Assembly (NCBI GenBank): GCA_034521575.1
Contig: JAXHMJ010000005.1
Coordinates: forward strand, 558,001-622,000
Origin: a candidate division KSB1 bacterium
GTDB taxonomy: Bacteria > Zhuqueibacterota > Zhuqueibacteria > Residuimicrobiales > Krinioviventaceae
Direction of reading: 5' to 3'
Length of the DNA stretch: 64,000 nt
Each line of letters starts with the position of its first letter. The first letter of the stretch is position 1. Below are positions 1 to 64,000 of this stretch, piece by piece. A model generated the notes under the pieces. It worked only from the letters and a program-made list of their open reading frames with translations, searched no databases and was not told the origin of the DNA. The position numbers were made by a program, and so were the translations under genes.

Positions 1-829
1 GTTCAGCGGTCATTGCCTTATAGTCGGCAATCTGCTGTTCATTCCCGCCAATGAGCACAAAATGTACATTTCCGTCAAATTGTCGTATCACCGGTGGAGC
101 GCTGCGAATCAACAAATCCAGACCCTGGTAAGGTTCAAATGTTCCGTAATAGAGTATCAACGGCTTGTCCGGCAGGCCATAGTTTTGCCGCAGCGATTTT
201 TTATTGGCCGGGTTGGGGGGAAACACAATCGCATTATCCGCGACATTTTCAACAAGCAGACTTTTCTGTTCCGGAAAATGTTTTTCAACATACTGCTGTA
301 ATTCCGGACAGATGGTTATGATGCCCGAAGAACGCCGAATCACATAATGTTCCAGGCGCTCAAAAAGTCTGACCGGAAAAGACAGCCGGGTAAATTTAAA
401 ATTATCCAACTGCTGGGGCAAACTTGAATGCATATCATAAAGATGTGGGACATGATATTTCGCTGCCAGCCATGCGCCCCAGAATGCACCCTCTTCATGG
501 GAGTGAATAAAATCGTATCGATTTCGTCTGAGCAGTTTCCAGGTCAGCATGATCAGCGGTATATCCAGCAACACTTTGGTTTTTGACGGTCCGATCTTTA
601 TCGATTTGACGAACACCGGTTTTTTTGTCCGATGAATGGTTAAATTCGGGATATCAATATCCTGTCCAATCGGATAGGTGCACAGGTCGATTGTATGGCC
701 GAGCAGGGACAGCGCTTTAATACGGTGCAGCACGCTAAACGGCGTACCTCTGGGCTGAAACCAGGGTTGCGGCGCGATCATAAGTATACGTTTCTTTTCT
801 GAGCGTGAATGACGACGCATGTGTTTCAT
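1..829 (-). CDS. GT4-type glycosyltransferase, 3' end beyond the window
   Basis: A retaining glycosyltransferase of the GT-B fold that would add a sugar to the lipid-linked polysaccharide repeat on the cytoplasmic side. The first 276 codons are present; the C-terminus lies beyond position 1. Seen: a start at 829 with AAGGA about 8 bases upstream; an early RGTPFSV glycine loop typical of GT4 donors (RGTPF...LLGHTIDL); HSHEEGAFWG in the N-terminal lobe; and the start of the C-terminal Rossmann lobe (LILYYGTFEPYQGLDLLI, then VHFVLIGG). It is the last visible gene of the exopolysaccharide operon, 23 bases after the phosphoglycosyl transferase. The exact sugar cannot be told. Not listed as a complete frame because it is open at the window edge. 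Confidence 0.88.
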   Translation of the reverse strand, partial: MKHMRRHSRSEKKRILMIAPQPWFQPRGTPFSVLHRIKALSLLGHTIDLCTYPIGQDIDIPNLTIHRTKKPVFVKSIKIGPSKTKVLLDIPLIMLTWKLLRRNRYDFIHSHEEGAFWGAWLAAKYHVPHLYDMHSSLPQQLDNFKFTRLSFPVRLFERLEHYVIRRSSGIITICPELQQYVEKHFPEQKSLLVENVADNAIVFPPNPANKKSLRQNYGLPDKPLILYYGTFEPYQGLDLLIRSAPPVIRQFDGNVHFVLIGGNEQQIADYKAMTAE

Positions 830-852
830 TAAAAATTTCCTTACAGGATCAG

Positions 853-2310
853 TTACTGGGCTCCATATCCGGTGAGAACCACAAAAAAGGTTTTGATCAT
901 GATTTTCAAATCGAGGAAAAGCGACCAATTGTCAATGTATTCCAAATCCATTTTCATCCAGTCCTCAAATTCGATTCTGTTTCTGCCGCTTATTTGCCAA
1001 ATGCAGGTAATACCCGGTTTTAAACTCAAACGGCGCCGCTGCCAGACCTCGTATTGTTCAACTTCACTTTCCAGGGGCGGGCGCGGTCCGACAATACTCA
1101 TATCCCCTTTCAGTACATTCAAAAACTGGGGGAGTTCATCTATACTGGTGCGCCGAAGGAAATACCCGACTGAGGTTATTCGGGGATCTTTTTTCATCTT
1201 AAAAACAGGACCGGTCATTTCATTCTGCTGCATCAACTTTTCTTTTAATTTTTCAGCATCCACCACCATTGATCTGAATTTGAACAGGGTAAATTTTCGC
1301 CCGTTCAAGCCGATTCGTTCCTGTTTGAACAGCACCGGGCCTTTGGATGTCAATTTAATCAGCAGCGCAACTATCAGCATCACCGGCGAAAAAATCAACA
1401 AAACAGTAAAAGACACGATAATATCAATCACCCGTTTAACAAAAAGCTGCCATTCTTTGGCGTAAAATGGTTTAAATTCGAGCAGCGGGAACCCGTCAAA
1501 ATCGGTTTGCTGAACCTTGGCGACATGGGTCTGGTACAAATCCAGAGAAATAGAGGTGGGAACGCCGAGCTTTTCGCACTCCAGGATGGCCTCCTCGATC
1601 CTGTCCAGCCAGAGCCTCGGCACCACAAAAATCACCCGATCAATCACCAAGCGGTTGACCACGAAAGGAATATCTTCAATACGCCCAACCACCCGGTACC
1701 CTTCCACGGTTTCCCCGTACATATTGGGATCATCATCGATAATTCCGATAATATGCAGACCCCATCCGGCATGGCGTTTCACATGCCGGATGAATTCCAG
1801 GGCCCGTTCATTGGTGCCGACAATGAGCAAATTTTCCTGATAATAGCCGCTAGAGTAAACATGTTCAAGGATGAAAAAAAAGATTCCCTTTTCAGCCGCG
1901 ACACAGACAAAGGCGGTTGCCGAATAGACCAGGAAAAAGAGACGGCTGGCCATCTGGATTTTGAGCAGAAAGATAAAGCTGCCGGCAACAAGCGTGGCCC
2001 ATATACTGGAAATCACAAGCATTGCCAATAATTTCCGAAACGTCCTCAGCCGGTAGTCTCTGTAAATTCCGTTAAAATTAAAAATAAACGCCCATATCAG
2101 GGGAAATCCGATAAACATCAGCCAGTAATTCTGAGTGAAATAGATCACCCCCTGAAACGTCAAATCAATGGCATAGGCTTTGACATTAATGGCAAAGATA
2201 TCTCTGACAATCTCGTCGACAAAATAAGCAGCGAAAAAGGCAAAAAAGAGCATTGCCAGATCCAGAGTTTTCATCAGGCCTGCCAGAAAATTATCTTTGT
2301 CATTCAGCAT
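853..2310 (-). CDS. Polyprenyl-phosphate sugar phosphotransferase (WbaP/CpsE-like)
   Basis: Initiating enzyme of exopolysaccharide repeat-unit synthesis: transfers a sugar-1-phosphate from a UDP-sugar to undecaprenyl phosphate at the inner membrane. The 485 residues show the two-part layout of the family. The N-terminal part has about four membrane helices (within residues 10-130), followed by a Rossmann-like CoA-binding-type domain (NLLIVGTNERA near 165). The catalytic bacterial sugar-transferase domain begins near residue 292 with a membrane-embedding helix, then FKFRSM, TSIDELPQ, VGPRPP and KPGITCIWQISGR, all diagnostic. The gene abuts the epimerase directly (start codon next to its stop), so the two are translationally close. 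The sugar specificity (Glc, Gal or an acetamido sugar) is not determinable. Confidence 0.93.
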   Translation of the reverse strand: MLNDKDNFLAGLMKTLDLAMLFFAFFAAYFVDEIVRDIFAINVKAYAIDLTFQGVIYFTQNYWLMFIGFPLIWAFIFNFNGIYRDYRLRTFRKLLAMLVISSIWATLVAGSFIFLLKIQMASRLFFLVYSATAFVCVAAEKGIFFFILEHVYSSGYYQENLLIVGTNERALEFIRHVKRHAGWGLHIIGIIDDDPNMYGETVEGYRVVGRIEDIPFVVNRLVIDRVIFVVPRLWLDRIEEAILECEKLGVPTSISLDLYQTHVAKVQQTDFDGFPLLEFKPFYAKEWQLFVKRVIDIIVSFTVLLIFSPVMLIVALLIKLTSKGPVLFKQERIGLNGRKFTLFKFRSMVVDAEKLKEKLMQQNEMTGPVFKMKKDPRITSVGYFLRRTSIDELPQFLNVLKGDMSIVGPRPPLESEVEQYEVWQRRRLSLKPGITCIWQISGRNRIEFEDWMKMDLEYIDNWSLFLDLKIMIKTFFVVLTGYGAQ

Positions 2311-3282
2311 TTAAATTTTCACCTTTTTCACATCACTTCGGTGATCTGTGTACCAGTTTACGAATTGCTCAATGCCGTCTTCGATTGAAACCTGAGGCGC
2401 ATAGCCCAGATCCTGCCGGGCTTTGGAGATATCTGCAAAAGTAATAGGGACATCTCCTTTTTGAGCAGGGAGAAAAGTCAGATTGGCTTTGCGGTCCAGT
2501 GCTTTTTCGACAAGTCCGATCATAGCTAAAAGAGGAACGGTTTTGGACTCACCGAGATTATAAATATTGTACCCATCGCAATGATCAATCGCGCCTATAA
2601 TCCCCTGGATGATATCATCTATAAAAGTATAATCTCTTCTGCTGTCGCCATTGCCAAAGACGGGAACCGGTTCTCCCTGATCGATGAGTCGCGTGAACTT
2701 GTGAATAGCCATATCGGGACGCTGGCGCGGGCCATAAACGGTAAAAAATCTCAAACAGTTGACCGAGATATCATAGAGACTGTGGTACGTATAGCAGAGC
2801 AATTCCCCGGCTTTTTTAGTGGCCGCATAGGGTGAAACGGGATTATCAACAAAATCCTGTTCATGGAACGGCGTCTTTCTGTTGGCGCCGTACACAGAGG
2901 AACTGGACGCAAATATGAATTTTTTCACTCCGCACTCTCTGGCCAGCTCCAGAAGATGCGTTGTTCCCTGAACGTTCACTTGTTCGTAAAGCAGAGGTTT
3001 TTCGATTGAAGGCCGTACACCGGCGCGTGCAGCCAGGTGAATAAACACATCAAAGGGACGTGTAGCCAATTTGGTTTTAAGGGTGGGATAATCGCGAATA
3101 TCCGCTTTAATCAGGTTATATCTGTTATTCTGCAGACAAGTTTTGATATTTGATCGTTTGATATCCGGGTTGTAATAGGAATTAAAGTTATCAACAACTG
3201 TTATCACATGACCTTTATCTAAAAGGGCCTGGCTTAAATGGGAACCAATAAATCCGGCCCCGCCTGTTATCAGTATATTCAT
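2311..3282 (-). CDS. NAD-dependent sugar-nucleotide epimerase, UDP-glucuronate 4-epimerase-like
   Basis: Extended short-chain dehydrogenase that epimerises a UDP-sugar, most likely UDP-glucuronate to UDP-galacturonate, supplying the polysaccharide pathway. Of 323 residues the N-terminus carries the NAD-binding GGAGFIGSH loop; SSSSVYGANRKTPF and YAATKKAGE give the catalytic Ser/Tyr-x3-Lys set near residues 125-160. The stretch FFTVYGPRQRPDMAIHKF is the form seen in UDP-glucuronate 4-epimerases rather than GalE (inference from family knowledge). Length is slightly short of the usual 330-350. It lies between the Wzc-like kinase (13 bases) and the phosphoglycosyl transferase in one minus-strand operon. 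An alternative is another UDP-hexose 4-epimerase. Confidence 0.9.
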   Translation of the reverse strand: MNILITGGAGFIGSHLSQALLDKGHVITVVDNFNSYYNPDIKRSNIKTCLQNNRYNLIKADIRDYPTLKTKLATRPFDVFIHLAARAGVRPSIEKPLLYEQVNVQGTTHLLELARECGVKKFIFASSSSVYGANRKTPFHEQDFVDNPVSPYAATKKAGELLCYTYHSLYDISVNCLRFFTVYGPRQRPDMAIHKFTRLIDQGEPVPVFGNGDSRRDYTFIDDIIQGIIGAIDHCDGYNIYNLGESKTVPLLAMIGLVEKALDRKANLTFLPAQKGDVPITFADISKARQDLGYAPQVSIEDGIEQFVNWYTDHRSDVKKVKI

Positions 3283-3294
3283 AGTTTACAAATT

Positions 3295-5601
3295 TTAATA
3301 GTGATAATAACTGTAATATTCTTTAACCTGCTCCTCTTGATTTCCGTTTAAAATGGCGCCGATTAAATTTGCCGGAACAGTATTAAAAACTTCCAGGCGT
3401 TTTTTAATATGAGCGCTGTTTGTCATGCCCACGCGAACCACAAGAGCAACGGCGTCCATTTGGGTTCCCAAAACCACAGAATCGGTAGCCGCGTCCAGCG
3501 GTGGGGTATCAAAAATTATAAATTCAAACTTTCGTTTGGCTTCCAGGAGAAAGCGTTCCATATAGCGTGATCCCAAAAGTTCAGAAGGATTGGGGATCAT
3601 GGAACCGCAACTCACAAGCGACAAATTGGGGATATGCGTTTTTTGCACCAAACCGCTCAATGCATAACTGTTGTTGAGGTAATTGGTCAATCCCGGTTCT
3701 TTTTTACAGTCAAATGTGTTGTGCTGAACACCGCGCCTTAAATCGCCGTCCACCAAGAGTGTGCTCGAACGTTGCTGAGCCAAAATGATGGCCAAATTAC
3801 TGGCGGTAAATGATTTGCCCTCGCCGGGCTGTGTACTGGTAATGAGCAGTGTATTGATCTGTCCGATCTCTTTGGAAAACATGAGATGCGTGCGCAAAGA
3901 CCGGTAAGCCTCCCCTACCGAAGTGGGCGAATAGTCGTGCGTCACCAGCTGCTTGTCTATATATTTTGCTTTTTCATAGTCCGAATATTCCGGGATATCT
4001 GAAAATTTCACATGTGGAATATCAGCCAAAACCTTGAGATGTAAAGTATTTTCAACATCTGATGACGTGTGAATTTTCCTGTCGAACAGATCGATTACGA
4101 TTGACAAAAGAATTCCAAGAAGCAGTCCGAGTCCACCTCCCATCATGGCGCTCATTTTCTTACTGGGGTTGATTGTTGAAGTCGGCTCTTGTGCGGGTTC
4201 CATAATGCGTATGGTTTCTCCGGTCACAGATTCCGACACCAGCATTTTTTGAATTTCCGTATAAAGATAAGAATAGAGCTGGTCATCAATTTTTTGATTG
4301 CGTTCCAGTTTCATTAATCTGTATTCGTTCGCCGGAAGCTGTTTGAGCTGCGCATCCAGCTCTTTGGCGCGTTTCTTAAAATCAACTTCTCTCGCGACCA
4401 ATTCGTTTCGATAGTGCGAAGCGTACTGTATGATTTGATTTTGTGTATCTTCAATTCTCTGTTTGATCGCCAGCAGCTGTGGATTTTCCGGAGAATACTG
4501 CCTGTACAACTCGTCATACTCCTTTTCGAGGCTGATCAGCTTCTGCCGAAAAATTCGAAGCTCGGGTTCTTCTTCCAGAGCAGGAAATCGGGACAATTCG
4601 TGGACGATAAGACGTCGAAGCTCATCCTCGTCCGTTTGCAAAGAATCGAGTTTATCCAGATAACTGGTCAGCAGCTTTCTTTGTTGCGGCAGTTCGCGTA
4701 ATTTTGCATTCACTTGAGAAATTTCATCCAGCAATTTTTGCCGTTCGCTGTCAAGCGCCAGGGGATATCTTGAATAGAAATTGCTTAGAGCCCCTTCGCT
4801 CTCTTTAACATTTTTCTCAGCCGCACTGAGTTTTTTCTGAAGCATTTTGCGGTAGCTGTCAATATCACGTGATTCCAGCACCATGGTTTCATCCACATAA
4901 ACCTGGGCAATGCGGTTCAGCTTTTTCGGCAATACTTTGGGATCGGTTCCGATCATTTCCAGAACCATAAAATTACCGGAACGACTGAACCGCGGCGTCA
5001 CAGCGTTTCCTACTTGCTGAACTGCCTGCTTGAAGGGCTGAATCCGGAATGAAGCCTTGTTTTTGAACTTTACAAATTCAGGATTCAAACGAAAAGACAA
5101 ACCGTTCACATTTCGGTTGTTTTCAACCGCTTCCCATACAGACGCGCTATCGATAATCGTGCCGTTTTGGAGCAGATAATAGTCGCCTAAACCCGTCACC
5201 TTGATCTGATAGTTGCCGTCGACAGGATCCTGGGTGGTACGATAGTCCTGAAAAATATCTTCCAGACGCTCATGTGTGCTGTCAGTGAGTACAAACGCCT
5301 CTCCCAGAGCCGAAGCAATTCGCTCGGAAAACATCCGGCTTCTGATTTCCGCCTGACGGACGTCATCTAAAAGACGGCCTTCACTATCACCCAGTTTTTT
5401 AGACTGTATAGTAACCGTGCATTTATATTTAGGAACTTGATTGGCAGCGTGATAATAGAACGGGATGGCCACCAGAACACAAAGGACAAGTATTATCCAC
5501 TTGCGTTTCCATATACCGCGCATATATTTAGAAAAATTAACCTGAGGTGCTTCACTCGGATCAATTTGTTGATCTGTGATATCATATTCTTCGTATGCCA
5601 T
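3295..5601 (-). CDS. Wzc-like polysaccharide co-polymerase with tyrosine autokinase domain
   Basis: Inner-membrane protein that controls chain length and links polymerisation to export, with a fused bacterial tyrosine kinase. The 768 residues run: short cytoplasmic N-terminus, TM near 34-52 (WIILVLCVLVAIPFYY), Wzz-type periplasmic region with long coiled coils (about 255-440), second TM near 490-510, then the BY-kinase. Kinase motifs: Walker A QPGEGKS (about 591-597), A' LLVDGDLRR (about 615-623), Walker B FIIFDTPP (about 694-701). The C-terminus is a tyrosine cluster, YYSYYHY, the expected autophosphorylation tail. It sits 14 bases after the Wza-like exporter. Its activity would be set by tail phosphorylation; no cognate phosphatase is seen in the window. 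Confidence 0.95.
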   Translation of the reverse strand: MAYEEYDITDQQIDPSEAPQVNFSKYMRGIWKRKWIILVLCVLVAIPFYYHAANQVPKYKCTVTIQSKKLGDSEGRLLDDVRQAEIRSRMFSERIASALGEAFVLTDSTHERLEDIFQDYRTTQDPVDGNYQIKVTGLGDYYLLQNGTIIDSASVWEAVENNRNVNGLSFRLNPEFVKFKNKASFRIQPFKQAVQQVGNAVTPRFSRSGNFMVLEMIGTDPKVLPKKLNRIAQVYVDETMVLESRDIDSYRKMLQKKLSAAEKNVKESEGALSNFYSRYPLALDSERQKLLDEISQVNAKLRELPQQRKLLTSYLDKLDSLQTDEDELRRLIVHELSRFPALEEEPELRIFRQKLISLEKEYDELYRQYSPENPQLLAIKQRIEDTQNQIIQYASHYRNELVAREVDFKKRAKELDAQLKQLPANEYRLMKLERNQKIDDQLYSYLYTEIQKMLVSESVTGETIRIMEPAQEPTSTINPSKKMSAMMGGGLGLLLGILLSIVIDLFDRKIHTSSDVENTLHLKVLADIPHVKFSDIPEYSDYEKAKYIDKQLVTHDYSPTSVGEAYRSLRTHLMFSKEIGQINTLLITSTQPGEGKSFTASNLAIILAQQRSSTLLVDGDLRRGVQHNTFDCKKEPGLTNYLNNSYALSGLVQKTHIPNLSLVSCGSMIPNPSELLGSRYMERFLLEAKRKFEFIIFDTPPLDAATDSVVLGTQMDAVALVVRVGMTNSAHIKKRLEVFNTVPANLIGAILNGNQEEQVKEYYSYYHY

Positions 5602-5615
5602 AGCAAAAAACTAGT

Positions 5616-6311
5616 TTAGTTTGTTCGTTCCTGGATTGTGTAATACAGCAAGAGCATCGTTGATGCAAAATTCACATACCGAAATACATCATACAAGCTG
5701 AGCCGGTTTACCCGCGGTGCAACAATCTCGTCTCCCGACTGTATTCCTATTTCCCGTAAAGAAGTGCCGCTGTATATTGCGTCACGAAAATTTTTATAGA
5801 TAATGACTCCGTTGCGAAGGATGTAAATATCTTCCATGCGGATACTGCTGCCGACACCTCCGGCCTCTGCAACCACATCCCAGAGAGAAATAGAGGGGTC
5901 AAATCTGTACATTCCGGATTCACCGAATTCGCCCACCATCGATATGCGGATCAGTGGAAATAAAAGAATTTTCGGGTTTCTCGCATAGGGTTGCAGAACT
6001 TGCTGGATTTTTTCAGTTGCTTCTTCTACTGTCATTCCCGACAACTTTACTGTGCCAATGGGACCAAGACGCACATACCCTTCTCCGTCAAGCGCGTATT
6101 CCCGGTCATGAAAATTAGTGATGAAACGATTCTGCGGTGTGTTCAAGTCATCTTCATAAATCATCAGACGCAAACCGTCACCTGGATTAAACCGGTATGT
6201 CTTTGTTGTGTCCGGCAGCATAAAGTCGTTCTGAGCATAGCCGGGTGATATACATCCCAAAGAAAAAATAACCGCGACAAATAAGACAAGGTTGATACTC
6301 TTCATATTCAT
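5616..6311 (-). CDS. Wza-like polysaccharide export protein (Poly_export/SLBB)
   Basis: Outer-envelope exporter for the polysaccharide. The 231 residues start with a signal peptide (NLVLFVAVIFSLG...PGYAQ). The Poly_export domain follows (YRFNPGDGLRLMIYEDD to about residue 110, with the DGEGYVRLGPIGTVKLSGMT pattern). One SLBB repeat follows (ISMVGEFGESGMYRF...LWDVVAEAGG), then a predicted C-terminal helix (YVNFASTMLLLYYTI). The C-terminal helix suggests that, as in short Wza relatives, the protein ends in a membrane span. A Cys in SLGC might be a lipidation site, but the preceding residues do not fit a strong lipobox. It lies between the STAS-HTH gene and the Wzc-like kinase, the normal partner. 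Confidence 0.92.
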   Translation of the reverse strand: MNMKSINLVLFVAVIFSLGCISPGYAQNDFMLPDTTKTYRFNPGDGLRLMIYEDDLNTPQNRFITNFHDREYALDGEGYVRLGPIGTVKLSGMTVEEATEKIQQVLQPYARNPKILLFPLIRISMVGEFGESGMYRFDPSISLWDVVAEAGGVGSSIRMEDIYILRNGVIIYKNFRDAIYSGTSLREIGIQSGDEIVAPRVNRLSLYDVFRYVNFASTMLLLYYTIQERTN

Positions 6312-6320
6312 TCCATAAAA

Positions 6321-7067
6321 TTATCGTGAACGGTAATAACGGAAACGCTTTTCCTGGGTATCAAGTCCCAGATGCTTTAACAGCCGCCGCAATTGAAAAT
6401 AATTAACCCTGGAAAACCCGAATTCTTCCGTATTGAGCCGTTTTTTAAGGGTTATGGTCTTTGCGCCCGGTTCCTGTAAAACAGCTTGTTTAATTTTTTC
6501 ATTCAACGGCAGATCGGCCCGGGGATGTGTTTCTTTTCTTTCAGAACGGGGTTTGGATGTTGGTTCAGGCCGTTCTGTTTCCGAAAGAGTTTGCCGGGCA
6601 GGTGTTGCAGGCGCTTGACGGGTTACAGGCTTTTTATCTTGCATTTTTTCGGTTTGAAGCTCCGGTGTTTCACCAGAGGCTGCTATTACGGGGAGCCGGT
6701 GAATGTCCCGGCAAAAATCAAATTCATCTATGGCTTCCTCGATTGTCTCATATGTGGAAATAATCCGATTAAATTCCAGCATTTCAAACACCTCCAGAAC
6801 GCCGGGAAGCATATGACAAAGCTTCAGATTTCCACTCCGCTCTTTTATCCCTCGTATTTCACTGACAAACACGCTCCACCCCGCACTGCTTACATATTGT
6901 ACGGATTCCATGTCTACAACGTATTGAACAATTCCTTGTTCCAGCATTTTATTGATAATTTTATGGAATTCAGGCGCTGTGCTCGTATCAATGAAACCTG
7001 AAGTCTTTAAAAGAGCAATATCCTTGAGCATACCTACGTAATGTACTTGAATGTCGAGACCTTCCAT
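6321..7067 (-). CDS. STAS-domain protein with a C-terminal helix-turn-helix-like domain
   Basis: First gene of the polysaccharide operon, 248 residues. Residues 1-115 form a STAS (anti-sigma antagonist, SpoIIAA-like) domain. VVDMESVQYVSSAGWSVFVS carries the conserved serine pair where such proteins are phosphorylated. The middle (about 120-185) is proline- and charge-rich and probably a linker. The last 60 residues (from LNEKIKQAVLQEPGAKTITL to KHLGLDTQEKRFRYYRSR) look like a small winged-helix-type domain; this is inference from the helix pattern, not a named family. A partner-switching input coupled to a DNA- or protein-binding output would fit control of the operon. Start chosen for AAAGGG 4 bases ahead. 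No anti-sigma kinase gene is seen nearby. Confidence 0.8.
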   Translation of the reverse strand: MEGLDIQVHYVGMLKDIALLKTSGFIDTSTAPEFHKIINKMLEQGIVQYVVDMESVQYVSSAGWSVFVSEIRGIKERSGNLKLCHMLPGVLEVFEMLEFNRIISTYETIEEAIDEFDFCRDIHRLPVIAASGETPELQTEKMQDKKPVTRQAPATPARQTLSETERPEPTSKPRSERKETHPRADLPLNEKIKQAVLQEPGAKTITLKKRLNTEEFGFSRVNYFQLRRLLKHLGLDTQEKRFRYYRSR

Positions 7068-7140
7068 AAGCCCTTTTAATTTCCTTTATTCCTCCGGGTC
7101 CCTAATAAATCCATTTAATTATAATACTAGAATACATTAT

Positions 7141-7181
7141 AAAAGCAAAGTCGGTGCCACGCTGCCGCCGACTTTGCTTTT
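7141..7181. terminator. Strong hairpin between glgA and the polysaccharide operon
   Basis: Perfect 14-bp inverted repeat: arms 7141-7154 and 7168-7181, loop 13 bases. A T-rich tract flanks it on both strands (CTTTTCTTTT on plus, CTTTTATAA on minus). On the minus strand it follows glgA and precedes the operon start at 7067, so it most likely ends glgA transcription and insulates the operon. A TATAAT hexamer on the minus strand (7123-7118) could be the -10 of the operon promoter, but no good -35 is seen. Confidence 0.75.
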
Positions 7182-7299
7182 CTTTTAAATACTTTTTAAA
7201 CAATATTTTATAATTATTACATCTATCGCAGTTCCATGATGAGATGTTTTAAACTGTACAGCATTGATACAAAATTTTTCAGAGTAAAACAAAACACGT

Positions 7300-8787
7300 T
7301 CAACTGTTCTTTTTTTCGATCATATCCTGGTATAGCTGCAGATAGTTTTCAGCGGCGGCTTTCCATGAATAATCCGCCTGCATGCCACGCAACTGGAGGG
7401 TGACCCAGGTTTTGCGGTCCGAATAGGTTTTTACAGCATTCTGCAGCGCACTCAGCATTGATTTGCTGTCATAGTCTGTGAAAACAAAACCATTGCCAGT
7501 TTCAGGGTTCTGAACAAAATCAGTAATAGTGTCCGCAAGGCCACCGGTTTTACGCACAACCGGCACGGTACCATATCGCAGACTGTAAAGCTGATTCAAT
7601 CCGCTGGGTTCAAAGCGGGAGGGCATTAAAAACACATCACTGGATGCCTCGATTTTATGAGCCAATGTTTCATCAAAGGTCAAAAAGGCAGCAATTTTTT
7701 GGGGATATTTTTTCATCATATCCTGCCAAAATTTGTGATACATTGGATCACCGGTACCGAGCACAACAATCTGCAGATTCATCTTTAGCATATCATCAAT
7801 AGCTTCGCTGATGATATCAAATCCTTTTTGTTCTGCAAGTCGCGAGATAATGCCAACCAAAATGGTGTTTTCATCATAGGGCAATTTTGCCTCTTTTAAA
7901 AGCGCTTTTTTATTCTCGCTTTTTTGATCCAGAGAATCCACATCATAATTCGCATCGATCAGAGGATCGGTCTTTGGATCCCAGACATTATAATCGACAC
8001 CATTCAGGATTCCATACAAATCGTTCTTGCGCTGTAAAAGTTCTTCCTGCAATCCGGCGGCCGATTCCTGATTGTCCAAAATTTCCCCGGCGTAGGTCGG
8101 GCTCACTGTTGAAATGGCATCCGCCGTCACCAATCCTGCTCTGAGAAAATTAATTTTATCATATTTGATCAGGTCATCGTCGGGCGATAAATCATTCATA
8201 CACCCCGATTTTGTCAAGGCATCTGTGGAAAAATCTCCCTGATAGGCCATATTGTGGATTGAAAGAAGAGTTGATGTATCATCAAAAAAACCGTCGTCCA
8301 GATTTTGGTGTTTTAAAAACCAGGGAAGCAGTGCGGTCTGCCAGTCATTACAATGGATAACCTGAGGTTTCCAATGCAGAATACGCATCATTTCAATGAC
8401 CGCACGACAAAACAGCATAAAACGCTCGGGGTTGTCAGAAAATGCTTTACCCGTTTGGGGATCGACATATAGATCTTTACGACCGAAAAACGGTTTGTGT
8501 TCGAGCAAATAAACCTGCACTTTGGAATCCGGTAGAAAAGCGGATTTTGCACTGACTGTATATTCTTTACCGCACATCTTGATGGGTATTTTTTTCAGGC
8601 GAATGACATCCCTGAGCACAAATTTTCTTTCGCTTATTCCTCCATACCGCGGCATAATCACACGAATATCATGCCCCTTATCGTGCAGTTTTTTGGGGAG
8701 CGCGCCGGCAACATCTGCCAGCCCCCCGGTTTTAGCAAACGGTGTCACCTCAGAGGAAAGCATCAATATTCTGAGCCGATTTTTCAT
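7300..8787 (-). CDS. glgA: Glycogen synthase (ADP-glucose, GT5)
   Basis: Transfers glucose from ADP-glucose to the growing alpha-1,4-glucan; cytoplasmic, storage polysaccharide synthesis. The 495 residues match the bacterial GlgA length. Seen: the N-terminal donor motif EVTPFAKTGGLADV (Lys of KTGGL binds ADP-glucose), VIHCNDWQTALLP, LLSIHNMAYQG, the domain-linking GILNGVDYNVWDP, VGIISRLAEQKGFD, and the C-terminal PSRFEPSGLNQLYSLRYGT, with VRKTGGLADTI as the second signature. The gene stands alone; no glgB, glgC or glgP is in the window. It is flanked downstream by the 7141-7181 hairpin. Upstream, 65 bases separate it from the TPR lipoprotein gene. Confidence 0.97.
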   Translation of the reverse strand: MKNRLRILMLSSEVTPFAKTGGLADVAGALPKKLHDKGHDIRVIMPRYGGISERKFVLRDVIRLKKIPIKMCGKEYTVSAKSAFLPDSKVQVYLLEHKPFFGRKDLYVDPQTGKAFSDNPERFMLFCRAVIEMMRILHWKPQVIHCNDWQTALLPWFLKHQNLDDGFFDDTSTLLSIHNMAYQGDFSTDALTKSGCMNDLSPDDDLIKYDKINFLRAGLVTADAISTVSPTYAGEILDNQESAAGLQEELLQRKNDLYGILNGVDYNVWDPKTDPLIDANYDVDSLDQKSENKKALLKEAKLPYDENTILVGIISRLAEQKGFDIISEAIDDMLKMNLQIVVLGTGDPMYHKFWQDMMKKYPQKIAAFLTFDETLAHKIEASSDVFLMPSRFEPSGLNQLYSLRYGTVPVVRKTGGLADTITDFVQNPETGNGFVFTDYDSKSMLSALQNAVKTYSDRKTWVTLQLRGMQADYSWKAAAENYLQLYQDMIEKKNS

Positions 8788-8852
8788 AGGTTATCCTGTA
8801 TCTTGTTCAGAAAAACAATTAATCTTATTCGATTTCCATGGGTTCAGAGCAG

Positions 8853-9698
8853 TTATTGCAGACGTGACAAATAGGACTGCGCTCTGGGGATATATTCACT
8901 GTTTGGATATTCATTGATCAGTTTCTGGAATTCGGTACGGGCCTGGGCGTTATCTCCCATATTAATATAGCAAAGTCCCAGTTTAAGCTGAGCGTCATCC
9001 AGCTTGTTCGATTCGGGATACATAAAAACTTTATTAAATTCCATTGCCGCTTTTTCATATTCCGTCAAACCATAGTAACATTCACCCATCCAGTACTGGC
9101 AGTTATCTGTCAGAGTGTTTTGTGGCCGCACAGCAAGCAATTCCCGGAACAGGGCAATCGCCTGTTCATACTGTCTTTGTTTGTACAGGTTCAATGCTTG
9201 ATCGTAACGGGAACGAAAAGAATCCAGTGCATCAGAACCGGAACCGGTAATAGACGTCGACTGAGGCGCCTGTTGTTTTGATTCCTGAACTTTTTGTTGT
9301 TTTTTCTGAACCTCTAATTCCTTTTCATAAAGTTCACGTCTCAGTTCAGCCAGTTTTTCATCCTTTTGATTGACCTGTTGTTCAAGCCGCTCAACTTCCT
9401 GCTCTAAACTCTCTCCCTCCGGCGCATCCACTGTCTCACCGACGTTTCGGTCGGGGGCCTCGGTCTCTGTCGCCCAGAAATCATCCACTGAATCATCTGA
9501 TGCTGTAGCTTTGGCCTCATCCTCGGTTATTCCCAAAAGCCGCAAGACCTCCGCCTCTTCATCGGGGTCCGGTTGAAAATCCTGCTCTCCCTCCCATGTT
9601 CCCGCTTGTTCATCACTTTGGTTATCAACACGAGTTCCTGCACACGAGAGAAAGAAAATCAAGCTTGAAAAAATCAGAAAAAAGGGAAAATATCGCAT
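8853..9698 (-). CDS. TPR lipoprotein, CpoB/YbgF-like
   Basis: Periplasmic-side lipoprotein likely involved in envelope or outer-membrane maintenance. Of 281 residues, the first 19 form a lipoprotein signal (FFLSC with Cys at about 19). Residues about 20-80 are acidic and disordered. Residues about 85-140 are a Glu/Lys/Gln-rich coiled coil (EQEVERLEQQVNQKDEKLAE). The last 120 residues hold about three tetratricopeptide repeats (YKQRQYEQAIALFRELL, YYGLTEYEKAAMEFNKV, INMGDNAQARTEFQKLI). Coiled coil followed by C-terminal TPR is the arrangement of CpoB (YbgF), though no tol-pal genes are adjacent. AGGAGAG lies 6 bases before the start. BamD-like or generic TPR lipoprotein are alternatives. Confidence 0.8.
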   Translation of the reverse strand: MRYFPFFLIFSSLIFFLSCAGTRVDNQSDEQAGTWEGEQDFQPDPDEEAEVLRLLGITEDEAKATASDDSVDDFWATETEAPDRNVGETVDAPEGESLEQEVERLEQQVNQKDEKLAELRRELYEKELEVQKKQQKVQESKQQAPQSTSITGSGSDALDSFRSRYDQALNLYKQRQYEQAIALFRELLAVRPQNTLTDNCQYWMGECYYGLTEYEKAAMEFNKVFMYPESNKLDDAQLKLGLCYINMGDNAQARTEFQKLINEYPNSEYIPRAQSYLSRLQ

Positions 9699-9901
9699 TT
9701 TTCTCTCCTATCAGTTTTGTTATCCCCCTCAAAAAAACCGATTCATTTGCAATGCCGCGTAACCGATCGTTTTAAATAGAGCAGAGCCGAATCTATCTCA
9801 TCCTGATACGACATTTAACATTTCATCTAATATAATTATAATTGACACAAAAATCAATCTGATTTTTATGCATAAGCAGAATAAAAATAAACATATATTT
9901 T

Positions 9902-10720
9902 TCAGGCATTTCCCGATTTTACTGTCCGGTGTTTATACCAGATACCGAACAAGCCCAAAACGACAAAAACAGCGCTGATCAATTGATTCATACTGATATC
10001 CAGACCGGCGATGGTAACCAGAACCATGCTGTCTTCATAGTATCGGAAAATATCAATGATAAACCGGGAAAACCCATACAAAACAACAAACAGGTAAAAA
10101 AGAAAGCCGTCATATTTTTTCCAGCGCTCGGCAAATAAAAGAGCGCCAAAAATGATCAATCCGTACAGAGATGAATACAATTGTGTGGGAATCAGAGGAA
10201 TCCCTGGGAACTGACTTCCGGCCGCGCTGTTGACTGGAAACTCTACGCAAAACTGAGAATGAGCATCACAGGGCAGGCCATAACAGCAGCCGTTCAGATA
10301 GCAGCCAATACGGGTGAGAAATATTCCCAGTCCCACCGCAGGCACCAAAATATCTGCGAATTTTAGAAAAGAAAGTTTTTTTAAACGCAGGTAATAAAAA
10401 GCTGCAATAAAGCAAAGGACAACCCCGCCGAGTAATGTCAGCCCTGCGATTCCGATTGTTCCATCGCTTTGAACGGGATTGATTGTATCCAGCCATCTGC
10501 CTTTGAATTCATCCAAATGAAACAGCACATAAAACAGCCGGGAGCCGACTATACCACTGATGATAAGAATGACTGACAGATCAAGAATATGATTGGGATC
10601 TACTCCCTGTTTTTTAGCACGCCGGGTGGAGAACCAGATACCCAGCAAGAACGAAAGGGCCAGCATAAATCCATAAGATCGAATTTCAAGCGGACCTATT
10701 TTAAACAATATGGGATGCAA
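9902..10720 (-). CDS. lgt: Prolipoprotein diacylglyceryl transferase, TTG start
   Basis: Inner-membrane enzyme that attaches diacylglycerol from phosphatidylglycerol to the lipobox cysteine of prolipoproteins. The 272 residues form about seven membrane helices. Family landmarks: IRSYGFMLALSFLLG near the start, and the Lgt signature region VGLGIFLTRIGCYLNGCCYG (residues about 130-150), whose Cys-rich form is common outside Proteobacteria (established family knowledge). The start is TTG at 10720: AGGAGG (about 10726-10731) lies five bases upstream, inside the end of lpxH, and the lpxH stop TAA is immediately before the TTG. The two genes are therefore translationally coupled. Lipoproteins elsewhere in the window are likely substrates. 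Confidence 0.95.
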   Translation of the reverse strand: MHPILFKIGPLEIRSYGFMLALSFLLGIWFSTRRAKKQGVDPNHILDLSVILIISGIVGSRLFYVLFHLDEFKGRWLDTINPVQSDGTIGIAGLTLLGGVVLCFIAAFYYLRLKKLSFLKFADILVPAVGLGIFLTRIGCYLNGCCYGLPCDAHSQFCVEFPVNSAAGSQFPGIPLIPTQLYSSLYGLIIFGALLFAERWKKYDGFLFYLFVVLYGFSRFIIDIFRYYEDSMVLVTIAGLDISMNQLISAVFVVLGLFGIWYKHRTVKSGNA

Positions 10721-11482
10721 TTATACCTCCTGTTGATTGTTTTTAAAAGGGGCGGCAGAGTTCCCGTTCCATTGATAAAGAGCGGGCCCGTTTTCATCAA
10801 CAACTGCAAACGAAAAGTCCTGCATCCAGTTTCCCGGATTTACGTACCAGCCACCGTTTGTTTTTTCGTTGGCGGCAATATGCGTATGCCCCATAATGAC
10901 TATATTATACCCTTGCGTCAGCTTTGTTCGGGCATAATCTCGATAGTCCTGATCGCTGAATTTTTCTTCAGGATCACCCGATTTCCGGCTTAGACGGGAC
11001 AAACCGAGCGCCAGAGAAATGCCGAGATCAGGATGGAACATTCGGTACAGTTTGATACAGCATTTATTTCGAAAAACACGTTTCATGAGCCGGTAGCCCG
11101 AATCTCTCTTCATGAGGCCGTCCCCATGAATGATGAATATATTATATTCACCCCACTGTATGATAAATTCATCCGGATGAAGAGACAGGCCGATTTCATG
11201 GCGCATAAAACTGTCAAGCCAGAAATCATGGTTACCGGCAATATAATGGATAGTGCAGAATCGAGTGAGGTCGGCGAGCTTGCACAGGACCCTAAAATGC
11301 AAGCGGGGAATCACTGATTTGTATTCAAACCAGAAATCAAAAAGATCTCCTACAATAACCAAATCCGCCTTTTCGGTTTTTACATAATCGAGAAAAGAAA
11401 AAAGACGCTCACGTTTTAATGCTTCTTGCGCCTCATCCTGTGCCCCTAAATGAGCATCTGATAGAAAATAGATTGGCTTCAT
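10721..11482 (-). CDS. lpxH: UDP-2,3-diacylglucosamine hydrolase-type metallophosphoesterase
   Basis: Calcineurin-like phosphoesterase that would cleave UDP-2,3-diacylglucosamine to lipid X in lipid A synthesis. All metal-binding blocks are visible in order: SDAHLG (residue 7), VVGDLFDFWFE, AGNHDFWLD, IIHGDGL and IMGHTHIA. The spacing and GDLFDFW fit the LpxH/LpxH2 family. I start the protein at 11482 (MKPIYFLSDAH, 253 residues). The open frame extends 23 codons further upstream, but that extension would place a hydrophobic leader before a cytosolic fold. The gene is divergent from ispE and overlaps the ribosome-binding site of lgt. Its presence implies a lipid A-bearing outer membrane. The general phosphoesterase superfamily is the fallback if not LpxH. 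Confidence 0.88.
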   Translation of the reverse strand: MKPIYFLSDAHLGAQDEAQEALKRERLFSFLDYVKTEKADLVIVGDLFDFWFEYKSVIPRLHFRVLCKLADLTRFCTIHYIAGNHDFWLDSFMRHEIGLSLHPDEFIIQWGEYNIFIIHGDGLMKRDSGYRLMKRVFRNKCCIKLYRMFHPDLGISLALGLSRLSRKSGDPEEKFSDQDYRDYARTKLTQGYNIVIMGHTHIAANEKTNGGWYVNPGNWMQDFSFAVVDENGPALYQWNGNSAAPFKNNQQEV

Positions 11483-11684
11483 AATTTCCAAAATAAAATT
11501 ATACAAAAAGAAAAGTAAGCATCTTGAAAATGAAATGCAAGATATATCCACTCACCCGGAACTGAAAACAAAAAGTGAATAAATCCGGTAGCTGCAAAAG
11601 ATGACCGATAATCCCATTTGGCTCTACGACTGCTTGCTTGTTCAATTTGTATTGAGTATATTATACAATCAAAGGATGGAATTT

Positions 11685-12521
11685 ATGTATAATTCGAATG
11701 CAAAAATCAATCTCGGATTGTCAGTGCTGAACAAGCGCAAGGACGGGTTTCATAACATAGAGACGTTCTTCCAGGAAATCAGTCTTTGCGATAAAATTGA
11801 AATCACGCCTGCAGAGAGCGGCATCCAGATTCAATCCGACCACAAAGATTGTCCCGGTGACGAACGCAATCTCGCTCACCAAGCAGCGGCTGCCTTGCAG
11901 CAGACAGGCTGTCAGGGAAAAGGCTGCATAATTAAGCTGTCAAAACAAATCCCTATTGGTGCGGGACTCGGCGGCGGCAGCAGTAACGCGGCAACAGTAC
12001 TCGGGGCTTTGAATCAGAAATGGGAATGCCGCCAGAGCCGGACTCGGTTAACAGACATTGCAGCCTCACTCGGTTCCGATGTTCCATTTTTCATGAGCGG
12101 TGGCCTGGCTTTCGGCACAGGACGCGGTGAGACTCTGACTCCTTTGCTATTCAAACCGGTTTACCGGGGTTTGCTGATTATCCCGCCGTTTTCCATATCA
12201 ACTCGGGAGATTTACGAAAATTTAAGCTTGACAAACAAAAGAAAAATAACTAAATTAAAAGGCTTTATTGATAATTTTTACCGACTTGATCCTTGGAAAG
12301 AAACACTGGAGAACGATTTGCAAACAGTGGTGTTGAAAAAGTATCCGGATTTGCAGGATATCATTAACAAATTGTATGCGTCCGGCGCCTTTTTTGCACA
12401 AATGAGCGGAAGTGGTTCTGCCTTTTACGGATTATTCAAGTCGGAGGATAAACTGCGCGAATGTTCTCAATATTTTGCCGGCGGTTTCAGAAAACTTTTG
12501 TTTGAACCGATATATAAATAG
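11685..12521 (+). CDS. ispE: 4-diphosphocytidyl-2-C-methyl-D-erythritol kinase
   Basis: GHMP-family kinase of the MEP isoprenoid pathway: phosphorylates the 2-OH of CDP-methylerythritol with ATP. Seen: the N-terminal SNAKINLGLSVLNKRKDGFH (Lys and substrate loop), the ATP loop PIGAGLGGGSSNAATVL near residue 95, GSDVPFFMSGGLAFGTGRGE, and a late AQMSGSGSAFYGLF. The start at 11685 (278 residues) is preferred because AAAGGA lies 8 bases upstream. An ATG at 11676 and a longer frame from 11601 are possible but lack a site or add unrelated residues. The tRNA-Gln follows 4 bases after the stop, so the two are probably co-transcribed. The gene is divergent from lpxH. Confidence 0.95.
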   Translation: MYNSNAKINLGLSVLNKRKDGFHNIETFFQEISLCDKIEITPAESGIQIQSDHKDCPGDERNLAHQAAAALQQTGCQGKGCIIKLSKQIPIGAGLGGGSSNAATVLGALNQKWECRQSRTRLTDIAASLGSDVPFFMSGGLAFGTGRGETLTPLLFKPVYRGLLIIPPFSISTREIYENLSLTNKRKITKLKGFIDNFYRLDPWKETLENDLQTVVLKKYPDLQDIINKLYASGAFFAQMSGSGSAFYGLFKSEDKLRECSQYFAGGFRKLLFEPIYK

Positions 12522-12525
12522 CTGT

Positions 12526-12597
12526 TGGGGCGTCGTCAAGTGGCAAGACACAGGATTTTGGTTCCTGCATTCGGGGGTTCGAATCCTCCCGCCCCAG
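12526..12597 (+). tRNA. tRNA-Gln (anticodon TTG)
   Basis: Full cloverleaf by eye. The acceptor arm TGGGGCG (12526-12532) pairs with CGCCCCA (12590-12596), with discriminator G at 12597. The anticodon stem is 12551-12555 with 12563-12567; the loop 12556-12562 places TTG at 12558-12560, reading CAA glutamine codons. The T arm has GGTTCGAATCC. Seventy-two bases; CCA is not encoded (CTT follows). The U1-A72 first pair is characteristic of glutamine tRNAs. Confidence 0.97.
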
Positions 12598-12602
12598 CTT
12601 TA

Positions 12603-12634
12603 AAAATGACGAAAATAAAATTTTCGTCATTTTT
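12603..12634 (+). terminator. Hairpin after tRNA-Gln
   Basis: Arms 12603-12616 and 12620/12621-12634 (AAAATGACGAAAAT with its complement), a 3-base loop and a T run at the end of the right arm. Placed directly after the tRNA, it fits an intrinsic terminator for the ispE-tRNA transcript before prs. Confidence 0.65.
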
Positions 12635-12669
12635 GTAGGTTCATTTGAAAACTTTGCGAAAACGTAGTT

Positions 12670-13641
12670 ATGCCATTTCAAGCGAAAGAGAGCCAACTCA
12701 AAGTTTTTTCCGGCTGTTCAAATCAGCAACTTGCCGAACGAATCGCCGGGCATCTTGGAAAACCGTTAGGCCGGGTTACAACCAAACGCTTTTCCGACGG
12801 TGAAATCTGGGTTAAATACGAAGAAAGCATTCGCGGCACTGATATTTTCATCGTACAGTCGACGCATCCGCCGGCAGAGAATTTTATGGAATTGCTGATC
12901 ATGTGTGATGCAGCCAGACGCGCCTCTGCAGCACGCATTACAGCAGTGATCCCTTATTTCGGCTATGCTCGTCAGGATCGCAAAGATCAACCTCGCGTCT
13001 CCATTTCGGCCAAATTGATGGCCAACTTGCTGGTACAGTCCGGTGCGAACCGGGTATTGACATTGGACCTGCATGCACCGCAGATCCAGGGATTTTTTGA
13101 TATTCCTTTCGACCACCTGTACGGAGCGCGGGTTTTTGTTGATCATTTCAATAGCCTTGCATTAAAGGATGTTGTGATTGTATCCCCGGACATCGGTGGA
13201 GTGCATTTGTCCAGAGCTTATGCAGCGAGGCTCAACACCGAAATGGCTGTGCTCAATAAAAAACGCATTGAGCACAATCAATGCATCGTCACCGAATTTA
13301 TAGGCGATGTACAGGATAAAAATGTATTGATTGTTGATGATCTGGTTGATACCGCAGGCACACTGGTAAACGGCGTTCAGGTTTTAAAGACAAAAGGCGC
13401 CAGGAATATTTATGTTGCATCGACTCATCCTGTATTATCAGGAAAAGCCATCGAACGGCTGCAACAATCCTGTATCAACAAAGCGTTCTTTACAGACTCT
13501 ATTTACGTGCCGCCTGAAAAACAAATTGATAAAATGGAAATCCTCTCGGTTTCGTATCTTTTATCCGAAGCAATCTTGAGAATACACAGAGAACGCTCAA
13601 TATCTGATTTGTTTATGGTTAGCAAATCTCCCATGCACTGA
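12670..13641 (+). CDS. prs: Ribose-phosphate pyrophosphokinase
   Basis: Makes PRPP from ribose-5-phosphate and ATP; PRPP feeds purine, pyrimidine, histidine and the tryptophan pathway encoded further on. The 323 residues match class I Prs. Seen: LKVFSGCSNQQLAERIA, RFSDGEIWVKYEESIRG, IVQSTHPPAENFMELL, the flexible catalytic-loop region YFGYARQDRK, the DLHAPQIQGFFDIP metal/ribose-5-P site near residue 137, and the PRPP-binding loop VLIVDDLVDTAGT. The order ispE, tRNA-Gln, prs, rplY, pth is the common bacterial arrangement. It starts at ATG 12670, 36 bases after the preceding hairpin. Confidence 0.97.
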   Translation: MPFQAKESQLKVFSGCSNQQLAERIAGHLGKPLGRVTTKRFSDGEIWVKYEESIRGTDIFIVQSTHPPAENFMELLIMCDAARRASAARITAVIPYFGYARQDRKDQPRVSISAKLMANLLVQSGANRVLTLDLHAPQIQGFFDIPFDHLYGARVFVDHFNSLALKDVVIVSPDIGGVHLSRAYAARLNTEMAVLNKKRIEHNQCIVTEFIGDVQDKNVLIVDDLVDTAGTLVNGVQVLKTKGARNIYVASTHPVLSGKAIERLQQSCINKAFFTDSIYVPPEKQIDKMEILSVSYLLSEAILRIHRERSISDLFMVSKSPMH

Positions 13642-13684
13642 CCCATACACAAGTTTGGAATGACATAATTTTTGGAGATAAAAC

Positions 13685-14344
13685 ATGGCAGAAATTTCAT
13701 TAAAAGTGCAGACACGCGAATTAAGTAATAAAGGCTCAGTCAGACGCTTGCGAGCCGATAAAAAGATACCCGGTGTCTATTATTTTCACGGAAAGGGTAA
13801 CATTCCAATCTATGTGGAACGCACGGACCTTCAGGCTATTTGGGGTCATGAATCTGCATTGCTTGATGTATCATTTGACGGGAAAAAGCCTAAAAAATGC
13901 ATTATCCGTGACATTCAATACGATCCCATCAAAGGAACGCCAATCCACCTGGATCTGATGGGCATCAAGATGGGTGAGAAATTCACGGTTACTGTTCCGT
14001 TGCATCTGGAAGGAACGTCGATCGGTGTAAAAAACGGCGGTATTATGCAGCAGATGATGAGAGAATTGCAGATCGAATGTTTGCCCTCTGACATGCCTGA
14101 ATTTCTCGAGGTTGATGTTACCGAGCTGGAAATCGGAGATTCAATTTCCATTTCAGATGTCAATTGGGAAAACATAGAGCTTTTAGACGATCCCGCTACA
14201 ACCATTGTAAGTATCACGGTACCGAGAATGGAAGAAGAGCCCGAAGAAGAAGAAGAAGGTGAAGAACTGGAAGGAGAAGAAGGCGCTGAACCTGAAGTAA
14301 TCGGTCAGAAAGCGGAAGGCGAAGAAGAAGAACCGGAAGAATAG
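13685..14344 (+). CDS. rplY: Ribosomal protein bL25, long CTC/TL5 form
   Basis: 5S rRNA-binding protein of the large subunit. The 219 residues include the L25 beta-barrel domain (residues 1-95, KVQTRELSNKGSVRRLRADK to HLDLMGIK) and the C-terminal TL5-type domain (to about 180: VTVPLHLEGTSIGVKNGG, IECLPSDMPEFLEVDVTEL). A glutamate-rich tail of roughly 40 residues follows, encoded by many GAA/GAG codons. GGAGA lies 7 bases before the start. It sits between prs and pth as usual. The acidic tail has no known function and varies among species. Confidence 0.96.
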   Translation: MAEISLKVQTRELSNKGSVRRLRADKKIPGVYYFHGKGNIPIYVERTDLQAIWGHESALLDVSFDGKKPKKCIIRDIQYDPIKGTPIHLDLMGIKMGEKFTVTVPLHLEGTSIGVKNGGIMQQMMRELQIECLPSDMPEFLEVDVTELEIGDSISISDVNWENIELLDDPATTIVSITVPRMEEEPEEEEEGEELEGEEGAEPEVIGQKAEGEEEEPEE

Positions 14345-14354
14345 ACAATCCGCA

Positions 14355-14945
14355 ATGTCGGATCGTTATTTGATCATAGGCCTGGGTAATCCGGGACGCA
14401 AGTATCGGAACACTCGACATAACGTCGGGTTTATGACAATCGACCAGATGGCTCGGTCTTTTCATGAGAAGCTAAAAAAGGGCAAAGGTCCTTATCAGAG
14501 TTGTAAGGTTATTTACAGAAATCAGTCCATTATTTGCGCACAGCCGTTAACATTTATGAATAACAGCGGCCTGGCAGTTCGTGAGCTGGTTCATTATTAC
14601 GATATTGATCTTTCCCGTCTCCTCGTCGTTTATGATGACGCGGATCTCCTGTTCGGCCACATCCGTTTACGGAAAACCGGCGGAACAGGCGGACATAACG
14701 GAATGAAATCCGTTATACAACATTTGAACACCAAAGAATTTGCTCGTTTGCGAATCGGTATTGGATCTGATATCGCAAAGAAGGATATGATAAATTTTGT
14801 CTTGTCCGGCTTTTCCAAAAATGAGCAGAAAGAACTTGATTTCATTATTGATGAATCGGTAAATGCCGCCCTGTGTTTTATCCGGGATGGCATTGACAAC
14901 GCCATGAATCAGTGCAATCAGGATCTTTTGCAACGCTCACCTTAA
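14355..14945 (+). CDS. pth: Peptidyl-tRNA hydrolase
   Basis: Releases tRNA from prematurely dissociated peptidyl-tRNA; cytoplasmic and essential in most bacteria. The 196 residues show IIGLGNPGRKYRNTRHNVGF (Asn and catalytic His22 region), PLTFMNNSGLAV, VYDDADLLFGHIRLRKTGGTGGHNGMKS (Asp and the GHNG loop), and FARLRIGIG. Ten bases after rplY. The reading frame ends shortly before the rpsF ribosome-binding site. No irregularities. Confidence 0.96.
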   Translation: MSDRYLIIGLGNPGRKYRNTRHNVGFMTIDQMARSFHEKLKKGKGPYQSCKVIYRNQSIICAQPLTFMNNSGLAVRELVHYYDIDLSRLLVVYDDADLLFGHIRLRKTGGTGGHNGMKSVIQHLNTKEFARLRIGIGSDIAKKDMINFVLSGFSKNEQKELDFIIDESVNAALCFIRDGIDNAMNQCNQDLLQRSP

Positions 14946-15022
14946 AGCCATCCTTCTTTACTTATCACCATACAGAAACGCATTCGGACAATCATTATTT
15001 TTCCACATATGGAGGATTGACG

Positions 15023-15466
15023 TTGCGAAAATACGAGACTATTTTTGTTATCGATTCGTTACTAAAGAATGAAGAAATCGAAAGTATCGTCAACAAGTAC
15101 GAACGATTTATCTCAGCAAACGGCGGTTCAATTGATGTGGTGGACCGTTGGGGCAAAAAACGGCTGGCTTATGAAATTAAAAAGCGACAGTACGGATATT
15201 ACGTATTGATCCGTTTTGATGGCCCACCAACCATGGTTAAACCCCTGGAACGGGAATATCGACTCAATGAGGCTATTCTTCGTTATAAAACTCTGCTCTT
15301 AACACCCGCTGCACTCAAAGCGCTTGAAAACGTGCAAAAAGAAGAGAAAGAGAAAGAGAAAGAATCACCCAAAGCCTCACCGGAAGAAAAGCCCAAAAAA
15401 GAAGATTCTCAGGAATCTACTGAAGAGAAAGATGAATCAGAGACTGAGGAGAAAACCGAGGCTTGA
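15023..15466 (+). CDS. rpsF: Ribosomal protein bS6, TTG start, acidic tail
   Basis: Small-subunit protein that pairs with S18. The S6 fold begins at RKYETIFVIDSLLKNEEIES and includes WGKKRLAYEIKKRQYGYYVL. I start it at TTG 15023: GGAGG lies at 15011-15015, and an upstream ATG in the same frame (14912) would lie inside pth and add 37 unrelated residues. Length is 147; the last 45 or so residues are a low-complexity Glu/Lys/Ser tail (KEKEKESPKASPEEKPKKED), as seen in some FCB and Gram-positive S6 proteins. First gene of the rpsF-ssb-rpsR-rplI cluster. Confidence 0.95.
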   Translation: MRKYETIFVIDSLLKNEEIESIVNKYERFISANGGSIDVVDRWGKKRLAYEIKKRQYGYYVLIRFDGPPTMVKPLEREYRLNEAILRYKTLLLTPAALKALENVQKEEKEKEKESPKASPEEKPKKEDSQESTEEKDESETEEKTEA

Positions 15467-15509
15467 TCGGGTTTAGATCCAGTCAGAACACATGGAGGAG
15501 CTGGTATTC

Positions 15510-15984
15510 ATGAGTAATTTAAAGATGCCAGATATCAATAACAGTACTGATCGCCGGAATTGTCGAGAACGATGTGGACATTCAAACTTCTTCCGGCGAC
15601 AAGGTTGCGACATTTTTATTATCCGCAAACCGAAAGTACCGTGATAATTCGGGAATCTGGCGGGAAAGCACCTGCCAGGTTGGAGTGACGGCTTTTAATA
15701 AAATTGCAGATTATTGTGAGAAAACCTTGAAAACAGGTGATTCCGTACTAATCGACGGTGAATTGGAAAGCCATTCATTTAACGCGGATAACGACAACAC
15801 CCGAAATATTGTAGAGTTGCGGGCCAGACACTTACAGCTGTTGGACAGCAAGCCCACACAAACAGAAACATCCTTTAGCCAGGATAAAAAAGAATCTCAA
15901 ACAGAAACGGCTCCAGAGTCAACAGAGACCAAAGAAACAGAGCCGACTGATTTTGATTTTGGCTATCAAAATCTGAAACTGTAA
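15510..15984 (+). CDS. ssb: Single-stranded DNA-binding protein, frame broken near codon 12
   Basis: OB-fold protein that coats single-stranded DNA in replication and repair. The natural start is ATG 15510, with GGAGGAG 12 bases before it. Its frame reads MSNLKMPDINN and then departs; from 15544 the next frame continues VLIAGIVENDVDIQ, the usual first OB strand, and runs to 15984. One extra base near 15541-15544 (AAC-A-GTACTG) explains the break; repaired length is about 157. Otherwise the protein would begin at GTG 15574 and lack the first strand. The C-terminus is acidic and ends FDFGYQNLKL, not the classic DDDIPF tip. It sits between rpsF and rpsR as expected. Because ssb is essential, I read this as a sequence error. 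Confidence 0.88.
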
Positions 15985-16000
15985 TTAAGAAGGAGCAAAC

Positions 16001-16222
16001 ATGCTGAAACGTAAACGCATTTGCCGTTTTTGTGAGGAAGGCATAGAATATATTGATTTCAAAAATCCCAAACGGCTGCAACGCTTCACAACAGAACAGG
16101 GAAAAATCATTCCCCGTCGCACATCAGGGACGTGTGCCCGGCATCAGCGGCAGCTGGTTTCGGCAATCAAAATAGCCCGTGAACTCGCACTTGTACCGTA
16201 TGTTTCTGATATCGCAAAATAA
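16001..16222 (+). CDS. rpsR: Ribosomal protein bS18
   Basis: Small-subunit protein that binds as a heterodimer with S6. The 73 residues show [20 protein letters not shown] at the start and the conserved block [32 protein letters not shown]. The two CxxC-like cysteines (CRFC) hint at the zinc-binding form. AAGGAG is 6 bases before the start. Seventeen bases after ssb and 19 before rplI, in the classical cluster. Confidence 0.97.
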
Positions 16223-16241
16223 ACAACCGTAGGAATGACAA

Positions 16242-16685
16242 ATGAAAATAATTTTAAAAAAAGATATCTCTACATTGGGAACTGCCGGTGAAATTATTGA
16301 TGTAAAGCCCGGCTATGCAAGAAATTATCTCATACCCAAGGGATTCGCTGTATCAGCCACAGGCTCAAATTTAAAGATTTATGAACAGGAACGTAAAGTT
16401 AGAGAACGCCGTATTGAAGAAGAAAAACAGCAAGCCCAAATTCTGGCGGACAAACTGAATTCAGTTTCCGTCACCGCTACGGTTCAAGTTGGCGAAGAAG
16501 ACAAGGTGTTTGGCGCAGTTACCAATCAGAATATTGCAGACCTGCTGCACGAAAAGGGGTTTGAAATAGACAGGAAAAAAATAATTCTTGAGGAACCTCT
16601 CAAAGAACTTGGCGTATATAACGTTCCTATCAAACTTTATCAGGATGTGGAAGCAACGATTAAAGTTTGGATCGTTCGAGAATAA
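16242..16685 (+). CDS. rplI: Ribosomal protein bL9
   Basis: Large-subunit protein bridging neighbouring ribosomes. The 147 residues have the usual layout: N-terminal domain (MKIILKKDISTLGTAGEIIDVKPGYARNYLIPKGFA), a long connecting helix (about 45-75, YEQERKVRERRIEEEKQQA), and the C-terminal domain (VGEEDKVFGAVTNQNIADLL to IKVWIVRE). AGGA is upstream. It is the last gene of the cluster and is followed by a strong hairpin. Confidence 0.97.
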   Translation: MKIILKKDISTLGTAGEIIDVKPGYARNYLIPKGFAVSATGSNLKIYEQERKVRERRIEEEKQQAQILADKLNSVSVTATVQVGEEDKVFGAVTNQNIADLLHEKGFEIDRKKIILEEPLKELGVYNVPIKLYQDVEATIKVWIVRE

Positions 16686-16698
16686 TTATCATCTTTTT

Positions 16699-16748
16699 CG
16701 TAAAGGGAATCTGCTGTAACAATTTACGGCAGCCTCCCTTTACGGTTT
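16699..16748 (+). terminator. Terminator after rplI
   Basis: Long, nearly perfect hairpin: outer arms 16699-16708 and 16735-16744 (CGTAAAGGGA with its exact complement), inner arms 16711-16719 and 16724-16732 with one G-U pair, loop CAAT. It is followed by GTTTTA. It lies 14 bases past the rplI stop and before ybbR, so it should end the ribosomal cluster. Confidence 0.8.
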
Positions 16749-16820
16749 TACACCCTGTCACCATTTTAAATTCGGAGAAAAACGGGTGCGTTTCTCTGAC
16801 TCTTTAAATTAGGGTCCTCT

Positions 16821-17798
16821 ATGGCTGGCGCGATATCTTTTTTCAAGAAAAATGTTAAAGACAAAAGCCAGTACAAAGCAAAGGTCATGTCTACCCTGGC
16901 TGCTGTTTTTATCTGGTTCCTGGTTGTCATAGGCGGAACCTATGAACACATTACCACCATACCGGTAAAATCTTCACTGGGAAGTGATGAATATATCATT
17001 ACCTCAGAATTACCGGAACGGGTCAGAGTGCGTATTCAGGGACAAGGCAGGGACTTGCTCACCTTTTTGCTGTTCAAAGATGCCTGGCTGCAGCTGAATC
17101 TCACCTGGAAGCCTGGGACCCAGGTCATAAAGCCCAACACATCCGATATTATTCTGGCACGCTCAGCCAAACGTCTGAATATCAGACAGTTGCTGCAACC
17201 GGATTCCATACTCATCTCCATAGAACCCAAAGTCACTCGTAATTTTGCAATAAAAAATCAGGCCATCATTGATCCAGTCCGGGGCTATACGATTGTAGGA
17301 ACACCGGAGATTTCACCGGCCCGGATTAAAGCGGTCGGTCCGGAATCCATGCTTTCCCGAATGGATTCCATACGAACAAGAGCAGTCACGTTCAAAGATG
17401 TCAAATATCCCATTGAAACCGAAATTGAGCTTGAAACTCCGGATCAGGATCATATCGAGCTTTTACAGAACAGAGTAACTCTAAATGCAGATATTCAGAA
17501 ACTAATGGAAAAAAGACTCTATAATATACCTGTAACAGTGAAAAATATCCCCCTGAAACACGCGCTGTGGTCATGCCGTCTCATTTATCATTGACTGTAC
17601 AAGGTGGTGTCAGACCAGGTCTTTCCGCTTGAATCCGATGATATCAACGCCTACATTACCTATACCGCGCCCCACGATACAACTTTTATAGATTATCCTG
17701 TCAGCCTTGAACCCATTGAACACATTCGTTTCCGGAATATTGATCCTGAACGGTTCAAGGTCGTTCTTGAACGTACAAATGAAACAATATCGGAATAA
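16821..17798 (+). CDS. YbbR-domain membrane-anchored protein with two frame breaks
   Basis: YbbR-like proteins have one N-terminal membrane helix and several beta-rich extracytoplasmic YbbR repeats; some regulate diadenylate cyclase. Here a TM lies near residues 25-45 (VMSTLAAVFIWFLVVIGG). YbbR repeats follow (ITTIPVKSSLGSDEYIITSE..VRVRIQGQG; PVRGYTIVGTPEISPARIKAVGP). The frame ends at TGA 17594, but the neighbouring frame reads PPETRAVVMPSHLSLTVQGG, and the original frame resumes with DQVFPLESDDINAYI to 17798. One missing C in the run at about 17549-17553 and one extra base near 17611 restore about 325 residues. No cyclase gene is adjacent; tsaD follows 4 bases later. Confidence 0.8.
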
Positions 17799-17802
17799 CA
17801 AT

Positions 17803-18795
17803 ATGCTCGTATTAGGCATCGAAACATCTTGCGACGAGACAAGCGCTGCTGTTGTCAATGACAATAAACTTTTATCCAACATCACCACCACCCAATCCAT
17901 TCATCAGGAATACGGCGGCGTGGTGCCCGAATTTGCGTCCCGGGCACATATGAAACAGCTGAGTCCGATCATCAAAATGTCGCTTGCGCAGGCGAATCTT
18001 AAACTCGACCAAATCGATGCAATCGCGGTTACACACGGTCCGGGGTTGGCAGGCGCTCTTCTCGTCGGACTTTGTACGGCAAAGGGATTGGCCGTCAGTC
18101 TGGATATTCCCTTTATCGGGATCAATCATCTGGAAGGCCATATTTTGGCGAACGCGGTTTCCGACGATCTGCCGTATCCCTTTATCTCTTTGATCGCTTC
18201 GGGCGGGCATACGATACTTATTTATGTGGAAGAACCATTTCAATATCAAATCTGCGGCCAGACAATAGATGATGCAGCCGGGGAAGCATTTGATAAAGTG
18301 GCCAAGATTTTGGAACTGGGATATCCCGGCGGACCCCATATTGAAAAAACAGCCCGCGAGGGCGACGCAAACCAATTCAATTTCCCACGCGCCCTTATGA
18401 ATGAAGACAATCTTGATTTCAGTTTCAGCGGCTTGAAGACAGCTGTATTGTACCATATGCACAAACATCCGGACTCGCAAAAAGCTGATGTCGCAGCGGC
18501 CTTTCAAAAAGCCGTCATAGATGTTCTGGTGAACAAAACACTGCGGGCCAAAGACCGTTTCAAATGCGATAATATTATCCTGGCCGGAGGTGTCATCCAC
18601 AATACCGCTCTTCGGGAAGCATTTAAAAAGGCCGGCGCAGAGCATCATTTCAATCTGATCCTTCCGGAAAAGAAATTCTGCACCGACAATGCCGCTATGA
18701 TTGCCCGGGCCGGACACATGCGTTTAACCCAAGGGTTTCAGTCCTCACTCGACCTCGACGTAAGCCCCAATCTGTCACTGAATAACAATGTTTGA
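17803..18795 (+). CDS. tsaD: tRNA N6-threonylcarbamoyladenosine synthase subunit TsaD
   Basis: Catalytic subunit that transfers the threonylcarbamoyl group to A37 of ANN-decoding tRNAs, with TsaB and TsaE (not in the window). The 330 residues show MLVLGIETSCDETSAAVV at the start, HGPGLAGALLVGL, the metal-binding NHLEGHILA (two His, residues about 108-112), ASGGHTILIYV, DDAAGEAFDKVAKILELGYPGGP, and GGVIHNTALRE with CTDNAAMIA near the end. I take ATG 17803; an open frame reaches back to 17707 but overlaps ybbR. The last 8 bases overlap the next gene. Confidence 0.96.
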   Translation: MLVLGIETSCDETSAAVVNDNKLLSNITTTQSIHQEYGGVVPEFASRAHMKQLSPIIKMSLAQANLKLDQIDAIAVTHGPGLAGALLVGLCTAKGLAVSLDIPFIGINHLEGHILANAVSDDLPYPFISLIASGGHTILIYVEEPFQYQICGQTIDDAAGEAFDKVAKILELGYPGGPHIEKTAREGDANQFNFPRALMNEDNLDFSFSGLKTAVLYHMHKHPDSQKADVAAAFQKAVIDVLVNKTLRAKDRFKCDNIILAGGVIHNTALREAFKKAGAEHHFNLILPEKKFCTDNAAMIARAGHMRLTQGFQSSLDLDVSPNLSLNNNV

Positions 18796-20935
18796 TCCTG
18801 ATATGCCGTTTTTATCCAACATGCGCCTCATTATTCCGGACCACAGATGGCTATTTTTTCTGCTGGGTCTGATCTGTATCGTTTTTGTTTTTTGGATATA
18901 CAGACGGACAAATCCGCCTGTACCCAAAACCACAAAGTTCCTGCTCATCACTCTGAAAAGCGCTGCTCTTATCCTGATTTGTCTGGTCTTGTTCCGGGCC
19001 GCAATCCTGCAATCAAAAAAACAGTCTTTTCCGCCGATTCTGGCTGTGGGGATCGACCGGTCCGCGAGTATGAGTATCACAGATCAACAGGGAAACCGCA
19101 AACAAATCGTTGAGAGCGTTCTCCGCGATACTGTGTTTCAAAACCTTGAGCCGTTTAAACTGAGCTATTTCACCTGGGCGAGTTCCGCCCGTCATATAGC
19201 TGCGGATTTGCTCGATTCTCTTGAGATGAGCCGGGACAAGACCGATATCACACAGTCGCTGCAGGATATGATAAAATTTCACAGCGACGAGCATCTGGCA
19301 GGCATACTTCTCCTGACTGACGGCAATTATACAGCAGGCGGAAATCCGGCAAGAATAGCACAATCACTGGGCGTTCCCGTTCACACCATCGCCATCGGTT
19401 CTTCTATTTCGGAATCTGACATTGCCATCACCCATGCAGATATTCCAGCATCAGCCTATCAAAATGAGCCATCATCCCTAACAATCCGATTAAAGAATAC
19501 AGGTTATGGCAATACATCCGTTCCTGTACAGCTAAAAATAAATGGTGACATTGTAAAGACCGAGACGGTTCGACTTTCTGCTTCTTCCGAAGTTGAACAT
19601 AACATGACATTTAAAGCACAGCAAACCGGTGAAGCTAAAATTGAACTTTTGGCTTTACCGCGTCAAAACGAACAAATCAGCGAAAACAATCAATACACCG
19701 GCTTTACAACCGTCTTTAAATCAAAAGTGAAAATCAGCTTACTGGCCGGCCGTGTTTCTTCAGATCTGTCTTTTATACGCCGGTATATTAATTCAGCTGA
19801 ACGCTATGATCTTTCACTGTTTATTGAAAAACCAAACGGTTCGTTTTATACCCCCTCCGAATTTGACCTGACTGAAACGGATTTGCTGTTTTTGTACGAT
19901 TTTCCGCACTCTCAAACGCGTTCCGAACATCTGGACCGTCTCGTACGTTTAATGCAGAACAAACCGATCCCGGTCTTGTTCATATCCGGTATATCTTTAA
20001 AATCTCCACTTCCACAAACGCTTGCCCAGGCCCTACCGGTAACGCAAGCACAGGTATGGCAGGAGCAGCACCCTTTAAGCATCGAACTATCTGCAGAAGC
20101 ACATGCTTTATTCAAAATGCAGCCTCCGGTTGATGATACGTTCTGGCAACAACTCCCTCCTGTTTATTCATCTCTTCAATGGGACGCCAAAACCGATGCA
20201 CGGGTGCCGGCGTTCGGTAGCACCGGTTCCGGTGCATTTCCTTTCCTTGCTCTCAAAGAGAGCGGGCGAAAATCAGCGATACTCTGCGCGCATGATCTCT
20301 GGCGATGGGATTTTCTGCTGCAAGGTTTGGGAGACACTAGAAAACCTCTAAGGCATTTGTTACTTAATCTCTTAAAATGGCTGGAAACACCGCAATCAGA
20401 TCGTGCTGTTCAGGTGCATACTGATAAAAAGACCTATCAATTTGGAGAACCGGTTAATTTTGATATCAGAGTCAAGGACCAGGCATCCCGTCCGGTCTCG
20501 GACGCAAATGTCCGCGTGATCTTTACCCATTCCGAGACCACAGATACATTAAACGCGGTCCCGGATCAAAATGGGCTGTATACCCTCACCCGCACCGTGC
20601 AATATCCGGGAGAACACACAGCCGATGTGGAGGCCTTTGTCGATGACCGTTTGCTGGGCAAGTCCACAGTGCGCTACCAGGTCGGGAATTACAATGCCGA
20701 ACTGGCAAACCTGCAGGCACAGCCGGATATATTGAAAGCATGCAGCCGACGCAGCGGCGGTATCACCGTCCCACCGGATTCATTGCAAAAATTACTACAG
20801 ATTTCAAAACCGGCAATGCTTGAAAAAGAAAAAATGCGCAAATATCAACTCTGGAACGACCGCTATCTATTGTTTGCTGCTATTGGTTTACTGGCTTTGG
20901 AATGGCTGATTCGGAAACGAAACGGAATGCTCTAA
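18788..20935 (+). CDS. Membrane protein with von Willebrand A domain
   Basis: Unnamed family, 715 residues. Two TM helices near residues 18-38 and 48-68 precede a VWA domain (about 82-230) with a metal-site motif DRSASMS, the later Thr/Asp positions (TDITQSL, LLTDGNY), and HTIAIGSSISESDI. Next come beta-sandwich CARDB-like regions (SSLTIRLKNTGYGNTSVPVQL), a central region resembling a class I glutamine-amidotransferase-like fold (TDLLFLYDFPHSQ...IPVLFISGISL, inferred), another Ig-like segment (TYQFGEPVNFDIRVKDQ), and a C-terminal TM (YLLFAAIGLLALEWLIRKR). This BatA/MoxR-neighbour-like architecture recurs in FCB genomes. The ATG overlaps the tsaD stop by 8 bases, so coupling is likely. Role unknown. 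Confidence 0.78.
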   Translation: MFDPDMPFLSNMRLIIPDHRWLFFLLGLICIVFVFWIYRRTNPPVPKTTKFLLITLKSAALILICLVLFRAAILQSKKQSFPPILAVGIDRSASMSITDQQGNRKQIVESVLRDTVFQNLEPFKLSYFTWASSARHIAADLLDSLEMSRDKTDITQSLQDMIKFHSDEHLAGILLLTDGNYTAGGNPARIAQSLGVPVHTIAIGSSISESDIAITHADIPASAYQNEPSSLTIRLKNTGYGNTSVPVQLKINGDIVKTETVRLSASSEVEHNMTFKAQQTGEAKIELLALPRQNEQISENNQYTGFTTVFKSKVKISLLAGRVSSDLSFIRRYINSAERYDLSLFIEKPNGSFYTPSEFDLTETDLLFLYDFPHSQTRSEHLDRLVRLMQNKPIPVLFISGISLKSPLPQTLAQALPVTQAQVWQEQHPLSIELSAEAHALFKMQPPVDDTFWQQLPPVYSSLQWDAKTDARVPAFGSTGSGAFPFLALKESGRKSAILCAHDLWRWDFLLQGLGDTRKPLRHLLLNLLKWLETPQSDRAVQVHTDKKTYQFGEPVNFDIRVKDQASRPVSDANVRVIFTHSETTDTLNAVPDQNGLYTLTRTVQYPGEHTADVEAFVDDRLLGKSTVRYQVGNYNAELANLQAQPDILKACSRRSGGITVPPDSLQKLLQISKPAMLEKEKMRKYQLWNDRYLLFAAIGLLALEWLIRKRNGML

Positions 20936-20976
20936 AGACAACACGTTTTGCAGCTCTCTCTGAATGAGCGTAATAA

Positions 20977-21288
20977 TCAATGATTTTCCCCCTCCCCGGA
21001 CGCCTCTATTAATTCAGCAATGGTAGCCCCCCAGCCTCCGAGGGCCGGAGGAGCATCATAATATCTGTATACTTTTTTGTGACGATCCAATTGCTGATGT
21101 GTATAATGTTTTAACCGGCTCCTGCCTTTCCCGTGAATAATTCGAACCCTGGAATATCCGAGTTCAATTGCATTCCCGATAAAATCGTCCAGCAACTCTG
21201 GAATCACGCCATAGGGTGTTCCGTGCAGATCGAGAACATCTCTGATATAAACATAATCGGGTAAATTGCTGTCATCATTTGATGACAT
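20977..21288 (-). CDS. Small Smr-domain protein
   Basis: The 103 residues are essentially one Smr domain, the nuclease-type domain found at the C-terminus of MutS2. Landmarks: VLDLHGTPYGVIPELLDDFI (DLHG box), and VRIIHGKGRSRLKHYTHQQL (the HGKGxxxLK box). Single-domain Smr proteins are thought to act on nucleic acid; the substrate here is unknown. With the kbl frame corrected, kbl ends at 21275 and overlaps this start by 14 bases, so it is the third gene of the tdh-kbl operon by translation coupling. It converges on the VWA gene with 41 bases between stops and no clear hairpin. Confidence 0.88.
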   Translation of the reverse strand: MSSNDDSNLPDYVYIRDVLDLHGTPYGVIPELLDDFIGNAIELGYSRVRIIHGKGRSRLKHYTHQQLDRHKKVYRYYDAPPALGGWGATIAELIEASGEGENH

Positions 21289-22458
21289 TCAAATCTCTGC
21301 CTATTTTGCCAAAGGCCTGAAGCGCTTTTTTAGGTGCTCATCCGTATGTGCGGCAGACACCTGAACGCGTATACGCGCCTTTCCTTTGGGTACAACCGGA
21401 TAACTGAATCCAATCACATAAATGCCCTCCTGCAAAAGCCGATCCGCCATGTCGTGAGCGAGTTTTTCATCATAGAGCATAATGGGCACTATTGGATGAG
21501 AGCCGGGTTTGATATCAAAACCCATTTCAGTTAACGTTTTCCTGAAATACGCGGTACTGGCTTCCAGCCGGTCTCTCAACTCTGTGGTATCGGAAAGCAT
21601 GTCCAGAACTTTCAGAGTGGCTCCAACCACCACGGGCGGCAGCGTATTTGAAAACAGATACGGTCTGCTTTTTTGCCGCAAGAGTTCTATCATTTCTTTG
21701 TGCCCGGACACACAGCCGCCGGAAGCCCCTCCCAGCGCTTTTCCGAATGTGGTTGTAATTAAATCAATCCGGTTCATCACATCATGATACTCATGCGTTC
21801 CCCGGCCGGTAGCGCCCATAAATCCGGTTGCGTGACTGTCATCCACCAGAACAATGGCATCATATTTTTCAGCAAGGTCACATATGCCGGGAAGATTGGC
21901 GATATCACCGTCCATAGAGAAAACACCATCTGTAGCGATCAGCCGGATATCGCAATCCGCGGCTTGTTTCAGTTTATCTTCCAGATCGTTCATATCGGAA
22001 TGTTTATATATAAAGCGCTGAGCTTTGGTAAGACGGATACCGTCGATAATTGATGCGTGATTCAACGCATCCGTCAATATGGCCGATTCTTTGGAAACAA
22101 AAGGTTCAAACACACCGCCATTGGCATCAAAACAAGCGGCATATAAAATGGTATCTTCCATCGCCAAAAAGTCGGACATTCGGGATTCTAATTTTTTATG
22201 AATATCGAGGGTGCCGCAGATAAAGCGAACGGAAGACATTCCGAATCCCCGCTGCTCCAGTGTTTTTCGTGCTGCATCAATGACATCAGGATGGCTGGCC
22301 AGTCCCAGATAGTTGTTGGCGCAGAAATTGATCACTTTGCTTTTTACAAGGATTTCAGCGCCCTGCGGACTATTGATAACGCGCTCGGCTTTGTACAATC
22401 CGGACTCCCGGATTTCGTCCAATTGCTCCTTTATTCGGGTTTTAACTGAACCGTACAT
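21275..22458 (-). CDS. kbl: 2-amino-3-ketobutyrate CoA ligase, frame broken near the C-terminus
   Basis: PLP enzyme that cleaves 2-amino-3-oxobutyrate with CoA to glycine and acetyl-CoA, the second step of threonine breakdown after Tdh. Seen: [26 protein letters not shown], and the PLP-lysine motif [13 protein letters not shown]. As written the frame stops at 21301 with RFRPLAK. Adding one base to the A run (T6 on plus, 21326-21331) gives [19 protein letters not shown] and a stop at 21275, i.e. 394 residues, matching the family length and C-terminus. I therefore extend the gene to 21275. Thirty-six bases after tdh. Confidence 0.95.
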
Positions 22459-22493
22459 GTTTACCTCCAGCAGTTAAACATTCAATTCCTGTT

Positions 22494-23513
22494 TTAAAAT
22501 TCCAGAACCACCTTACCGGATTGACCGGACAGCATGACCTCAAATCCCTGTTCAAATTCATCAAATGGAAACCGATGCGTCAGGACCGGAGAAATATCCA
22601 ATCCGCTTTGCAGCATGGTCTGCATTTTATACCAGGTTTCGAATATCTCGCGGCCATAGATGCCTTTGATCTGCAGGCCTTTGAATATAACCTGCTCCCA
22701 GTCGATTTTTGCATTTTCAGAAAGCAGTCCCAGCAGCGCGATACGTCCGCCATGATACATATTCTCCAGCATGGATTCAAAGGCACTGCCATTGCCGGAC
22801 ATTTCCAGACCGATATCAAACCCATACATGCCCAATTCATCCCGGCAGGCTTCAATACTGGTTTGATTCACATTGATTGCGCGTGTGGCCCCCATGCGTC
22901 TGGCCAGTTCCAGGCGATAATCATTCACATCCGTGATCACAATATTCCGGGCCCCGACGTGCCGGGCGATTGCCGTGCTCATGATGCCGATGGGGCCGGC
23001 GCCGGTAATCAAAACATCTTCTCCGACCAAATCAAATGATAATGTCGCGTGCGTTGCATTTCCATAGGGATCAAAAAAGGCTGCAATTTCAGACGGTATG
23101 CTGTCATGGACATGCCAGGCATTGGTCGCCGGACAAGATAAATATTCGGCAAAACAGCCGTCCCGATTCACACCGATACCAATAGCGTTCGTACACAGGT
23201 GCCGGCGTCCGGCGCGGCAGCTCCGGCAGACACCGCAAACAATGTGCCCTTCTCCGGAAATCCGTTCACCACGATGATATCCCTTGACATCTTCACCCAG
23301 CTCTACGATTTCTCCGACGAATTCATGACCAATGACCCGGGGCGTTTCAATGGTGCGCTGCGCCCAGTCATCCCATTTATAAATATGAACATCCGTACCG
23401 CATATCGCTGTTTTTAGAATTTTTACAAGTATATCCCCACTGCCAATGACAGGACGCGGAACCTGCTTCATGCGCAAACCGGGGTTTCTTTCGTCTTTTA
23501 CGAGTGCTTTCAT
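22494..23513 (-). CDS. tdh: L-threonine 3-dehydrogenase
   Basis: Zinc-dependent medium-chain dehydrogenase: oxidises L-threonine with NAD to 2-amino-3-ketobutyrate, which Kbl then cleaves. The 339 residues show the catalytic zinc site [11 protein letters not shown] plus [12 protein letters not shown], the structural-zinc lobe with four cysteines ([16 protein letters not shown]), and the NAD-binding [20 protein letters not shown] with [16 protein letters not shown] at 23513 follows GGGCTAA. First gene of the tdh-kbl-smr operon, with a palindrome 36-51 bases upstream. Confidence 0.96.
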
Positions 23514-23548
23514 CGTTTAGCCCTTTATGAATAACTATTCTTTTATAG

Positions 23549-23564
23549 GGATAATCAATTATCC
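23549..23564. promoter_or_regulatory. Palindrome upstream of tdh
   Basis: GGATAATCAATTATCC: two perfect 7-base arms around CA, centred 43 bases before the tdh start and 160 bases before the divergent gene at 23718. A TATAAA on the minus strand (23547-23542) lies beside it. A dimeric regulator site for threonine catabolism is plausible, but this is only inference from symmetry and position. Confidence 0.35.
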
Positions 23565-23717
23565 ATAGGATTGCAAGAAAAAATAAACTCACTTTTCAAC
23601 ACTGATTTTAACATACAAGTTTAACAAATAAATACAAAGGAATTTTTAAATTTTTAAGCAGTTTAATACAAGTACGGGCAGCATTCATCTTTTATTGCAT
23701 CAATCAAAGGTTATAAA

Positions 23718-25157
23718 ATGGCATCACCATCTCCTCAGCATGTTTTATTAACCGGCGCAACCGGTTATATCGGCGGCAGACTGCTGCAACAGCTGCAGCG
23801 CCGTAAAATCAAGCTATCCTGCCTGGCGCGCCAGCCGGAAAATCTACTGTCCCGCCACCCCAATGCACACGTTATAAAAGGCGATGTCCTGGAACCGGAA
23901 TCATTGCTGCAGGCGCTCAGCGGAGTAGATACAGCGTATTATCTGGTGCATTCCATGGGCGCCAAAAAAGATTTTGAACGCCTGGATGCGCAGGCAGCGG
24001 AAAATTTCGGACAAGCAGCGCAATCTGCAGGAGTTCGGCGGATTATTTATCTGGGCGGTCTGGGAAAAGATGAGCAAAACTTGTCGCCTCACCTGCGATC
24101 CCGACAGCACGTCGGACAAGTGCTTTCCGGGTATGTTCCCGTCGTTGAGCTGCGCACGTCCATTGTAATCGGTTCCGGCAGTCTTTCTTTTGAAATGATA
24201 CGCTCACTCACGGAACGGCTCCCCCTGATGATTACACCGCGCTGGGTGCATGTCAAAACTCAGCCAATTGCGATTTCTGATCTTTTGGAATATCTGATAC
24301 AGGCCCTGTATCTGCCACCGGCATGCAGCGGAATCTTTGAAATCGGCGGCGCGGATCAGGTGTCGTATGGGGATTTGATGTGGGAATATGCACAGCAGCG
24401 CGGATTAAAACGCTACAAGATACCGGTGCCGGTGATCACCCCGCATCTATCCAGTCTTTGGCTGGGACTGGTGACGCCGGTTTATGCGCGTATCGGCCGC
24501 AAGCTGGTGGACAGCCTGAACAACCCCACTGTGATTACGGATCATACAGCAGATTCCTGGTTTGATATCGAGCCGATGGGCATGCAAAAGGCCATGTCGC
24601 TGGCACTGAAAAACGAAGAGCAGGACCTTGCTGCCACCCGTTGGTCGGATGCCCTGTCCTCGTCCGGTTCTCTGCCGGTCTGGGGCGGAATTCGATTCGG
24701 CAACCGCTTGATCGATATGCGCAGCAGGGATATCAATACAACAGCAGACAAAGCGTTTGCTCCCATCCGGCGGATCGGCGGCCGCACCGGCTGGTATTAC
24801 GCCACCTGGCTGTGGAAATTGCGCGGATTTCTGGATCTGCTCGTCGGCGGAGTGGGCGTGCGCCGCGGACGCCGGCATCCGGAAAAACTGCGCGTGGGCG
24901 ATACCGTGGACTGGTGGCGGGTTGAGGCTGTATCTGAACGGCGTTTGCTGCTGCGCGCCGAGATGAAACTTCCGGGACGCGCCTGGTTAGAGTTTAATGT
25001 CACATCTAAAGATGAAAAAACGCTCATTCAGCAAACCGCTATCTTTGATCCGATCGGACTGGGCGGACTGTTGTACTGGTACAGCGTGTATCCGCTGCAC
25101 GCTCTGGTGTTTCGGGGCATGTTGCGGGAGATTGCGAGGGCGGCGGAGCAGGAATAG
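23718..25157 (+). CDS. NAD(P)-binding SDR protein with C-terminal DUF2867
   Basis: The 479 residues join an atypical extended SDR domain to DUF2867. The N-terminal half has the nucleotide loop LLTGATGYIGGRLLQQL, VIKGDVLEPESLLQAL, AYYLVHSMG and RIIYLGGLG, like the NDUFA9/complex-I-assembly type of SDR that lacks the usual Tyr-x3-Lys. The C-terminal 150 residues (from TGWYYATWLWKLRGFLDLLVGG) match DUF2867 (LRVGDTVDWWRVEAV, QQTAIFDPIGLGGLLYWY). The function of this fused family is unknown; a lipid or quinone-related substrate has been guessed from the fold only. AAAGG is upstream of ATG 23718. Monocistronic, divergent from tdh; composition is slightly more GC-rich than its neighbours. Confidence 0.87.
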   Translation: MASPSPQHVLLTGATGYIGGRLLQQLQRRKIKLSCLARQPENLLSRHPNAHVIKGDVLEPESLLQALSGVDTAYYLVHSMGAKKDFERLDAQAAENFGQAAQSAGVRRIIYLGGLGKDEQNLSPHLRSRQHVGQVLSGYVPVVELRTSIVIGSGSLSFEMIRSLTERLPLMITPRWVHVKTQPIAISDLLEYLIQALYLPPACSGIFEIGGADQVSYGDLMWEYAQQRGLKRYKIPVPVITPHLSSLWLGLVTPVYARIGRKLVDSLNNPTVITDHTADSWFDIEPMGMQKAMSLALKNEEQDLAATRWSDALSSSGSLPVWGGIRFGNRLIDMRSRDINTTADKAFAPIRRIGGRTGWYYATWLWKLRGFLDLLVGGVGVRRGRRHPEKLRVGDTVDWWRVEAVSERRLLLRAEMKLPGRAWLEFNVTSKDEKTLIQQTAIFDPIGLGGLLYWYSVYPLHALVFRGMLREIARAAEQE

Positions 25158-25163
25158 CACTTT

Positions 25164-25286
25164 TTATTCACTTTTTTCTTGATATGCTTTAAGCAATTGC
25201 ATGATTTCGGTATGGCCCTGCAGGAATGCTATATCATAGGCTGTGAGGTTGGCGTGATCGGTGCGTTTGGCGTTGGGGGGTTGCAG
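25164..25286 (-). pseudogene. Ankyrin-repeat remnant
   Basis: The frame ending at 25164 reads PNAKRTDHANLTAYDIAFLQ followed by GHTEIMQLLKAYQEKSE, a clear last ankyrin repeat (N-L-T-A-x-D-I-A...G-H-x-E-I-x-x-L-L). There is no start, and upstream the similarity ends next to the terminator of the OmpA gene. The rest of the ankyrin gene is absent from the window, so this is a 3' fragment left by deletion or rearrangement. Confidence 0.55.
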
Positions 25287-25294
25287 ACATTTAT

Positions 25295-25327
25295 AAAAAA
25301 GCCGCACAGCAATACACCGCGCGGCTT
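25295..25327 (-). terminator. Terminator of the OmpA-family gene
   Basis: On the minus strand AAGCCGC (25327-25321) pairs with GCGGCTT (25305-25299), followed by a run of T (TTTTTT). It starts 24 bases past the OmpA stop, so it is a plausible intrinsic terminator. Confidence 0.65.
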
Positions 25328-25350
25328 GAACTTTTAAAAGTTCTACTTGT

Positions 25351-26069
25351 CTAATGGGTACGGAAAAACTCGATTCGCCGGTTCTTGGCGCGTCCTTCCG
25401 CTGTATCATTGGGGGCTATGGGTAATTTCTCCCCGTATCCGACTGCCTTTAGCCGGTCTTCCTCGACACCCTTGTCAATCAGATACTGTTTGACACTGTT
25501 TGCCCGCTGGAGCGATAATCTTTCATTCACAGCGGCGGGACCGACACTGTCCGTGAAACCGCGAATTTCTATTGTAACATCGGTATGGTCGATCAAGCCG
25601 GCCGCCACTTTATCGAGCACAGTATAGGATTCTTCTGTCAACGAAGAACTGCCGCTCTTGAAATTTACACCTTGCAAAATCAGTTGCGAGCCTTTTTCCT
25701 CCAATTGAGGCATGGGTTTTTCATCCGGACAACCGTCCTCATCCTGGTAGTTACCTTGAGTGTTAAATTCACAGGCACAAGAAAAGTACGATAAGGTGCA
25801 TCTTTATCCGGTTGCCAATTTGACCCGTCAACCACCGGCTTGAAACTCCCATAATTGACATCAAGACCCAACATGACAAAAGGCGAGGGTGCATAAGAAA
25901 GATTGAGACCCGCAGGAAATGCAAGTGAGGCCTGATCCACAGCGCCACCGTACGGTTTTAGCGCAGCAATGGATAGCCCCACCCCTTTGGCTTGATCCCA
26001 GGTTTGAGAAAAGGCTCGAGTCGAGAAACACAACACAAATACCAGAACCACTATCTTGTAGCTTTTCAT
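25351..26069 (-). CDS. OmpA-family outer-membrane protein, frame broken and apparently shortened
   Basis: Peptidoglycan-associated OmpA-like protein. Starts at 26069 (GGGAGG 6 bases upstream) with a signal peptide (YKIVVLVFVLCFSTRAFSQ) and the first part of a beta-barrel (KGVGLSIAALKPYGG to APYRTFLVPVN). The frame then leaves coding sense; the next frame continues NTQGNYQDEDGCPDEKP, a thrombospondin-3-like calcium repeat, then a full OmpA domain (VNFKSGSSSL, IEIRGFTDSVG, NERLSLQRANSVKQYL, VGYGEKLPI, NRRIEF). One extra T in the T3 run at about 25763 would join them. Even so the barrel is only about 90 residues, roughly half the normal size, so an internal deletion or repeat collapse is likely too. 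Confidence 0.75.
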
Positions 26070-26210
26070 GATCCGCCTCCCAAAAGTATAGTTTGAAACC
26101 GCCCCTTTAACTGCCCGGTTAACATTCAAAATCTATCTTATATTCCGATGCGAAATATGAATGCACGCGAAAAGTAAAAGACAACATATTCTTTTTATGA
26201 ATTGAAATAA

Positions 26211-26246
26211 CAGCCGGAGGGGCCTCCCCTCATTCCCGTCCGGCTG
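26211..26246 (-). terminator. Hairpin after trpA
   Basis: Arms 26211-26218 and 26239-26246 (CAGCCGGA with its exact complement), GC-rich, 14 bases past the trpA stop on the minus strand, followed by TTATTTC. An inner GAGGGG/CCCCTC pairing can compete. Likely the end of the trp transcript, though the T tract is weak. Confidence 0.55.
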
Positions 26247-26259
26247 CCTGCACCCATCT

Positions 26260-27048
26260 CTATTTACCATTCATACAAATCGCCGATTTCACGCAACGCA
26301 CCAGGTTCCCTGCAGTTTCGGGTTTATCAGATGCTTTTTCCATTTCTCGAATCAGCCACGAACCGATGATCACACCATCAGCGTGTTTGCTGAAATCTTT
26401 GGCTGTTTCAATTGAGGAAATACCAAACCCCACACAAACCGGCAACTCCGTTGATGCCCTCAGAGCAGTCAGAGTCCCCGCTGCAACATGATCGGCTGAT
26501 TCGGCCCCGGTTGTGCTGTACTGGGAAATCACATAGACAAATCCACTGGAGGCCTTTAAAATTTCCTGCGACCGTTCCGTAAAGTCAGGAGCCAAAAGAT
26601 AAATCAAGGCCAGGCCATACCGACGGCAAACTGTTTCCATGGTTTCGCCTTCTTCAAACGGCAGATCCGCAATAATAAAGCCATCCACACCATGCGATTT
26701 AGCATCACGGACAAATGGTTCGATACCGTATTGAAACACCGGATTGCAATACCCCATCATCACGACCGGCGTATCGTAATTCTGTCGAAAGCGCTCCACC
26801 AGCTTGAAAATATCCATCAAAGTTATTTTATTGATGAGCGCACGAGCCGAGGAACGTTGAATGACCGGTCCTTCCGCCATCGGATCGGAAAAGGGCATAC
26901 CCAGTTCGATGACATCAGCGCCGCTATCCGCCATAGCGCTCATAATGTTCAGCGTGGTTTGTATATCCGGATCCCCGGCGGTAATGAAAAAGACACCGGC
27001 TTTGTCATTGCCTTTCAGGGTCTGAAACTGTTTATCCAGTCTATTCAT
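26260..27048 (-). CDS. trpA: Tryptophan synthase alpha chain
   Basis: Cleaves indole-3-glycerol phosphate to indole, which is channelled to TrpB. The 262 residues hold both catalytic acids: Glu in [11 protein letters not shown] and Asp in [11 protein letters not shown]. Other landmarks are [51 protein letters not shown], and [14 protein letters not shown] with GVIIGSWLI for phosphate binding. The start overlaps the trpB stop by 8 bases, the usual coupling. Last gene of the trp operon. Confidence 0.97.
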
Positions 27049-28219
27049 ATTCCGCCTCCTGTTTTTGCAGGGTTTTGGTGTCCTTGTCGCCGCGACCGGA
27101 CAGATTGATCAATATGGATTGTTCTTGACTCATTTTCGGAGCCAGCTTGAGCGCATAGGCCACCGCATGCGAACTTTCAAGCGCCGGGATAATGCCTTCC
27201 GTACAGGACAACAATCGAAAGGCTTCAATGGCTTGGTCATCTGTGACCGTCACATATTCGGCGCGCTTGCTTTCGGCATAATAGGCATGTTCGGGTCCCA
27301 CTCCCGGATAGTCCAGTCCGGCTGCCACAGAATGGGCGGGAACAATCTGACCCAATTGATCCTGTATAAATAGACTGCGTTTGCCGTGAAACACACCGTC
27401 GCGTCCATATTGGATGGAAGCGGCATTTTCACCGGGTTGCGTACCGTATCCACCAGCTTCCACCCCGATTAACCGCACATCCGTGTCCCGGAAGGGGTGA
27501 AAAATCCCCATAGCATTGCTGCCGCCGCCCACACAGGCTACGATGACATCAGGCTGATCAATGCCGAATTCTTTAATCTGCTCGCGCGCCTCTCTGCCGA
27601 TCACGGACTGAAAATCGCGCACCATCAAAGGAAACGGATGCGGTCCGACAACCGATCCCAGGATATACTGAGTATCTGCTACCGAGGTAATCCAGGCGCG
27701 CATGGCTTCGGTCGTGGCATCTTTGAGCGTGCGGGAGCCGCTGGTCACGGGTTCAACACGAGCGCCCAGCAGCCGCATGCGAAACACATTCAGCTCCTGA
27801 CGACGCATGTCTTCCTCTCCCATATAGATAGTGCAATCAAGTCCCATCAGAGCAGCCACCGTCGCGGTTGCCACACCATGCTGACCGGCTCCGGTTTCGG
27901 CAATCACTTTGGGCTTTTTCATTTTTTTCGTCAGCAGCGCCTGACCCAGGCAATTGTTGAGTTTATGCGAGCCGGTATGATTCAGATCCTCGCGTTTGAG
28001 CAACAGCTGTGCTCCGCCGGTCTGTTCGCTCAGCCGTCTCGCCTTATAAACAGGTGTCGGGCGGCCGCTGTAATGATTGTACAGGTCGAACAATTCATTT
28101 TGAAAATCATCCGTACAGGCAATGTCATGATAGCCCTGCTCCAGTTCGCTCAGAGCCGGCATCAAAAGTTCAGGGACATACTGTCCGCCAAACGATCCGT
28201 AATATCCTTTTTGACGCAT
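27041..28219 (-). CDS. trpB: Tryptophan synthase beta chain
   Basis: PLP enzyme that joins indole and serine to give tryptophan, in a complex with TrpA. Seen: [19 protein letters not shown], the PLP lysine in [42 protein letters not shown], the phosphate-binding [10 protein letters not shown], and [18 protein letters not shown] start at 28219 ([12 protein letters not shown], 392 residues) because GAGGAA lies 7 bases before it; a TTG 7 codons earlier at 28240 abuts the trpF stop but has no site. TrpB1-type by sequence, as expected next to trpA. Confidence 0.97.
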
Positions 28220-28240
28220 ATTTTTCCTCATAATATTCAA

Positions 28241-28846
28241 TTAAATCCTGTCCAAAAGTTGCGCCGCCTGTTTTAGGGCATAATGATCCTTGATCCCCGG
28301 TGACATTTCCAGCGCTGAATTCATATCCAGTCCAAACGGGTGGTACCGCTCAATTAACGTGAGCGCGTTGTCCGGTCCAACACCTCCGGCCAAAATCACA
28401 CGCGAATAATCCGCAACCTGATCAAGAATATCCAGGCTGATGCGTTTTCCGGTGCCGCCGGCGCGCTGTGGTTCCCAGGCGTCGAGGAGCAGCATCACAG
28501 AATCCGAATAGCGCCACAAATCATTCAATGACCGTGCATCCCGGACCCGAAACGCCTTGATGATCGAGCCGCCGAGTTCCCGACAGTATTCCGGGGATTC
28601 ATCGCCATGCAGCTGCACCCGATCGAGTCGGCAGGCATCACGAACTTTACGGACGGATTCGACGGCCTGATTCATAAACACACCGACTGTTTCCACACCG
28701 CTCAAATCACGTGTCAGTTCACGCACCTGTTCCGGATTCACCTGTCTCGGACTGGGGGCGAAAATAAATCCCAGCCACTCCACTCCGCATTCAACCGCAC
28801 AATTTATATCTTTACGCCGGGTCATACCGCAGACTTTCCAGATCAT
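28241..28846 (-). CDS. trpF: Phosphoribosylanthranilate isomerase
   Basis: Amadori isomerase converting phosphoribosylanthranilate to CdRP. The 201 residues show the catalytic Cys in KVCGMTRRKDINCAVECGVE, GFIFAPSPRQV, VGVFMNQAVESV, VQLHGDESPEYC, the late catalytic Asp region in LLLDAWEP...GTGKRISLDIL, ILAGGVGPDNAL, and GLDMNSALEMSPGIKD. The start overlaps the trpC stop by 4 bases (ATGA type). Monofunctional, not fused to trpC. Confidence 0.96.
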   Translation of the reverse strand: MIWKVCGMTRRKDINCAVECGVEWLGFIFAPSPRQVNPEQVRELTRDLSGVETVGVFMNQAVESVRKVRDACRLDRVQLHGDESPEYCRELGGSIIKAFRVRDARSLNDLWRYSDSVMLLLDAWEPQRAGGTGKRISLDILDQVADYSRVILAGGVGPDNALTLIERYHPFGLDMNSALEMSPGIKDHYALKQAAQLLDRI

Positions 28847-29622
28847 ACGCCCCTCAACCGTCGCAAGTGAGCGGCTGGATGCGATTTCCGCATCAGAGAT
28901 TCACCAATAAGACAGGCATGAAATCCGGCCTTTTCGAGCATGACCACATCCTCGCGTTTCTGGATGCCGCTTTCGCTCACTCGAATGACGGAATCCGGCA
29001 TGAGCCGGGATAATGCAAAGCTAATCTTCAAATCCACTTGAAATGTCTTGAGATCACGATTATTTACACCGACAATATCCGCGCCTGCGTTCAATGCGCG
29101 TTTTAATTCGTGTTTGTCATGCACTTCAACAAGAGCATGCATCCCTAATTCCTGTATGAGCTGTAAAAAGTCTTTGAGTTTTGTATCCTCCAGCACACAC
29201 ACCAACAGCAACACAGCGGCGGCCCGATGGCATTTGGCTTGATAAATTTGATAGGGATCGATGATAAAATCTTTGCGCAACAAGGGCAGTTCGACATGTT
29301 CAGCGACTGCATCAAGATAGGTGATATGACCCTGGAAAAACGGTTCATCTGTAAGAACGGAAACAGCAGACGCACCACCTCGTTCGTAGATCTGTGCCAT
29401 GTTTACGGGATCAAAATCTTTTTTGATCACTCCTTTGCTGGGTGACGCCTTTTTGATTTCAGCAATAACAGACAGTTCAGGTCGATTCAGGGCATCCCGA
29501 AATGAAGCATGCTCCGGTGCATTTTCCGCAAATTCCCGCAGCTTTGACTCTGAAATTCGTCGCTTACATCCGGCGACATGCTCACAGGTCTGCGCGATAA
29601 TCTTGTCTAAAATCATAGTCAT
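28843..29622 (-). CDS. trpC: Indole-3-glycerol-phosphate synthase
   Basis: Ring-closing decarboxylase converting CdRP to indole-3-glycerol phosphate. The 259 residues carry VIAEIKKASPSKGVI (catalytic Glu and Lys), ASAVSVLTDEPFFQG, LLRKDFIIDPYQIYQA (catalytic Lys), ALVEVHDKHELKRAL, IVGVNNRDLKTFQV, RVSESGIQKREDVVML and ACLIGESLMR. Three bases after trpD; overlaps trpF by 4. Confidence 0.97.
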   Translation of the reverse strand: MTMILDKIIAQTCEHVAGCKRRISESKLREFAENAPEHASFRDALNRPELSVIAEIKKASPSKGVIKKDFDPVNMAQIYERGGASAVSVLTDEPFFQGHITYLDAVAEHVELPLLRKDFIIDPYQIYQAKCHRAAAVLLLVCVLEDTKLKDFLQLIQELGMHALVEVHDKHELKRALNAGADIVGVNNRDLKTFQVDLKISFALSRLMPDSVIRVSESGIQKREDVVMLEKAGFHACLIGESLMRKSHPAAHLRRLRGV

Positions 29623-29625
29623 GGG

Positions 29626-30624
29626 CTAATTCTTTGAGATAGAGTGAGAATATTCGATCATCCTGTCGAGCATATCCCGGGCACGCCCGGATTTAATCAC
29701 GTCCCGCGCCTGCTCCACACCTTTAGAAAACGATGATACCTGTCCGGCGACATAAACCGCGGCGCCGGCGTTCAGGATGGTAATATCGGCAAACGGACTG
29801 TTTTCACCCTTGAAAATGGACTGCATAATACGGGCATTATCGACAGCCGTGCCGCCCTTGATCGTTTTTAGGGGAGCGCGTTCAATCCCGAATTGCTCCG
29901 GCGTTATGGTATACGACTCTAATCTACCGTTTTTGTATTCATTGACATAGGTTTCAGCGCTGATAGCGATTTCATCCATACCGTCGGCGCTGTGAACCAC
30001 CATCACATGTTCGCTGCCGGTATTCTGCAGCACCCGGGCGATCTTGTCCGCGGCATCTCGATTGAATGTTCCCACCACCTGGCGTCGGGCCATGGCCGGA
30101 TTGGACATGGGACCGAGCATATTGAACACGGTACGCACGCCCAGTTCACGACGCGGGGTAACCGCATGCTTCATGGAAGCATGATAGACCGGCGCAAACA
30201 GAAATGCCATGCCCAGTTCCTTGAGGCAGGTTTGGGCATCGACAGGCGTCATATCGATTTTCACACCCAATTCCTGCAGCACATCCGCGCTGCCGCATTT
30301 GCTGGATACCGAACGGTTTCCATGTTTGGCAATCGGCACCCCGGCCGCTGCCGCCACAAAAGCGGCTGCGGTGGAGATATTAAACGTATGATGCCCGTCG
30401 CCGCCGGTGCCGCAGGTATCCACCGTGCGGCCGGCTATATCTAGCTTCAAAGCCTTTTTCCGCATGGCCTGCACAAAACCGGTGACTTCACTGACGGATT
30501 CTCCCTTGATCTTTAGACCCATGAGCAAACCCGCGATTTGTGAAGGCGTCCATTCGCCTTGCATGATGGCGTTCATGACTCTTTCAGCATGAACCTGACT
30601 GAGATTCCAGTCCCTGACTGACAT
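29626..30624 (-). CDS. trpD: Anthranilate phosphoribosyltransferase
   Basis: Joins anthranilate to PRPP to give phosphoribosylanthranilate. The 332 residues show the PRPP loop VDTCGTGGDGHHTFNISTAA, AKHGNRSVSSKCGSADVLQELG, FLFAPVYHASMKHAVTPRRE (anthranilate-site His and Arg), RTVFNMLGPMSNPA and MVVHSADGMDEIAI. Monofunctional; trpG is a separate gene 21 bases upstream. PRPP comes from Prs, encoded at 12.7 kb. Confidence 0.97.
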   Translation of the reverse strand: MSVRDWNLSQVHAERVMNAIMQGEWTPSQIAGLLMGLKIKGESVSEVTGFVQAMRKKALKLDIAGRTVDTCGTGGDGHHTFNISTAAAFVAAAAGVPIAKHGNRSVSSKCGSADVLQELGVKIDMTPVDAQTCLKELGMAFLFAPVYHASMKHAVTPRRELGVRTVFNMLGPMSNPAMARRQVVGTFNRDAADKIARVLQNTGSEHVMVVHSADGMDEIAISAETYVNEYKNGRLESYTITPEQFGIERAPLKTIKGGTAVDNARIMQSIFKGENSPFADITILNAGAAVYVAGQVSSFSKGVEQARDVIKSGRARDMLDRMIEYSHSISKN

Positions 30625-30645
30625 ATTCCAACGTTTCTCGTATCA

Positions 30646-31215
30646 TCATTGTGTCTCCCCGATAAAATTTTCCATGATTTGTAGTCCTGATTGAGTTAAA
30701 ATAGATTCCGGGTGAAACTGCACCCCTTCAACCGGATATTGCTTGTGCCGCACGCCCATAATCATACCGTCTTTGAGTTGTGCTGATATTTCCAGACAAT
30801 CCGGCAGATTCAGCGGATCGATCATGAGAGAATGATAGCGCCCTGCCTGCAGCGGATTATCCACGTGATGAAAAATCGTCTTGCCGTCGTGATGCACCGG
30901 GCTGTCCTTGCCGTGCACCAGTTCCAGGGCCGGCACGATTTCGCCGCCGAACACCTGCCCCACCGCCTGATGCCCCAGACAAACCCCCAGAATAGGACAT
31001 TTGTCTTTGAAATGATCAATCACTTGCAGGGAAATACCGGACTCATCCGGATAACCCGGCCCCGGAGATATAATAATCCGCTCGGGCTGCATCATTTCAA
31101 TTTCTTTTAATGTGGTTTCATCGTTGCGCCGCACAATGATCTCGGCTCTCAGAGACCCCACATATTGCACCAGATTATAAGTAAATGAATCATAATTATC
31201 GATCATGACTATCAT
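30646..31215 (-). CDS. trpG: Anthranilate synthase glutamine amidotransferase subunit
   Basis: Hydrolyses glutamine and delivers ammonia to TrpE. The 189 residues show IDNYDSFTYNLVQYVGSL, IIISPGPGYPDESG (oxyanion strand), the nucleophile Cys in PILGVCLGHQAVGQVFGG, and the catalytic His-Glu in VEGVQFHPESILT. Overlaps the trpE stop by 4 bases. It could also serve PabB in folate synthesis, as in other bacteria, but no pabB is here. Confidence 0.96.
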   Translation of the reverse strand: MIVMIDNYDSFTYNLVQYVGSLRAEIIVRRNDETTLKEIEMMQPERIIISPGPGYPDESGISLQVIDHFKDKCPILGVCLGHQAVGQVFGGEIVPALELVHGKDSPVHHDGKTIFHHVDNPLQAGRYHSLMIDPLNLPDCLEISAQLKDGMIMGVRHKQYPVEGVQFHPESILTQSGLQIMENFIGETQ

Positions 31216-32687
31216 ACCAGACCTCCTCCGGCGTACTCGATTGCCTTTAACAGTGCATTGGCTTTGTTATAACATTCCTGATATTCTTTTTCCGGAACAG
31301 AATCCGCCACAATGCCGGCGCCCGCCTGTAAATAAGCGGTTTGTCCCTTGATATAAATGGTGCGAATCGCGATACAAACATCCATTTCACCGTTAAATGT
31401 CATATACCCGACAGCGCCGCCGTAAATACTGCGGCGAGTGGGTTCCAGTCGCTCAATGATTTCCATAGCCTTGACCTTGGGCGCGCCGGTCAGTGTGCCG
31501 GCCGGAAAACACGCCCGGAACACATCCACGGCATCCATATAGCGGGCTAGCTTACCAGTTACCGTGGAAACCAGATGAATCACATGCGAGTATTTCTCAA
31601 TTCCCATGTACTCGTCCACTTTGACCGTACCATATCGGGCGATTCGTCCGACATCATTGCGTCCCAGATCCACCAGCATGGTATGTTCGGCACGTTCTTT
31701 GGGATCCGCCAAAAGATCATCCACAAGCTCCTGATCCTGTTCTGCATCACGTCCGCGTTTGCGTGTGCCTGCTATTGGTTTTAAATACACGGTATTGTCC
31801 TTCAATTTGACCAGGGTTTCCGGGGACGCGCCCAGGACCTGGGCTCCATCCATATCCATATAAAACATATAAGGTGATGGATTGACCACGCGCAAAGCGC
31901 GGTAAATTTGAAAGGCCGGAATCCCGGTTTTAACTTCAAGACGCTGGGACAATACAATCTGAAAATTATCACCGCGTTTGATGTGCTGCTTGGCCCGCAT
32001 GACCATGCCTTCATATTCAGATTGCGACAAACAGGCATTGACATCAAATTCGGCAGATGACGATGTATCCGCATGTTCCGGCTGTGATGACTCGCGCAGG
32101 GTTTTGACAATGTTCTCGATACGGTTGACTGTTTTTTCATAGCTTTCGACAACCTGACCATCGGGACGGACAAACAGCAGGATATTTATTTTATGCAGCA
32201 CATTGTCAAATACAATAATCTTTTGCGGGATAAACATGTGAATATCGGGTAAATTGATATCATCCTGCGCCATATCCGGCAATTTTTCAATATAGCGAAC
32301 CGTGTCATACCCCAGGTACCCGAAAAACCCATTGGCATAAAAAGGTATATCCTGTCTCGGTTCAATAGCGTATTTTTTCAAAAGACTTTTCAGCACGTCC
32401 AGCGGATTGCTTTCAACCGTAAACCGGCTGTTATCCACTTTGTTTTCAACCGTTACATGCCGACCTTTGCTTTTGAAAATGATAAATGGTGTATCCCCGA
32501 TGATGGAATAACGACCGCGCTGAGTGGCGCTTTCCACGCTTTCAAGCAAAAAACGGAATGCTCCCTGCGTACATTTCAGAAACATAGTCACCGGCGTATC
32601 CAGATCACCTAATATTTCAGCCGCAACCGGAACCAGCGGATTTTGTTTCGACATCTGATCAAATTCAGCCAGAGATGTTTTTATCAT
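31212..32687 (-). CDS. trpE: Anthranilate synthase component I
   Basis: Chorismate-utilising enzyme that makes anthranilate with TrpG. The 491 residues show the N-terminal feedback region RFLLESVESATQRGRYSIIG (equivalent to the Trp-binding LLES motif of known TrpE, so tryptophan inhibition is expected), NGFFGYLGYDTVRYIEKLP, IVLSQRLEV, NPSPYMFYMD, GASPETLVKL, IAGTRKRG, HTMLVDLGRNDVGRIA, FRACFPAGTLTGAPKVKAMEII, and YGGAVGYMTFNGEMD. AGGAG lies 7 bases before the start. First structural gene after the attenuator. Confidence 0.97.
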   Translation of the reverse strand: MIKTSLAEFDQMSKQNPLVPVAAEILGDLDTPVTMFLKCTQGAFRFLLESVESATQRGRYSIIGDTPFIIFKSKGRHVTVENKVDNSRFTVESNPLDVLKSLLKKYAIEPRQDIPFYANGFFGYLGYDTVRYIEKLPDMAQDDINLPDIHMFIPQKIIVFDNVLHKINILLFVRPDGQVVESYEKTVNRIENIVKTLRESSQPEHADTSSSAEFDVNACLSQSEYEGMVMRAKQHIKRGDNFQIVLSQRLEVKTGIPAFQIYRALRVVNPSPYMFYMDMDGAQVLGASPETLVKLKDNTVYLKPIAGTRKRGRDAEQDQELVDDLLADPKERAEHTMLVDLGRNDVGRIARYGTVKVDEYMGIEKYSHVIHLVSTVTGKLARYMDAVDVFRACFPAGTLTGAPKVKAMEIIERLEPTRRSIYGGAVGYMTFNGEMDVCIAIRTIYIKGQTAYLQAGAGIVADSVPEKEYQECYNKANALLKAIEYAGGGLV

Positions 32688-32722
32688 AGAGTCTCCTGTT
32701 TACCATAGCATCTGTTCGTATC

Positions 32723-32762
32723 AAAAAAAAGGGCGCTGTGAGTTTTGGGGTTCACAGCGCCC
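32723..32762 (-). terminator. trp attenuator terminator hairpin
   Basis: On the minus strand, arms 32762-32752 and 32741-32731 (GGGCGCTGTGA with its exact 11-base complement), a 10-base loop and an uninterrupted run of eight T (32730-32723). It lies between the leader peptide and trpE, 36 bases before the trpE start, so it stops transcription before the structural genes when tryptophan is plentiful (mechanism inferred from the classical trp attenuators). Confidence 0.9.
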
Positions 32763-32771
32763 TGAAGAGAA

Positions 32772-32802
32772 AACGCCGTGAATGCGGTGCATCCACGGCG
32801 TT
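32772..32802 (-). other. Second leader hairpin before the attenuator
   Basis: Arms 32802-32794 and 32780-32772 (AACGCCGTG with its exact complement), 13-base loop, followed on the minus strand by TTTTCTCTT. It may itself pause or terminate, or its 5' arm may pair partly with the first arm of the attenuator. Its exact role needs an RNA-folding calculation. Confidence 0.6.
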
Positions 32803-32825
32803 GATATTTTTATGTTGATATTAAA

Positions 32826-32906
32826 CTATTTGCCTGTGGCGCACCTCGTTATAAAGGTCCACCACCACCAGAAATTTGCATTGTTTATGTTTAATACCAA
32901 ATTCAT
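32826..32906 (-). CDS. trpL: trp operon leader peptide with four tandem Trp codons
   Basis: A 26-residue frame on the minus strand starts at ATG 32906 (AGGAT 7 bases before it) and ends at TAG 32826. Codons 13-16 are TGG TGG TGG TGG (32870-32859). Immediately after them, GGTGGACCT (32863-32855) can pair with AGGTGCGCC (32846-32838), giving a hairpin that a ribosome stalled on the Trp codons would disrupt. GCGCC of that second arm is complementary to GGCGC in the 5' arm of the terminator hairpin, so a classical 1:2 / 2:3 / 3:4 switch can be drawn. Too short for most gene finders. Confidence 0.92.
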   Translation of the reverse strand: MNLVLNINNANFWWWWTFITRCATGK

Positions 32907-32935
32907 TTCAATCCTGTTTGTTAAAATTGAATGTA

Positions 32936-32964
32936 AATATAGCATCTATTCATATAAAAAGCAA
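32936..32964 (-). promoter_or_regulatory. Candidate trp operon promoter
   Basis: On the minus strand, TTGCTT (32964-32959) and TATATT (32941-32936) are separated by exactly 17 bases; the start of transcription would be near 32929, about 23 bases before the leader-peptide ATG. The -10 fits the sigma-70 consensus well and the -35 only partly. No operator-like palindrome is evident. Confidence 0.5.
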
Positions 32965-33023
32965 GTTTTTTTTTCAATTTTCAATCATCAAATGATGTTC
33001 TGCTTTTTGACTGGTTTAAAAAT

Positions 33024-33308
33024 TCAAATAGAATCTACATCGGCATATTTGGCCAGAATATCACCGACCGGCACCAGGATATATTCATTGTTCTCAAAGG
33101 TTATATTTGTGCCGGAAAACGGTTTGTAAATCACTTTATCTCCCACGGCTATCTGTTCAGAAGCGTCTGCGGCAATATTCTCGACCAGGCCCTCATTGGG
33201 TTTTTCTTTAGCCGTATCCGGAATAATGATACCGCTGTCCGTTTGCTGTTCTCCGGATTCCTCGAACCGAATCAACACATAGCCATTTACAGGTTGAATC
33301 TTTCTCAT
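33024..33308 (-). CDS. groES: GroES-type co-chaperonin, without groEL nearby
   Basis: Cap of the GroEL folding chamber. The 94 residues follow the Cpn10 pattern: RKIQPVNGYVLIRFEE, the mobile-loop region EQQTDSGIIIPDTAKEKPNEG, AVGDKVIYKPFSGTNITFEN and EYILVPVGDILAKY. It diverges from typical GroES in places (GYVLIRFEESGE), and no groEL is adjacent. It may be a second, specialised copy. It lies 15 bases after the Trx-Grx gene and just upstream of the trp promoter. Confidence 0.85.
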   Translation of the reverse strand: MRKIQPVNGYVLIRFEESGEQQTDSGIIIPDTAKEKPNEGLVENIAADASEQIAVGDKVIYKPFSGTNITFENNEYILVPVGDILAKYADVDSI

Positions 33309-33323
33309 CTTATTTCCTCCTTT

Positions 33324-33905
33324 TTATCGGGTCAATCCCAGCAAGTTATCTATTCTCTGCTGATCAAATCCAACGATCCATTGTCCGTCAATTTCGGTCT
33401 GCGGCACACCGGTTTGACCGGTGCGTTCCATGAGTTGCTGCGCCGCCTGCTGATCCCGGGATACATCCACATCCTGAAAGCGAACGCGGTTTTGCCGCAA
33501 ATGCTGTTTTAGCCGAGTGCACCAGCTGCAGGTGGGAGTGCTGTAAACCACAACATGGTGCTGACGTTCATCGGATTCCGAGCCGAATGCCTGCGGCGAG
33601 TCATAGAACAACAGTTCATAATGCTGTTGACTCTGCAATCCCTGCACGGTCTTGACCGGTTTGGCATTTTTTAGAACGAGAACAGTGGGCACACTGTTCA
33701 CGCCATAAGCGGAATGAAGGGTTCTCACGGCGGAGGCATCCACCAGAGCCACAGGCACCTCCTCAAATCCAGCAGAGGCCTCTACCACGCGGGATTTTGC
33801 CTGCAAGCTGGTCTCCGATGCCGGTGTATAAAACATCAAAAGAACAACATCCTGATCGTTGACAAGACGATCCAGTTCCTGTTTGTTTTCAATCTGCACA
33901 ATCAT
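33324..33905 (-). CDS. Thioredoxin-like/glutaredoxin fusion with a redox-dead Trx domain
   Basis: Residues 1-100 have the thioredoxin fold pattern (VVLLMFYTPASETSLQAK; YGVNSVPTVLVLKN with the cis-proline), but the WCxxC site is replaced by TPASET, so this half should lack disulfide activity. Residues about 110-193 are a glutaredoxin (VVYSTPTCSWCTRLKQHL with CSWC; TGQTGVPQTEIDG; VGFDQQRIDNLLGL). I start at ATG 33905 with GGAG 7 bases upstream, not at TTG 33920. The glutaredoxin half probably acts as a disulfide or iron-sulfur handling module. It lies between corA and groES in a minus-strand run. Confidence 0.85.
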   Translation of the reverse strand: MIVQIENKQELDRLVNDQDVVLLMFYTPASETSLQAKSRVVEASAGFEEVPVALVDASAVRTLHSAYGVNSVPTVLVLKNAKPVKTVQGLQSQQHYELLFYDSPQAFGSESDERQHHVVVYSTPTCSWCTRLKQHLRQNRVRFQDVDVSRDQQAAQQLMERTGQTGVPQTEIDGQWIVGFDQQRIDNLLGLTR

Positions 33906-33978
33906 AGACACTCCATCCAATTTCAGTCCAGCTTTTTATTCATTAGATGAAAAAACAGGAAAAAGATGCAGAAAAAAA

Positions 33979-35040
33979 TCATATCCAGCGCTTCTTTTTA
34001 AAGAAAACCACCAATCCGATAAATATCAGCATCACAACACCCAAAAACACCGGATAAGAATAACGCCAGCTGAGCTCCGGCATATATTCAAAGTTCATTC
34101 CATAGACCCCGGCAAAAAAACTCAGTGGTATGAACAAAGTTGCAATTACAGTTAAAACCTTCATGACCTCGTTCATTTTCTGGCTGACAGCCGACATGTA
34201 TGTATCCATGAGCCCGATGCTCAATTCACGCTGTACTTCGAGCCGGTCAATCACATGCAGAAGATGATCATTCAAATCATTGTAATAATAGACCATATCA
34301 TCCTTGATTCCGGCAGTACCATTCCGCAGCATCTGGGACAGATTCTCGCGGACGGGACGAATGGTCTGTCTGAGCCGTAAGGATTGCTGCTTCAGGTCAA
34401 GTATTTGTTCTACATGTTCGTTTTCAGGCTGCCGGATGACCACTTCTTCCAAATATTCAACCTTGTTCTCAAAAAACTCGATACACTCCATATAATAATC
34501 AACAACCAAATCAAAGAGTGCATACAACAAATAATCCACGCCGTACCGTCGCAGCCGTGTTGACGGTGCATTCAGCCGTTTCAGCAGAGGTTCAAGCCAG
34601 ACTCCGTCGCCCTGTTCAAACGTAATCAATGTCTGCGGAAACAGTACAAAACTGTATTGTTCCTCTATGATCCCGGATTCCGAGGTAAGGGTCAGAACTT
34701 TAAGTGTAAAAAACGTGTAATCTTCCCGGGATTCAATCCTGGGGCGCTGCGTGGTGTTTAATATATCCTCCATGATCAAAGCATCGAGAGAGTAGCGTCC
34801 GCCGATTTCCCGGATGACCTTTTCATCATGGACCCCCTTTACTCTTACCCATTGATTCAGATCTGTGCTTTCGGCCGATTCAAATTCGATTTTGTCCGGT
34901 TTTAGATTCTGAATATCAAGAGAGGTTTTATCATAGGTTAACACCTGCACAGACACCGGCGTACTGACCGCTTCGCCCACATATACCATGGAACCCGGAG
35001 GCATACCGGTCTTTTTGAGAGAACGCTTTCGTAAAAGCAT
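33979..35040 (-). CDS. corA: CorA-type magnesium/cobalt transporter
   Basis: Pentameric inner-membrane Mg2+ channel. The large N-terminal cytoplasmic domain (EVIREIGGRYSLDALIMEDILNT and following) leads to the long stalk helix and two C-terminal TMs, with the signature YGMNFEYMPEL in the loop (GMN is the selectivity motif) and a basic tail KKKRW. I start at 35040 (MLLRKRSLKKTG, 353 residues); the frame is open 32 codons further back but overlaps the end of the next upstream gene. Between the Trx-Grx gene and an uncharacterised secreted protein. Confidence 0.95.
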   Translation of the reverse strand: MLLRKRSLKKTGMPPGSMVYVGEAVSTPVSVQVLTYDKTSLDIQNLKPDKIEFESAESTDLNQWVRVKGVHDEKVIREIGGRYSLDALIMEDILNTTQRPRIESREDYTFFTLKVLTLTSESGIIEEQYSFVLFPQTLITFEQGDGVWLEPLLKRLNAPSTRLRRYGVDYLLYALFDLVVDYYMECIEFFENKVEYLEEVVIRQPENEHVEQILDLKQQSLRLRQTIRPVRENLSQMLRNGTAGIKDDMVYYYNDLNDHLLHVIDRLEVQRELSIGLMDTYMSAVSQKMNEVMKVLTVIATLFIPLSFFAGVYGMNFEYMPELSWRYSYPVFLGVVMLIFIGLVVFFKKKRWI

Positions 35041-35102
35041 GATAATCTTTTGAATTTGGCGTGAATGTGTCCTCTGAACGGATTCAGAGGACACAAAAAT
35101 GA

Positions 35103-35711
35103 CTATTGTTGAGCGCTGACCGACAAGTGCAGCCAAACCTTGACATCAAAATCGAGATCAGGCGGCGGAGCGGGTTGCGCAAGACCCTGCAGACTGACCG
35201 CAACAGGGACATTGCTTTGCTTCAAATTCCCCTGCGCATCGAACAGCGAATTGATGATATTCACCAGCACTTGCATACCGGCCTCGGCAGGAACCGGGGT
35301 CTGTTCCACACCTTCATTGGCATCGAGATCAAAATTCGACATTGACAACAATGTGGTTAAAGAGGCCGCATCCGCTCCGATTTGCATTTCCCCGGAAACC
35401 GTTGTTCCTTCGGCGCTGTTGTCGTTCAACACCTCGAACGTGACACCACTTACCCCCACGTTTTCGATGTTAGCGGTTGAAAGACGGGAATTTGATGCGA
35501 TAATATCCTGAAGAGCCTCGGCCAGATCAAAACCCAACATCTGATCAAACGAATCGTTTGAACTGTTGACCGAAAATTCAACAGGATGTTTGACCACAAT
35601 ACTCAGGGTACTGGCCGTATCGGTGGGACACAGCGCACCGATCATGACAAAAAAAGCAAGACCTAAAAGAGGCAACAATCTTGTCCATTGCTTACGTTTT
35701 AACTGCTGCAT
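35103..35711 (-). CDS. Uncharacterised exported protein, 202 residues
   Basis: I do not recognise a family. Residues 1-30 form a signal peptide (LLPLLGLAFFVMIGALC). The rest is a soluble, Asn/Ser/Ala-rich domain with regular beta-alternation (STLSIVVKHPVEFSVNSS; GVTFEVLNDNSAEGTTVSGE). The end is proline-rich (AQPAPPPDLDFDVKVWLHLSV). A Cys at about 28 (GALC) might be lipidated but lacks a good lipobox. AGGAGG lies 6 bases upstream, so it is translated well. It sits between an outer-membrane protein (15 bases) and corA; a function with the barrel protein is only guesswork. Confidence 0.65.
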   Translation of the reverse strand: MQQLKRKQWTRLLPLLGLAFFVMIGALCPTDTASTLSIVVKHPVEFSVNSSNDSFDQMLGFDLAEALQDIIASNSRLSTANIENVGVSGVTFEVLNDNSAEGTTVSGEMQIGADAASLTTLLSMSNFDLDANEGVEQTPVPAEAGMQVLVNIINSLFDAQGNLKQSNVPVAVSLQGLAQPAPPPDLDFDVKVWLHLSVSAQQ

Positions 35712-35726
35712 AAAATCCTCCTGTTT

Positions 35727-36608
35727 TTATAAACCGACAAACAAGCCGGCGGTATAAATCGGACGCATTCCGAATGACAGATCGGCACTCAAATGCATCA
35801 CCTTGAAATCGAATCCCAGCCCCACAGTGTATTGCATGCCGGATTCGCCGTCCATGGAAAATGAAATACTTTCATCTGTTTCCGGATTACTGACATACTT
35901 TATATCAACAGAGCTCTGATCATATCCGACCCCGGCATACAGCTCCAGCATACCGAATTGTCGTCCAGCTTGAAGTCCGGCATGAAACGTAGAAAATTCG
36001 AGCAAATCTTTATTGATAGACAGAGTCTGCCAGAACCCGCCTACAGAAACATCCACTGGTGAAAGCAACAGATACTGGCTGAGACTGTGACGCACGCCAA
36101 ACCCGGTCACCGTCAGATTCTCAATATAGGAATCCTCAAAATCCAGTGAAATGTATCGCACCGACGCTTCAGTACCGAGCACAGTACCCAGAGTCAACTG
36201 CGGCACTACAAATCCCGTGGATTCGAGATCGTACCCGCCGGGAAAACTGTACTGGGTGCCGGCGTATCCGCTGACATAAGTGGCGTCAGGCGGCCCCACA
36301 ACAGTCGAGGTTTCGACTGATTGCTGCGGATAAAACGGCGATCGAGTCTCGGCCATAAAGGTCTTGTCCGCATCCACCACCGGAGCCAACATGGTGATCA
36401 ATCCCACACGCACCCGAATTCCAAAAGCCGGCACTTTGGCCGTCTGATACCATCCCCGATTCATGGACGTGGCTGTACCATCAACAAACGGCTGGATATA
36501 ACCACGCGCATTGGCCTCGCTATAATCCTGCAGACTCTCTTCAATTTGAGCGAAAGCAGGCTTGATCAGCAGCAAGCTCAGGAGACATAAAAACAATGTT
36601 CTTTTCAT
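35727..36608 (-). CDS. Outer-membrane beta-barrel protein, DUF6588-like
   Basis: The 293 residues begin with a signal peptide (RTLFLCLLSLLLIKPAFA) and continue with DYSEANARGYIQPFVDGTAT, NRGWYQTAKVPAFGIRVRVG, a pattern I associate with the DUF6588 family of Bacteroidota and relatives (from memory, not searched). The remainder has alternating hydrophobic beta-strands (LELYAGVGYDQSSVDIKYV; QYTVGLGFDFKVMHLSADLS) and ends AGLFVGL. Probable barrel, role unknown. I use ATG 36608 because the signal peptide begins there; ATG 36626 adds six residues. It precedes the 202-residue gene by 15 bases and follows the GH9 gene. Confidence 0.75.
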   Translation of the reverse strand: MKRTLFLCLLSLLLIKPAFAQIEESLQDYSEANARGYIQPFVDGTATSMNRGWYQTAKVPAFGIRVRVGLITMLAPVVDADKTFMAETRSPFYPQQSVETSTVVGPPDATYVSGYAGTQYSFPGGYDLESTGFVVPQLTLGTVLGTEASVRYISLDFEDSYIENLTVTGFGVRHSLSQYLLLSPVDVSVGGFWQTLSINKDLLEFSTFHAGLQAGRQFGMLELYAGVGYDQSSVDIKYVSNPETDESISFSMDGESGMQYTVGLGFDFKVMHLSADLSFGMRPIYTAGLFVGL

Positions 36609-36759
36609 AAAGCATTTTCTCCACATAGTTAACGTACTTTATTAACAGTTATAAACGGCAATCCATTTCAGTCATTTACAAAAATTACATTTTATTGTCA
36701 ATTTCATCACGTCTGATATTTTAACCCATTGCTGTTGAAAGCATGCTTGCATAACTCGA

Positions 36760-39272
36760 TCAGCGCAAATAAATAATTTTTCGGGTGTATTTGAGTTCAG
36801 AGGTTGTAATTTGGCAAATGTACATCCCATTGGCCACAACATCATTTGAATGTGCCCCGGCGTCCCAGATCATGGTATGCTGTCCGGCAGGCAGACGCTT
36901 GTTGAGCAAACGAACAATGTTTTGCCCCAGCAAATTATATATATCGATAGTAACGGTTTGTTCTCGTGTCAAAGAAAGCGGTATATAAAGCTGGTCATTG
37001 AATGGATTGGGAAACGGCTGATAAACGATAATCTCCGGCTCATCTTTGCCGGAATCACTGTTTTGATCGTACTCGGGCAGCAGCAGACCGGCCGCCATAT
37101 ACATCCCGGCAATCTGCTGGTCCACAACATACTCGCACCCTTCCACAAATGAATAAATATCAGCAATTCGCCGGTAAAACCCCATCCCGGCCTTGTCCGG
37201 ATAGAGCAAATTATGCGGATCATCCCAGTTGCTGGTGGGGCCGTAAATGACAATACCGGATACGGGTCCTGAACATTGTCATATTTACAATTGATGTTCA
37301 GGGGATCCACAGGATAGACGCTTCCTGCTCCGGTCATCCAGCTCATTTCAGAGGGATTCATGCCCAGAACAAAATCAATACATCCGGCAACAGCATTCAG
37401 ATATTTACGTTCTTTTGTCAGCAAATAAGCGCGAATGACCGGCCCGATATTACCGGAATGCAGCGGCGATGCGCTTCCAAAGGTTCCCTCATTGGGACAA
37501 GCTGCCCGGTATCCATTCCGGGCGTTTTCTTCAATCTCCTTCACGATCTCATCCGCACGCTGAATCAAGCGTTCACGCAAATAGGTCTGCACGGTATAAT
37601 CGCCGCTGCGCTCAGAAAATATGACCGGCCAATGCACAATCCAGCGATCAAAATTCCAGAACACATAACCCGAATTGCCGTCGTAATTGGCCTCAAAATC
37701 CTGCCAATACGAATTCGCGCCGGTGGTGGCAAAAAGCTGTCCGGCAGCCCAGCACCACGCATCGGAGAGCAGCGCTGCGGTATAAGCTTCTTCTCCGTCG
37801 ATCCAGGGCAAAACCGGGTCCCAGCGTTCGTGAGAATGATGCACGGCGTAATAATACGCATCGCGCGCGCGTTGCAGATAGCGGTTGGCCCGTTGTGTGT
37901 CAAAATGCAGAAAAACGCGCGACGCCTGGGCAAACAGTCCGGCTGCTGCAAAGGATGAATAAGGCGTGACTTTGCGCATCCAGTACGGCAGTGGATCCTG
38001 ATCGCCGGTGCCGGGAACTACCGGTGCAAAGGTATAGGATTCCATGCCCGGCGCCACCCCGCCATTTAATCCCCGCACCTGTTGTGCATAGTCCTGACAG
38101 TATTCCCATTGCTTGAGACTCCAGGCCGCCTGATCCAGTATATCCGGTATACCATTTTCATTTTCCGGAATGCTAATTTGTCCGTCATAAAAGCGTTCCG
38201 GACAGGCTTCGTACAAACTCATCAGACGCTCACCGACTCCAACATGGGTCAGACGCAGATCAAAATCACCGGCGTCATAATGTCCGCCGTGAAACGGCCG
38301 CGGCCCATCGGGCACATACCAGTCACCGGCATTGGGATTATGCGGATCGATGACACCGTCGCCATGTCCTTTGAGCCAGGGATGGACAATATTCTTTTCA
38401 GTCACATAGATCTCATCATGAGCGGCAGGACGAGCCCACACACCGGCGTATTCCTGCGATAAAAAAGCGCCACAGCGTTGAAAGTACAGACCCTTTGCAA
38501 TCGTGCCGTATATTTCCTGTGCCGCGTTGGCATTGTTTAAAAATGTATAGGAACGGCCGATTCCGTCCATCCAGATGTAAAAAGCCCCTTTAGCCTGCAG
38601 TTCGGAAATATTTAGTTTGTATAAAGTATCACCGCCCTGGGCATCATGATCCGAAACCCATTGCACGGAACCGGTCATCACCGTCTGATGATCGGCGGCC
38701 CGGCGCACCTCAAATTGTTCTATTTCAGAAACATCAACCGGGACTCCGTCACCCAGATAAGATGAAAAATAAACTAATTTCGTTCCGACGCGTTCCGAGT
38801 ACCCGACCTGGTTGAGTTTATAACCGGGATTGGGGGTTTGGTCGTAGCGAAAGGTAAATTCAGTCTCAAACTCAACCGGCACCAGACCGCTCGCGAGCGA
38901 TACGGTATAGCTTTTACCGGGCTGCAAGGGATAGGGCAGATAACAATGCATGAAATTATCCATGGAATCCTCCCCATCCCAGCCTGAAGAATATGAGCCC
39001 TTGGCAAAACGGGCAACACGTACGGGGTGCACGCCACGCTGATAGGCCGCATCATTTCTGCTGCTGAACGTATAGCGGGCGGTTTGCTTGAGGATATCCA
39101 TATCATTTGTGGACCGGTATCCCAGCCATACGGTAACAATCGTTTGCGAACGGATTTGCAAGCCACGCACACCGGCGCGGTCAAAGGCAAACAGCTCCTG
39201 TATCAGCCCGGGCAGCCCTATAGTCAAAACAAGCACGGCATAAAAAAGAATATGATGAATAAAACGACGCAT
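36760..39272 (-). CDS. GH9 cellulase with C-terminal T9SS/FlgD-like sorting domain, one frame break
   Basis: Secreted endoglucanase-type enzyme acting on beta-1,4-glucans outside the cell. Signal peptide (residues 5-30), then an N-terminal Ig-like CelD_N domain (KLNQVGYSERVGTKLVYF; FYIWMDGIGRSYTF), and the GH9 catalytic domain with GGHYDAGDFDLRLT (DAGD catalytic base) and the C-terminal signature VLGMNPSEMSWMTGAGS. As written the frame derails near 37255-37262. Adding one C to GACCC restores VSGIVIYGPTSNWDDPHNLL and continues to EGCEYVVDQQ (candidate catalytic Glu) and a final 80-residue domain (FPNPFNDQLYIPL, YNLLGQNIVRLL, AGQHTMIWDA, GMYICQI) ending in basic residues. That domain is the type A secretion signal of the Por/type IX system or its FlgD-like relative. 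Confidence 0.9.
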
Positions 39273-39442
39273 TCAGGTTCCTTGCAAGTTCAGCGCATCT
39301 CTGTTGGGGCATTTATACAATTGTGCGGCAGAGTGTAAATATAAAAGTACAAAAATTATGCCGCAGCCACAACATATTTTACGGGAGCATAATTCCGGCA
39401 AGGCGGGAATAATGGATCAACTGTTCTGCACTCATGGAACGG

Positions 39443-39492
39443 AAAAAAACCGGTCAATCGCCGATTTGGTAATAAAAATCGCATTGACCGGT
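39443..39492 (-). terminator. Terminator after the ABC permease-CPBP gene
   Basis: On the minus strand, ACCGGTCAAT (39492-39483) pairs exactly with its complement (39458-39449), with a second inner stem CGATTT/AAATCG, followed by seven T (39449-39443). It starts 23 bases past the permease stop, so it is a clear intrinsic terminator for the operon 42237-39515. Confidence 0.8.
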
Positions 39493-39514
39493 AGCAATTA
39501 CAAAAAAGATTTTG

Positions 39515-41503
39515 TTACTGCAGTTTTCGGCTGCTCCATTCAATCAAACCAACACCCGCAGCCATGAGAGCCATCATCACCAGAGTTGCAGTCAATGTAG
39601 GCCAGGAATTGCCGGCAAGCCAGGGAAACCGCTCCACAGCCTGCGGCGAATTGATCAACAGAAACACGATCCCATTATTAATCAAATGCGCCAGAACAGC
39701 CGGCCAGATGGAACGCGTTCGAAAGACAATGTACGTAAACAGGATACCCAGCAGGGCGGTCGGGACAATGCGGTAAAGATTAATATGAAAGAGTCCGAAC
39801 AGAAAACCGACTGTCACAATCACCATCCATCCCGGCATGTGTTTTTTCAGTGAAGAAAGCAGCACTCCGCGAAACAGCATTTCTTCACAGATGGCCGGAC
39901 TCACTGCGAAAACCAGAACGCCCAAAAGAGGATTCAATGATGTGGTTGACACATTCAGAATATCTTCCAGTGATTTGGCCAGCTCTTCGTATTCCGGGAA
40001 AAACTCCATCTGCAGTCTGGACACCCAGATCATCAATCCCAGGGCGCCGACACCGGTCAAAACGGTCCCCAGCAACGCCACTCCGTTCACTTTTTCAAGA
40101 TGCAGGGTTTGTTTCCAGTCGACTTTGAAAAACCAGATAAACACCAGAACCGGCAATGCAATCAACAACCATTCTGTGATGAGGATACCGGAAATAATCG
40201 ATTTCAGCTGTACATAGGAGCCGATGTAAAACAGCAGCAGCATCACCAGGGCAAAAAGCATCAGCGCGCTGCTGGGCTGAAACCGGTCGGCCGGTCTGAT
40301 TTGTGATCGATTCAGTGAAAGCTGAAACGGCTGGTTGCCGCCAAACAATACACTTTCAGCGTGAAACAATTTGACCACAATGACAATAAAAAGCATGGCC
40401 ACAAAGGCATTGGCAATAAAAGTAAGGAAAATCAGATCAACAGGATAATTGCCCAGAAAAATCTCGCGAAACAGCAGGCTGAGATTGGCCACCGGTACCA
40501 TGGCCAGTGTGCGGTTCAATTCAATTCCCGGCATCATACTGATAAACGAGGGAAACATCAATAACAGATATACCGGGGTGGCATAATTTTGCGCTTCTTT
40601 GAAGGAACGCGCAAACAAGCAGACTGAAAGGATTGCAGCGCTGATGAACAGTGCAAAGGGTATCAGCGAAAAAAACAGCCAGGCCAATCCATAGCCGGTG
40701 ATCCCGAATTCCATATGCTGATTCAGTTCACCCATCTGCACCATACCCGAGGTATAGACCAGCATCATGGAAGCAAGATTCAAAAGACCGGTGATCAAAG
40801 CAATCGTGGTGACGGTCAAAAATTTGCCCAGCACCAGATCGATCCGCTGCACCGGGATGGTGAGAATGGTTTCCAATGTGCCGCGCTCCTTTTCCCCTGC
40901 CGTCAAATCGATGGCAGGATACATGGCGCCGAGCATCATGGTAACAATCAGAAGCAATGGTATAATACTGCCCAGCAGCATACCGCCCATACGGCTGGGG
41001 GTTGCAATATTTTCCCGCTCGATCTGAAACGGTTCCAGCACCGAAAGATCAATGGATTCGAGCCTGAGCAGTCGTTCCTGTTCCTGCCTTTGATACTGCT
41101 GAAGCGCTGCGGACAATCGATCTTCGCAGAGACGCGATTTGTCAATTGCAGCATCATAATACACCACAAATTGCAGGGTGTCTCCGCTGTATTCACGCGT
41201 TAAAAACCCGTGCAACAATTCAGCTTTCAAGTCGCTCAAAGGATTTTCTGTATCTACAATCGTAAAATCCTCGGCCGCCCGGATACTGTCCGTTAGCGCC
41301 TCCGGCAGAGAATCATTCAGGGCAATCCTGCTTTTTTGAGATTCAAGATTTTGAGTGCCGATGGTCATCAGCTGCCCCATCATCATAAACAGCAGCGGAT
41401 AAAGCAGAATCGGCACCATGATCATCATCATCACGGTGCGCTTGTCGCGCAGCGTATCGATAATTTCTTTGCGGTATACAATCGCTATGTTTTTCCAGTT
41501 CAT
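39515..41503 (-). CDS. ABC transporter permease fused to CPBP intramembrane protease
   Basis: The 662 residues combine two membrane modules. Residues 1-400 are an ABC-2/NatB-type permease: TM near 22-40, a large extracytoplasmic domain to about 190, then TMs with LTAGEKERGTLETILTIPV. The C-terminal 230 residues are a CAAX/CPBP protease-like module with its three motifs in order: EEMLFRGVLL (EExxxR), GLFHINLYR (FxxxH) and LAHLINN (HxxxN). This architecture is known in several phyla. The fused pair probably exports a substrate and processes or senses a membrane peptide. Overlaps the ATPase gene by 4 bases. Substrate unknown; Na+ or antimicrobial peptides are options. Confidence 0.87.
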   Translation of the reverse strand: MNWKNIAIVYRKEIIDTLRDKRTVMMMIMVPILLYPLLFMMMGQLMTIGTQNLESQKSRIALNDSLPEALTDSIRAAEDFTIVDTENPLSDLKAELLHGFLTREYSGDTLQFVVYYDAAIDKSRLCEDRLSAALQQYQRQEQERLLRLESIDLSVLEPFQIERENIATPSRMGGMLLGSIIPLLLIVTMMLGAMYPAIDLTAGEKERGTLETILTIPVQRIDLVLGKFLTVTTIALITGLLNLASMMLVYTSGMVQMGELNQHMEFGITGYGLAWLFFSLIPFALFISAAILSVCLFARSFKEAQNYATPVYLLLMFPSFISMMPGIELNRTLAMVPVANLSLLFREIFLGNYPVDLIFLTFIANAFVAMLFIVIVVKLFHAESVLFGGNQPFQLSLNRSQIRPADRFQPSSALMLFALVMLLLFYIGSYVQLKSIISGILITEWLLIALPVLVFIWFFKVDWKQTLHLEKVNGVALLGTVLTGVGALGLMIWVSRLQMEFFPEYEELAKSLEDILNVSTTSLNPLLGVLVFAVSPAICEEMLFRGVLLSSLKKHMPGWMVIVTVGFLFGLFHINLYRIVPTALLGILFTYIVFRTRSIWPAVLAHLINNGIVFLLINSPQAVERFPWLAGNSWPTLTATLVMMALMAAGVGLIEWSSRKLQ

Positions 41504-42237
41504 GCCGCCTCCTCGATATAGGCCAGAAACACATCGGCCAGATGCGGCGCCTTTTTGCGTTTTTTCAGGTTTTCAAGGGTATCCACGTCCAGAATATTGC
41601 CCTGGTGCATCAAAGCAATACGATCGCACAGCATTTCCGCCTCTTCCATATAGTGTGTGGAAAACAGCACGGTTTTTCCCCTGGCCGCCGACTCGCGGAT
41701 AAATTTAATAATGGTCCGCCCTGTCAGGATATCCAGTCCCAGGGTGGGTTCGTCCAGGATATAAACAGGCGGATCATGCAAAATGGTTCGGGCAATGGAC
41801 GTTTTCTGAGTCTGACCGGTCGAAAGTTTCTCAACACGCTGATCGGCAAACTCGTGCATATCAAGCATGTCAAAGATTTCTTCGGCTCGTGTTTTGATCT
41901 GCTCTGCGGACATTTCATAAAGCGCCCCGAAATAGGACAACAGTTCACGCGGCGTTAATCGGCCGTAAAGCCTGGTGTTCCCGGATAAAAAACCGATTGA
42001 TTTTTTTATCCCCTCCTGACTCGCTTGCAGGCTGATCCCGTTAATGCGGGCTGTTCCGCTGGTCGGTGTAAGCACCGTGGACAACATTCGCAACAGCGTT
42101 GTTTTGCCGGCGCCGTTCGGCCCCAAAAGACCGAAAATCTCACCCTCTCGCACAGTAAGAGTGGTCTCTCGGACCGCATGGATATCCCTATGCTTTTGTC
42201 CATAAAAGGTTTTACAGATTGCCTGTGTTTCAATCAT
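41500..42237 (-). CDS. ABC transporter ATP-binding protein, NatA-like
   Basis: Cytoplasmic ATPase driving the fused permease-protease downstream. The 245 residues show Walker A LGPNGAGKTTLLRML, the Q-loop region KKSIGFLSGNTRLYGRLT, ABC signature LSTGQTQKTSIARTI, Walker B VYILDEPTLGLD and the switch His in VLFSTHYMEEAEML. The signature reads LSTGQ, a usual variant of LSGGQ in the NatA class. Stop and start overlap by 4 bases (ATGA), so the two-gene unit is translationally coupled. Confidence 0.95.
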   Translation of the reverse strand: MIETQAICKTFYGQKHRDIHAVRETTLTVREGEIFGLLGPNGAGKTTLLRMLSTVLTPTSGTARINGISLQASQEGIKKSIGFLSGNTRLYGRLTPRELLSYFGALYEMSAEQIKTRAEEIFDMLDMHEFADQRVEKLSTGQTQKTSIARTILHDPPVYILDEPTLGLDILTGRTIIKFIRESAARGKTVLFSTHYMEEAEMLCDRIALMHQGNILDVDTLENLKKRKKAPHLADVFLAYIEEAA

Positions 42238-42486
42238 TGCGCATTTCCTCTAGTCAAGACGATATGTTTTCATTGTCTAACAATTTAAAACTCACTCATC
42301 ACCAAGCCAAGGCCGTAACAAAAACTATCAATAAAATCAGAGGCCGCATATCGATGCAAAAGAATTGCAATCACCCGTAAAAGCATACCCTGGCTAAAAT
42401 CACATGATTGTTTTGGATCATAATTTCCTCCGTGGCTGATTATTGAACGGCAGGTTATTTGTTTTGTCGATACAGCCTCAAGTCTC
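42238..42486. other. Intergenic stretch between sulfatase and ABC operon
   Basis: 249 bases. On the minus strand GGAGGAAATT precedes a 16-codon ATG frame at about 42421, and another frame is open for roughly 65 codons to about 42290 without a good start. Neither resembles a known protein. No hairpin with a T tract is evident. I see no supported gene here. Confidence 0.3.
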
Positions 42487-43947
42487 TCAGGATTCCCGCC
42501 TGCGCTGTTTTATAAAATACTCGTTATAATCATAACGCGATTTCGGCGACCATGTTTCATTCACCCTCGGCAATTTTTTTCGAAATATTGACTTTACAGT
42601 TTCATAGCCTGGTTTGTCAGCCAGATTTTCCCATTCGTTTTCATCGCTGCGATGGTCATACAGTTCTTCGGAACCATCCTCATAGCGGATATAACGAAAA
42701 TGCTCACCGCGAAGACTGTGATTGTTTCGCCCGTATGTGGTAACCACAGCATGCGGCCAGGCGGCATTGGGATTGGCCAGCAGGGGTTTCAAGCTGTGGC
42801 CCTGATTTTGCAAATATTTCGGCAATCCGCATAAATCCAGCAAAGTGGGATAAATATCAATCATACCCGCGGGTTTGTTGCAGGTTTGAGGAGTCTGAAA
42901 ATCCGGATCCGAAATAATGAGCGGAGCACGAGTGGCTTCTTCCCAGAGAGAGTGCTTGCCGAAACGATTCTTTTCCCCGATATGATACCCGTGGTCGCTC
43001 CACAATACAATCGTTGTGTTGTCGGCATAGGAGCTCGACTCTAATGCATCCAAAATCTCGCCCACATAATGATCCACAAAAGAAATACAGGCCAGATACG
43101 CCTGTACAATATTTTTCCATTCATCGTTTTGGATCGCCCATTTAGTAGTTGGCATCATCGGTAAAGCGGCAATACGTTTACCAATACCCGGGATATCGTC
43201 CATGTCCGTCGGAAGATACGGCGGCAGTTCAAGCTGGTCCGCAGGATGCAGATCAAACCATTTTTTCGGTACGTGCCACGGCACATGCGGCCGCAGGAAT
43301 CCGACGGCCAGAAAAAACGGCTGATCGTGTTGTGCGGCCAGTCGTGCCTTGGCCCATTGTGCGGACTCGTAATCCGGCATCTCCTCATCCCGTTCCGGAA
43401 ACGGTCCCCAGTCGGTACTTGTACCGCCGTGATTGATTCCCGACTTGCCTTCCCATTTCATGTGCTTTTCCGGTTTCGGACCGAATCCGCGTGCCCTGCC
43501 GCCGGACACATCAAACAATCCATCCGGCGCATAATGATGGAATAATTTGCCGATCCCCATGGTCTTGTAACCATTTTGCTTGAAATAATCCGGCAAAAAA
43601 ATACATTCACGCGTGGTTGCATGCGATTCACGGATATCGTTATCGTCAATTTGCCCGTAAATCCCGGTTGTGGACGGCAACAATCCGGTCATCATGCTGG
43701 CGCGCGAAGGTCCGCAGATCGGTGCCTGGCAGTGCGCGTTACTGAACACAGTGCCACGCGCCGCCAGCCTGTCTATATTGGGAGTCAGCGCATTCGGATG
43801 TCCGCGCATACAGCCGATCCAGTCGTTCAAATCATCAATGGCGATGAACAAAACATTTTTTTTCTTTTTTGGAACAACAGTACATGCGGTTGTACCAAGA
43901 ACACTGGTGGTCATTACAGCAGTTTTAAGAAAGGTTCTTCTGTTCAT
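42487..43947 (-). CDS. Type I sulfatase, iduronate-2-sulfatase-like
   Basis: Hydrolyses sulfate esters, probably on a polysaccharide, in the periplasm or outside. The 486 residues start with NRRTFLKT and a hydrophobic stretch ending GTTAC, so twin-arginine-like export and lipidation are both possible. The sulfatase core shows KNVLFIAIDDLNDW (metal Asp pair), the formylglycine motif CGPSRASMMTG, with Cys to be oxidised by an FGE or anSME not seen here, LPDYFKQNGYKTMGIGKLFH, FFLAVGFLRPHVP and WSDHGYHIGEKNRFGKHS. Family S1 (S1_7-like) by the overall pattern. Standing alone, near GH9 genes, it suggests growth on sulfated glycans (inference). Confidence 0.94.
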   Translation of the reverse strand: MNRRTFLKTAVMTTSVLGTTACTVVPKKKKNVLFIAIDDLNDWIGCMRGHPNALTPNIDRLAARGTVFSNAHCQAPICGPSRASMMTGLLPSTTGIYGQIDDNDIRESHATTRECIFLPDYFKQNGYKTMGIGKLFHHYAPDGLFDVSGGRARGFGPKPEKHMKWEGKSGINHGGTSTDWGPFPERDEEMPDYESAQWAKARLAAQHDQPFFLAVGFLRPHVPWHVPKKWFDLHPADQLELPPYLPTDMDDIPGIGKRIAALPMMPTTKWAIQNDEWKNIVQAYLACISFVDHYVGEILDALESSSYADNTTIVLWSDHGYHIGEKNRFGKHSLWEEATRAPLIISDPDFQTPQTCNKPAGMIDIYPTLLDLCGLPKYLQNQGHSLKPLLANPNAAWPHAVVTTYGRNNHSLRGEHFRYIRYEDGSEELYDHRSDENEWENLADKPGYETVKSIFRKKLPRVNETWSPKSRYDYNEYFIKQRRRES

Positions 43948-44037
43948 AGCATTTATCCTGTTGTCTGTTTAGAATTTAAAACCGCTTTTAAGAGAATGAA
44001 CCGGGGTTCGTGCTTTGAAAAAAACTTAAATTCCAGA

Positions 44038-44616
44038 TTAAAACGGCACACCCCTCTCCCGTTTCACCTTGAGCGCCTCCATATACCAGACAAACTCGTC
44101 CAGAAACCGGTCTGTGTGTTTGTCGATACGTTCGTTCAGCAACGAACCCTCTGTGTCAATACTCTCCGCAATTGAAGGAAACGGTAAAATTGAAGAAATG
44201 GCCGGCATCCCGAGTTCACCGACAACCTCTCTCAGATGCACCATGGCCCGTACACCGCCAAAACGTCCGGCGGAATAACAGGCAATGGCCGAAGGTTTGA
44301 ACAAATATTCGCTTTGAAAATGATCCAGGATATTTTTCAACGCCGGCGGCAGACCATGATTGTATTCACCGGTCACAATCAAAAAACCATCGGATGCCTG
44401 AAAATGACCGGCGAGGCGCTGCATGGGTTCCGGAGCCTCTCCCGGATTGAATTCCTTGTACATTTTATCCAAAAACGGCAGTTTTTCCTGCAGCGGATCG
44501 ATAAAATGCACCTTTAATCCGCGGTCCCGACATTTTTGATGCAAATACTGCGCAGCGCGAATACCCTGTCGTTCTGAACGAACAGATCCGTAAACAAGTG
44601 AAATTGTAAGATTCAT
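44038..44616 (-). CDS. NADPH-dependent FMN reductase-family flavoprotein
   Basis: Flavodoxin-like reductase of the ArsH/ChrR/FMN_red type. From ATG 44616 the 192 residues read LTISLVYGSVRSERQGIRAA (phosphate-binding loop), FLIVTGEYNHGLPPALKNIL (flavin-binding TGEYN...P) and KPSAIACYSAGRFGGVRAM, the usual FMN_red blocks. AGGGA lies 5 bases before the start; the frame stays open upstream to 44760 but without sense. The substrate is unknown: flavins, quinones or chromate are options. Between the sulfatase and UbiA genes, with no clear shared operon. Confidence 0.9.
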   Translation of the reverse strand: MNLTISLVYGSVRSERQGIRAAQYLHQKCRDRGLKVHFIDPLQEKLPFLDKMYKEFNPGEAPEPMQRLAGHFQASDGFLIVTGEYNHGLPPALKNILDHFQSEYLFKPSAIACYSAGRFGGVRAMVHLREVVGELGMPAISSILPFPSIAESIDTEGSLLNERIDKHTDRFLDEFVWYMEALKVKRERGVPF

Positions 44617-44817
44617 AAAGTCCCTGAAAAAATATGAGCATTTTAAATTTATCAGGCCTCTTCCTGCATCGAACAGGCCCTTTTCATAAAATAAGAGAAT
44701 CGCGAGTCTTTTGCAAGCAAAGTTTAATCGTAAAGCGCGAGACGGCACTGCAGCAAACACCTGAATCGCACTCCCGGGTGAATTATCAACTGGACTCGTG
44801 ATTGTAAAAGTTAATCT

Positions 44818-45750
44818 TTAGGCATCGTTTGATTTTTGAAAATCGGGATACAGAAAATGCAGCCGTTTTAGATAATACACGCGGGTAGCATAAAATGTCA
44901 ATACAAACAAAATGACAATCCATGGAAATCGCACAGCCACGCTAACTGACAATCCAAGCACGGAAAACTGTGTGGCTTTGAGAATCGTTGTTTCGCCGGG
45001 TTTTACCTGCGCATAAACAAACAAAGGGAACACGAGCAGCGCCGGCACGGCCAGCAGCCAATCTCTGATCAACAAACTGATCACCAGTACAACAAGTTCA
45101 AAGAAAAAGGCAATCAAGGCGGTTCCTCTTGCGCCATATTTGACAGCAACCGTAATTTTGCCCGTTTCAGCATCTCCTTTGCGGTCCGGCAACGTCGTGT
45201 ACAAAGAGACAGACACGCAGGCAAGACCGTACAGCCAGGCCTGTACCGGCCAGCCGCTGCCGCCGCCCGCATACCATCCCAGCGTATAGATCAATACTCC
45301 CCCTAAACCGTTGGCAACCATCCCGCCGACAGGTCTGTTTTTCCAGGTCAGCGGTGGAAAATTATACATCCAGCCTGTCACTGCCAGTAAAAGCACAAAA
45401 ACGGGAAAAATCTTTGGCATCCCCCAAAAACTCCAGATAAAAGAGGCGCTAATCAGCAAACCCGCTTCTACCCAGGCCTGCGTTCTGGATATATGTCCGG
45501 TGGCAATAAGAAACTTGCGGCCGTTGGCCCGGTCTGTGGCAACATCCTGAATCTGATTCAACACATACACAGCCGCCATAAGCGCTGTAACAGCTGCCAT
45601 CAGTCCCAGAGATCGATTCAAAGGCAGCGAGGTCAAACCGGCGCGTTTTGCTCCCCACCATCCGCAAAGAAAAAAAATCCATACAGGAAAAAACAATATC
45701 GGACGAACCAGGAAAAAACCATCCAGGCATTTGTAAATAAAATATTTCAT
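44818..45750 (-). CDS. UbiA-family prenyltransferase
   Basis: Membrane prenyltransferase of the UbiA superfamily: condenses a polyprenyl diphosphate with an aromatic or lipid acceptor. The 310 residues form about eight TM helices. First Asp motif NQIQDVATDRANGRK (NxxxDxxxD), second Asp motif LPDRKGDAETGKIT (DxxxD), with the aromatic segment WMYNFPPLTWKNRPVGG between. The acceptor is undetermined (quinone head group, geranylgeranyl-lipid or chlorophyll-type). Alone, followed by topA; not in a menaquinone cluster. Confidence 0.88.
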   Translation of the reverse strand: MKYFIYKCLDGFFLVRPILFFPVWIFFLCGWWGAKRAGLTSLPLNRSLGLMAAVTALMAAVYVLNQIQDVATDRANGRKFLIATGHISRTQAWVEAGLLISASFIWSFWGMPKIFPVFVLLLAVTGWMYNFPPLTWKNRPVGGMVANGLGGVLIYTLGWYAGGGSGWPVQAWLYGLACVSVSLYTTLPDRKGDAETGKITVAVKYGARGTALIAFFFELVVLVISLLIRDWLLAVPALLVFPLFVYAQVKPGETTILKATQFSVLGLSVSVAVRFPWIVILFVLTFYATRVYYLKRLHFLYPDFQKSNDA

Positions 45751-45897
45751 TCATGTCCGTTAATATTATATCGAGAGCTTGCAATTTCTAAAAAGCATAT
45801 CAGATTCCAAGAATCATCTCAGCGGTCCCCGTGCTGCCCCGAGTTTGCGCAAGACACAGTCAGGGTTAGAATAAATATTTTTTGAGTAAAAAACAAA

Positions 45898-48503
45898 CTA
45901 TTTTTTCTTTTTCATAGTTTCCCAGGTCCATTCACCGTTTTCATAAAAAGCCTGCCATTTCGTGGCTTTGCCGTCCTTGAGGCCGGCAAGGGCCTGTCGT
46001 TTTTCTTTGCGTTTCCATTTGATGACCGCCGGGTTGCCGTCCGGGTCGGTTTGCGGCGCATCGGCCAGGTAATGAAACTTGGGGTCCAGTTCATCGCGGT
46101 GCCGGGCCAGGTCCTCCACCATGGGACTTTTGGTTTCACGCGAACGCGGAAACTTGTTGGACGCCAGAAACACACCAGCGAGTCCGTCGCGCAAAATAAA
46201 ATAGCCGTCGGATTTTTCACATTTCAGCTCAGGCATGGGCACCGGATCGGCTTTCGGCGGCGCCGGTTGACCGTTGCGCATCAGCTTGCGCGTATTTTTA
46301 CAGTCCGGACTCGTACAGGCAAAAAACTTGCCGAACCTTCCGGTCTTTAGCTGCATGTCCGCTCCGCACTTGTCGCATTCCACAATCGGCCCGTCATATC
46401 CCTTGATACGGAACTGACCTGATTCTATCACCGTGCCGGGACAATCCGGACTGTTCCCGCACACCCACAGTCGGCGTTTTTCATCAATGAGCCACGAATC
46501 CATGGCCGTACCGCACTCGGGACAGCGTTTTTTCGAAAGCAGTTCCTTTGCCTCGGCATCTTCATCACCGGGCACCGGTTCTGCTTCCTCGCCGGGGATG
46601 AGATTGATGGTTTCTTTGCAGCGCTCCTTGGGCGGTTTGTTGTATCCGCTGCAACTGAGAAAACTGCCGGTGCGCGCGGTACGCAGCTGCATAGGCAATC
46701 CGCAGGCCGGACATTCAATATCCACAGGCACAGGCGCATTGTCCTGCATTTCTTTGTCCGCCTGATCCAGTTTAGAGGTAAAATCCGCATAAAATTCATT
46801 TAGGGTGTTCCGCCACTCCGCATCCCCCTCTGCAATTTCATCCAGCTGCTGCTCCATCTGTGCGGTAAAATCATAATCCATCAGATCGGTAAAATTATTC
46901 ACCAGCCGCTGGGTCACGATATCGCCGATTTTCTGCGCGTAAAACCGCTTTTTGATCAATTCCACATAACCGCGCTGCTGTATGGTGGAAATAATCGATG
47001 CATATGTCGACGGCCGTCCGATACCGCGTTTTTCCAGTTCCTTGACGAGACCGGCTTCGGTATAGCGCGGCGGCGGTTTGGTAAAATGCTGCGCCGGTTC
47101 GATATTCTTCGAGACCACAGATTTCGTCCGACCGTGACTTGGGGCAATTCAGCATCATCCTTTTCTTCGGCGGCAATACACGCATCCAGCCGTCAAACCG
47201 CATGACGCGACCGGTGGCGCGGCACTCGTAATCACCGGCTTGTACAACAATCGTAGACCGATCAAACTCCGCGGGTGTCATTTGGCTGGCCACAAACTGC
47301 CGCCAGATCAGATCGTAAAGCCGCGCTTCATCCCGGTCCAGTCCCTTGATACTTGCGGGGTCGCGTCCAATTTGGGTGGGTCGGATGGCTTCGTGCGCTT
47401 CCTGCGCCGACTCGCCGCTGGCATACACGTTGGCTTTGGGCGGCAGATAGCGTTTCCCATAGGTGTTGTCAATGTGCTCCCGGCAGGCCTTGAGCGCAAC
47501 CGGACTGATATTTCGAGAGTCGGTACGCATATAAGTGATATGTCCGGCCTGATACAACCGCTGCGCCAAAGTCATGGTTTTCTTTACTGAAAAACCAAGC
47601 CGAACGCTGGCCGCCTGCTGCAGCGTGCTGGTAATGAACGGCGGATGCGGCCGCTGCCTGACCGGTTTTGTTTTGAAATCAGAGACCGTAAATTCTTGCT
47701 CGCGCAGCTCGGCAAACGGCCTTGTCGACCTGCTCCCGGCTGCCGGGTACAAATTTTTTGCCTTTGTATTTGCTCACCTGAGCCCGGAACAGCTGTGGCG
47801 CTTTCAGATCGACAAAGACGTCCCAGTACTCTTCCGGGACAAACGCATGAATCTCGCGTTCGCGCTCCACAATCAGGCGAACCGCCACGGACTGCACACG
47901 GCCGGCGGAAAGTCCGCGCGCAACTTTTTTCCACAACAGCGGCGACACCATATAGCCTACCACCCGATCCAGAAACCGGCGCGTCTGCTGCGCTTCCACT
48001 CGTGTCATGTCCAGTTCACCGGGTTGCTCAAATGCCTGCTGTATGGCGGGTTTGGTGATCTCGCCGAATTTTACACGACGATAGCGCGCTGCATCGCCGC
48101 CGATAGCCTCGCGCAGATGCCAGGCAATGGCCTCGCCCTCACGGTCCAAATCCGTAGCCAAATACACGCTATCCGAAGACTCGGCCAGCTGTTTCAATTC
48201 TTTTAATATCTTGTGTTTGCCAGGTAAAATGATATAATTCGGTTTCCAACCGTTCTCCGGATCAAGCCCCATATTGCGAACCAGATTTGCATAAGAGCGT
48301 TCGCGCCGCAGTTTTTCTTTTTCTTCCTGGGGCAAATCTTTGGGAATGGGTTTCGCTTTGGGCTTGTCACCCAGGTCTTGGGCCGAAGTGGGCAGATCAC
48401 GGATATGCCCGACGCTGGAACGAACAATATAATCATCCCCCAGATATTTGTTGATGGTTTTGGCCTTGGCCGGAGATTCTACGATCACCAACGATTTTGC
48501 CAT
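45898..48503 (-). CDS. topA: DNA topoisomerase I, three frame breaks
   Basis: Relaxes negative supercoils; essential in most bacteria. The full locus is read across frames. N-terminal Toprim ([37 protein letters not shown]) to about 47720; the shifted frame then reads [14 protein letters not shown] and includes the active-site Tyr in [13 protein letters not shown]. Two further one-base losses near 47175 and 47132 lead via [10 protein letters not shown] to [31 protein letters not shown] and then three Cys4 zinc-ribbon repeats ([33 protein letters not shown]). A C-terminal tail ends KKKK. With one base removed and two added the protein would be about 865 residues, the long zinc-ribbon form. Since topA is essential, the breaks are probably sequence errors. 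Confidence 0.92.
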
Positions 48504-48595
48504 GGTTTTCTCCTCTTGAACGATCGGATCATCTGTTTTCTGAAAAAGTTCATTTTATTATTGTTCAATATAACACTGAAAGGTGCAATGGTTCA

Positions 48596-49261
48596 TCAAA
48601 TCATTGTTTGCCGAGGGCTGCAGAATTTTTTCATCAAATATTTATCACCAAAGGATTTGATAGCATAAGCAAAGAAAATTCCCGATAAAACATCAATACT
48701 GTAATGACCTCTGGATAAAAACAAAGCCGAAATAATTATAAAAACACAAACAATCAAAATAATCCGATAGTATTTATTCTGAACGAGCAGAAAATACATA
48801 TACGCAAACCCCGTGTGTCCGGATGGAAATACACCCAGTTCATATTTCGCAAACCCGTTAAACGGTCCCTGGGTGCCGTCAAACAACTCTGGATTCCCAA
48901 AGGGTGTTAAAATAATAAACACTTCCCGAACCAACTGAAACAAGCCACCCAATAATAAAAAATACGGAATTTTAGCATACTGTTGTTTATGAATCACATA
49001 AACAATAAACACAAATGCCGAAACGATCATAAAAATATCATAGATATAATCAATATCCCAATAGGGTAAATTATCAAGAATCAAGTCGGACAATACAGGC
49101 AGCTTTTCTCCCTCTTGAATATAATAATGCAAGTAGGTTTGAGAGTAATAATTCAGATTTTTACCTGCAATCAGAATTAATAATCCAACATAGAAATATT
49201 TATTTTTAAAGAGAGAATTCAGAGCATAACCGATTTCTTTGATCTTTCTATTCATATTCAT
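48596..49261 (-). CDS. PAP2-family membrane phosphatase
   Basis: Lipid- or polyprenyl-diphosphate phosphatase-like membrane protein. The 221 residues have about six TM helices and two PAP2 blocks: FPSGHTGFAYMYFLL (SGH) and SRGHYSIDVLSGI (SRxHxxxD), with the order of the short PAP2-type enzymes. N-terminus rich in Lys/Asn/Tyr, and the gene is more AT-rich than its neighbours, consistent with lateral acquisition, though this is only a visual impression. Divergent from the second GH9 gene. The substrate could be phosphatidic acid or undecaprenyl diphosphate. Confidence 0.82.
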   Translation of the reverse strand: MNMNRKIKEIGYALNSLFKNKYFYVGLLILIAGKNLNYYSQTYLHYYIQEGEKLPVLSDLILDNLPYWDIDYIYDIFMIVSAFVFIVYVIHKQQYAKIPYFLLLGGLFQLVREVFIILTPFGNPELFDGTQGPFNGFAKYELGVFPSGHTGFAYMYFLLVQNKYYRIILIVCVFIIISALFLSRGHYSIDVLSGIFFAYAIKSFGDKYLMKKFCSPRQTMI

Positions 49262-49398
49262 TCTTTCGCGAAAAAATCATACTTTTTTTTAAATAATTTA
49301 CAACATTTTACAAATTAATGCAATGCCATTCGACAGCTTTCATCGCCATTGGCATTTGAATTAATACTAAAATCCAAATAACCTGCCAATAAAAACCC

Positions 49399-49427
49399 TT
49401 GATAAAGTACTAAAAATGTGTTACCAT
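49399..49427 (+). promoter_or_regulatory. Candidate promoter of the second GH9 gene
   Basis: TTGATA (49399-49404), 17 bases, TACCAT (49422-49427). The -35 matches five of six consensus positions and the -10 four. The start at 49472 would be about 38 bases downstream of the transcription start. Confidence 0.35.
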
Positions 49428-49471
49428 AGGACGTAACTCTTGAATCAATGCTCGGGAGGGCAAGTTACCTC

Positions 49472-51911
49472 ATGAAAAAATGCTTACTATTCTTGTTGTT
49501 TTGTGCGTCTGGCACACTGATTTCGGCGGATTTGACCCGGGACGGATATTTTGAAGAGCCGGGATTAACCTTTCTGGTTTTTCACAATGACTATGCGGAA
49601 GGTCATCAAGGCGGTTTGGAGATCATTCAGCATGATGAGCGCATTGTCACCAACGGCAATGTTCAGTTATCCGTTACGCCCGGACAATGGACGCCCTATC
49701 CAGTCATGCAGGAACGCCAGGTATTTGCCGACGAAAACCGTATCTCAATATCCGGTACTTTTCCGGACCTGGGCATCGCGTATAGCATCCATATCACATC
49801 CGAACGCGAAGGCTTTCACATTCAGCTTGACCTGAAAGACCCTCTGCCGCTGCATTGGGTAGGGCGCATCGGATTCAATATCGAACTTTTTCCTCCGGCA
49901 TTTTTCGGCAAGACCTGGCAGATGGACGAAACATCCGGTTATTTTCCCAGACAGGCGGGCGGGCCGGTCAAATTAACCGCTGCGGATAATATCCAGCCGC
50001 TGCCCATCGCAGTTGGCCGGCATCTTACGGTTGCTCCTGAAGACGAGATTCATAAAATATCCTTCCGTTCTCTGACCAGTGATCTGGCCCTGTATGACGG
50101 CCGCATTCCGGAAAGCAATGGATGGTTTATCGTTCGCTCCAACATACCCGCCGGAGCCACCAAAGGCGCCGTGGAGTGGTTCATCCGGCCCCATATTCAA
50201 TCCAATTACCAACGCTCCCCGCAAATTTTGTATTCGCAGTGCGGTTATCATCCGCTGCAGGAGAAAAAAGCATTGATCGAGCTGGACCCTTCTGCTCAGG
50301 GATTCGAGCGCGCCATGCTGAAAAAACTGGGAACAGACGGAAAGGAACATATTGTCTTTGTCAAGCCGGTAAAAAAACAGAGCCGATTTTTACGCTATCT
50401 CTATGCCTCGTTTGATTTCACACCGGTTAAAACGCCCGGTATGTACTGCATCGAGTACGGTAAAACAAAAAGTCCGTATTTCCGCATCGGCGAATACGAC
50501 CATTCCGAGCTCTGGCGGCATACCCTGACGACCTTTTTACCGGTGCAAATGTGCCACATGGAGGTTCGTGACCGCTTCCGGGTATGGCACGGCGTCTGCC
50601 ATCTGGATGATGCCCTCCAGGCGCCCACGGATCATAAACATTTTGGTTTTTATCAGCAGGGCAGTCAGACCCAAACTTCTTACAAGCCCTATGAGCATAT
50701 TCCCGGCCTGAATACCGGTGGCTGGCACAGCGCCGGCGATTATGATCTTTCAGCCTATTCCCAATCTTTGACGGTATATACTCTTTCACTTGTACAGGAA
50801 ACCTTTGCACCGGATATGGATGAGGTGACGGTACTGCCTGAAGACCGTTATGTCAGAGCTGCATCATCCCGACCGCCAACCGGATTTAATTCAGCAAATT
50901 GAACACGGTGTGCGGTACCTGATGAACACCTACAAGGCATGCGGTCATATTCCGTTAGGCGTCATTTCTCCCACCCTGAAACAATATGTGCATTTGGGAG
51001 ACGCCATGAGTATGACCGACAACCAGATTTATCATATCTCCAAGGATATGATCCCGACCCCCCGGTACAGACGCGGAGAAATGGATGACCGCTGGGTGTT
51101 TACAGATTATAATCCGGTTCTGCAATATCAGGCCATCCAGGCCTTTGCGGCCGCCAGCCGGTCGCTTGCCGGCTATAATCCATCGTTATCTGTTGAGTGT
51201 ATTCGAACCGCCAAGGCGTTGTGGAATGATGTTCACCAACGCAGAGCACGAAACATAGGGTCGACGGACAATGCGGATAAAAATGAGCAAGAGTACCTGG
51301 CTGCTGTAGAACTGTTCCTGTCCACAGGATCGCAAGACTATCGCAAGATCGTGACAAATCGAAACCGCATCAAGGACAACTTTGAGCGTCTGGGGTGGTC
51401 CGCCTGCCGGGCCCTGCAAGCACTAAATGACAGCGCGTTCAGCGTGTTTCTTCTACAATGCGCGCGTGATTATGAGCAAAACCTCGACGCTCAACTCACA
51501 GCCAATCCTTTTGAACTGCCCCTTTCTAAAGAGCGAAACGTGTGGGGCACCGGCCGGGAAATCCTGAATTTCGGCATGCGTTATTATTATCTTCACCGCC
51601 GGTTTCCGGAACTCTTTGATACCGCCCCGGTGCATCGGGCGCTGGAGTATGTGCTGGGCCGGCATCCCGGTTCTCATATTTCGTTTGTCTCCGGTGTGGG
51701 ATCATACTCGGTGACCACCGCTTACGGTGTCAATCGCGGCGACTGGTCCTATATCCCCGGCGGTGTGGTTTCCGGCACAGCCATCATTGAATCGGACCTG
51801 CCTGAACTCAAACAGGACTGGCCTTATCTGTGGCAGCAAACCCAGTATACCATCGAAGCCGCAGCTTTTTTTATCTTTTGTTCGCTGGCGCACGCATCCC
51901 TATTACCCTGA
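49472..51911 (+). CDS. Divergent GH9-family glycoside hydrolase, one frame break
   Basis: Signal peptide MKKCLLFLLFCASGTLISA starts at 49472 (GGGAGG about 12 bases ahead). A beta-rich N-terminal region of about 240 residues (FEEPGLTFLVFHNDYAEGHQ; NIPAGATKGAVEWFIRP) has no firm family. Then a CelD_N-like Ig domain (ILYSQCGYHPLQEKKALIEL) and the GH9 catalytic domain: GGWHSAGDYDL, the broken site, HPDRQPDLIQQIEHGVRYL, and VLGRHPGSHISFVSGVGSYS with YTIEAAAFF (candidate acid). DAGD reads SAGD here, so the first Asp of the pair is Ser. The break near 50850-50865 is cured by removing one base (GTC-A-GAG). No C-terminal sorting domain, unlike the first GH9. Substrate unknown. Confidence 0.82.
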
Positions 51912-51937
51912 ATCTTTATCATTCAAGAGGTTTGATT

Positions 51938-52782
51938 ATGCACAAATTTCCCAAACGCGGAATTGCAGGTATACTATTAATCGTGATTTTCTGGTATCTG
52001 AACTGGACACTGCAGGGAGCGCGTACCCATGTGCTGTTTTTCCCGCAGTGGCTGGGATATGCCCTGACCATAGACGCCATTGTCTATGTGCGCAAAGGGA
52101 CATCCCTCTTTGCACGTTCGTGGAAACGCTATATCGGTTTATTTCTCATCTCCGCGCCGGCCTGGTGGCTGTTTGAATTGTTCAATCTGCGCCTGGAGAA
52201 TTGGGTATACCTGGGCAAAGACATCTTTTCTTCCGGCCACTATGCCATGTTTGCCACATTCAGCTTTAGTACAGTGATTCCGGCCGTGCTTGGCACAGCC
52301 GAACTGGCAGGCACGTTCAAATGGATTCAGCGCATGGGAAAAGGTTCCCGGTTCGAGTACAAAAACAGTCAAATACGCGCGACGTTTGTCATGGGATGGA
52401 TCATGCTGGCCCTTTTGCTGCTCTGGCCGCTTTACTTTTTCCCCTGGTCTGGGTATCTGTCTATTGTATCATTGATCCTCTCAACCACTGGTGGAATAAC
52501 CGATCCCTGTTTCAGACTGTCAAACACGGTGACTGGCGGCCGGTTATCGCATTATGGACGGGTGTATTGATCTGCGGTTTTTTCTGGGAGTTCTGGAATT
52601 ATTACGCTTATCCCAAATGGGTGTATCAGGTGCCGTTTGTTGATTTTCTGCATATATTCGAGATGCCGCTCATCGGATATCTGGGATACCTGCCGTTTTC
52701 GATGGAATTGTTCGCCTTGTACCACCTGATCACTCGACTGGTCGGTCGGCATGATCCCAACTATATTCAGTTAATGAGATAA
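51938..52782 (+). CDS. Polytopic membrane protein, one frame break
   Basis: Unrecognised integral membrane protein. ATG 51938 has AGAGG 7 bases upstream. The first frame has TMs FPKRGIAGILLIVIFWYLNW, WLGYALTIDAIVYV and YIGLFLISAPAWWLFELFNL, with a highly aromatic character. It derails in the T5C4 run at about 52437-52445; adding a C gives LYFFPLVWVSVYCIIDPLNH, and the next frame continues to 52782 with about three more helices (VIALWTGVLICGFFWEFWNY; IFEMPLIGYLGYLPFSMELF). Repaired length about 281. Follows GH9 by 26 bases, so it may be co-transcribed. The two WE-F-N-Y/F segments look like an internal repeat. Function unknown. Confidence 0.7.
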
Positions 52783-52786
52783 AACA

Positions 52787-53007
52787 ATGGAAATCCGTAT
52801 TTCAGGCTCAAACACACTGTCCGCTCGGCTCCCCCATCACCGATTCTCGGCGCACCTGTGTCCGTCCGCTCACTCGGCATCTGGGCGCCGGATCATATTG
52901 AAGAAAAAACACTTTCAGAAAAACTCGAATGCTTTATCCAGCGACTCCTGGATACCTGCGGGGGAGAATTGACGGATAGTACGATATTTTCACAAGCATT
53001 TGGATAA
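52787..53007 (+). CDS. Small uncharacterised protein, frame broken in a C run
   Basis: ATG 52787 is 5 bases after the membrane-protein stop. The written frame ends early in nonsense; if the C5 run near 52831 had six bases, it would read MEIRISGSNTLSARLPPSPI and then LGAPVSVRSLGIWAPDHIEE and KLECFIQRLLDTCGGEL to TAA 53007, 73 residues. The repaired version looks protein-like (amphipathic helix, balanced composition), but I recognise no family and cannot exclude chance. Confidence 0.4.
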
Positions 53008-53013
53008 AATACC

Positions 53014-53042
53014 TTGACATAAAGAAAATTATTATCTATATT
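53014..53042 (+). promoter_or_regulatory. Strong sigma-70-type promoter of the surface-protein cluster
   Basis: TTGACA (53014-53019), exactly 17 bases, TATATT (53037-53042): a near-consensus promoter in an AT-rich stretch. Transcription would start near 53049, leaving an untranslated leader of about 220 bases before the first gene at 53272. Confidence 0.7.
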
Positions 53043-53096
53043 TTTAAATTACCAAATAAAAGTCATTCCTATGTTTTTAAAAGCTATGCATTTCAT

Positions 53097-53150
53097 CTGC
53101 TCAACCATAAAATAGCAATGAACAGACTCTCAATCTGGAAAGTTGAGCAG
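53097..53150 (+). other. Structured element in the 5' leader of the surface cluster
   Basis: A perfect 9-bp stem (53097-53105 with 53142-53150, CTGCTCAAC and its complement) encloses a smaller hairpin CAGA/TCTG (53123-53126 with 53134-53137). Further down, CCCC (53240-53243) can pair with GGGG (53262-53265), the latter being the ribosome-binding site of the gene at 53272. No T tract follows, so not a simple terminator. I do not recognise a known riboswitch class. Confidence 0.45.
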
Positions 53151-53271
53151 GAATTGTAATTTTAAACGCAGTTTCAATATATTCAAGACAATTTTATTTA
53201 GCCTGTTTGTTTGAAATTTAACAGGGACATTATTCAGATCCCCGAATAATTAATTAAATCAGGGGTAACCT

Positions 53272-54978
53272 ATGAAACTGCTTGGCTTTAGCTTTCACTG
53301 TCTGATATTTATATTCTTATTCTTGCCGGTACAGGGCCGATCGATAGGTATTGAAGTGTTCAATCAAAACGTTCAGATATCCGGTCAATCGCAAATCTAC
53401 ACCGAACTTTACAAAAGCACCGGCGCCAATCCCGGACGCCCGCCTTCAACCGCCAGAATTACAGCCAATCCTCACTTGCGTTTTTCTGACCTGTTCACGG
53501 TCTCGGCCCAGCTCATGCTGTCCACAGAGGGGTCAAGCGCACGTCAAAACATCAATATACTGGGACTGCATCCAACGTGGAGCTGGGGTAAAGCTCATGT
53601 CGGAGATTATTCGGATTATTTTTCCCGATATACATTTAACGGCATCAATGTCAAGGGCGCGGAAATTGATTTGTTCCCGGGCAATTTCCGATTCACGCTT
53701 GGCGGCGGACAAACACGCCGTGCTGTAGAGGGTACCCTGGTGCATGAAAGTTATGATCAGTATATGGCATCCTCCAGGATCGGATATCAAACAAAAAACA
53801 ATTCATTCTTTCATTTGATTTTCCTGAAAGCAAAAGATGATCCGGCCTCTCTGAAAAAACCAAAGGACTGGGACTATGATTACGTGATTCCGGATACACT
53901 GGAAACAGAACTGGATACCCTTTGGATCGAACCGCCCTATAATCCCCTTTCCGTCACCCCCCAGGAAAACCTGGTGATCGGTTTCGCCTCAAGATTGAAT
54001 CTACTGAACAATCACATATCACTTGAGATTGAAGGCAACGGCAGCGCCTATACAAAGGACATAAACGCATCTGCGGTCAAAATGGACAGCCTGGATATTG
54101 ACTCATTTACTGAATCATTATTCACCGAACTCTTTACCCCGCGTGCGGGCTCTAACTTTGATTACGCACTCAACACCCATGTGGAGGTCACTCTCGACAA
54201 AATCAATATGAATGCCGGATATCGGCGCATCGGTCCCGGATATATTTCTCTCGGTACCCCTTCTATGGTCAATGATCGCCGGGAGCTGCTGCTGAACACC
54301 CGTTTTCGGACCGGCATTCACCGTATACGGCTCGGATGGAATCAACTATCAGATAATCTTTTAGACCAAAAATTACAGACCAATATCCGCAACCAGTTGC
54401 AGGGCTCGGTATCTACCATCACCAAACATTGGCATTCCCGCATTAATCTCCGATCTCTGATCATGAACAACCAGGCATCTTCCGATTCCATAGAATGGAA
54501 TTTTAATAATTATATTATCTCAACGCATCAATCTTTCGTACCGGGACGCGAATCCACGTTGCGTAATATCGGTCTACAGTACACGTTTCAGACCTCGGAA
54601 AAAACCTTATTCGCAGAGTCGACGACGAGCCGCTATCACACTGCAAGTTTAACGACAAACATCCGGATCGCACAACAATTGAGTTTAAACACATCAATCG
54701 GCCTGTCTCTGAGAGATTCAAATCATCGCGGTCAATATACCACCCAGGTGTATTCCGCGAGACTCGTGCATACTGCATTCAGGAACAAATTATCCACTGT
54801 ATTTTTCACCTCATCATCTATGGTCAGAGACACGCGCATGCTCAGAACCGGGCTGACGTCCAATTACCGTCTGGGCGCTTCGTATAGACTGACATTAAAT
54901 CTGTCGTTCAACGATTTCAGCGGTACGCGCAAATACAGAGAATTTCGACCCACATTAATGTTGTCCCGTCAATTTTAA
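53272..54978 (+). CDS. Outer-membrane beta-barrel protein of the surface cluster
   Basis: The 568 residues start with a signal peptide (LLGFSFHCLIFIFLFLPVQGRS) and continue as regularly alternating beta-strands, with repeated aromatic/polar pairs (GLHPTWSWGKAHVGDYSDYFS; RMLRTGLTSNYRLGASYRLT), ending in Phe (LMLSRQF), the hallmark of BamA-inserted barrels. About 22-26 strands would fit the length (estimate). No family recognised. AGGGG 7 bases upstream. First gene of a three-gene cluster with the lipoprotein 15 bases after it, so probably its partner at the cell surface. Confidence 0.8.
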   Translation: MKLLGFSFHCLIFIFLFLPVQGRSIGIEVFNQNVQISGQSQIYTELYKSTGANPGRPPSTARITANPHLRFSDLFTVSAQLMLSTEGSSARQNINILGLHPTWSWGKAHVGDYSDYFSRYTFNGINVKGAEIDLFPGNFRFTLGGGQTRRAVEGTLVHESYDQYMASSRIGYQTKNNSFFHLIFLKAKDDPASLKKPKDWDYDYVIPDTLETELDTLWIEPPYNPLSVTPQENLVIGFASRLNLLNNHISLEIEGNGSAYTKDINASAVKMDSLDIDSFTESLFTELFTPRAGSNFDYALNTHVEVTLDKINMNAGYRRIGPGYISLGTPSMVNDRRELLLNTRFRTGIHRIRLGWNQLSDNLLDQKLQTNIRNQLQGSVSTITKHWHSRINLRSLIMNNQASSDSIEWNFNNYIISTHQSFVPGRESTLRNIGLQYTFQTSEKTLFAESTTSRYHTASLTTNIRIAQQLSLNTSIGLSLRDSNHRGQYTTQVYSARLVHTAFRNKLSTVFFTSSSMVRDTRMLRTGLTSNYRLGASYRLTLNLSFNDFSGTRKYREFRPTLMLSRQF

Positions 54979-54993
54979 ATGGCTGGAGGCCAT

Positions 54994-57900
54994 ATGAAAA
55001 AGCAATACTATTCAGTCATTGCTGTTTGTCTATTGTTGATTACAATCATGACATGTATGCAGACGGTCGAACCGGAAAACGGGACGTTGACCATTCAGCT
55101 CAATTGGCAGGCTGAATCATCGGCAAACGTTCTGAACACAGCAAAATCACTGACAGGCAAGTCCAATTCCCGCACCACCACAGATATAAACGACATAGCC
55201 CTGGTTCGCGTTACTCTGCAGCCCGGTGATCTGGTTTTCGAATTTGAAATTTCTGACACCGATCCAACTGTAGATGTGGAACTTGGAATATATAATATTG
55301 TTGTGGAAGCATTGAATGACAGCGGCGCTGTTCTCTTTCAGGATCCGCAGAAAAAGTGCTGGTGGACCCCCCGGAACAGACGACCATCACGCTGGTCATG
55401 CAGGCAAACTTTCCCATCCAGGCGCCTGGTTTCAACCTGCCGGCCGTCAATTACAGCACCACCGGAAAATATGTGCTGGTCTGGTCTTCCACCCTCAAAT
55501 CGTCAAATTACCGTCTTGAAGAAAGCACGGACAGTACATTCACACAAACCAGCGCTGTTTACACGGGCGCGGACACCAGTGTTTCTTTGAATAAAAATAC
55601 AGACGCTGTCTACTTTTATCGGGTACGCGGTGAAAATGAAATTGGTTTTTCACCCTGGAGCCAATGGATCAAATTTATCGTTTCGATAAAACCGGAACTG
55701 TTAATTCTCACAGACTCTTTACCGGGCGGAACCGTCAACCAGCCCTACAGCCAAACCCTCGAGGCCGAAGGAGGACATGAACCTTATACCTGGACATTGA
55801 TTGAAGGCGCTCTGCCCGCAGGCTTGACTCTTGAAGCGAGCACCGGTCAAATCTCCGGTACACCATCTGTTGCAGGCGACTATGCTTTCATCCTTCAGAT
55901 AGCTGATAACAGTGATCTGCAGCAAACGGACACCTTGTCACTCTCTATTACCATATCACCCGCGACTCTGCAGATCTTAACAGGCTCGCTGCAAACGGGC
56001 ACGCTCAATGCATCTTTTAGTCAGATTCTCACTGCAAGCGGAGGAACTGAACCCTATACCTGGTCTGTCACGGCAGGCAGTCTGCCGGATGGTCTGATTC
56101 TGGACGCGGCATCCGGCAAGATTTCCGGCGCCTCTGTTGAATCCGGCCTATTTCAGTTTACAATACAGGTCACGGACAACAGCGAGCCGCAGCAGTCGGC
56201 CTCTGTATCATTGTCTATCGCTATTCAACTTCCGGCTTTACAAATCCTGACGAGCGCCCTTGCAAACGGCAATCTGAATTCAGACTACAGCCAGGTTCTG
56301 AGCGCCACCGGAGGAACTGAACCCTATACCTGGTCTGTCACGGCAGGCGGTCTGCCGGATGGTCTGATTCTGGACGCGGCATCCGGCGAGATTTCCGGCG
56401 CCTCTGTTGAATCCGGCCTATTTCAGTTTACAATACAGGTCACGGATAACAGCGAGACGCAACAGTCGGATACGCGTACTCTGTCCATTCAGATCAATCC
56501 CACCCAACTGGAGATATTAACCCAATCTCTGGCGGACGGACAGGTCGGCACAGCCTATAGCGGTTCCCTCATTGCCGGCGGCGGCATTGAACCGTATACC
56601 TGGTCATTGAATGCCGGAATCCTGCCCGATGGTTTGACACTGGACGCCTCTTCCGGACAAATCTCCGGCACACCTGCATCAGCCGGAACGTTCAATTTTA
56701 CCGTACAGGTGAACGACAACAGCGATCCGCAACAATCCGATTCAAAAACATTTCTATCACCATTTCAGCATCCGAACTGCTCATCAGCACGGACGAACTG
56801 CCGAATGGTAAAACAGACGAATCATACAGTCAAATCGTGGCAGCCACCGGCGGAACAGGCGCCTATACCTGGTCGATTGTATCAGGCACACTGCCGGAAG
56901 GCCTGACCCTGGATTCCATGTCCGGGCAGATCATCGGAGTCCCGGAAGCAGCAGGCACGTATGCATTCACGGTTGAGGTTACGGATTCGGGTGATCCGGT
57001 TCAAACCGCTTCGCATGAATTCACTGTAATTATCTACCCGCCGGACCTAAAAATCACCACAGTTTCGCCGCTGCCTGACGGTACAGTCGGGGAAACCTAT
57101 GCCCAGGACATTCACGCCCGGGGCGGCAGCGCAGATACTTGGACCTGGTCCATGATATCCGGTGTCTTGCCTGAAGGCATGGAGTTTCTGGACTTTGCCG
57201 AAGCAGGACGTGTACAGGGTACGCCCGGGGAAGCCGGTACGTTTAATTTCACGGTCAAAGTTACCGATCTTCTTTATCCGGAATTATCTGACAGCCAAAC
57301 CTTCTCCCTGTCCATCAATCCGGCTGAACTTGTGATTACAACAGCCACATTCCCCCAGGGCGATCAGGGTGTCGCATATAACCAGACAGTCAGCGTCTCA
57401 GGAGGAACTCCGCCGTATGTCTATTCGATCTATTCCGGAGCGCTGCCTTCAGGACTGTCCCTGAATTCTTCTACCGGTGTGATCAGCGGTACTCCTACTG
57501 TTGCGGGAACAACCAATTTTAATGTTCAGGTCACTGATCATGGAGATCCGCAACAGGCTGTTTTAAAGAGTTTTTCCATTACGATTCTATCAGCTTCGGT
57601 TTACATTACCACCGGCTCGCCGCTGCCCGATTGTAAAGCGGGCACAGACTATAGTGTTCAGCTGCAGGCAGACGGCGGAGAACCTCCCTACACCTGGGCT
57701 ATCACAGAACGCTCACCCGGCTGGTTCGCCGAAGGGCTCTTTTTAAGTGCTGACGGCGTGTTGAGCGGCAATATCAATGCGCAGCCGGGAACCGGCCAGT
57801 TGACCATTCAGGTCATGGATCTTGCAGAAAACACTGCCGCCAAAACATTTGACCTCACCATCACAGCCGGTGATCTGGAGCTTTTCTGGCCAAATCTACC

Positions 57901-58156
57901 TGACGGACAAACCTTCACGGATTACAGTGGAATGATTATCTATCGTTATGGTACGGGTCCGCTGCAGACACCCTGGACGATAACAGGAGATTTTCCTCAA
58001 GACCTTACAATAGAGTATTCATCCGATGGGTATCAAATGGAACTCTCAGGTCAGCCGATTGAGGGAGGTACTTATAATTTCAGCATAACAGTCGAGGACA
58101 GCGGTGATCCGCAGCAAACACGCACCGATTCATTTTCGATCACGATCAATCCATAA
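54994..58156 (+). CDS. Ig-repeat surface lipoprotein, two frame breaks
   Basis: ATG 54994 has GGAGG 5 bases upstream. Begins with a lipoprotein-like signal (VIAVCLLLITIMTC), a Carboxypeptidase-regulatory-like or Ig-like segment (GTLTIQLNWQAESS), a fibronectin III-like segment (YRLEESTDSTFTQT...FYRVRGENEIG), then at least seven He_PIG-type putative Ig repeats of about 85-90 residues (GGTEPYTWSVTAG-LPDGLILD-ASG-ISGAS). Breaks: one A missing in the A run at about 55350 (DPQKKVLVDPPEQ restored), one T missing at about 56752 (SKTFSITISASELL restored). Repaired about 1,055 residues. Likely an adhesive or scaffold stalk; Ig repeats vary and two are near-identical at the DNA level. Confidence 0.82.
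56041..56199 (+). repeat. Near-identical direct repeat, copy 1 (copy 2 at 56311-56469)
   Basis: The 159 bases at 56041-56199 and 56311-56469 differ at about five positions by eye. They are 270 bases apart (90 codons), in phase, within consecutive Ig-like repeats. Other repeats in the gene are far less similar, so this looks like a recent tandem duplication or gene conversion. Confidence 0.85.
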
Positions 58157-58165
58157 GGGTAAACT

Positions 58166-61100
58166 ATGAATCAGATAACAAAGAAACAAACCGTTCTCAT
58201 ATCGTTCCTCTGTTTTCTGTGTTTATTCTCTCAAACACTCTGGGCCCAGGACTGGAACGCCTCGGTCACCCTGGATCCGTTTGCCAGTCCTTACCTGAGC
58301 GACTGGCAAAATGACCCCACCCTGGCTATTCTGGAAATCCAGAATAATTCCGGAGAACAGGATGTCATCATCGTGGATCTTGAGCTCAGCAACACAAACG
58401 GGACCCTGCTCCGGGCCGCTTCACAGCGCTTGCTGGTACAGCCGGGGCAGCCTGTGTTTCTGAACACAACCGATTATATAAACTGGACCGTCACTTTTAT
58501 TAATTCCACAGTCAAAGAGCAGATCAACCGCACCGGCATGTTTCCGGAAGGCGATTACGAAACCTGTATCAGCATCCGTAATTTATGGGGCAATGAACTT
58601 GTACCGCAAACCTGTGCGTATACCAGCATTGTCCACCCCGAGCCGCCGGAACTGATTTACCCGATCGAGTATCAGGAAATTTTTATGCCATATCCGGTTT
58701 TTCAATGGATCCCGCCGCAAACACCGTACGGCAGACAAATGGTCTATGTCTTTAGAATTGTAGAGATCATGGCCGGACAATTACCCAACCAGGCGCTGGA
58801 AAGCAATTATCCGCATTATGAAAATTACAATGTATTCACCTCGGATTTTGAATACCCCCTGGACGGCTTGCCTTTGGAAGCGGGAAAATCCTACGCCTGG
58901 CAGGTGCAGGCCGTTGATCTAAGCGGCAAACCCGCGACGAAAAATGAGGGTAAGAGTGTGATCGGCGTATTTACCACACCGGCGTCCTTTGAAGGTCCGC
59001 TCCCCACCCTTGAATTGTTGTCTCCTGCCGATCATGCGCTTTTGACCTCCAATCAACCGACCTTTGAATGCATTCAACCGCGGGTTGATCCTGCCACACC
59101 GGTTTATTATACCGTCCAGATCAACGAGATGACCGCCGGACAAACTCCGGAACAGGCGATGGCCGCCAATCCGCCGCATTTCATCAATGCGGCCACGCTT
59201 ACCGAACCTGTATTGCAATATCCGCCTGATGCTCCCGAGTTGGAAACGGGAAAAAACTACGCCTGGCAGTTCACAGCGCTCGACCCGTATGGCCAGCCTG
59301 TCACCGCCCATGAGGGCAAAAGTGAGGTGAGAGCGTTTACAGTCGCCGAAACATCACCGGTGCTGGTTGAAACGCAATTGCTGCCGGAAAAATTGACGCT
59401 GCCGACCGAAGACATTGCATTTCTACAGCTCAAAAACAATGACACCCCCCTTGTCCAATTCTCATTGTCTGAGGATTCATCCGAGATCACTGTGACGTCT
59501 ATATCTCCGGGAACCACACCTCTGGTATTTAACTGTCTGAGGGGAGACGCAGCGGAAGCGCCGCAAACCGGCGCAAGCGTCAATGTCACGTTCGACCGCT
59601 ATACGCATGAAATCCTGACGGGCAGCATCGCTGCCTCGATTCATCCAGCCGTTGAATCAGATTTTAACCTTGCTGAGCAGGGTGTACCCATTGCACTGCG
59701 GACCATCGAATACGACCCCGCAAGTCAGTCATTCTCTCTCGGAGCAGTCCCCAGTTTGTTCAACACCCTGTTTCTATCCAGTCCCGTAACTGTCAATTTA
59801 TCGTCCGCAGGCGTTATCACCGGCGCATTGCCCCACCAGCAGCTCGTGCAGCAAATTCCTCTGATGCAAAACTCCGCAAGACTGGTCTATCTCGTGCAGT
59901 CTCTGGGCGGTGAAATCAACAGCTCTCTCTTGTCAGACCTGCATCAAAGCAGCCTGGATATCTCCGGCAGCCTGACATTTTTGCCGGCACTGCCGCAGCT
60001 CAATGAACGCTCGATACCGGTTGACATGCACATGAGCGGTGAAAATTTGCAGATATCCTACACCGGCAATACGCCTGATCCGAACGGCATCACTCTTCCT
60101 GTCGGCGCGGTCCATTTAACCCTGCATCAATTCATCAGCCATACGTTCACCTGGTCGGTCCCGGAACAGCGCTGGGAGTTTGATTTTGCATTTGATGTCA
60201 ATCTGTCTTTCACAGACATCTATCCTCAACTGAACCTTCCGCGCATTTCCTCTGTGCACCTGACGCCCGAAGGATTCAATTTTCCGCAAACGTCCATCCC
60301 TGATCTCGGGTTTGATCAATTCTTTGCCTATCAGGATGTACAAATCAAACCCTTTGCATTCCGCATCCGGGAATTTACCTTTGACTGGTTTGATGCATCG
60401 AGTGAGAATACCGGCGACTGGGGATTCCGGTTTGACTTTCTGACCAAACTCAGCCTGAATTCACGTCTAAGCGACCTCGAACGGGAAATTAACAACAATC
60501 CCCTCACCGTCCTCAATGCCGGTTTCAAGCAACGGTGCTTTATCGGAAACGTAGAGCCGCGTACATTTCAATCCCCCATCACAGCGCCGTTTTCCAATAA
60601 CAAACCGGGACTGCTGATCGAACGTATCAAAGGCGAATTCAATCAAGAATCAGGAATTCCGCAAATTGATTTTTCCGTTTTATCAGACTGCATTCTGCCC
60701 GCATCCACCGCAGGAGGAACGCAAACCGTCAATTTTGATGACCTCTGGATAAAAATGAGCAGCCGGGGGCTATTTACAGGTCAATCTCCGGCGTTTACTC
60801 CCGCACATCTTCTGCCCTGGCAGCAGCTTGACATTGCCATTCAAACGGCTGAACTCTTGCTTAGCAAAGAACAAGGCGAACAGAGCGCCCGGCTCAATCT
60901 GGACGGCCGTATTAATCTGCCGCTCTCCGGCGCCTCGAACATCTCGGCAAACGGCAGCGGTACATTCGATCTCATCAGCCAACAAATCACTGACGGACAG
61001 TTTCTGATCAATAACCCGTTTATCATAGACGTCCCGGCATTTACCTCAACTCCCACCTTGCAGCTGCGCTGCATCAACGGCGCAGCGGTGAATCCGGCCG

Positions 61101-64000
61101 GACTGCAGCTGAACAACGCAACAGGCGAGCTTGTGCTGGACAACGCGCCGGTATCCCTGCAGTACAGCGACAATGTGACATTCAGTCTTCCTGATTTGCA
61201 ATTAACATCCGGTACGATTACCTTTGATGATAGCTTTGCACTGCAGATCAGCAATTTGACCGGAAATACGCAGAATATGCTGTGGCGCGCCGTGAGCCCC
61301 GATGCAGCAGGGGCTGCAAACAGCCTTTTACTGCCGCTGCCGTCCGTTATGATTAAAAACGGCACGCTCACAGCCTCCGGCAAGGCAGATGCGTCTGTGA
61401 ATCTCAACAATCAGACCTATTCCAACCTGGACGCCCGCTTTTCAAGCAATTTTGCAATCGGATTTTATGAACCAAACGTCGCATCCGGACGCGTTGATTT
61501 TTACGCAGACAATGCCAACGTCGCCTATCTGGACAGCACCGGATTCTGGACCGGACAGTATTTTTCAGGAGATTCATTATTGACCCGGCTGCCGCTGCCC
61601 GATTCTTCCATTGCCTATGCGCTTCTGCAGGATTCCGAAGGAAATCGCCTGATTCAAACCGAACAACAGGGTGAAAATATCAGACTGTACACGGCGCAAG
61701 GCACAACGGTCAAACTTTTCCTGCCTGCATTGTCCTTTGATTCCGGTTCGATCCCCATGCTGGAAACAGCTCTGGACCTAATTGTCAATGCCTCAACCCT
61801 GCGACCCGTGAGCGGCTCGCTGTCCGTTACGGAAAACAGCGGCAGTGTGCTATCACTGATAAAAGCCGGACTGCCTTTGAACGTAACCGGACTTTATTTT
61901 GATGATGCGGAGGGTGACGGCGATTTTCAAATGTCCGCGGACCTGCAGCCGATCCTGCCCAAAGCTCTGCAAGCATGCTGACCTCCAGGCTGAAAGTATC
62001 GCCCTGAGTCCAAATCGGATTCGAATCCTTTGATACACGCCAAATTGATCCCAATAAACCGCCTGCCCTTGTTGAAATCGGTGAAAATTTAAGCGTCAGC
62101 CTTGACGGGCTGCGTGTGAATGTTGCGTCAGAGACGGATTCTGTTTTATTTTCCGGAAATATTTACAGCCGTTTATTTGCAAATCATGACGGCTCCGCCT
62201 CCAAAGCGATTCCGTTTACCGCTGATCTGAGTACAGACAGCGCTCAATTTCATCTGGACGCATCCCTGCTGAGTCAGGAAACCCTGCCCCTGGGATGCGG
62301 TGAGTTCCGTGTTCTGTCCAATGGTTCACAAAGTATGCACGTCTCGGCTCCGCTCACCCGCAATATTTTTGAATTGACGATTCTGCAGGGGATCCTTTCT
62401 CTGCCGCGTCTGTCTGAGGGATTTGATCTCACCCTGAACCAGCTATGCATCGACCCGGACAGCGTCAGTATTCCGGATATCAATCTGGCCTCCGGCAATG
62501 AGCAGGTCCTCTCTTTGTTCGGAACAGATATTACGGTAAACGGGATATCATTCAACATCCCCTCTCCCGACCTGCTTGAGCTGCACCTCAAGGGAAGTAT
62601 GCTTTTGTTCGGCAAAGATATCGGCTTTTCCGATCTCACGGTCACCACGGATTGTGCGCTGGCCAATGCAAACCTGACCGTCAATCCCGTAGACCTCATT
62701 GAAGAGTCGTTGTCGCTTGATTCTCTACGTATACGCAACAGCAATTTATACGTATACGGGATGTTTACCGCTTTCAGGCCGTTTGACAACCTGGGCAGTC
62801 TGTATACGATTCGCATTGATACGGAAGGAAATTGGCTTGACCCTCAGGGCAATAAACTGGCGGCAAAATCGATCAACATTCTCACGGGAGAATCCCCCGC
62901 GGATGCGGGCATTTCTCTGGGCATGGCGCCGCTGAATGTGGTGTGCAAACTCGCAGATGTGAATCTGAGCTTTAACGGTCCATCCAACAAAGAAGCTTCC
63001 GGCCATATCGATATCGACATCAACAGCTACTGGCCGACCGCTTTTGAAGATGATATCAAAATCCCCATCATGGGATCGCTCAGTTTTCCGGAAACGGACG
63101 GCAGTCAGGACAACTGGCTCATCAATGAGACAAGCGTCTCCGTCATTACCCTCGCCGATTTGCTTAACCTGGAAATGAACAATATATCCGTGCAGAAAGA
63201 TTCGGTATTTGCCATTTCATTGGGTGGAAATTTTTCTTTAAACCTCCCCTCTGCTCAGCAAGATCAGGGCGGCGGCGGTGAATTCAAAGATTTCCTGCTC
63301 AAAGAGGGGACATTTGAATTCGGTCAGGTCGTCAACGTTAATATTGATATCAGCGGCGTCAATGTCCAGGTGAGCAGACTGGCATTCGGGTTTGATTTGC
63401 GCAACCTGGCCACATATGATATCAAATTTGACAATAATGAAGCATCGCTGGAGAACACCACCGTCAACCACAATGGCTTTTACCTGGTGTTCGGCGGCAG
63501 CATCAGCAGCGAACTGTACGGATTTGACGGCGGTATCGATTCACTGCTTGTATTCAAATCCACAGACCGGTTTTACACCCTGATCAAAAATGCGCATTTT
63601 TCCTATTCAGACATGATCGACGGCAGCCTGGATCTTGTCCTCGATGTCGGTCTGGACGAAGTGGATTTCCAGTTTCTCATCGGCGGTCACCTGGATGTGT
63701 CTGATATAGGATTCGCTGCCGTGGGTGAAATCAGTTACAAAAGCACCACTCTGGGAGGAAGCACATTTATGTCGCCCGGATTCGGTTTGTTTCTGGGCGT
63801 TAAATCCGGACTGAACATCACGCTGGCTCCGCTTCCGATCACCATCGAGGGCGCGGGGCTGGGTATTTTCTTTAATGCGGATTCACGGGTTGAGGAACTG
63901 GTGAGATCGCATCTCGGCTTTGAAAACGATACGGCAGACGATTCTTTCTTTGACGCCTATAACGAATATAAAAGCAACTATGCCGAGATTATGACATTTC
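58166..64000 (+). CDS. Giant exported TANFOR-type protein, open at the window edge, two frame breaks
   Basis: More than 1,940 residues. Signal peptide (ISFLCFLCLFSQTLWAQ) then a TANFOR-like N-terminal module: VTLDPFASPYLSDW, QRLLVQPGQPVFLN, GMFPEGDYETCISIRN, PPELIYP. Two fibronectin-like repeats follow (VFQWIPPQTPYGR...YAWQVQAVDLSGK; later YAWQFTALDPYGQ), then a very long, regular beta-rich region to the window end (GGSISSELYGFDGG; AAVGEISYKSTTLGG; SGLNITLAPLPITIEGAGLG). The similarity to TANFOR proteins of Bacteroidota is from memory. AAGGG upstream. Frames change near 61960-61981 and 62000-62028 (two extra bases); the last frame then stays open to 64000. Probable surface or translocation role. 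Confidence 0.78.

Follow-up and report, generated by a model that had tools for sequence, protein, structure and literature searches.

The trpEGDCFBA operon in the 64,000-nucleotide stretch of DNA analysed here (the window) is preceded by a leader that very probably acts as a ribosome-mediated transcription attenuator with a six-segment switch of the his type. This reading is carried by the computed anatomy of the leader, its conservation in relatives, the covariation between segments B and C, and a flip of the predicted fold when the Trp codons are masked. Because the alternative pairings are B:C, which covaries clearly, and D:E, which covaries modestly, the middle hairpin C:D would be the core of the switch. 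C:D also has its own U-rich tail and is therefore probably a first terminator, so that one sensor would control two successive terminators. The fullest form of this reading, a trp attenuator in which a single stalled-ribosome sensor governs a his-type cascade with two terminators in tandem, in lineages of an FCB phylum that lack TrpR, is one that we favour with some hesitation.

Leader anatomy, proposed mechanism and folding

The sequence-only reading had named a promoter-like pair, a 26-codon leader with four TGG codons, a hairpin over these codons, a second hairpin at 32802-32772 and a terminator with eight T before trpE, all of which were recovered in our analysis (Table 1), the hairpin over the Trp codons by folding. 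The arms of the main terminator, GGGCGCTGTGA and TCACAGCGCCC, are followed by T8, and E:F of the window, at -20.7 kcal/mol and with U8, is a strong terminator placed shortly before trpE. Of the eight positions after the middle hairpin, six or more are U in 13/13 sequences, and C:D of the window scored terminator-like, its tail UUUCUCUU being weaker than in most relatives. The leader RNA as a whole folds with a z score of -6.75 against dinucleotide shuffles (0/200 shuffles as good). Additionally, TGGTGGTGGTGG occurs in five copies in the whole 5.26 Mb genome, namely the leader copy and four others that cross long reading frames and are read there mostly as Val or Gly. The operon behind the leader is an intact trpEGDCFBA, in which trpF is called from best matches to phosphoribosylanthranilate isomerase models, all below cut-off.

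Table 1. Features of the trp leader and operon, in window positions
Feature	Position	Strand	Evidence
Sigma-70-like promoter TTGCTT (32964-32959)-N17-TATATT (32941-32936)	32936..32964	-	sequence
AGGA, likely ribosome-binding site for the leader peptide	32912..32915	-	sequence
Leader peptide ORF MNLVLNINNANFWWWWTFITRCATGK, 26 codons, ATG 32906, stop TAG 32828-32826	32826..32906	-	
Four consecutive TGG (Trp) control codons	32859..32870	-	
Segment A, overlaps the Trp codons; partner B if ribosome-free; presumed pause hairpin	32854..32865	-	folding
Segment B, end of leader ORF; partner A or C	32836..32847	-	folding and B:C covariation
Segment C, middle hairpin 5' arm plus loop; B pairs with GUGGAUGCACC (32796-32786)	32786..32802	-	
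Segment D, middle hairpin 3' arm; potential partner of E: UUCACGGCGUU (32782-32772)	32772..32785	-	
U-rich tract UUUCUCUU directly after C:D; C:D likely first terminator	32764..32771	-	
Segment E, main terminator 5' arm; potential partner of D: GGCGCUGUGAA (32761-32751)	32752..32762	-	
Segment F, 3' arm of main terminator	32731..32741	-	
U8 tract of main terminator	32723..32730	-	sequence
trpE, anthranilate synthase component I	31212..32687	-	TIGR00564, 578 bits (cut-off 517.7)
trpG, trpD, trpC, trpF, trpB, trpA (rest of operon)	26260..31215	-	profile matches

In the proposed mechanism, scarcity of charged tRNA-Trp would cause the ribosome to stall on the four UGG codons and cover segment A, whereupon B would pair with C and the middle hairpin C:D would be blocked. 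Segment D, freed in this way, would pair with E, block the E:F terminator and let transcription proceed into trpE. With ample Trp, the ribosome would reach the stop codon and cover B, allowing C:D and then E:F to form and transcription to end; with no ribosome on the leader, A:B would form, followed by C:D and E:F, and termination would likewise result. From this model we infer transcription of the leader in vivo, stalling of the ribosome, termination at either hairpin and a response to Trp.

Folding with a simulated ribosome reproduces such a switch. Specifically, when the A site holds any of Trp codons 2-4, the window transcript up to E adopts B:C plus D:E at 99%, and when it holds the first Trp codon the states are mixed, at 36% against 64%. 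A ribosome at the stop codon, or no ribosome at all, leads to C:D in that transcript and to E:F in the full transcript. Masking the Trp codons thus switches the fold to an antiterminator that competes with the terminator, the behaviour that the sequence-only reading had proposed to look for. The flip occurs at one or more Trp codons in 12/13 sequences; the leader L008 did not flip at any Trp codon in the folding model, and L014 adopts the antiterminator fold in the model even without a ribosome. At equilibrium, the complete transcript always folds into the terminator, and C:D also beats B:C just after D has been made. Because the terminator is favoured at equilibrium, antitermination must be kinetic, as is likewise assumed for classical attenuators.

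Pairing of the alternative segments and rival readings

Pair counts were taken from a hand-segmented alignment, A2, in which short bulges in B were removed in five rows, and not from the MAFFT alignment A1, which puts segment E of L018 in the wrong place. Among the 13 sequences, cognate B:C duplexes reach -16.8 kcal/mol against -13.6 kcal/mol for swapped ones (p≤5e-5 overall, 1e-4 within clades). In this pairing 96.2% of cells are paired, 7 of 10 pairs show two-sided changes, and the covariation score is 0.478 against 0.200 for shuffled alignments (0/500), slid versions giving at most 0.127. The match between the two segments is species-specific: AAUGUA faces UGCAUU in L008, AGUGUA faces UGCACU in L009 and GGGUAG faces CUACCC in L013, B:C of L014 is a 12-bp helix, and L018 has yet another sequence. 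Some of the varying bases belong to the loop of C:D, so pairing within C:D cannot account for them. The two hairpins themselves are well kept, with pairing at 100% for C:D and 97.4% for E:F. For D:E, 93.7% of cells are paired and two pairs show two-sided changes, G-C to C-G in three sequences and U-A to C-G in L009. The swap test for D:E gives p 5e-4 overall and 0.11 within clades, and its count of two-sided pairs is equalled by 103/500 shuffles. The covariation of D:E is thus modest, and the case for this predicted pairing consists of its retention, its change between clades and the need to disarm E:F.

These comparisons bear directly on two other ways of reading the same segments. In a four-segment trp attenuator, B would pair with E directly and the middle hairpin would be decoration. 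The sequence-only reading had pointed to a pairing of this kind between GCGCC in B and GGCGC in E, and the five-nucleotide complementarity does exist in the window, where the duplex reaches -12.0 kcal/mol, but it is not kept in relatives: cognate B:E duplexes (-9.45 kcal/mol) are no better than swapped ones (-10.39 kcal/mol; p 0.97 overall and within clades) and are weaker than B:C in every one of the 13 sequences. On the swap test we reject B:E as the antiterminator, and we regard the four-segment layout as very unlikely. The covariance check that the same reading had proposed on aligned trpE upstream regions came out for B:C and against B:E. It is also conceivable, although in our judgement improbable, that only the first hairpin is switched, with B:C opposing the U-tailed C:D, D:E arising as a by-product of duplication, and E:F being leaky or overcome in some other way. 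The U-rich tail in 13/13 sequences, the resemblance of C to E and of D to F, and the lack of significant D:E covariation within clades all fit such an arrangement. On the other hand, E:F is strong and lies just before trpE, so that without D:E nearly all transcription would stop, and D:E has been retained although D and E have each changed, with two pairs compensated.

A third possibility is that Trp control is exerted by TRAP, a protein, or by uncharged tRNA through a T-box, and that the leader ORF is incidental; both mechanisms govern trp genes in other bacteria. For TRAP such control is documented (PMC4027176), but TRAP (MtrB) had no match in the own genome of the window, and a search of the window and the loci of 16 relatives gave no Rfam match at gathering score, whether to T-box, Trp_leader (RF00513), His_leader or any other model. 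At E up to 10, only sub-threshold chance matches were obtained in the leader region. Given that the run of Trp codons is also kept across seven families, such control, at least by the known families of regulators, is scarcely credible here. The six-segment switch driven by a stalled ribosome, in which B:C and D:E are the alternatives to C:D and E:F, is the reading that we retain below.

Distribution of the leader, TrpR and other attenuators

A leader with a Trp run and two strong hairpins before trpE was found in 13 genomes from seven families (f1, f3, f5, f8, f12, f13 and f15), all of one phylum, candidate division KSB1 or Ca. Zhuqueibacterota, of the FCB group. Three or four consecutive TGG codons are present in 13/13 leaders, and in no fewer than 11 of the 13 the run lies 11-13 codons past a usable start. 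In f1, f3 and f5, the leader is present in every trpE-matching genome with upstream sequence, one locus (L005 of G006) lying at a contig edge. A promoter resembling TTGACA, TTGACT or TTGCAA-N16-17-TATATT or TATCTT stands at a similar position in 10 of the 12 other leaders, and no promoter-like site was found at L004 and L014. Taken together with the B:C covariation and the folding flip, these leaders support the ribosome-mediated Trp attenuator proposed from the window sequence, including the conservation of the leader frame and of the Trp codons in relatives. The earlier assignment to an FCB-type genome likewise agrees with the named relatives, which belong to candidate division KSB1.

The covariance model R1 was run on 63 genomes of the class and 82 of the phylum, and gave strong matches (E < 1e-12) only at these trpE leaders, several of which had been in its training set, that of G065 not among them; weak matches (E 1e-6 to 1e-3) were left out of the counts. 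Used as a DNA pattern against named genomes, the middle hairpin gave nine matches, seven of which are trpE leaders of relatives, in candidate division KSB1 MAGs, a Calditrichota-labelled MAG, a MAG labelled 'bacterium' and Bacterium BMS3Bbin03, whose leader is identical to that of G064. The two remaining matches, in Eisenbacteria and Rothia (L035 and L036), lack a Trp leader and are unrelated hairpins. A TrpE protein search of the named genomes returned no matches, and neither poly-His nor poly-Phe leaders were found in the own genome of the window.

Two leaders from another class of the phylum (L061 and L062, in G064 and G065) precede TrpE proteins that are 57-58% identical to that of the window, and TrpE of other families in the window's own class reaches about 47% identity or less. 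The closeness of both TrpE and attenuator hints at horizontal transfer of the operon together with its leader.

Elf and Ehrenberg proposed that, since his is governed by attenuation alone, its extra hairpin serves to lower basal read-through, whereas E. coli trp, with its repressor, calls for a leaky attenuator (PMC1183508). By this rule, no TrpR would be expected alongside the present leader. TrpR (PF01371) scored above the curated cut-off in 5 of the 82 phylum genomes, all in f19 and f20, and in 0/13 attenuator genomes, an absence that would be weak evidence in a single incomplete MAG and is consistent across the 13. This absence is consistent with attenuation as the sole control. In this phylum sample, TrpR and attenuation are mutually exclusive. 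The correlation of TrpR absence with the extra hairpin is only partial, because families with a simpler attenuator also lack TrpR. The trp attenuator with the extra hairpin occurs only in genomes without detectable TrpR, and TrpR only in families whose trpE is leaderless, a distribution that makes the design rule testable by comparison. If our reading is correct, these genomes offer a natural test of the extra hairpin as a means of low basal read-through where no repressor helps.

In families f18-f23 (L072-L073, L068-L070 and L074-L077, in G070-G081), trpE has no Trp leader; it mostly follows an apparent trpA end and otherwise stands in a different context.

The simpler attenuator is found in f9, f10, f11, f16 and f7 and has a Trp-rich leader that is often mixed with Tyr and Phe, for example WFWYWYYYYASSG; there is a single terminator, whose 5' arm has its complement in an AGTGGGA-like segment of the leader's coding sequence. 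Its swap test gives p 5e-5 (18 sequences; automatic hairpin picking failed for L016, L019 and L023). Mixed Trp/Tyr/Phe leaders lie upstream of trpE at nine loci from other families of the same class (L020, L022, L023, L025, L026, L011, L012, L016 and L019), and their codon content suggests that they may sense several aromatic amino acids at once. In several simpler attenuators the stop codon of the leader is located far downstream of the pairing segment, an arrangement that may correspond to the other strategy that Elf and Ehrenberg named for keeping basal read-through low (PMC1183508). Additionally, three leaders of f7 upstream of trpE (L015, L017 and L024) show a third design, in which the Trp run is followed by ...VRPGSS or VRSDSS and a leader GGGTGCG or GGGTACG pairs with the loop side of a GGCCACGGGCGTACCCCCGTGGCC terminator.

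Relation to known attenuators and neighbouring genes

The his attenuator of E. coli and Salmonella is off when AB, CD and EF form and on when BC and DE form (PMC10989985). The window leader shares with it a division into six segments, with a middle hairpin inserted before the terminator and after the hairpin over the control codons, the BC alternative, a run of control codons and an operon without a known repressor; the DE alternative is predicted here as well. It differs in its Trp codons, in the trp operon that it precedes and in its phylum, and sequence similarity was not detected with Rfam. Furthermore, its middle hairpin has a U-rich tail of its own, whereas uridines are described only after EF in the his attenuator (PMC10989985). 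With E. coli trpL (four segments, RF00513), the leader shares Trp codons in a short ORF before trpE and an intrinsic terminator; unlike trpL, it has no direct 2:3 antiterminator with the 5' arm of the terminator, it contains the extra C:D hairpin, its genome lacks TrpR, and the Rfam model does not recognise it. The sequence-only reading had placed the middle hairpin outside the textbook layout, which is true of the four-segment E. coli trp leader but not of the his layout, where such a hairpin is known (PMC10989985; PMC1183508).

Attenuation by a Trp leader peptide outside Proteobacteria is also known from Corynebacterium and Streptomyces, for which one antiterminator and one terminator hairpin are described (PMC1262725). 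The rimP-leader of Gammaproteobacteria has two tandem terminators and a potential antiterminator, as here, but neither a leader-peptide sensor nor an amino-acid operon (PMC2965389). For amino-acid operons, attenuation by leader peptides had by 2010 been described chiefly from Proteobacteria and Actinobacteria (PMC2965389). The six-segment his layout is known, and what appears to be new is its use for trp in an FCB phylum, probably with a double terminator. The covariation points to leader-peptide attenuation in an uncultured FCB phylum, with the his architecture employed for trp, and the alignment could seed a new RNA family model. A search of literature readable without subscription returned no prior report of this trp attenuator. 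Work on attenuators by Vitreschak et al. in 2004 reportedly may already include some Bacteroidetes/Chlorobi cases.

Upstream of the leader, a short GroES-like (Cpn10) gene (33024-33308, minus strand) ends 60 bases 5' of the trp promoter. No clear terminator was seen between this gene and the promoter, so read-through into the trp leader is possible. The GroES-like gene is adjoined by a fusion of thioredoxin-like and glutaredoxin (YruB family) parts at 33324-33920, also on the minus strand.
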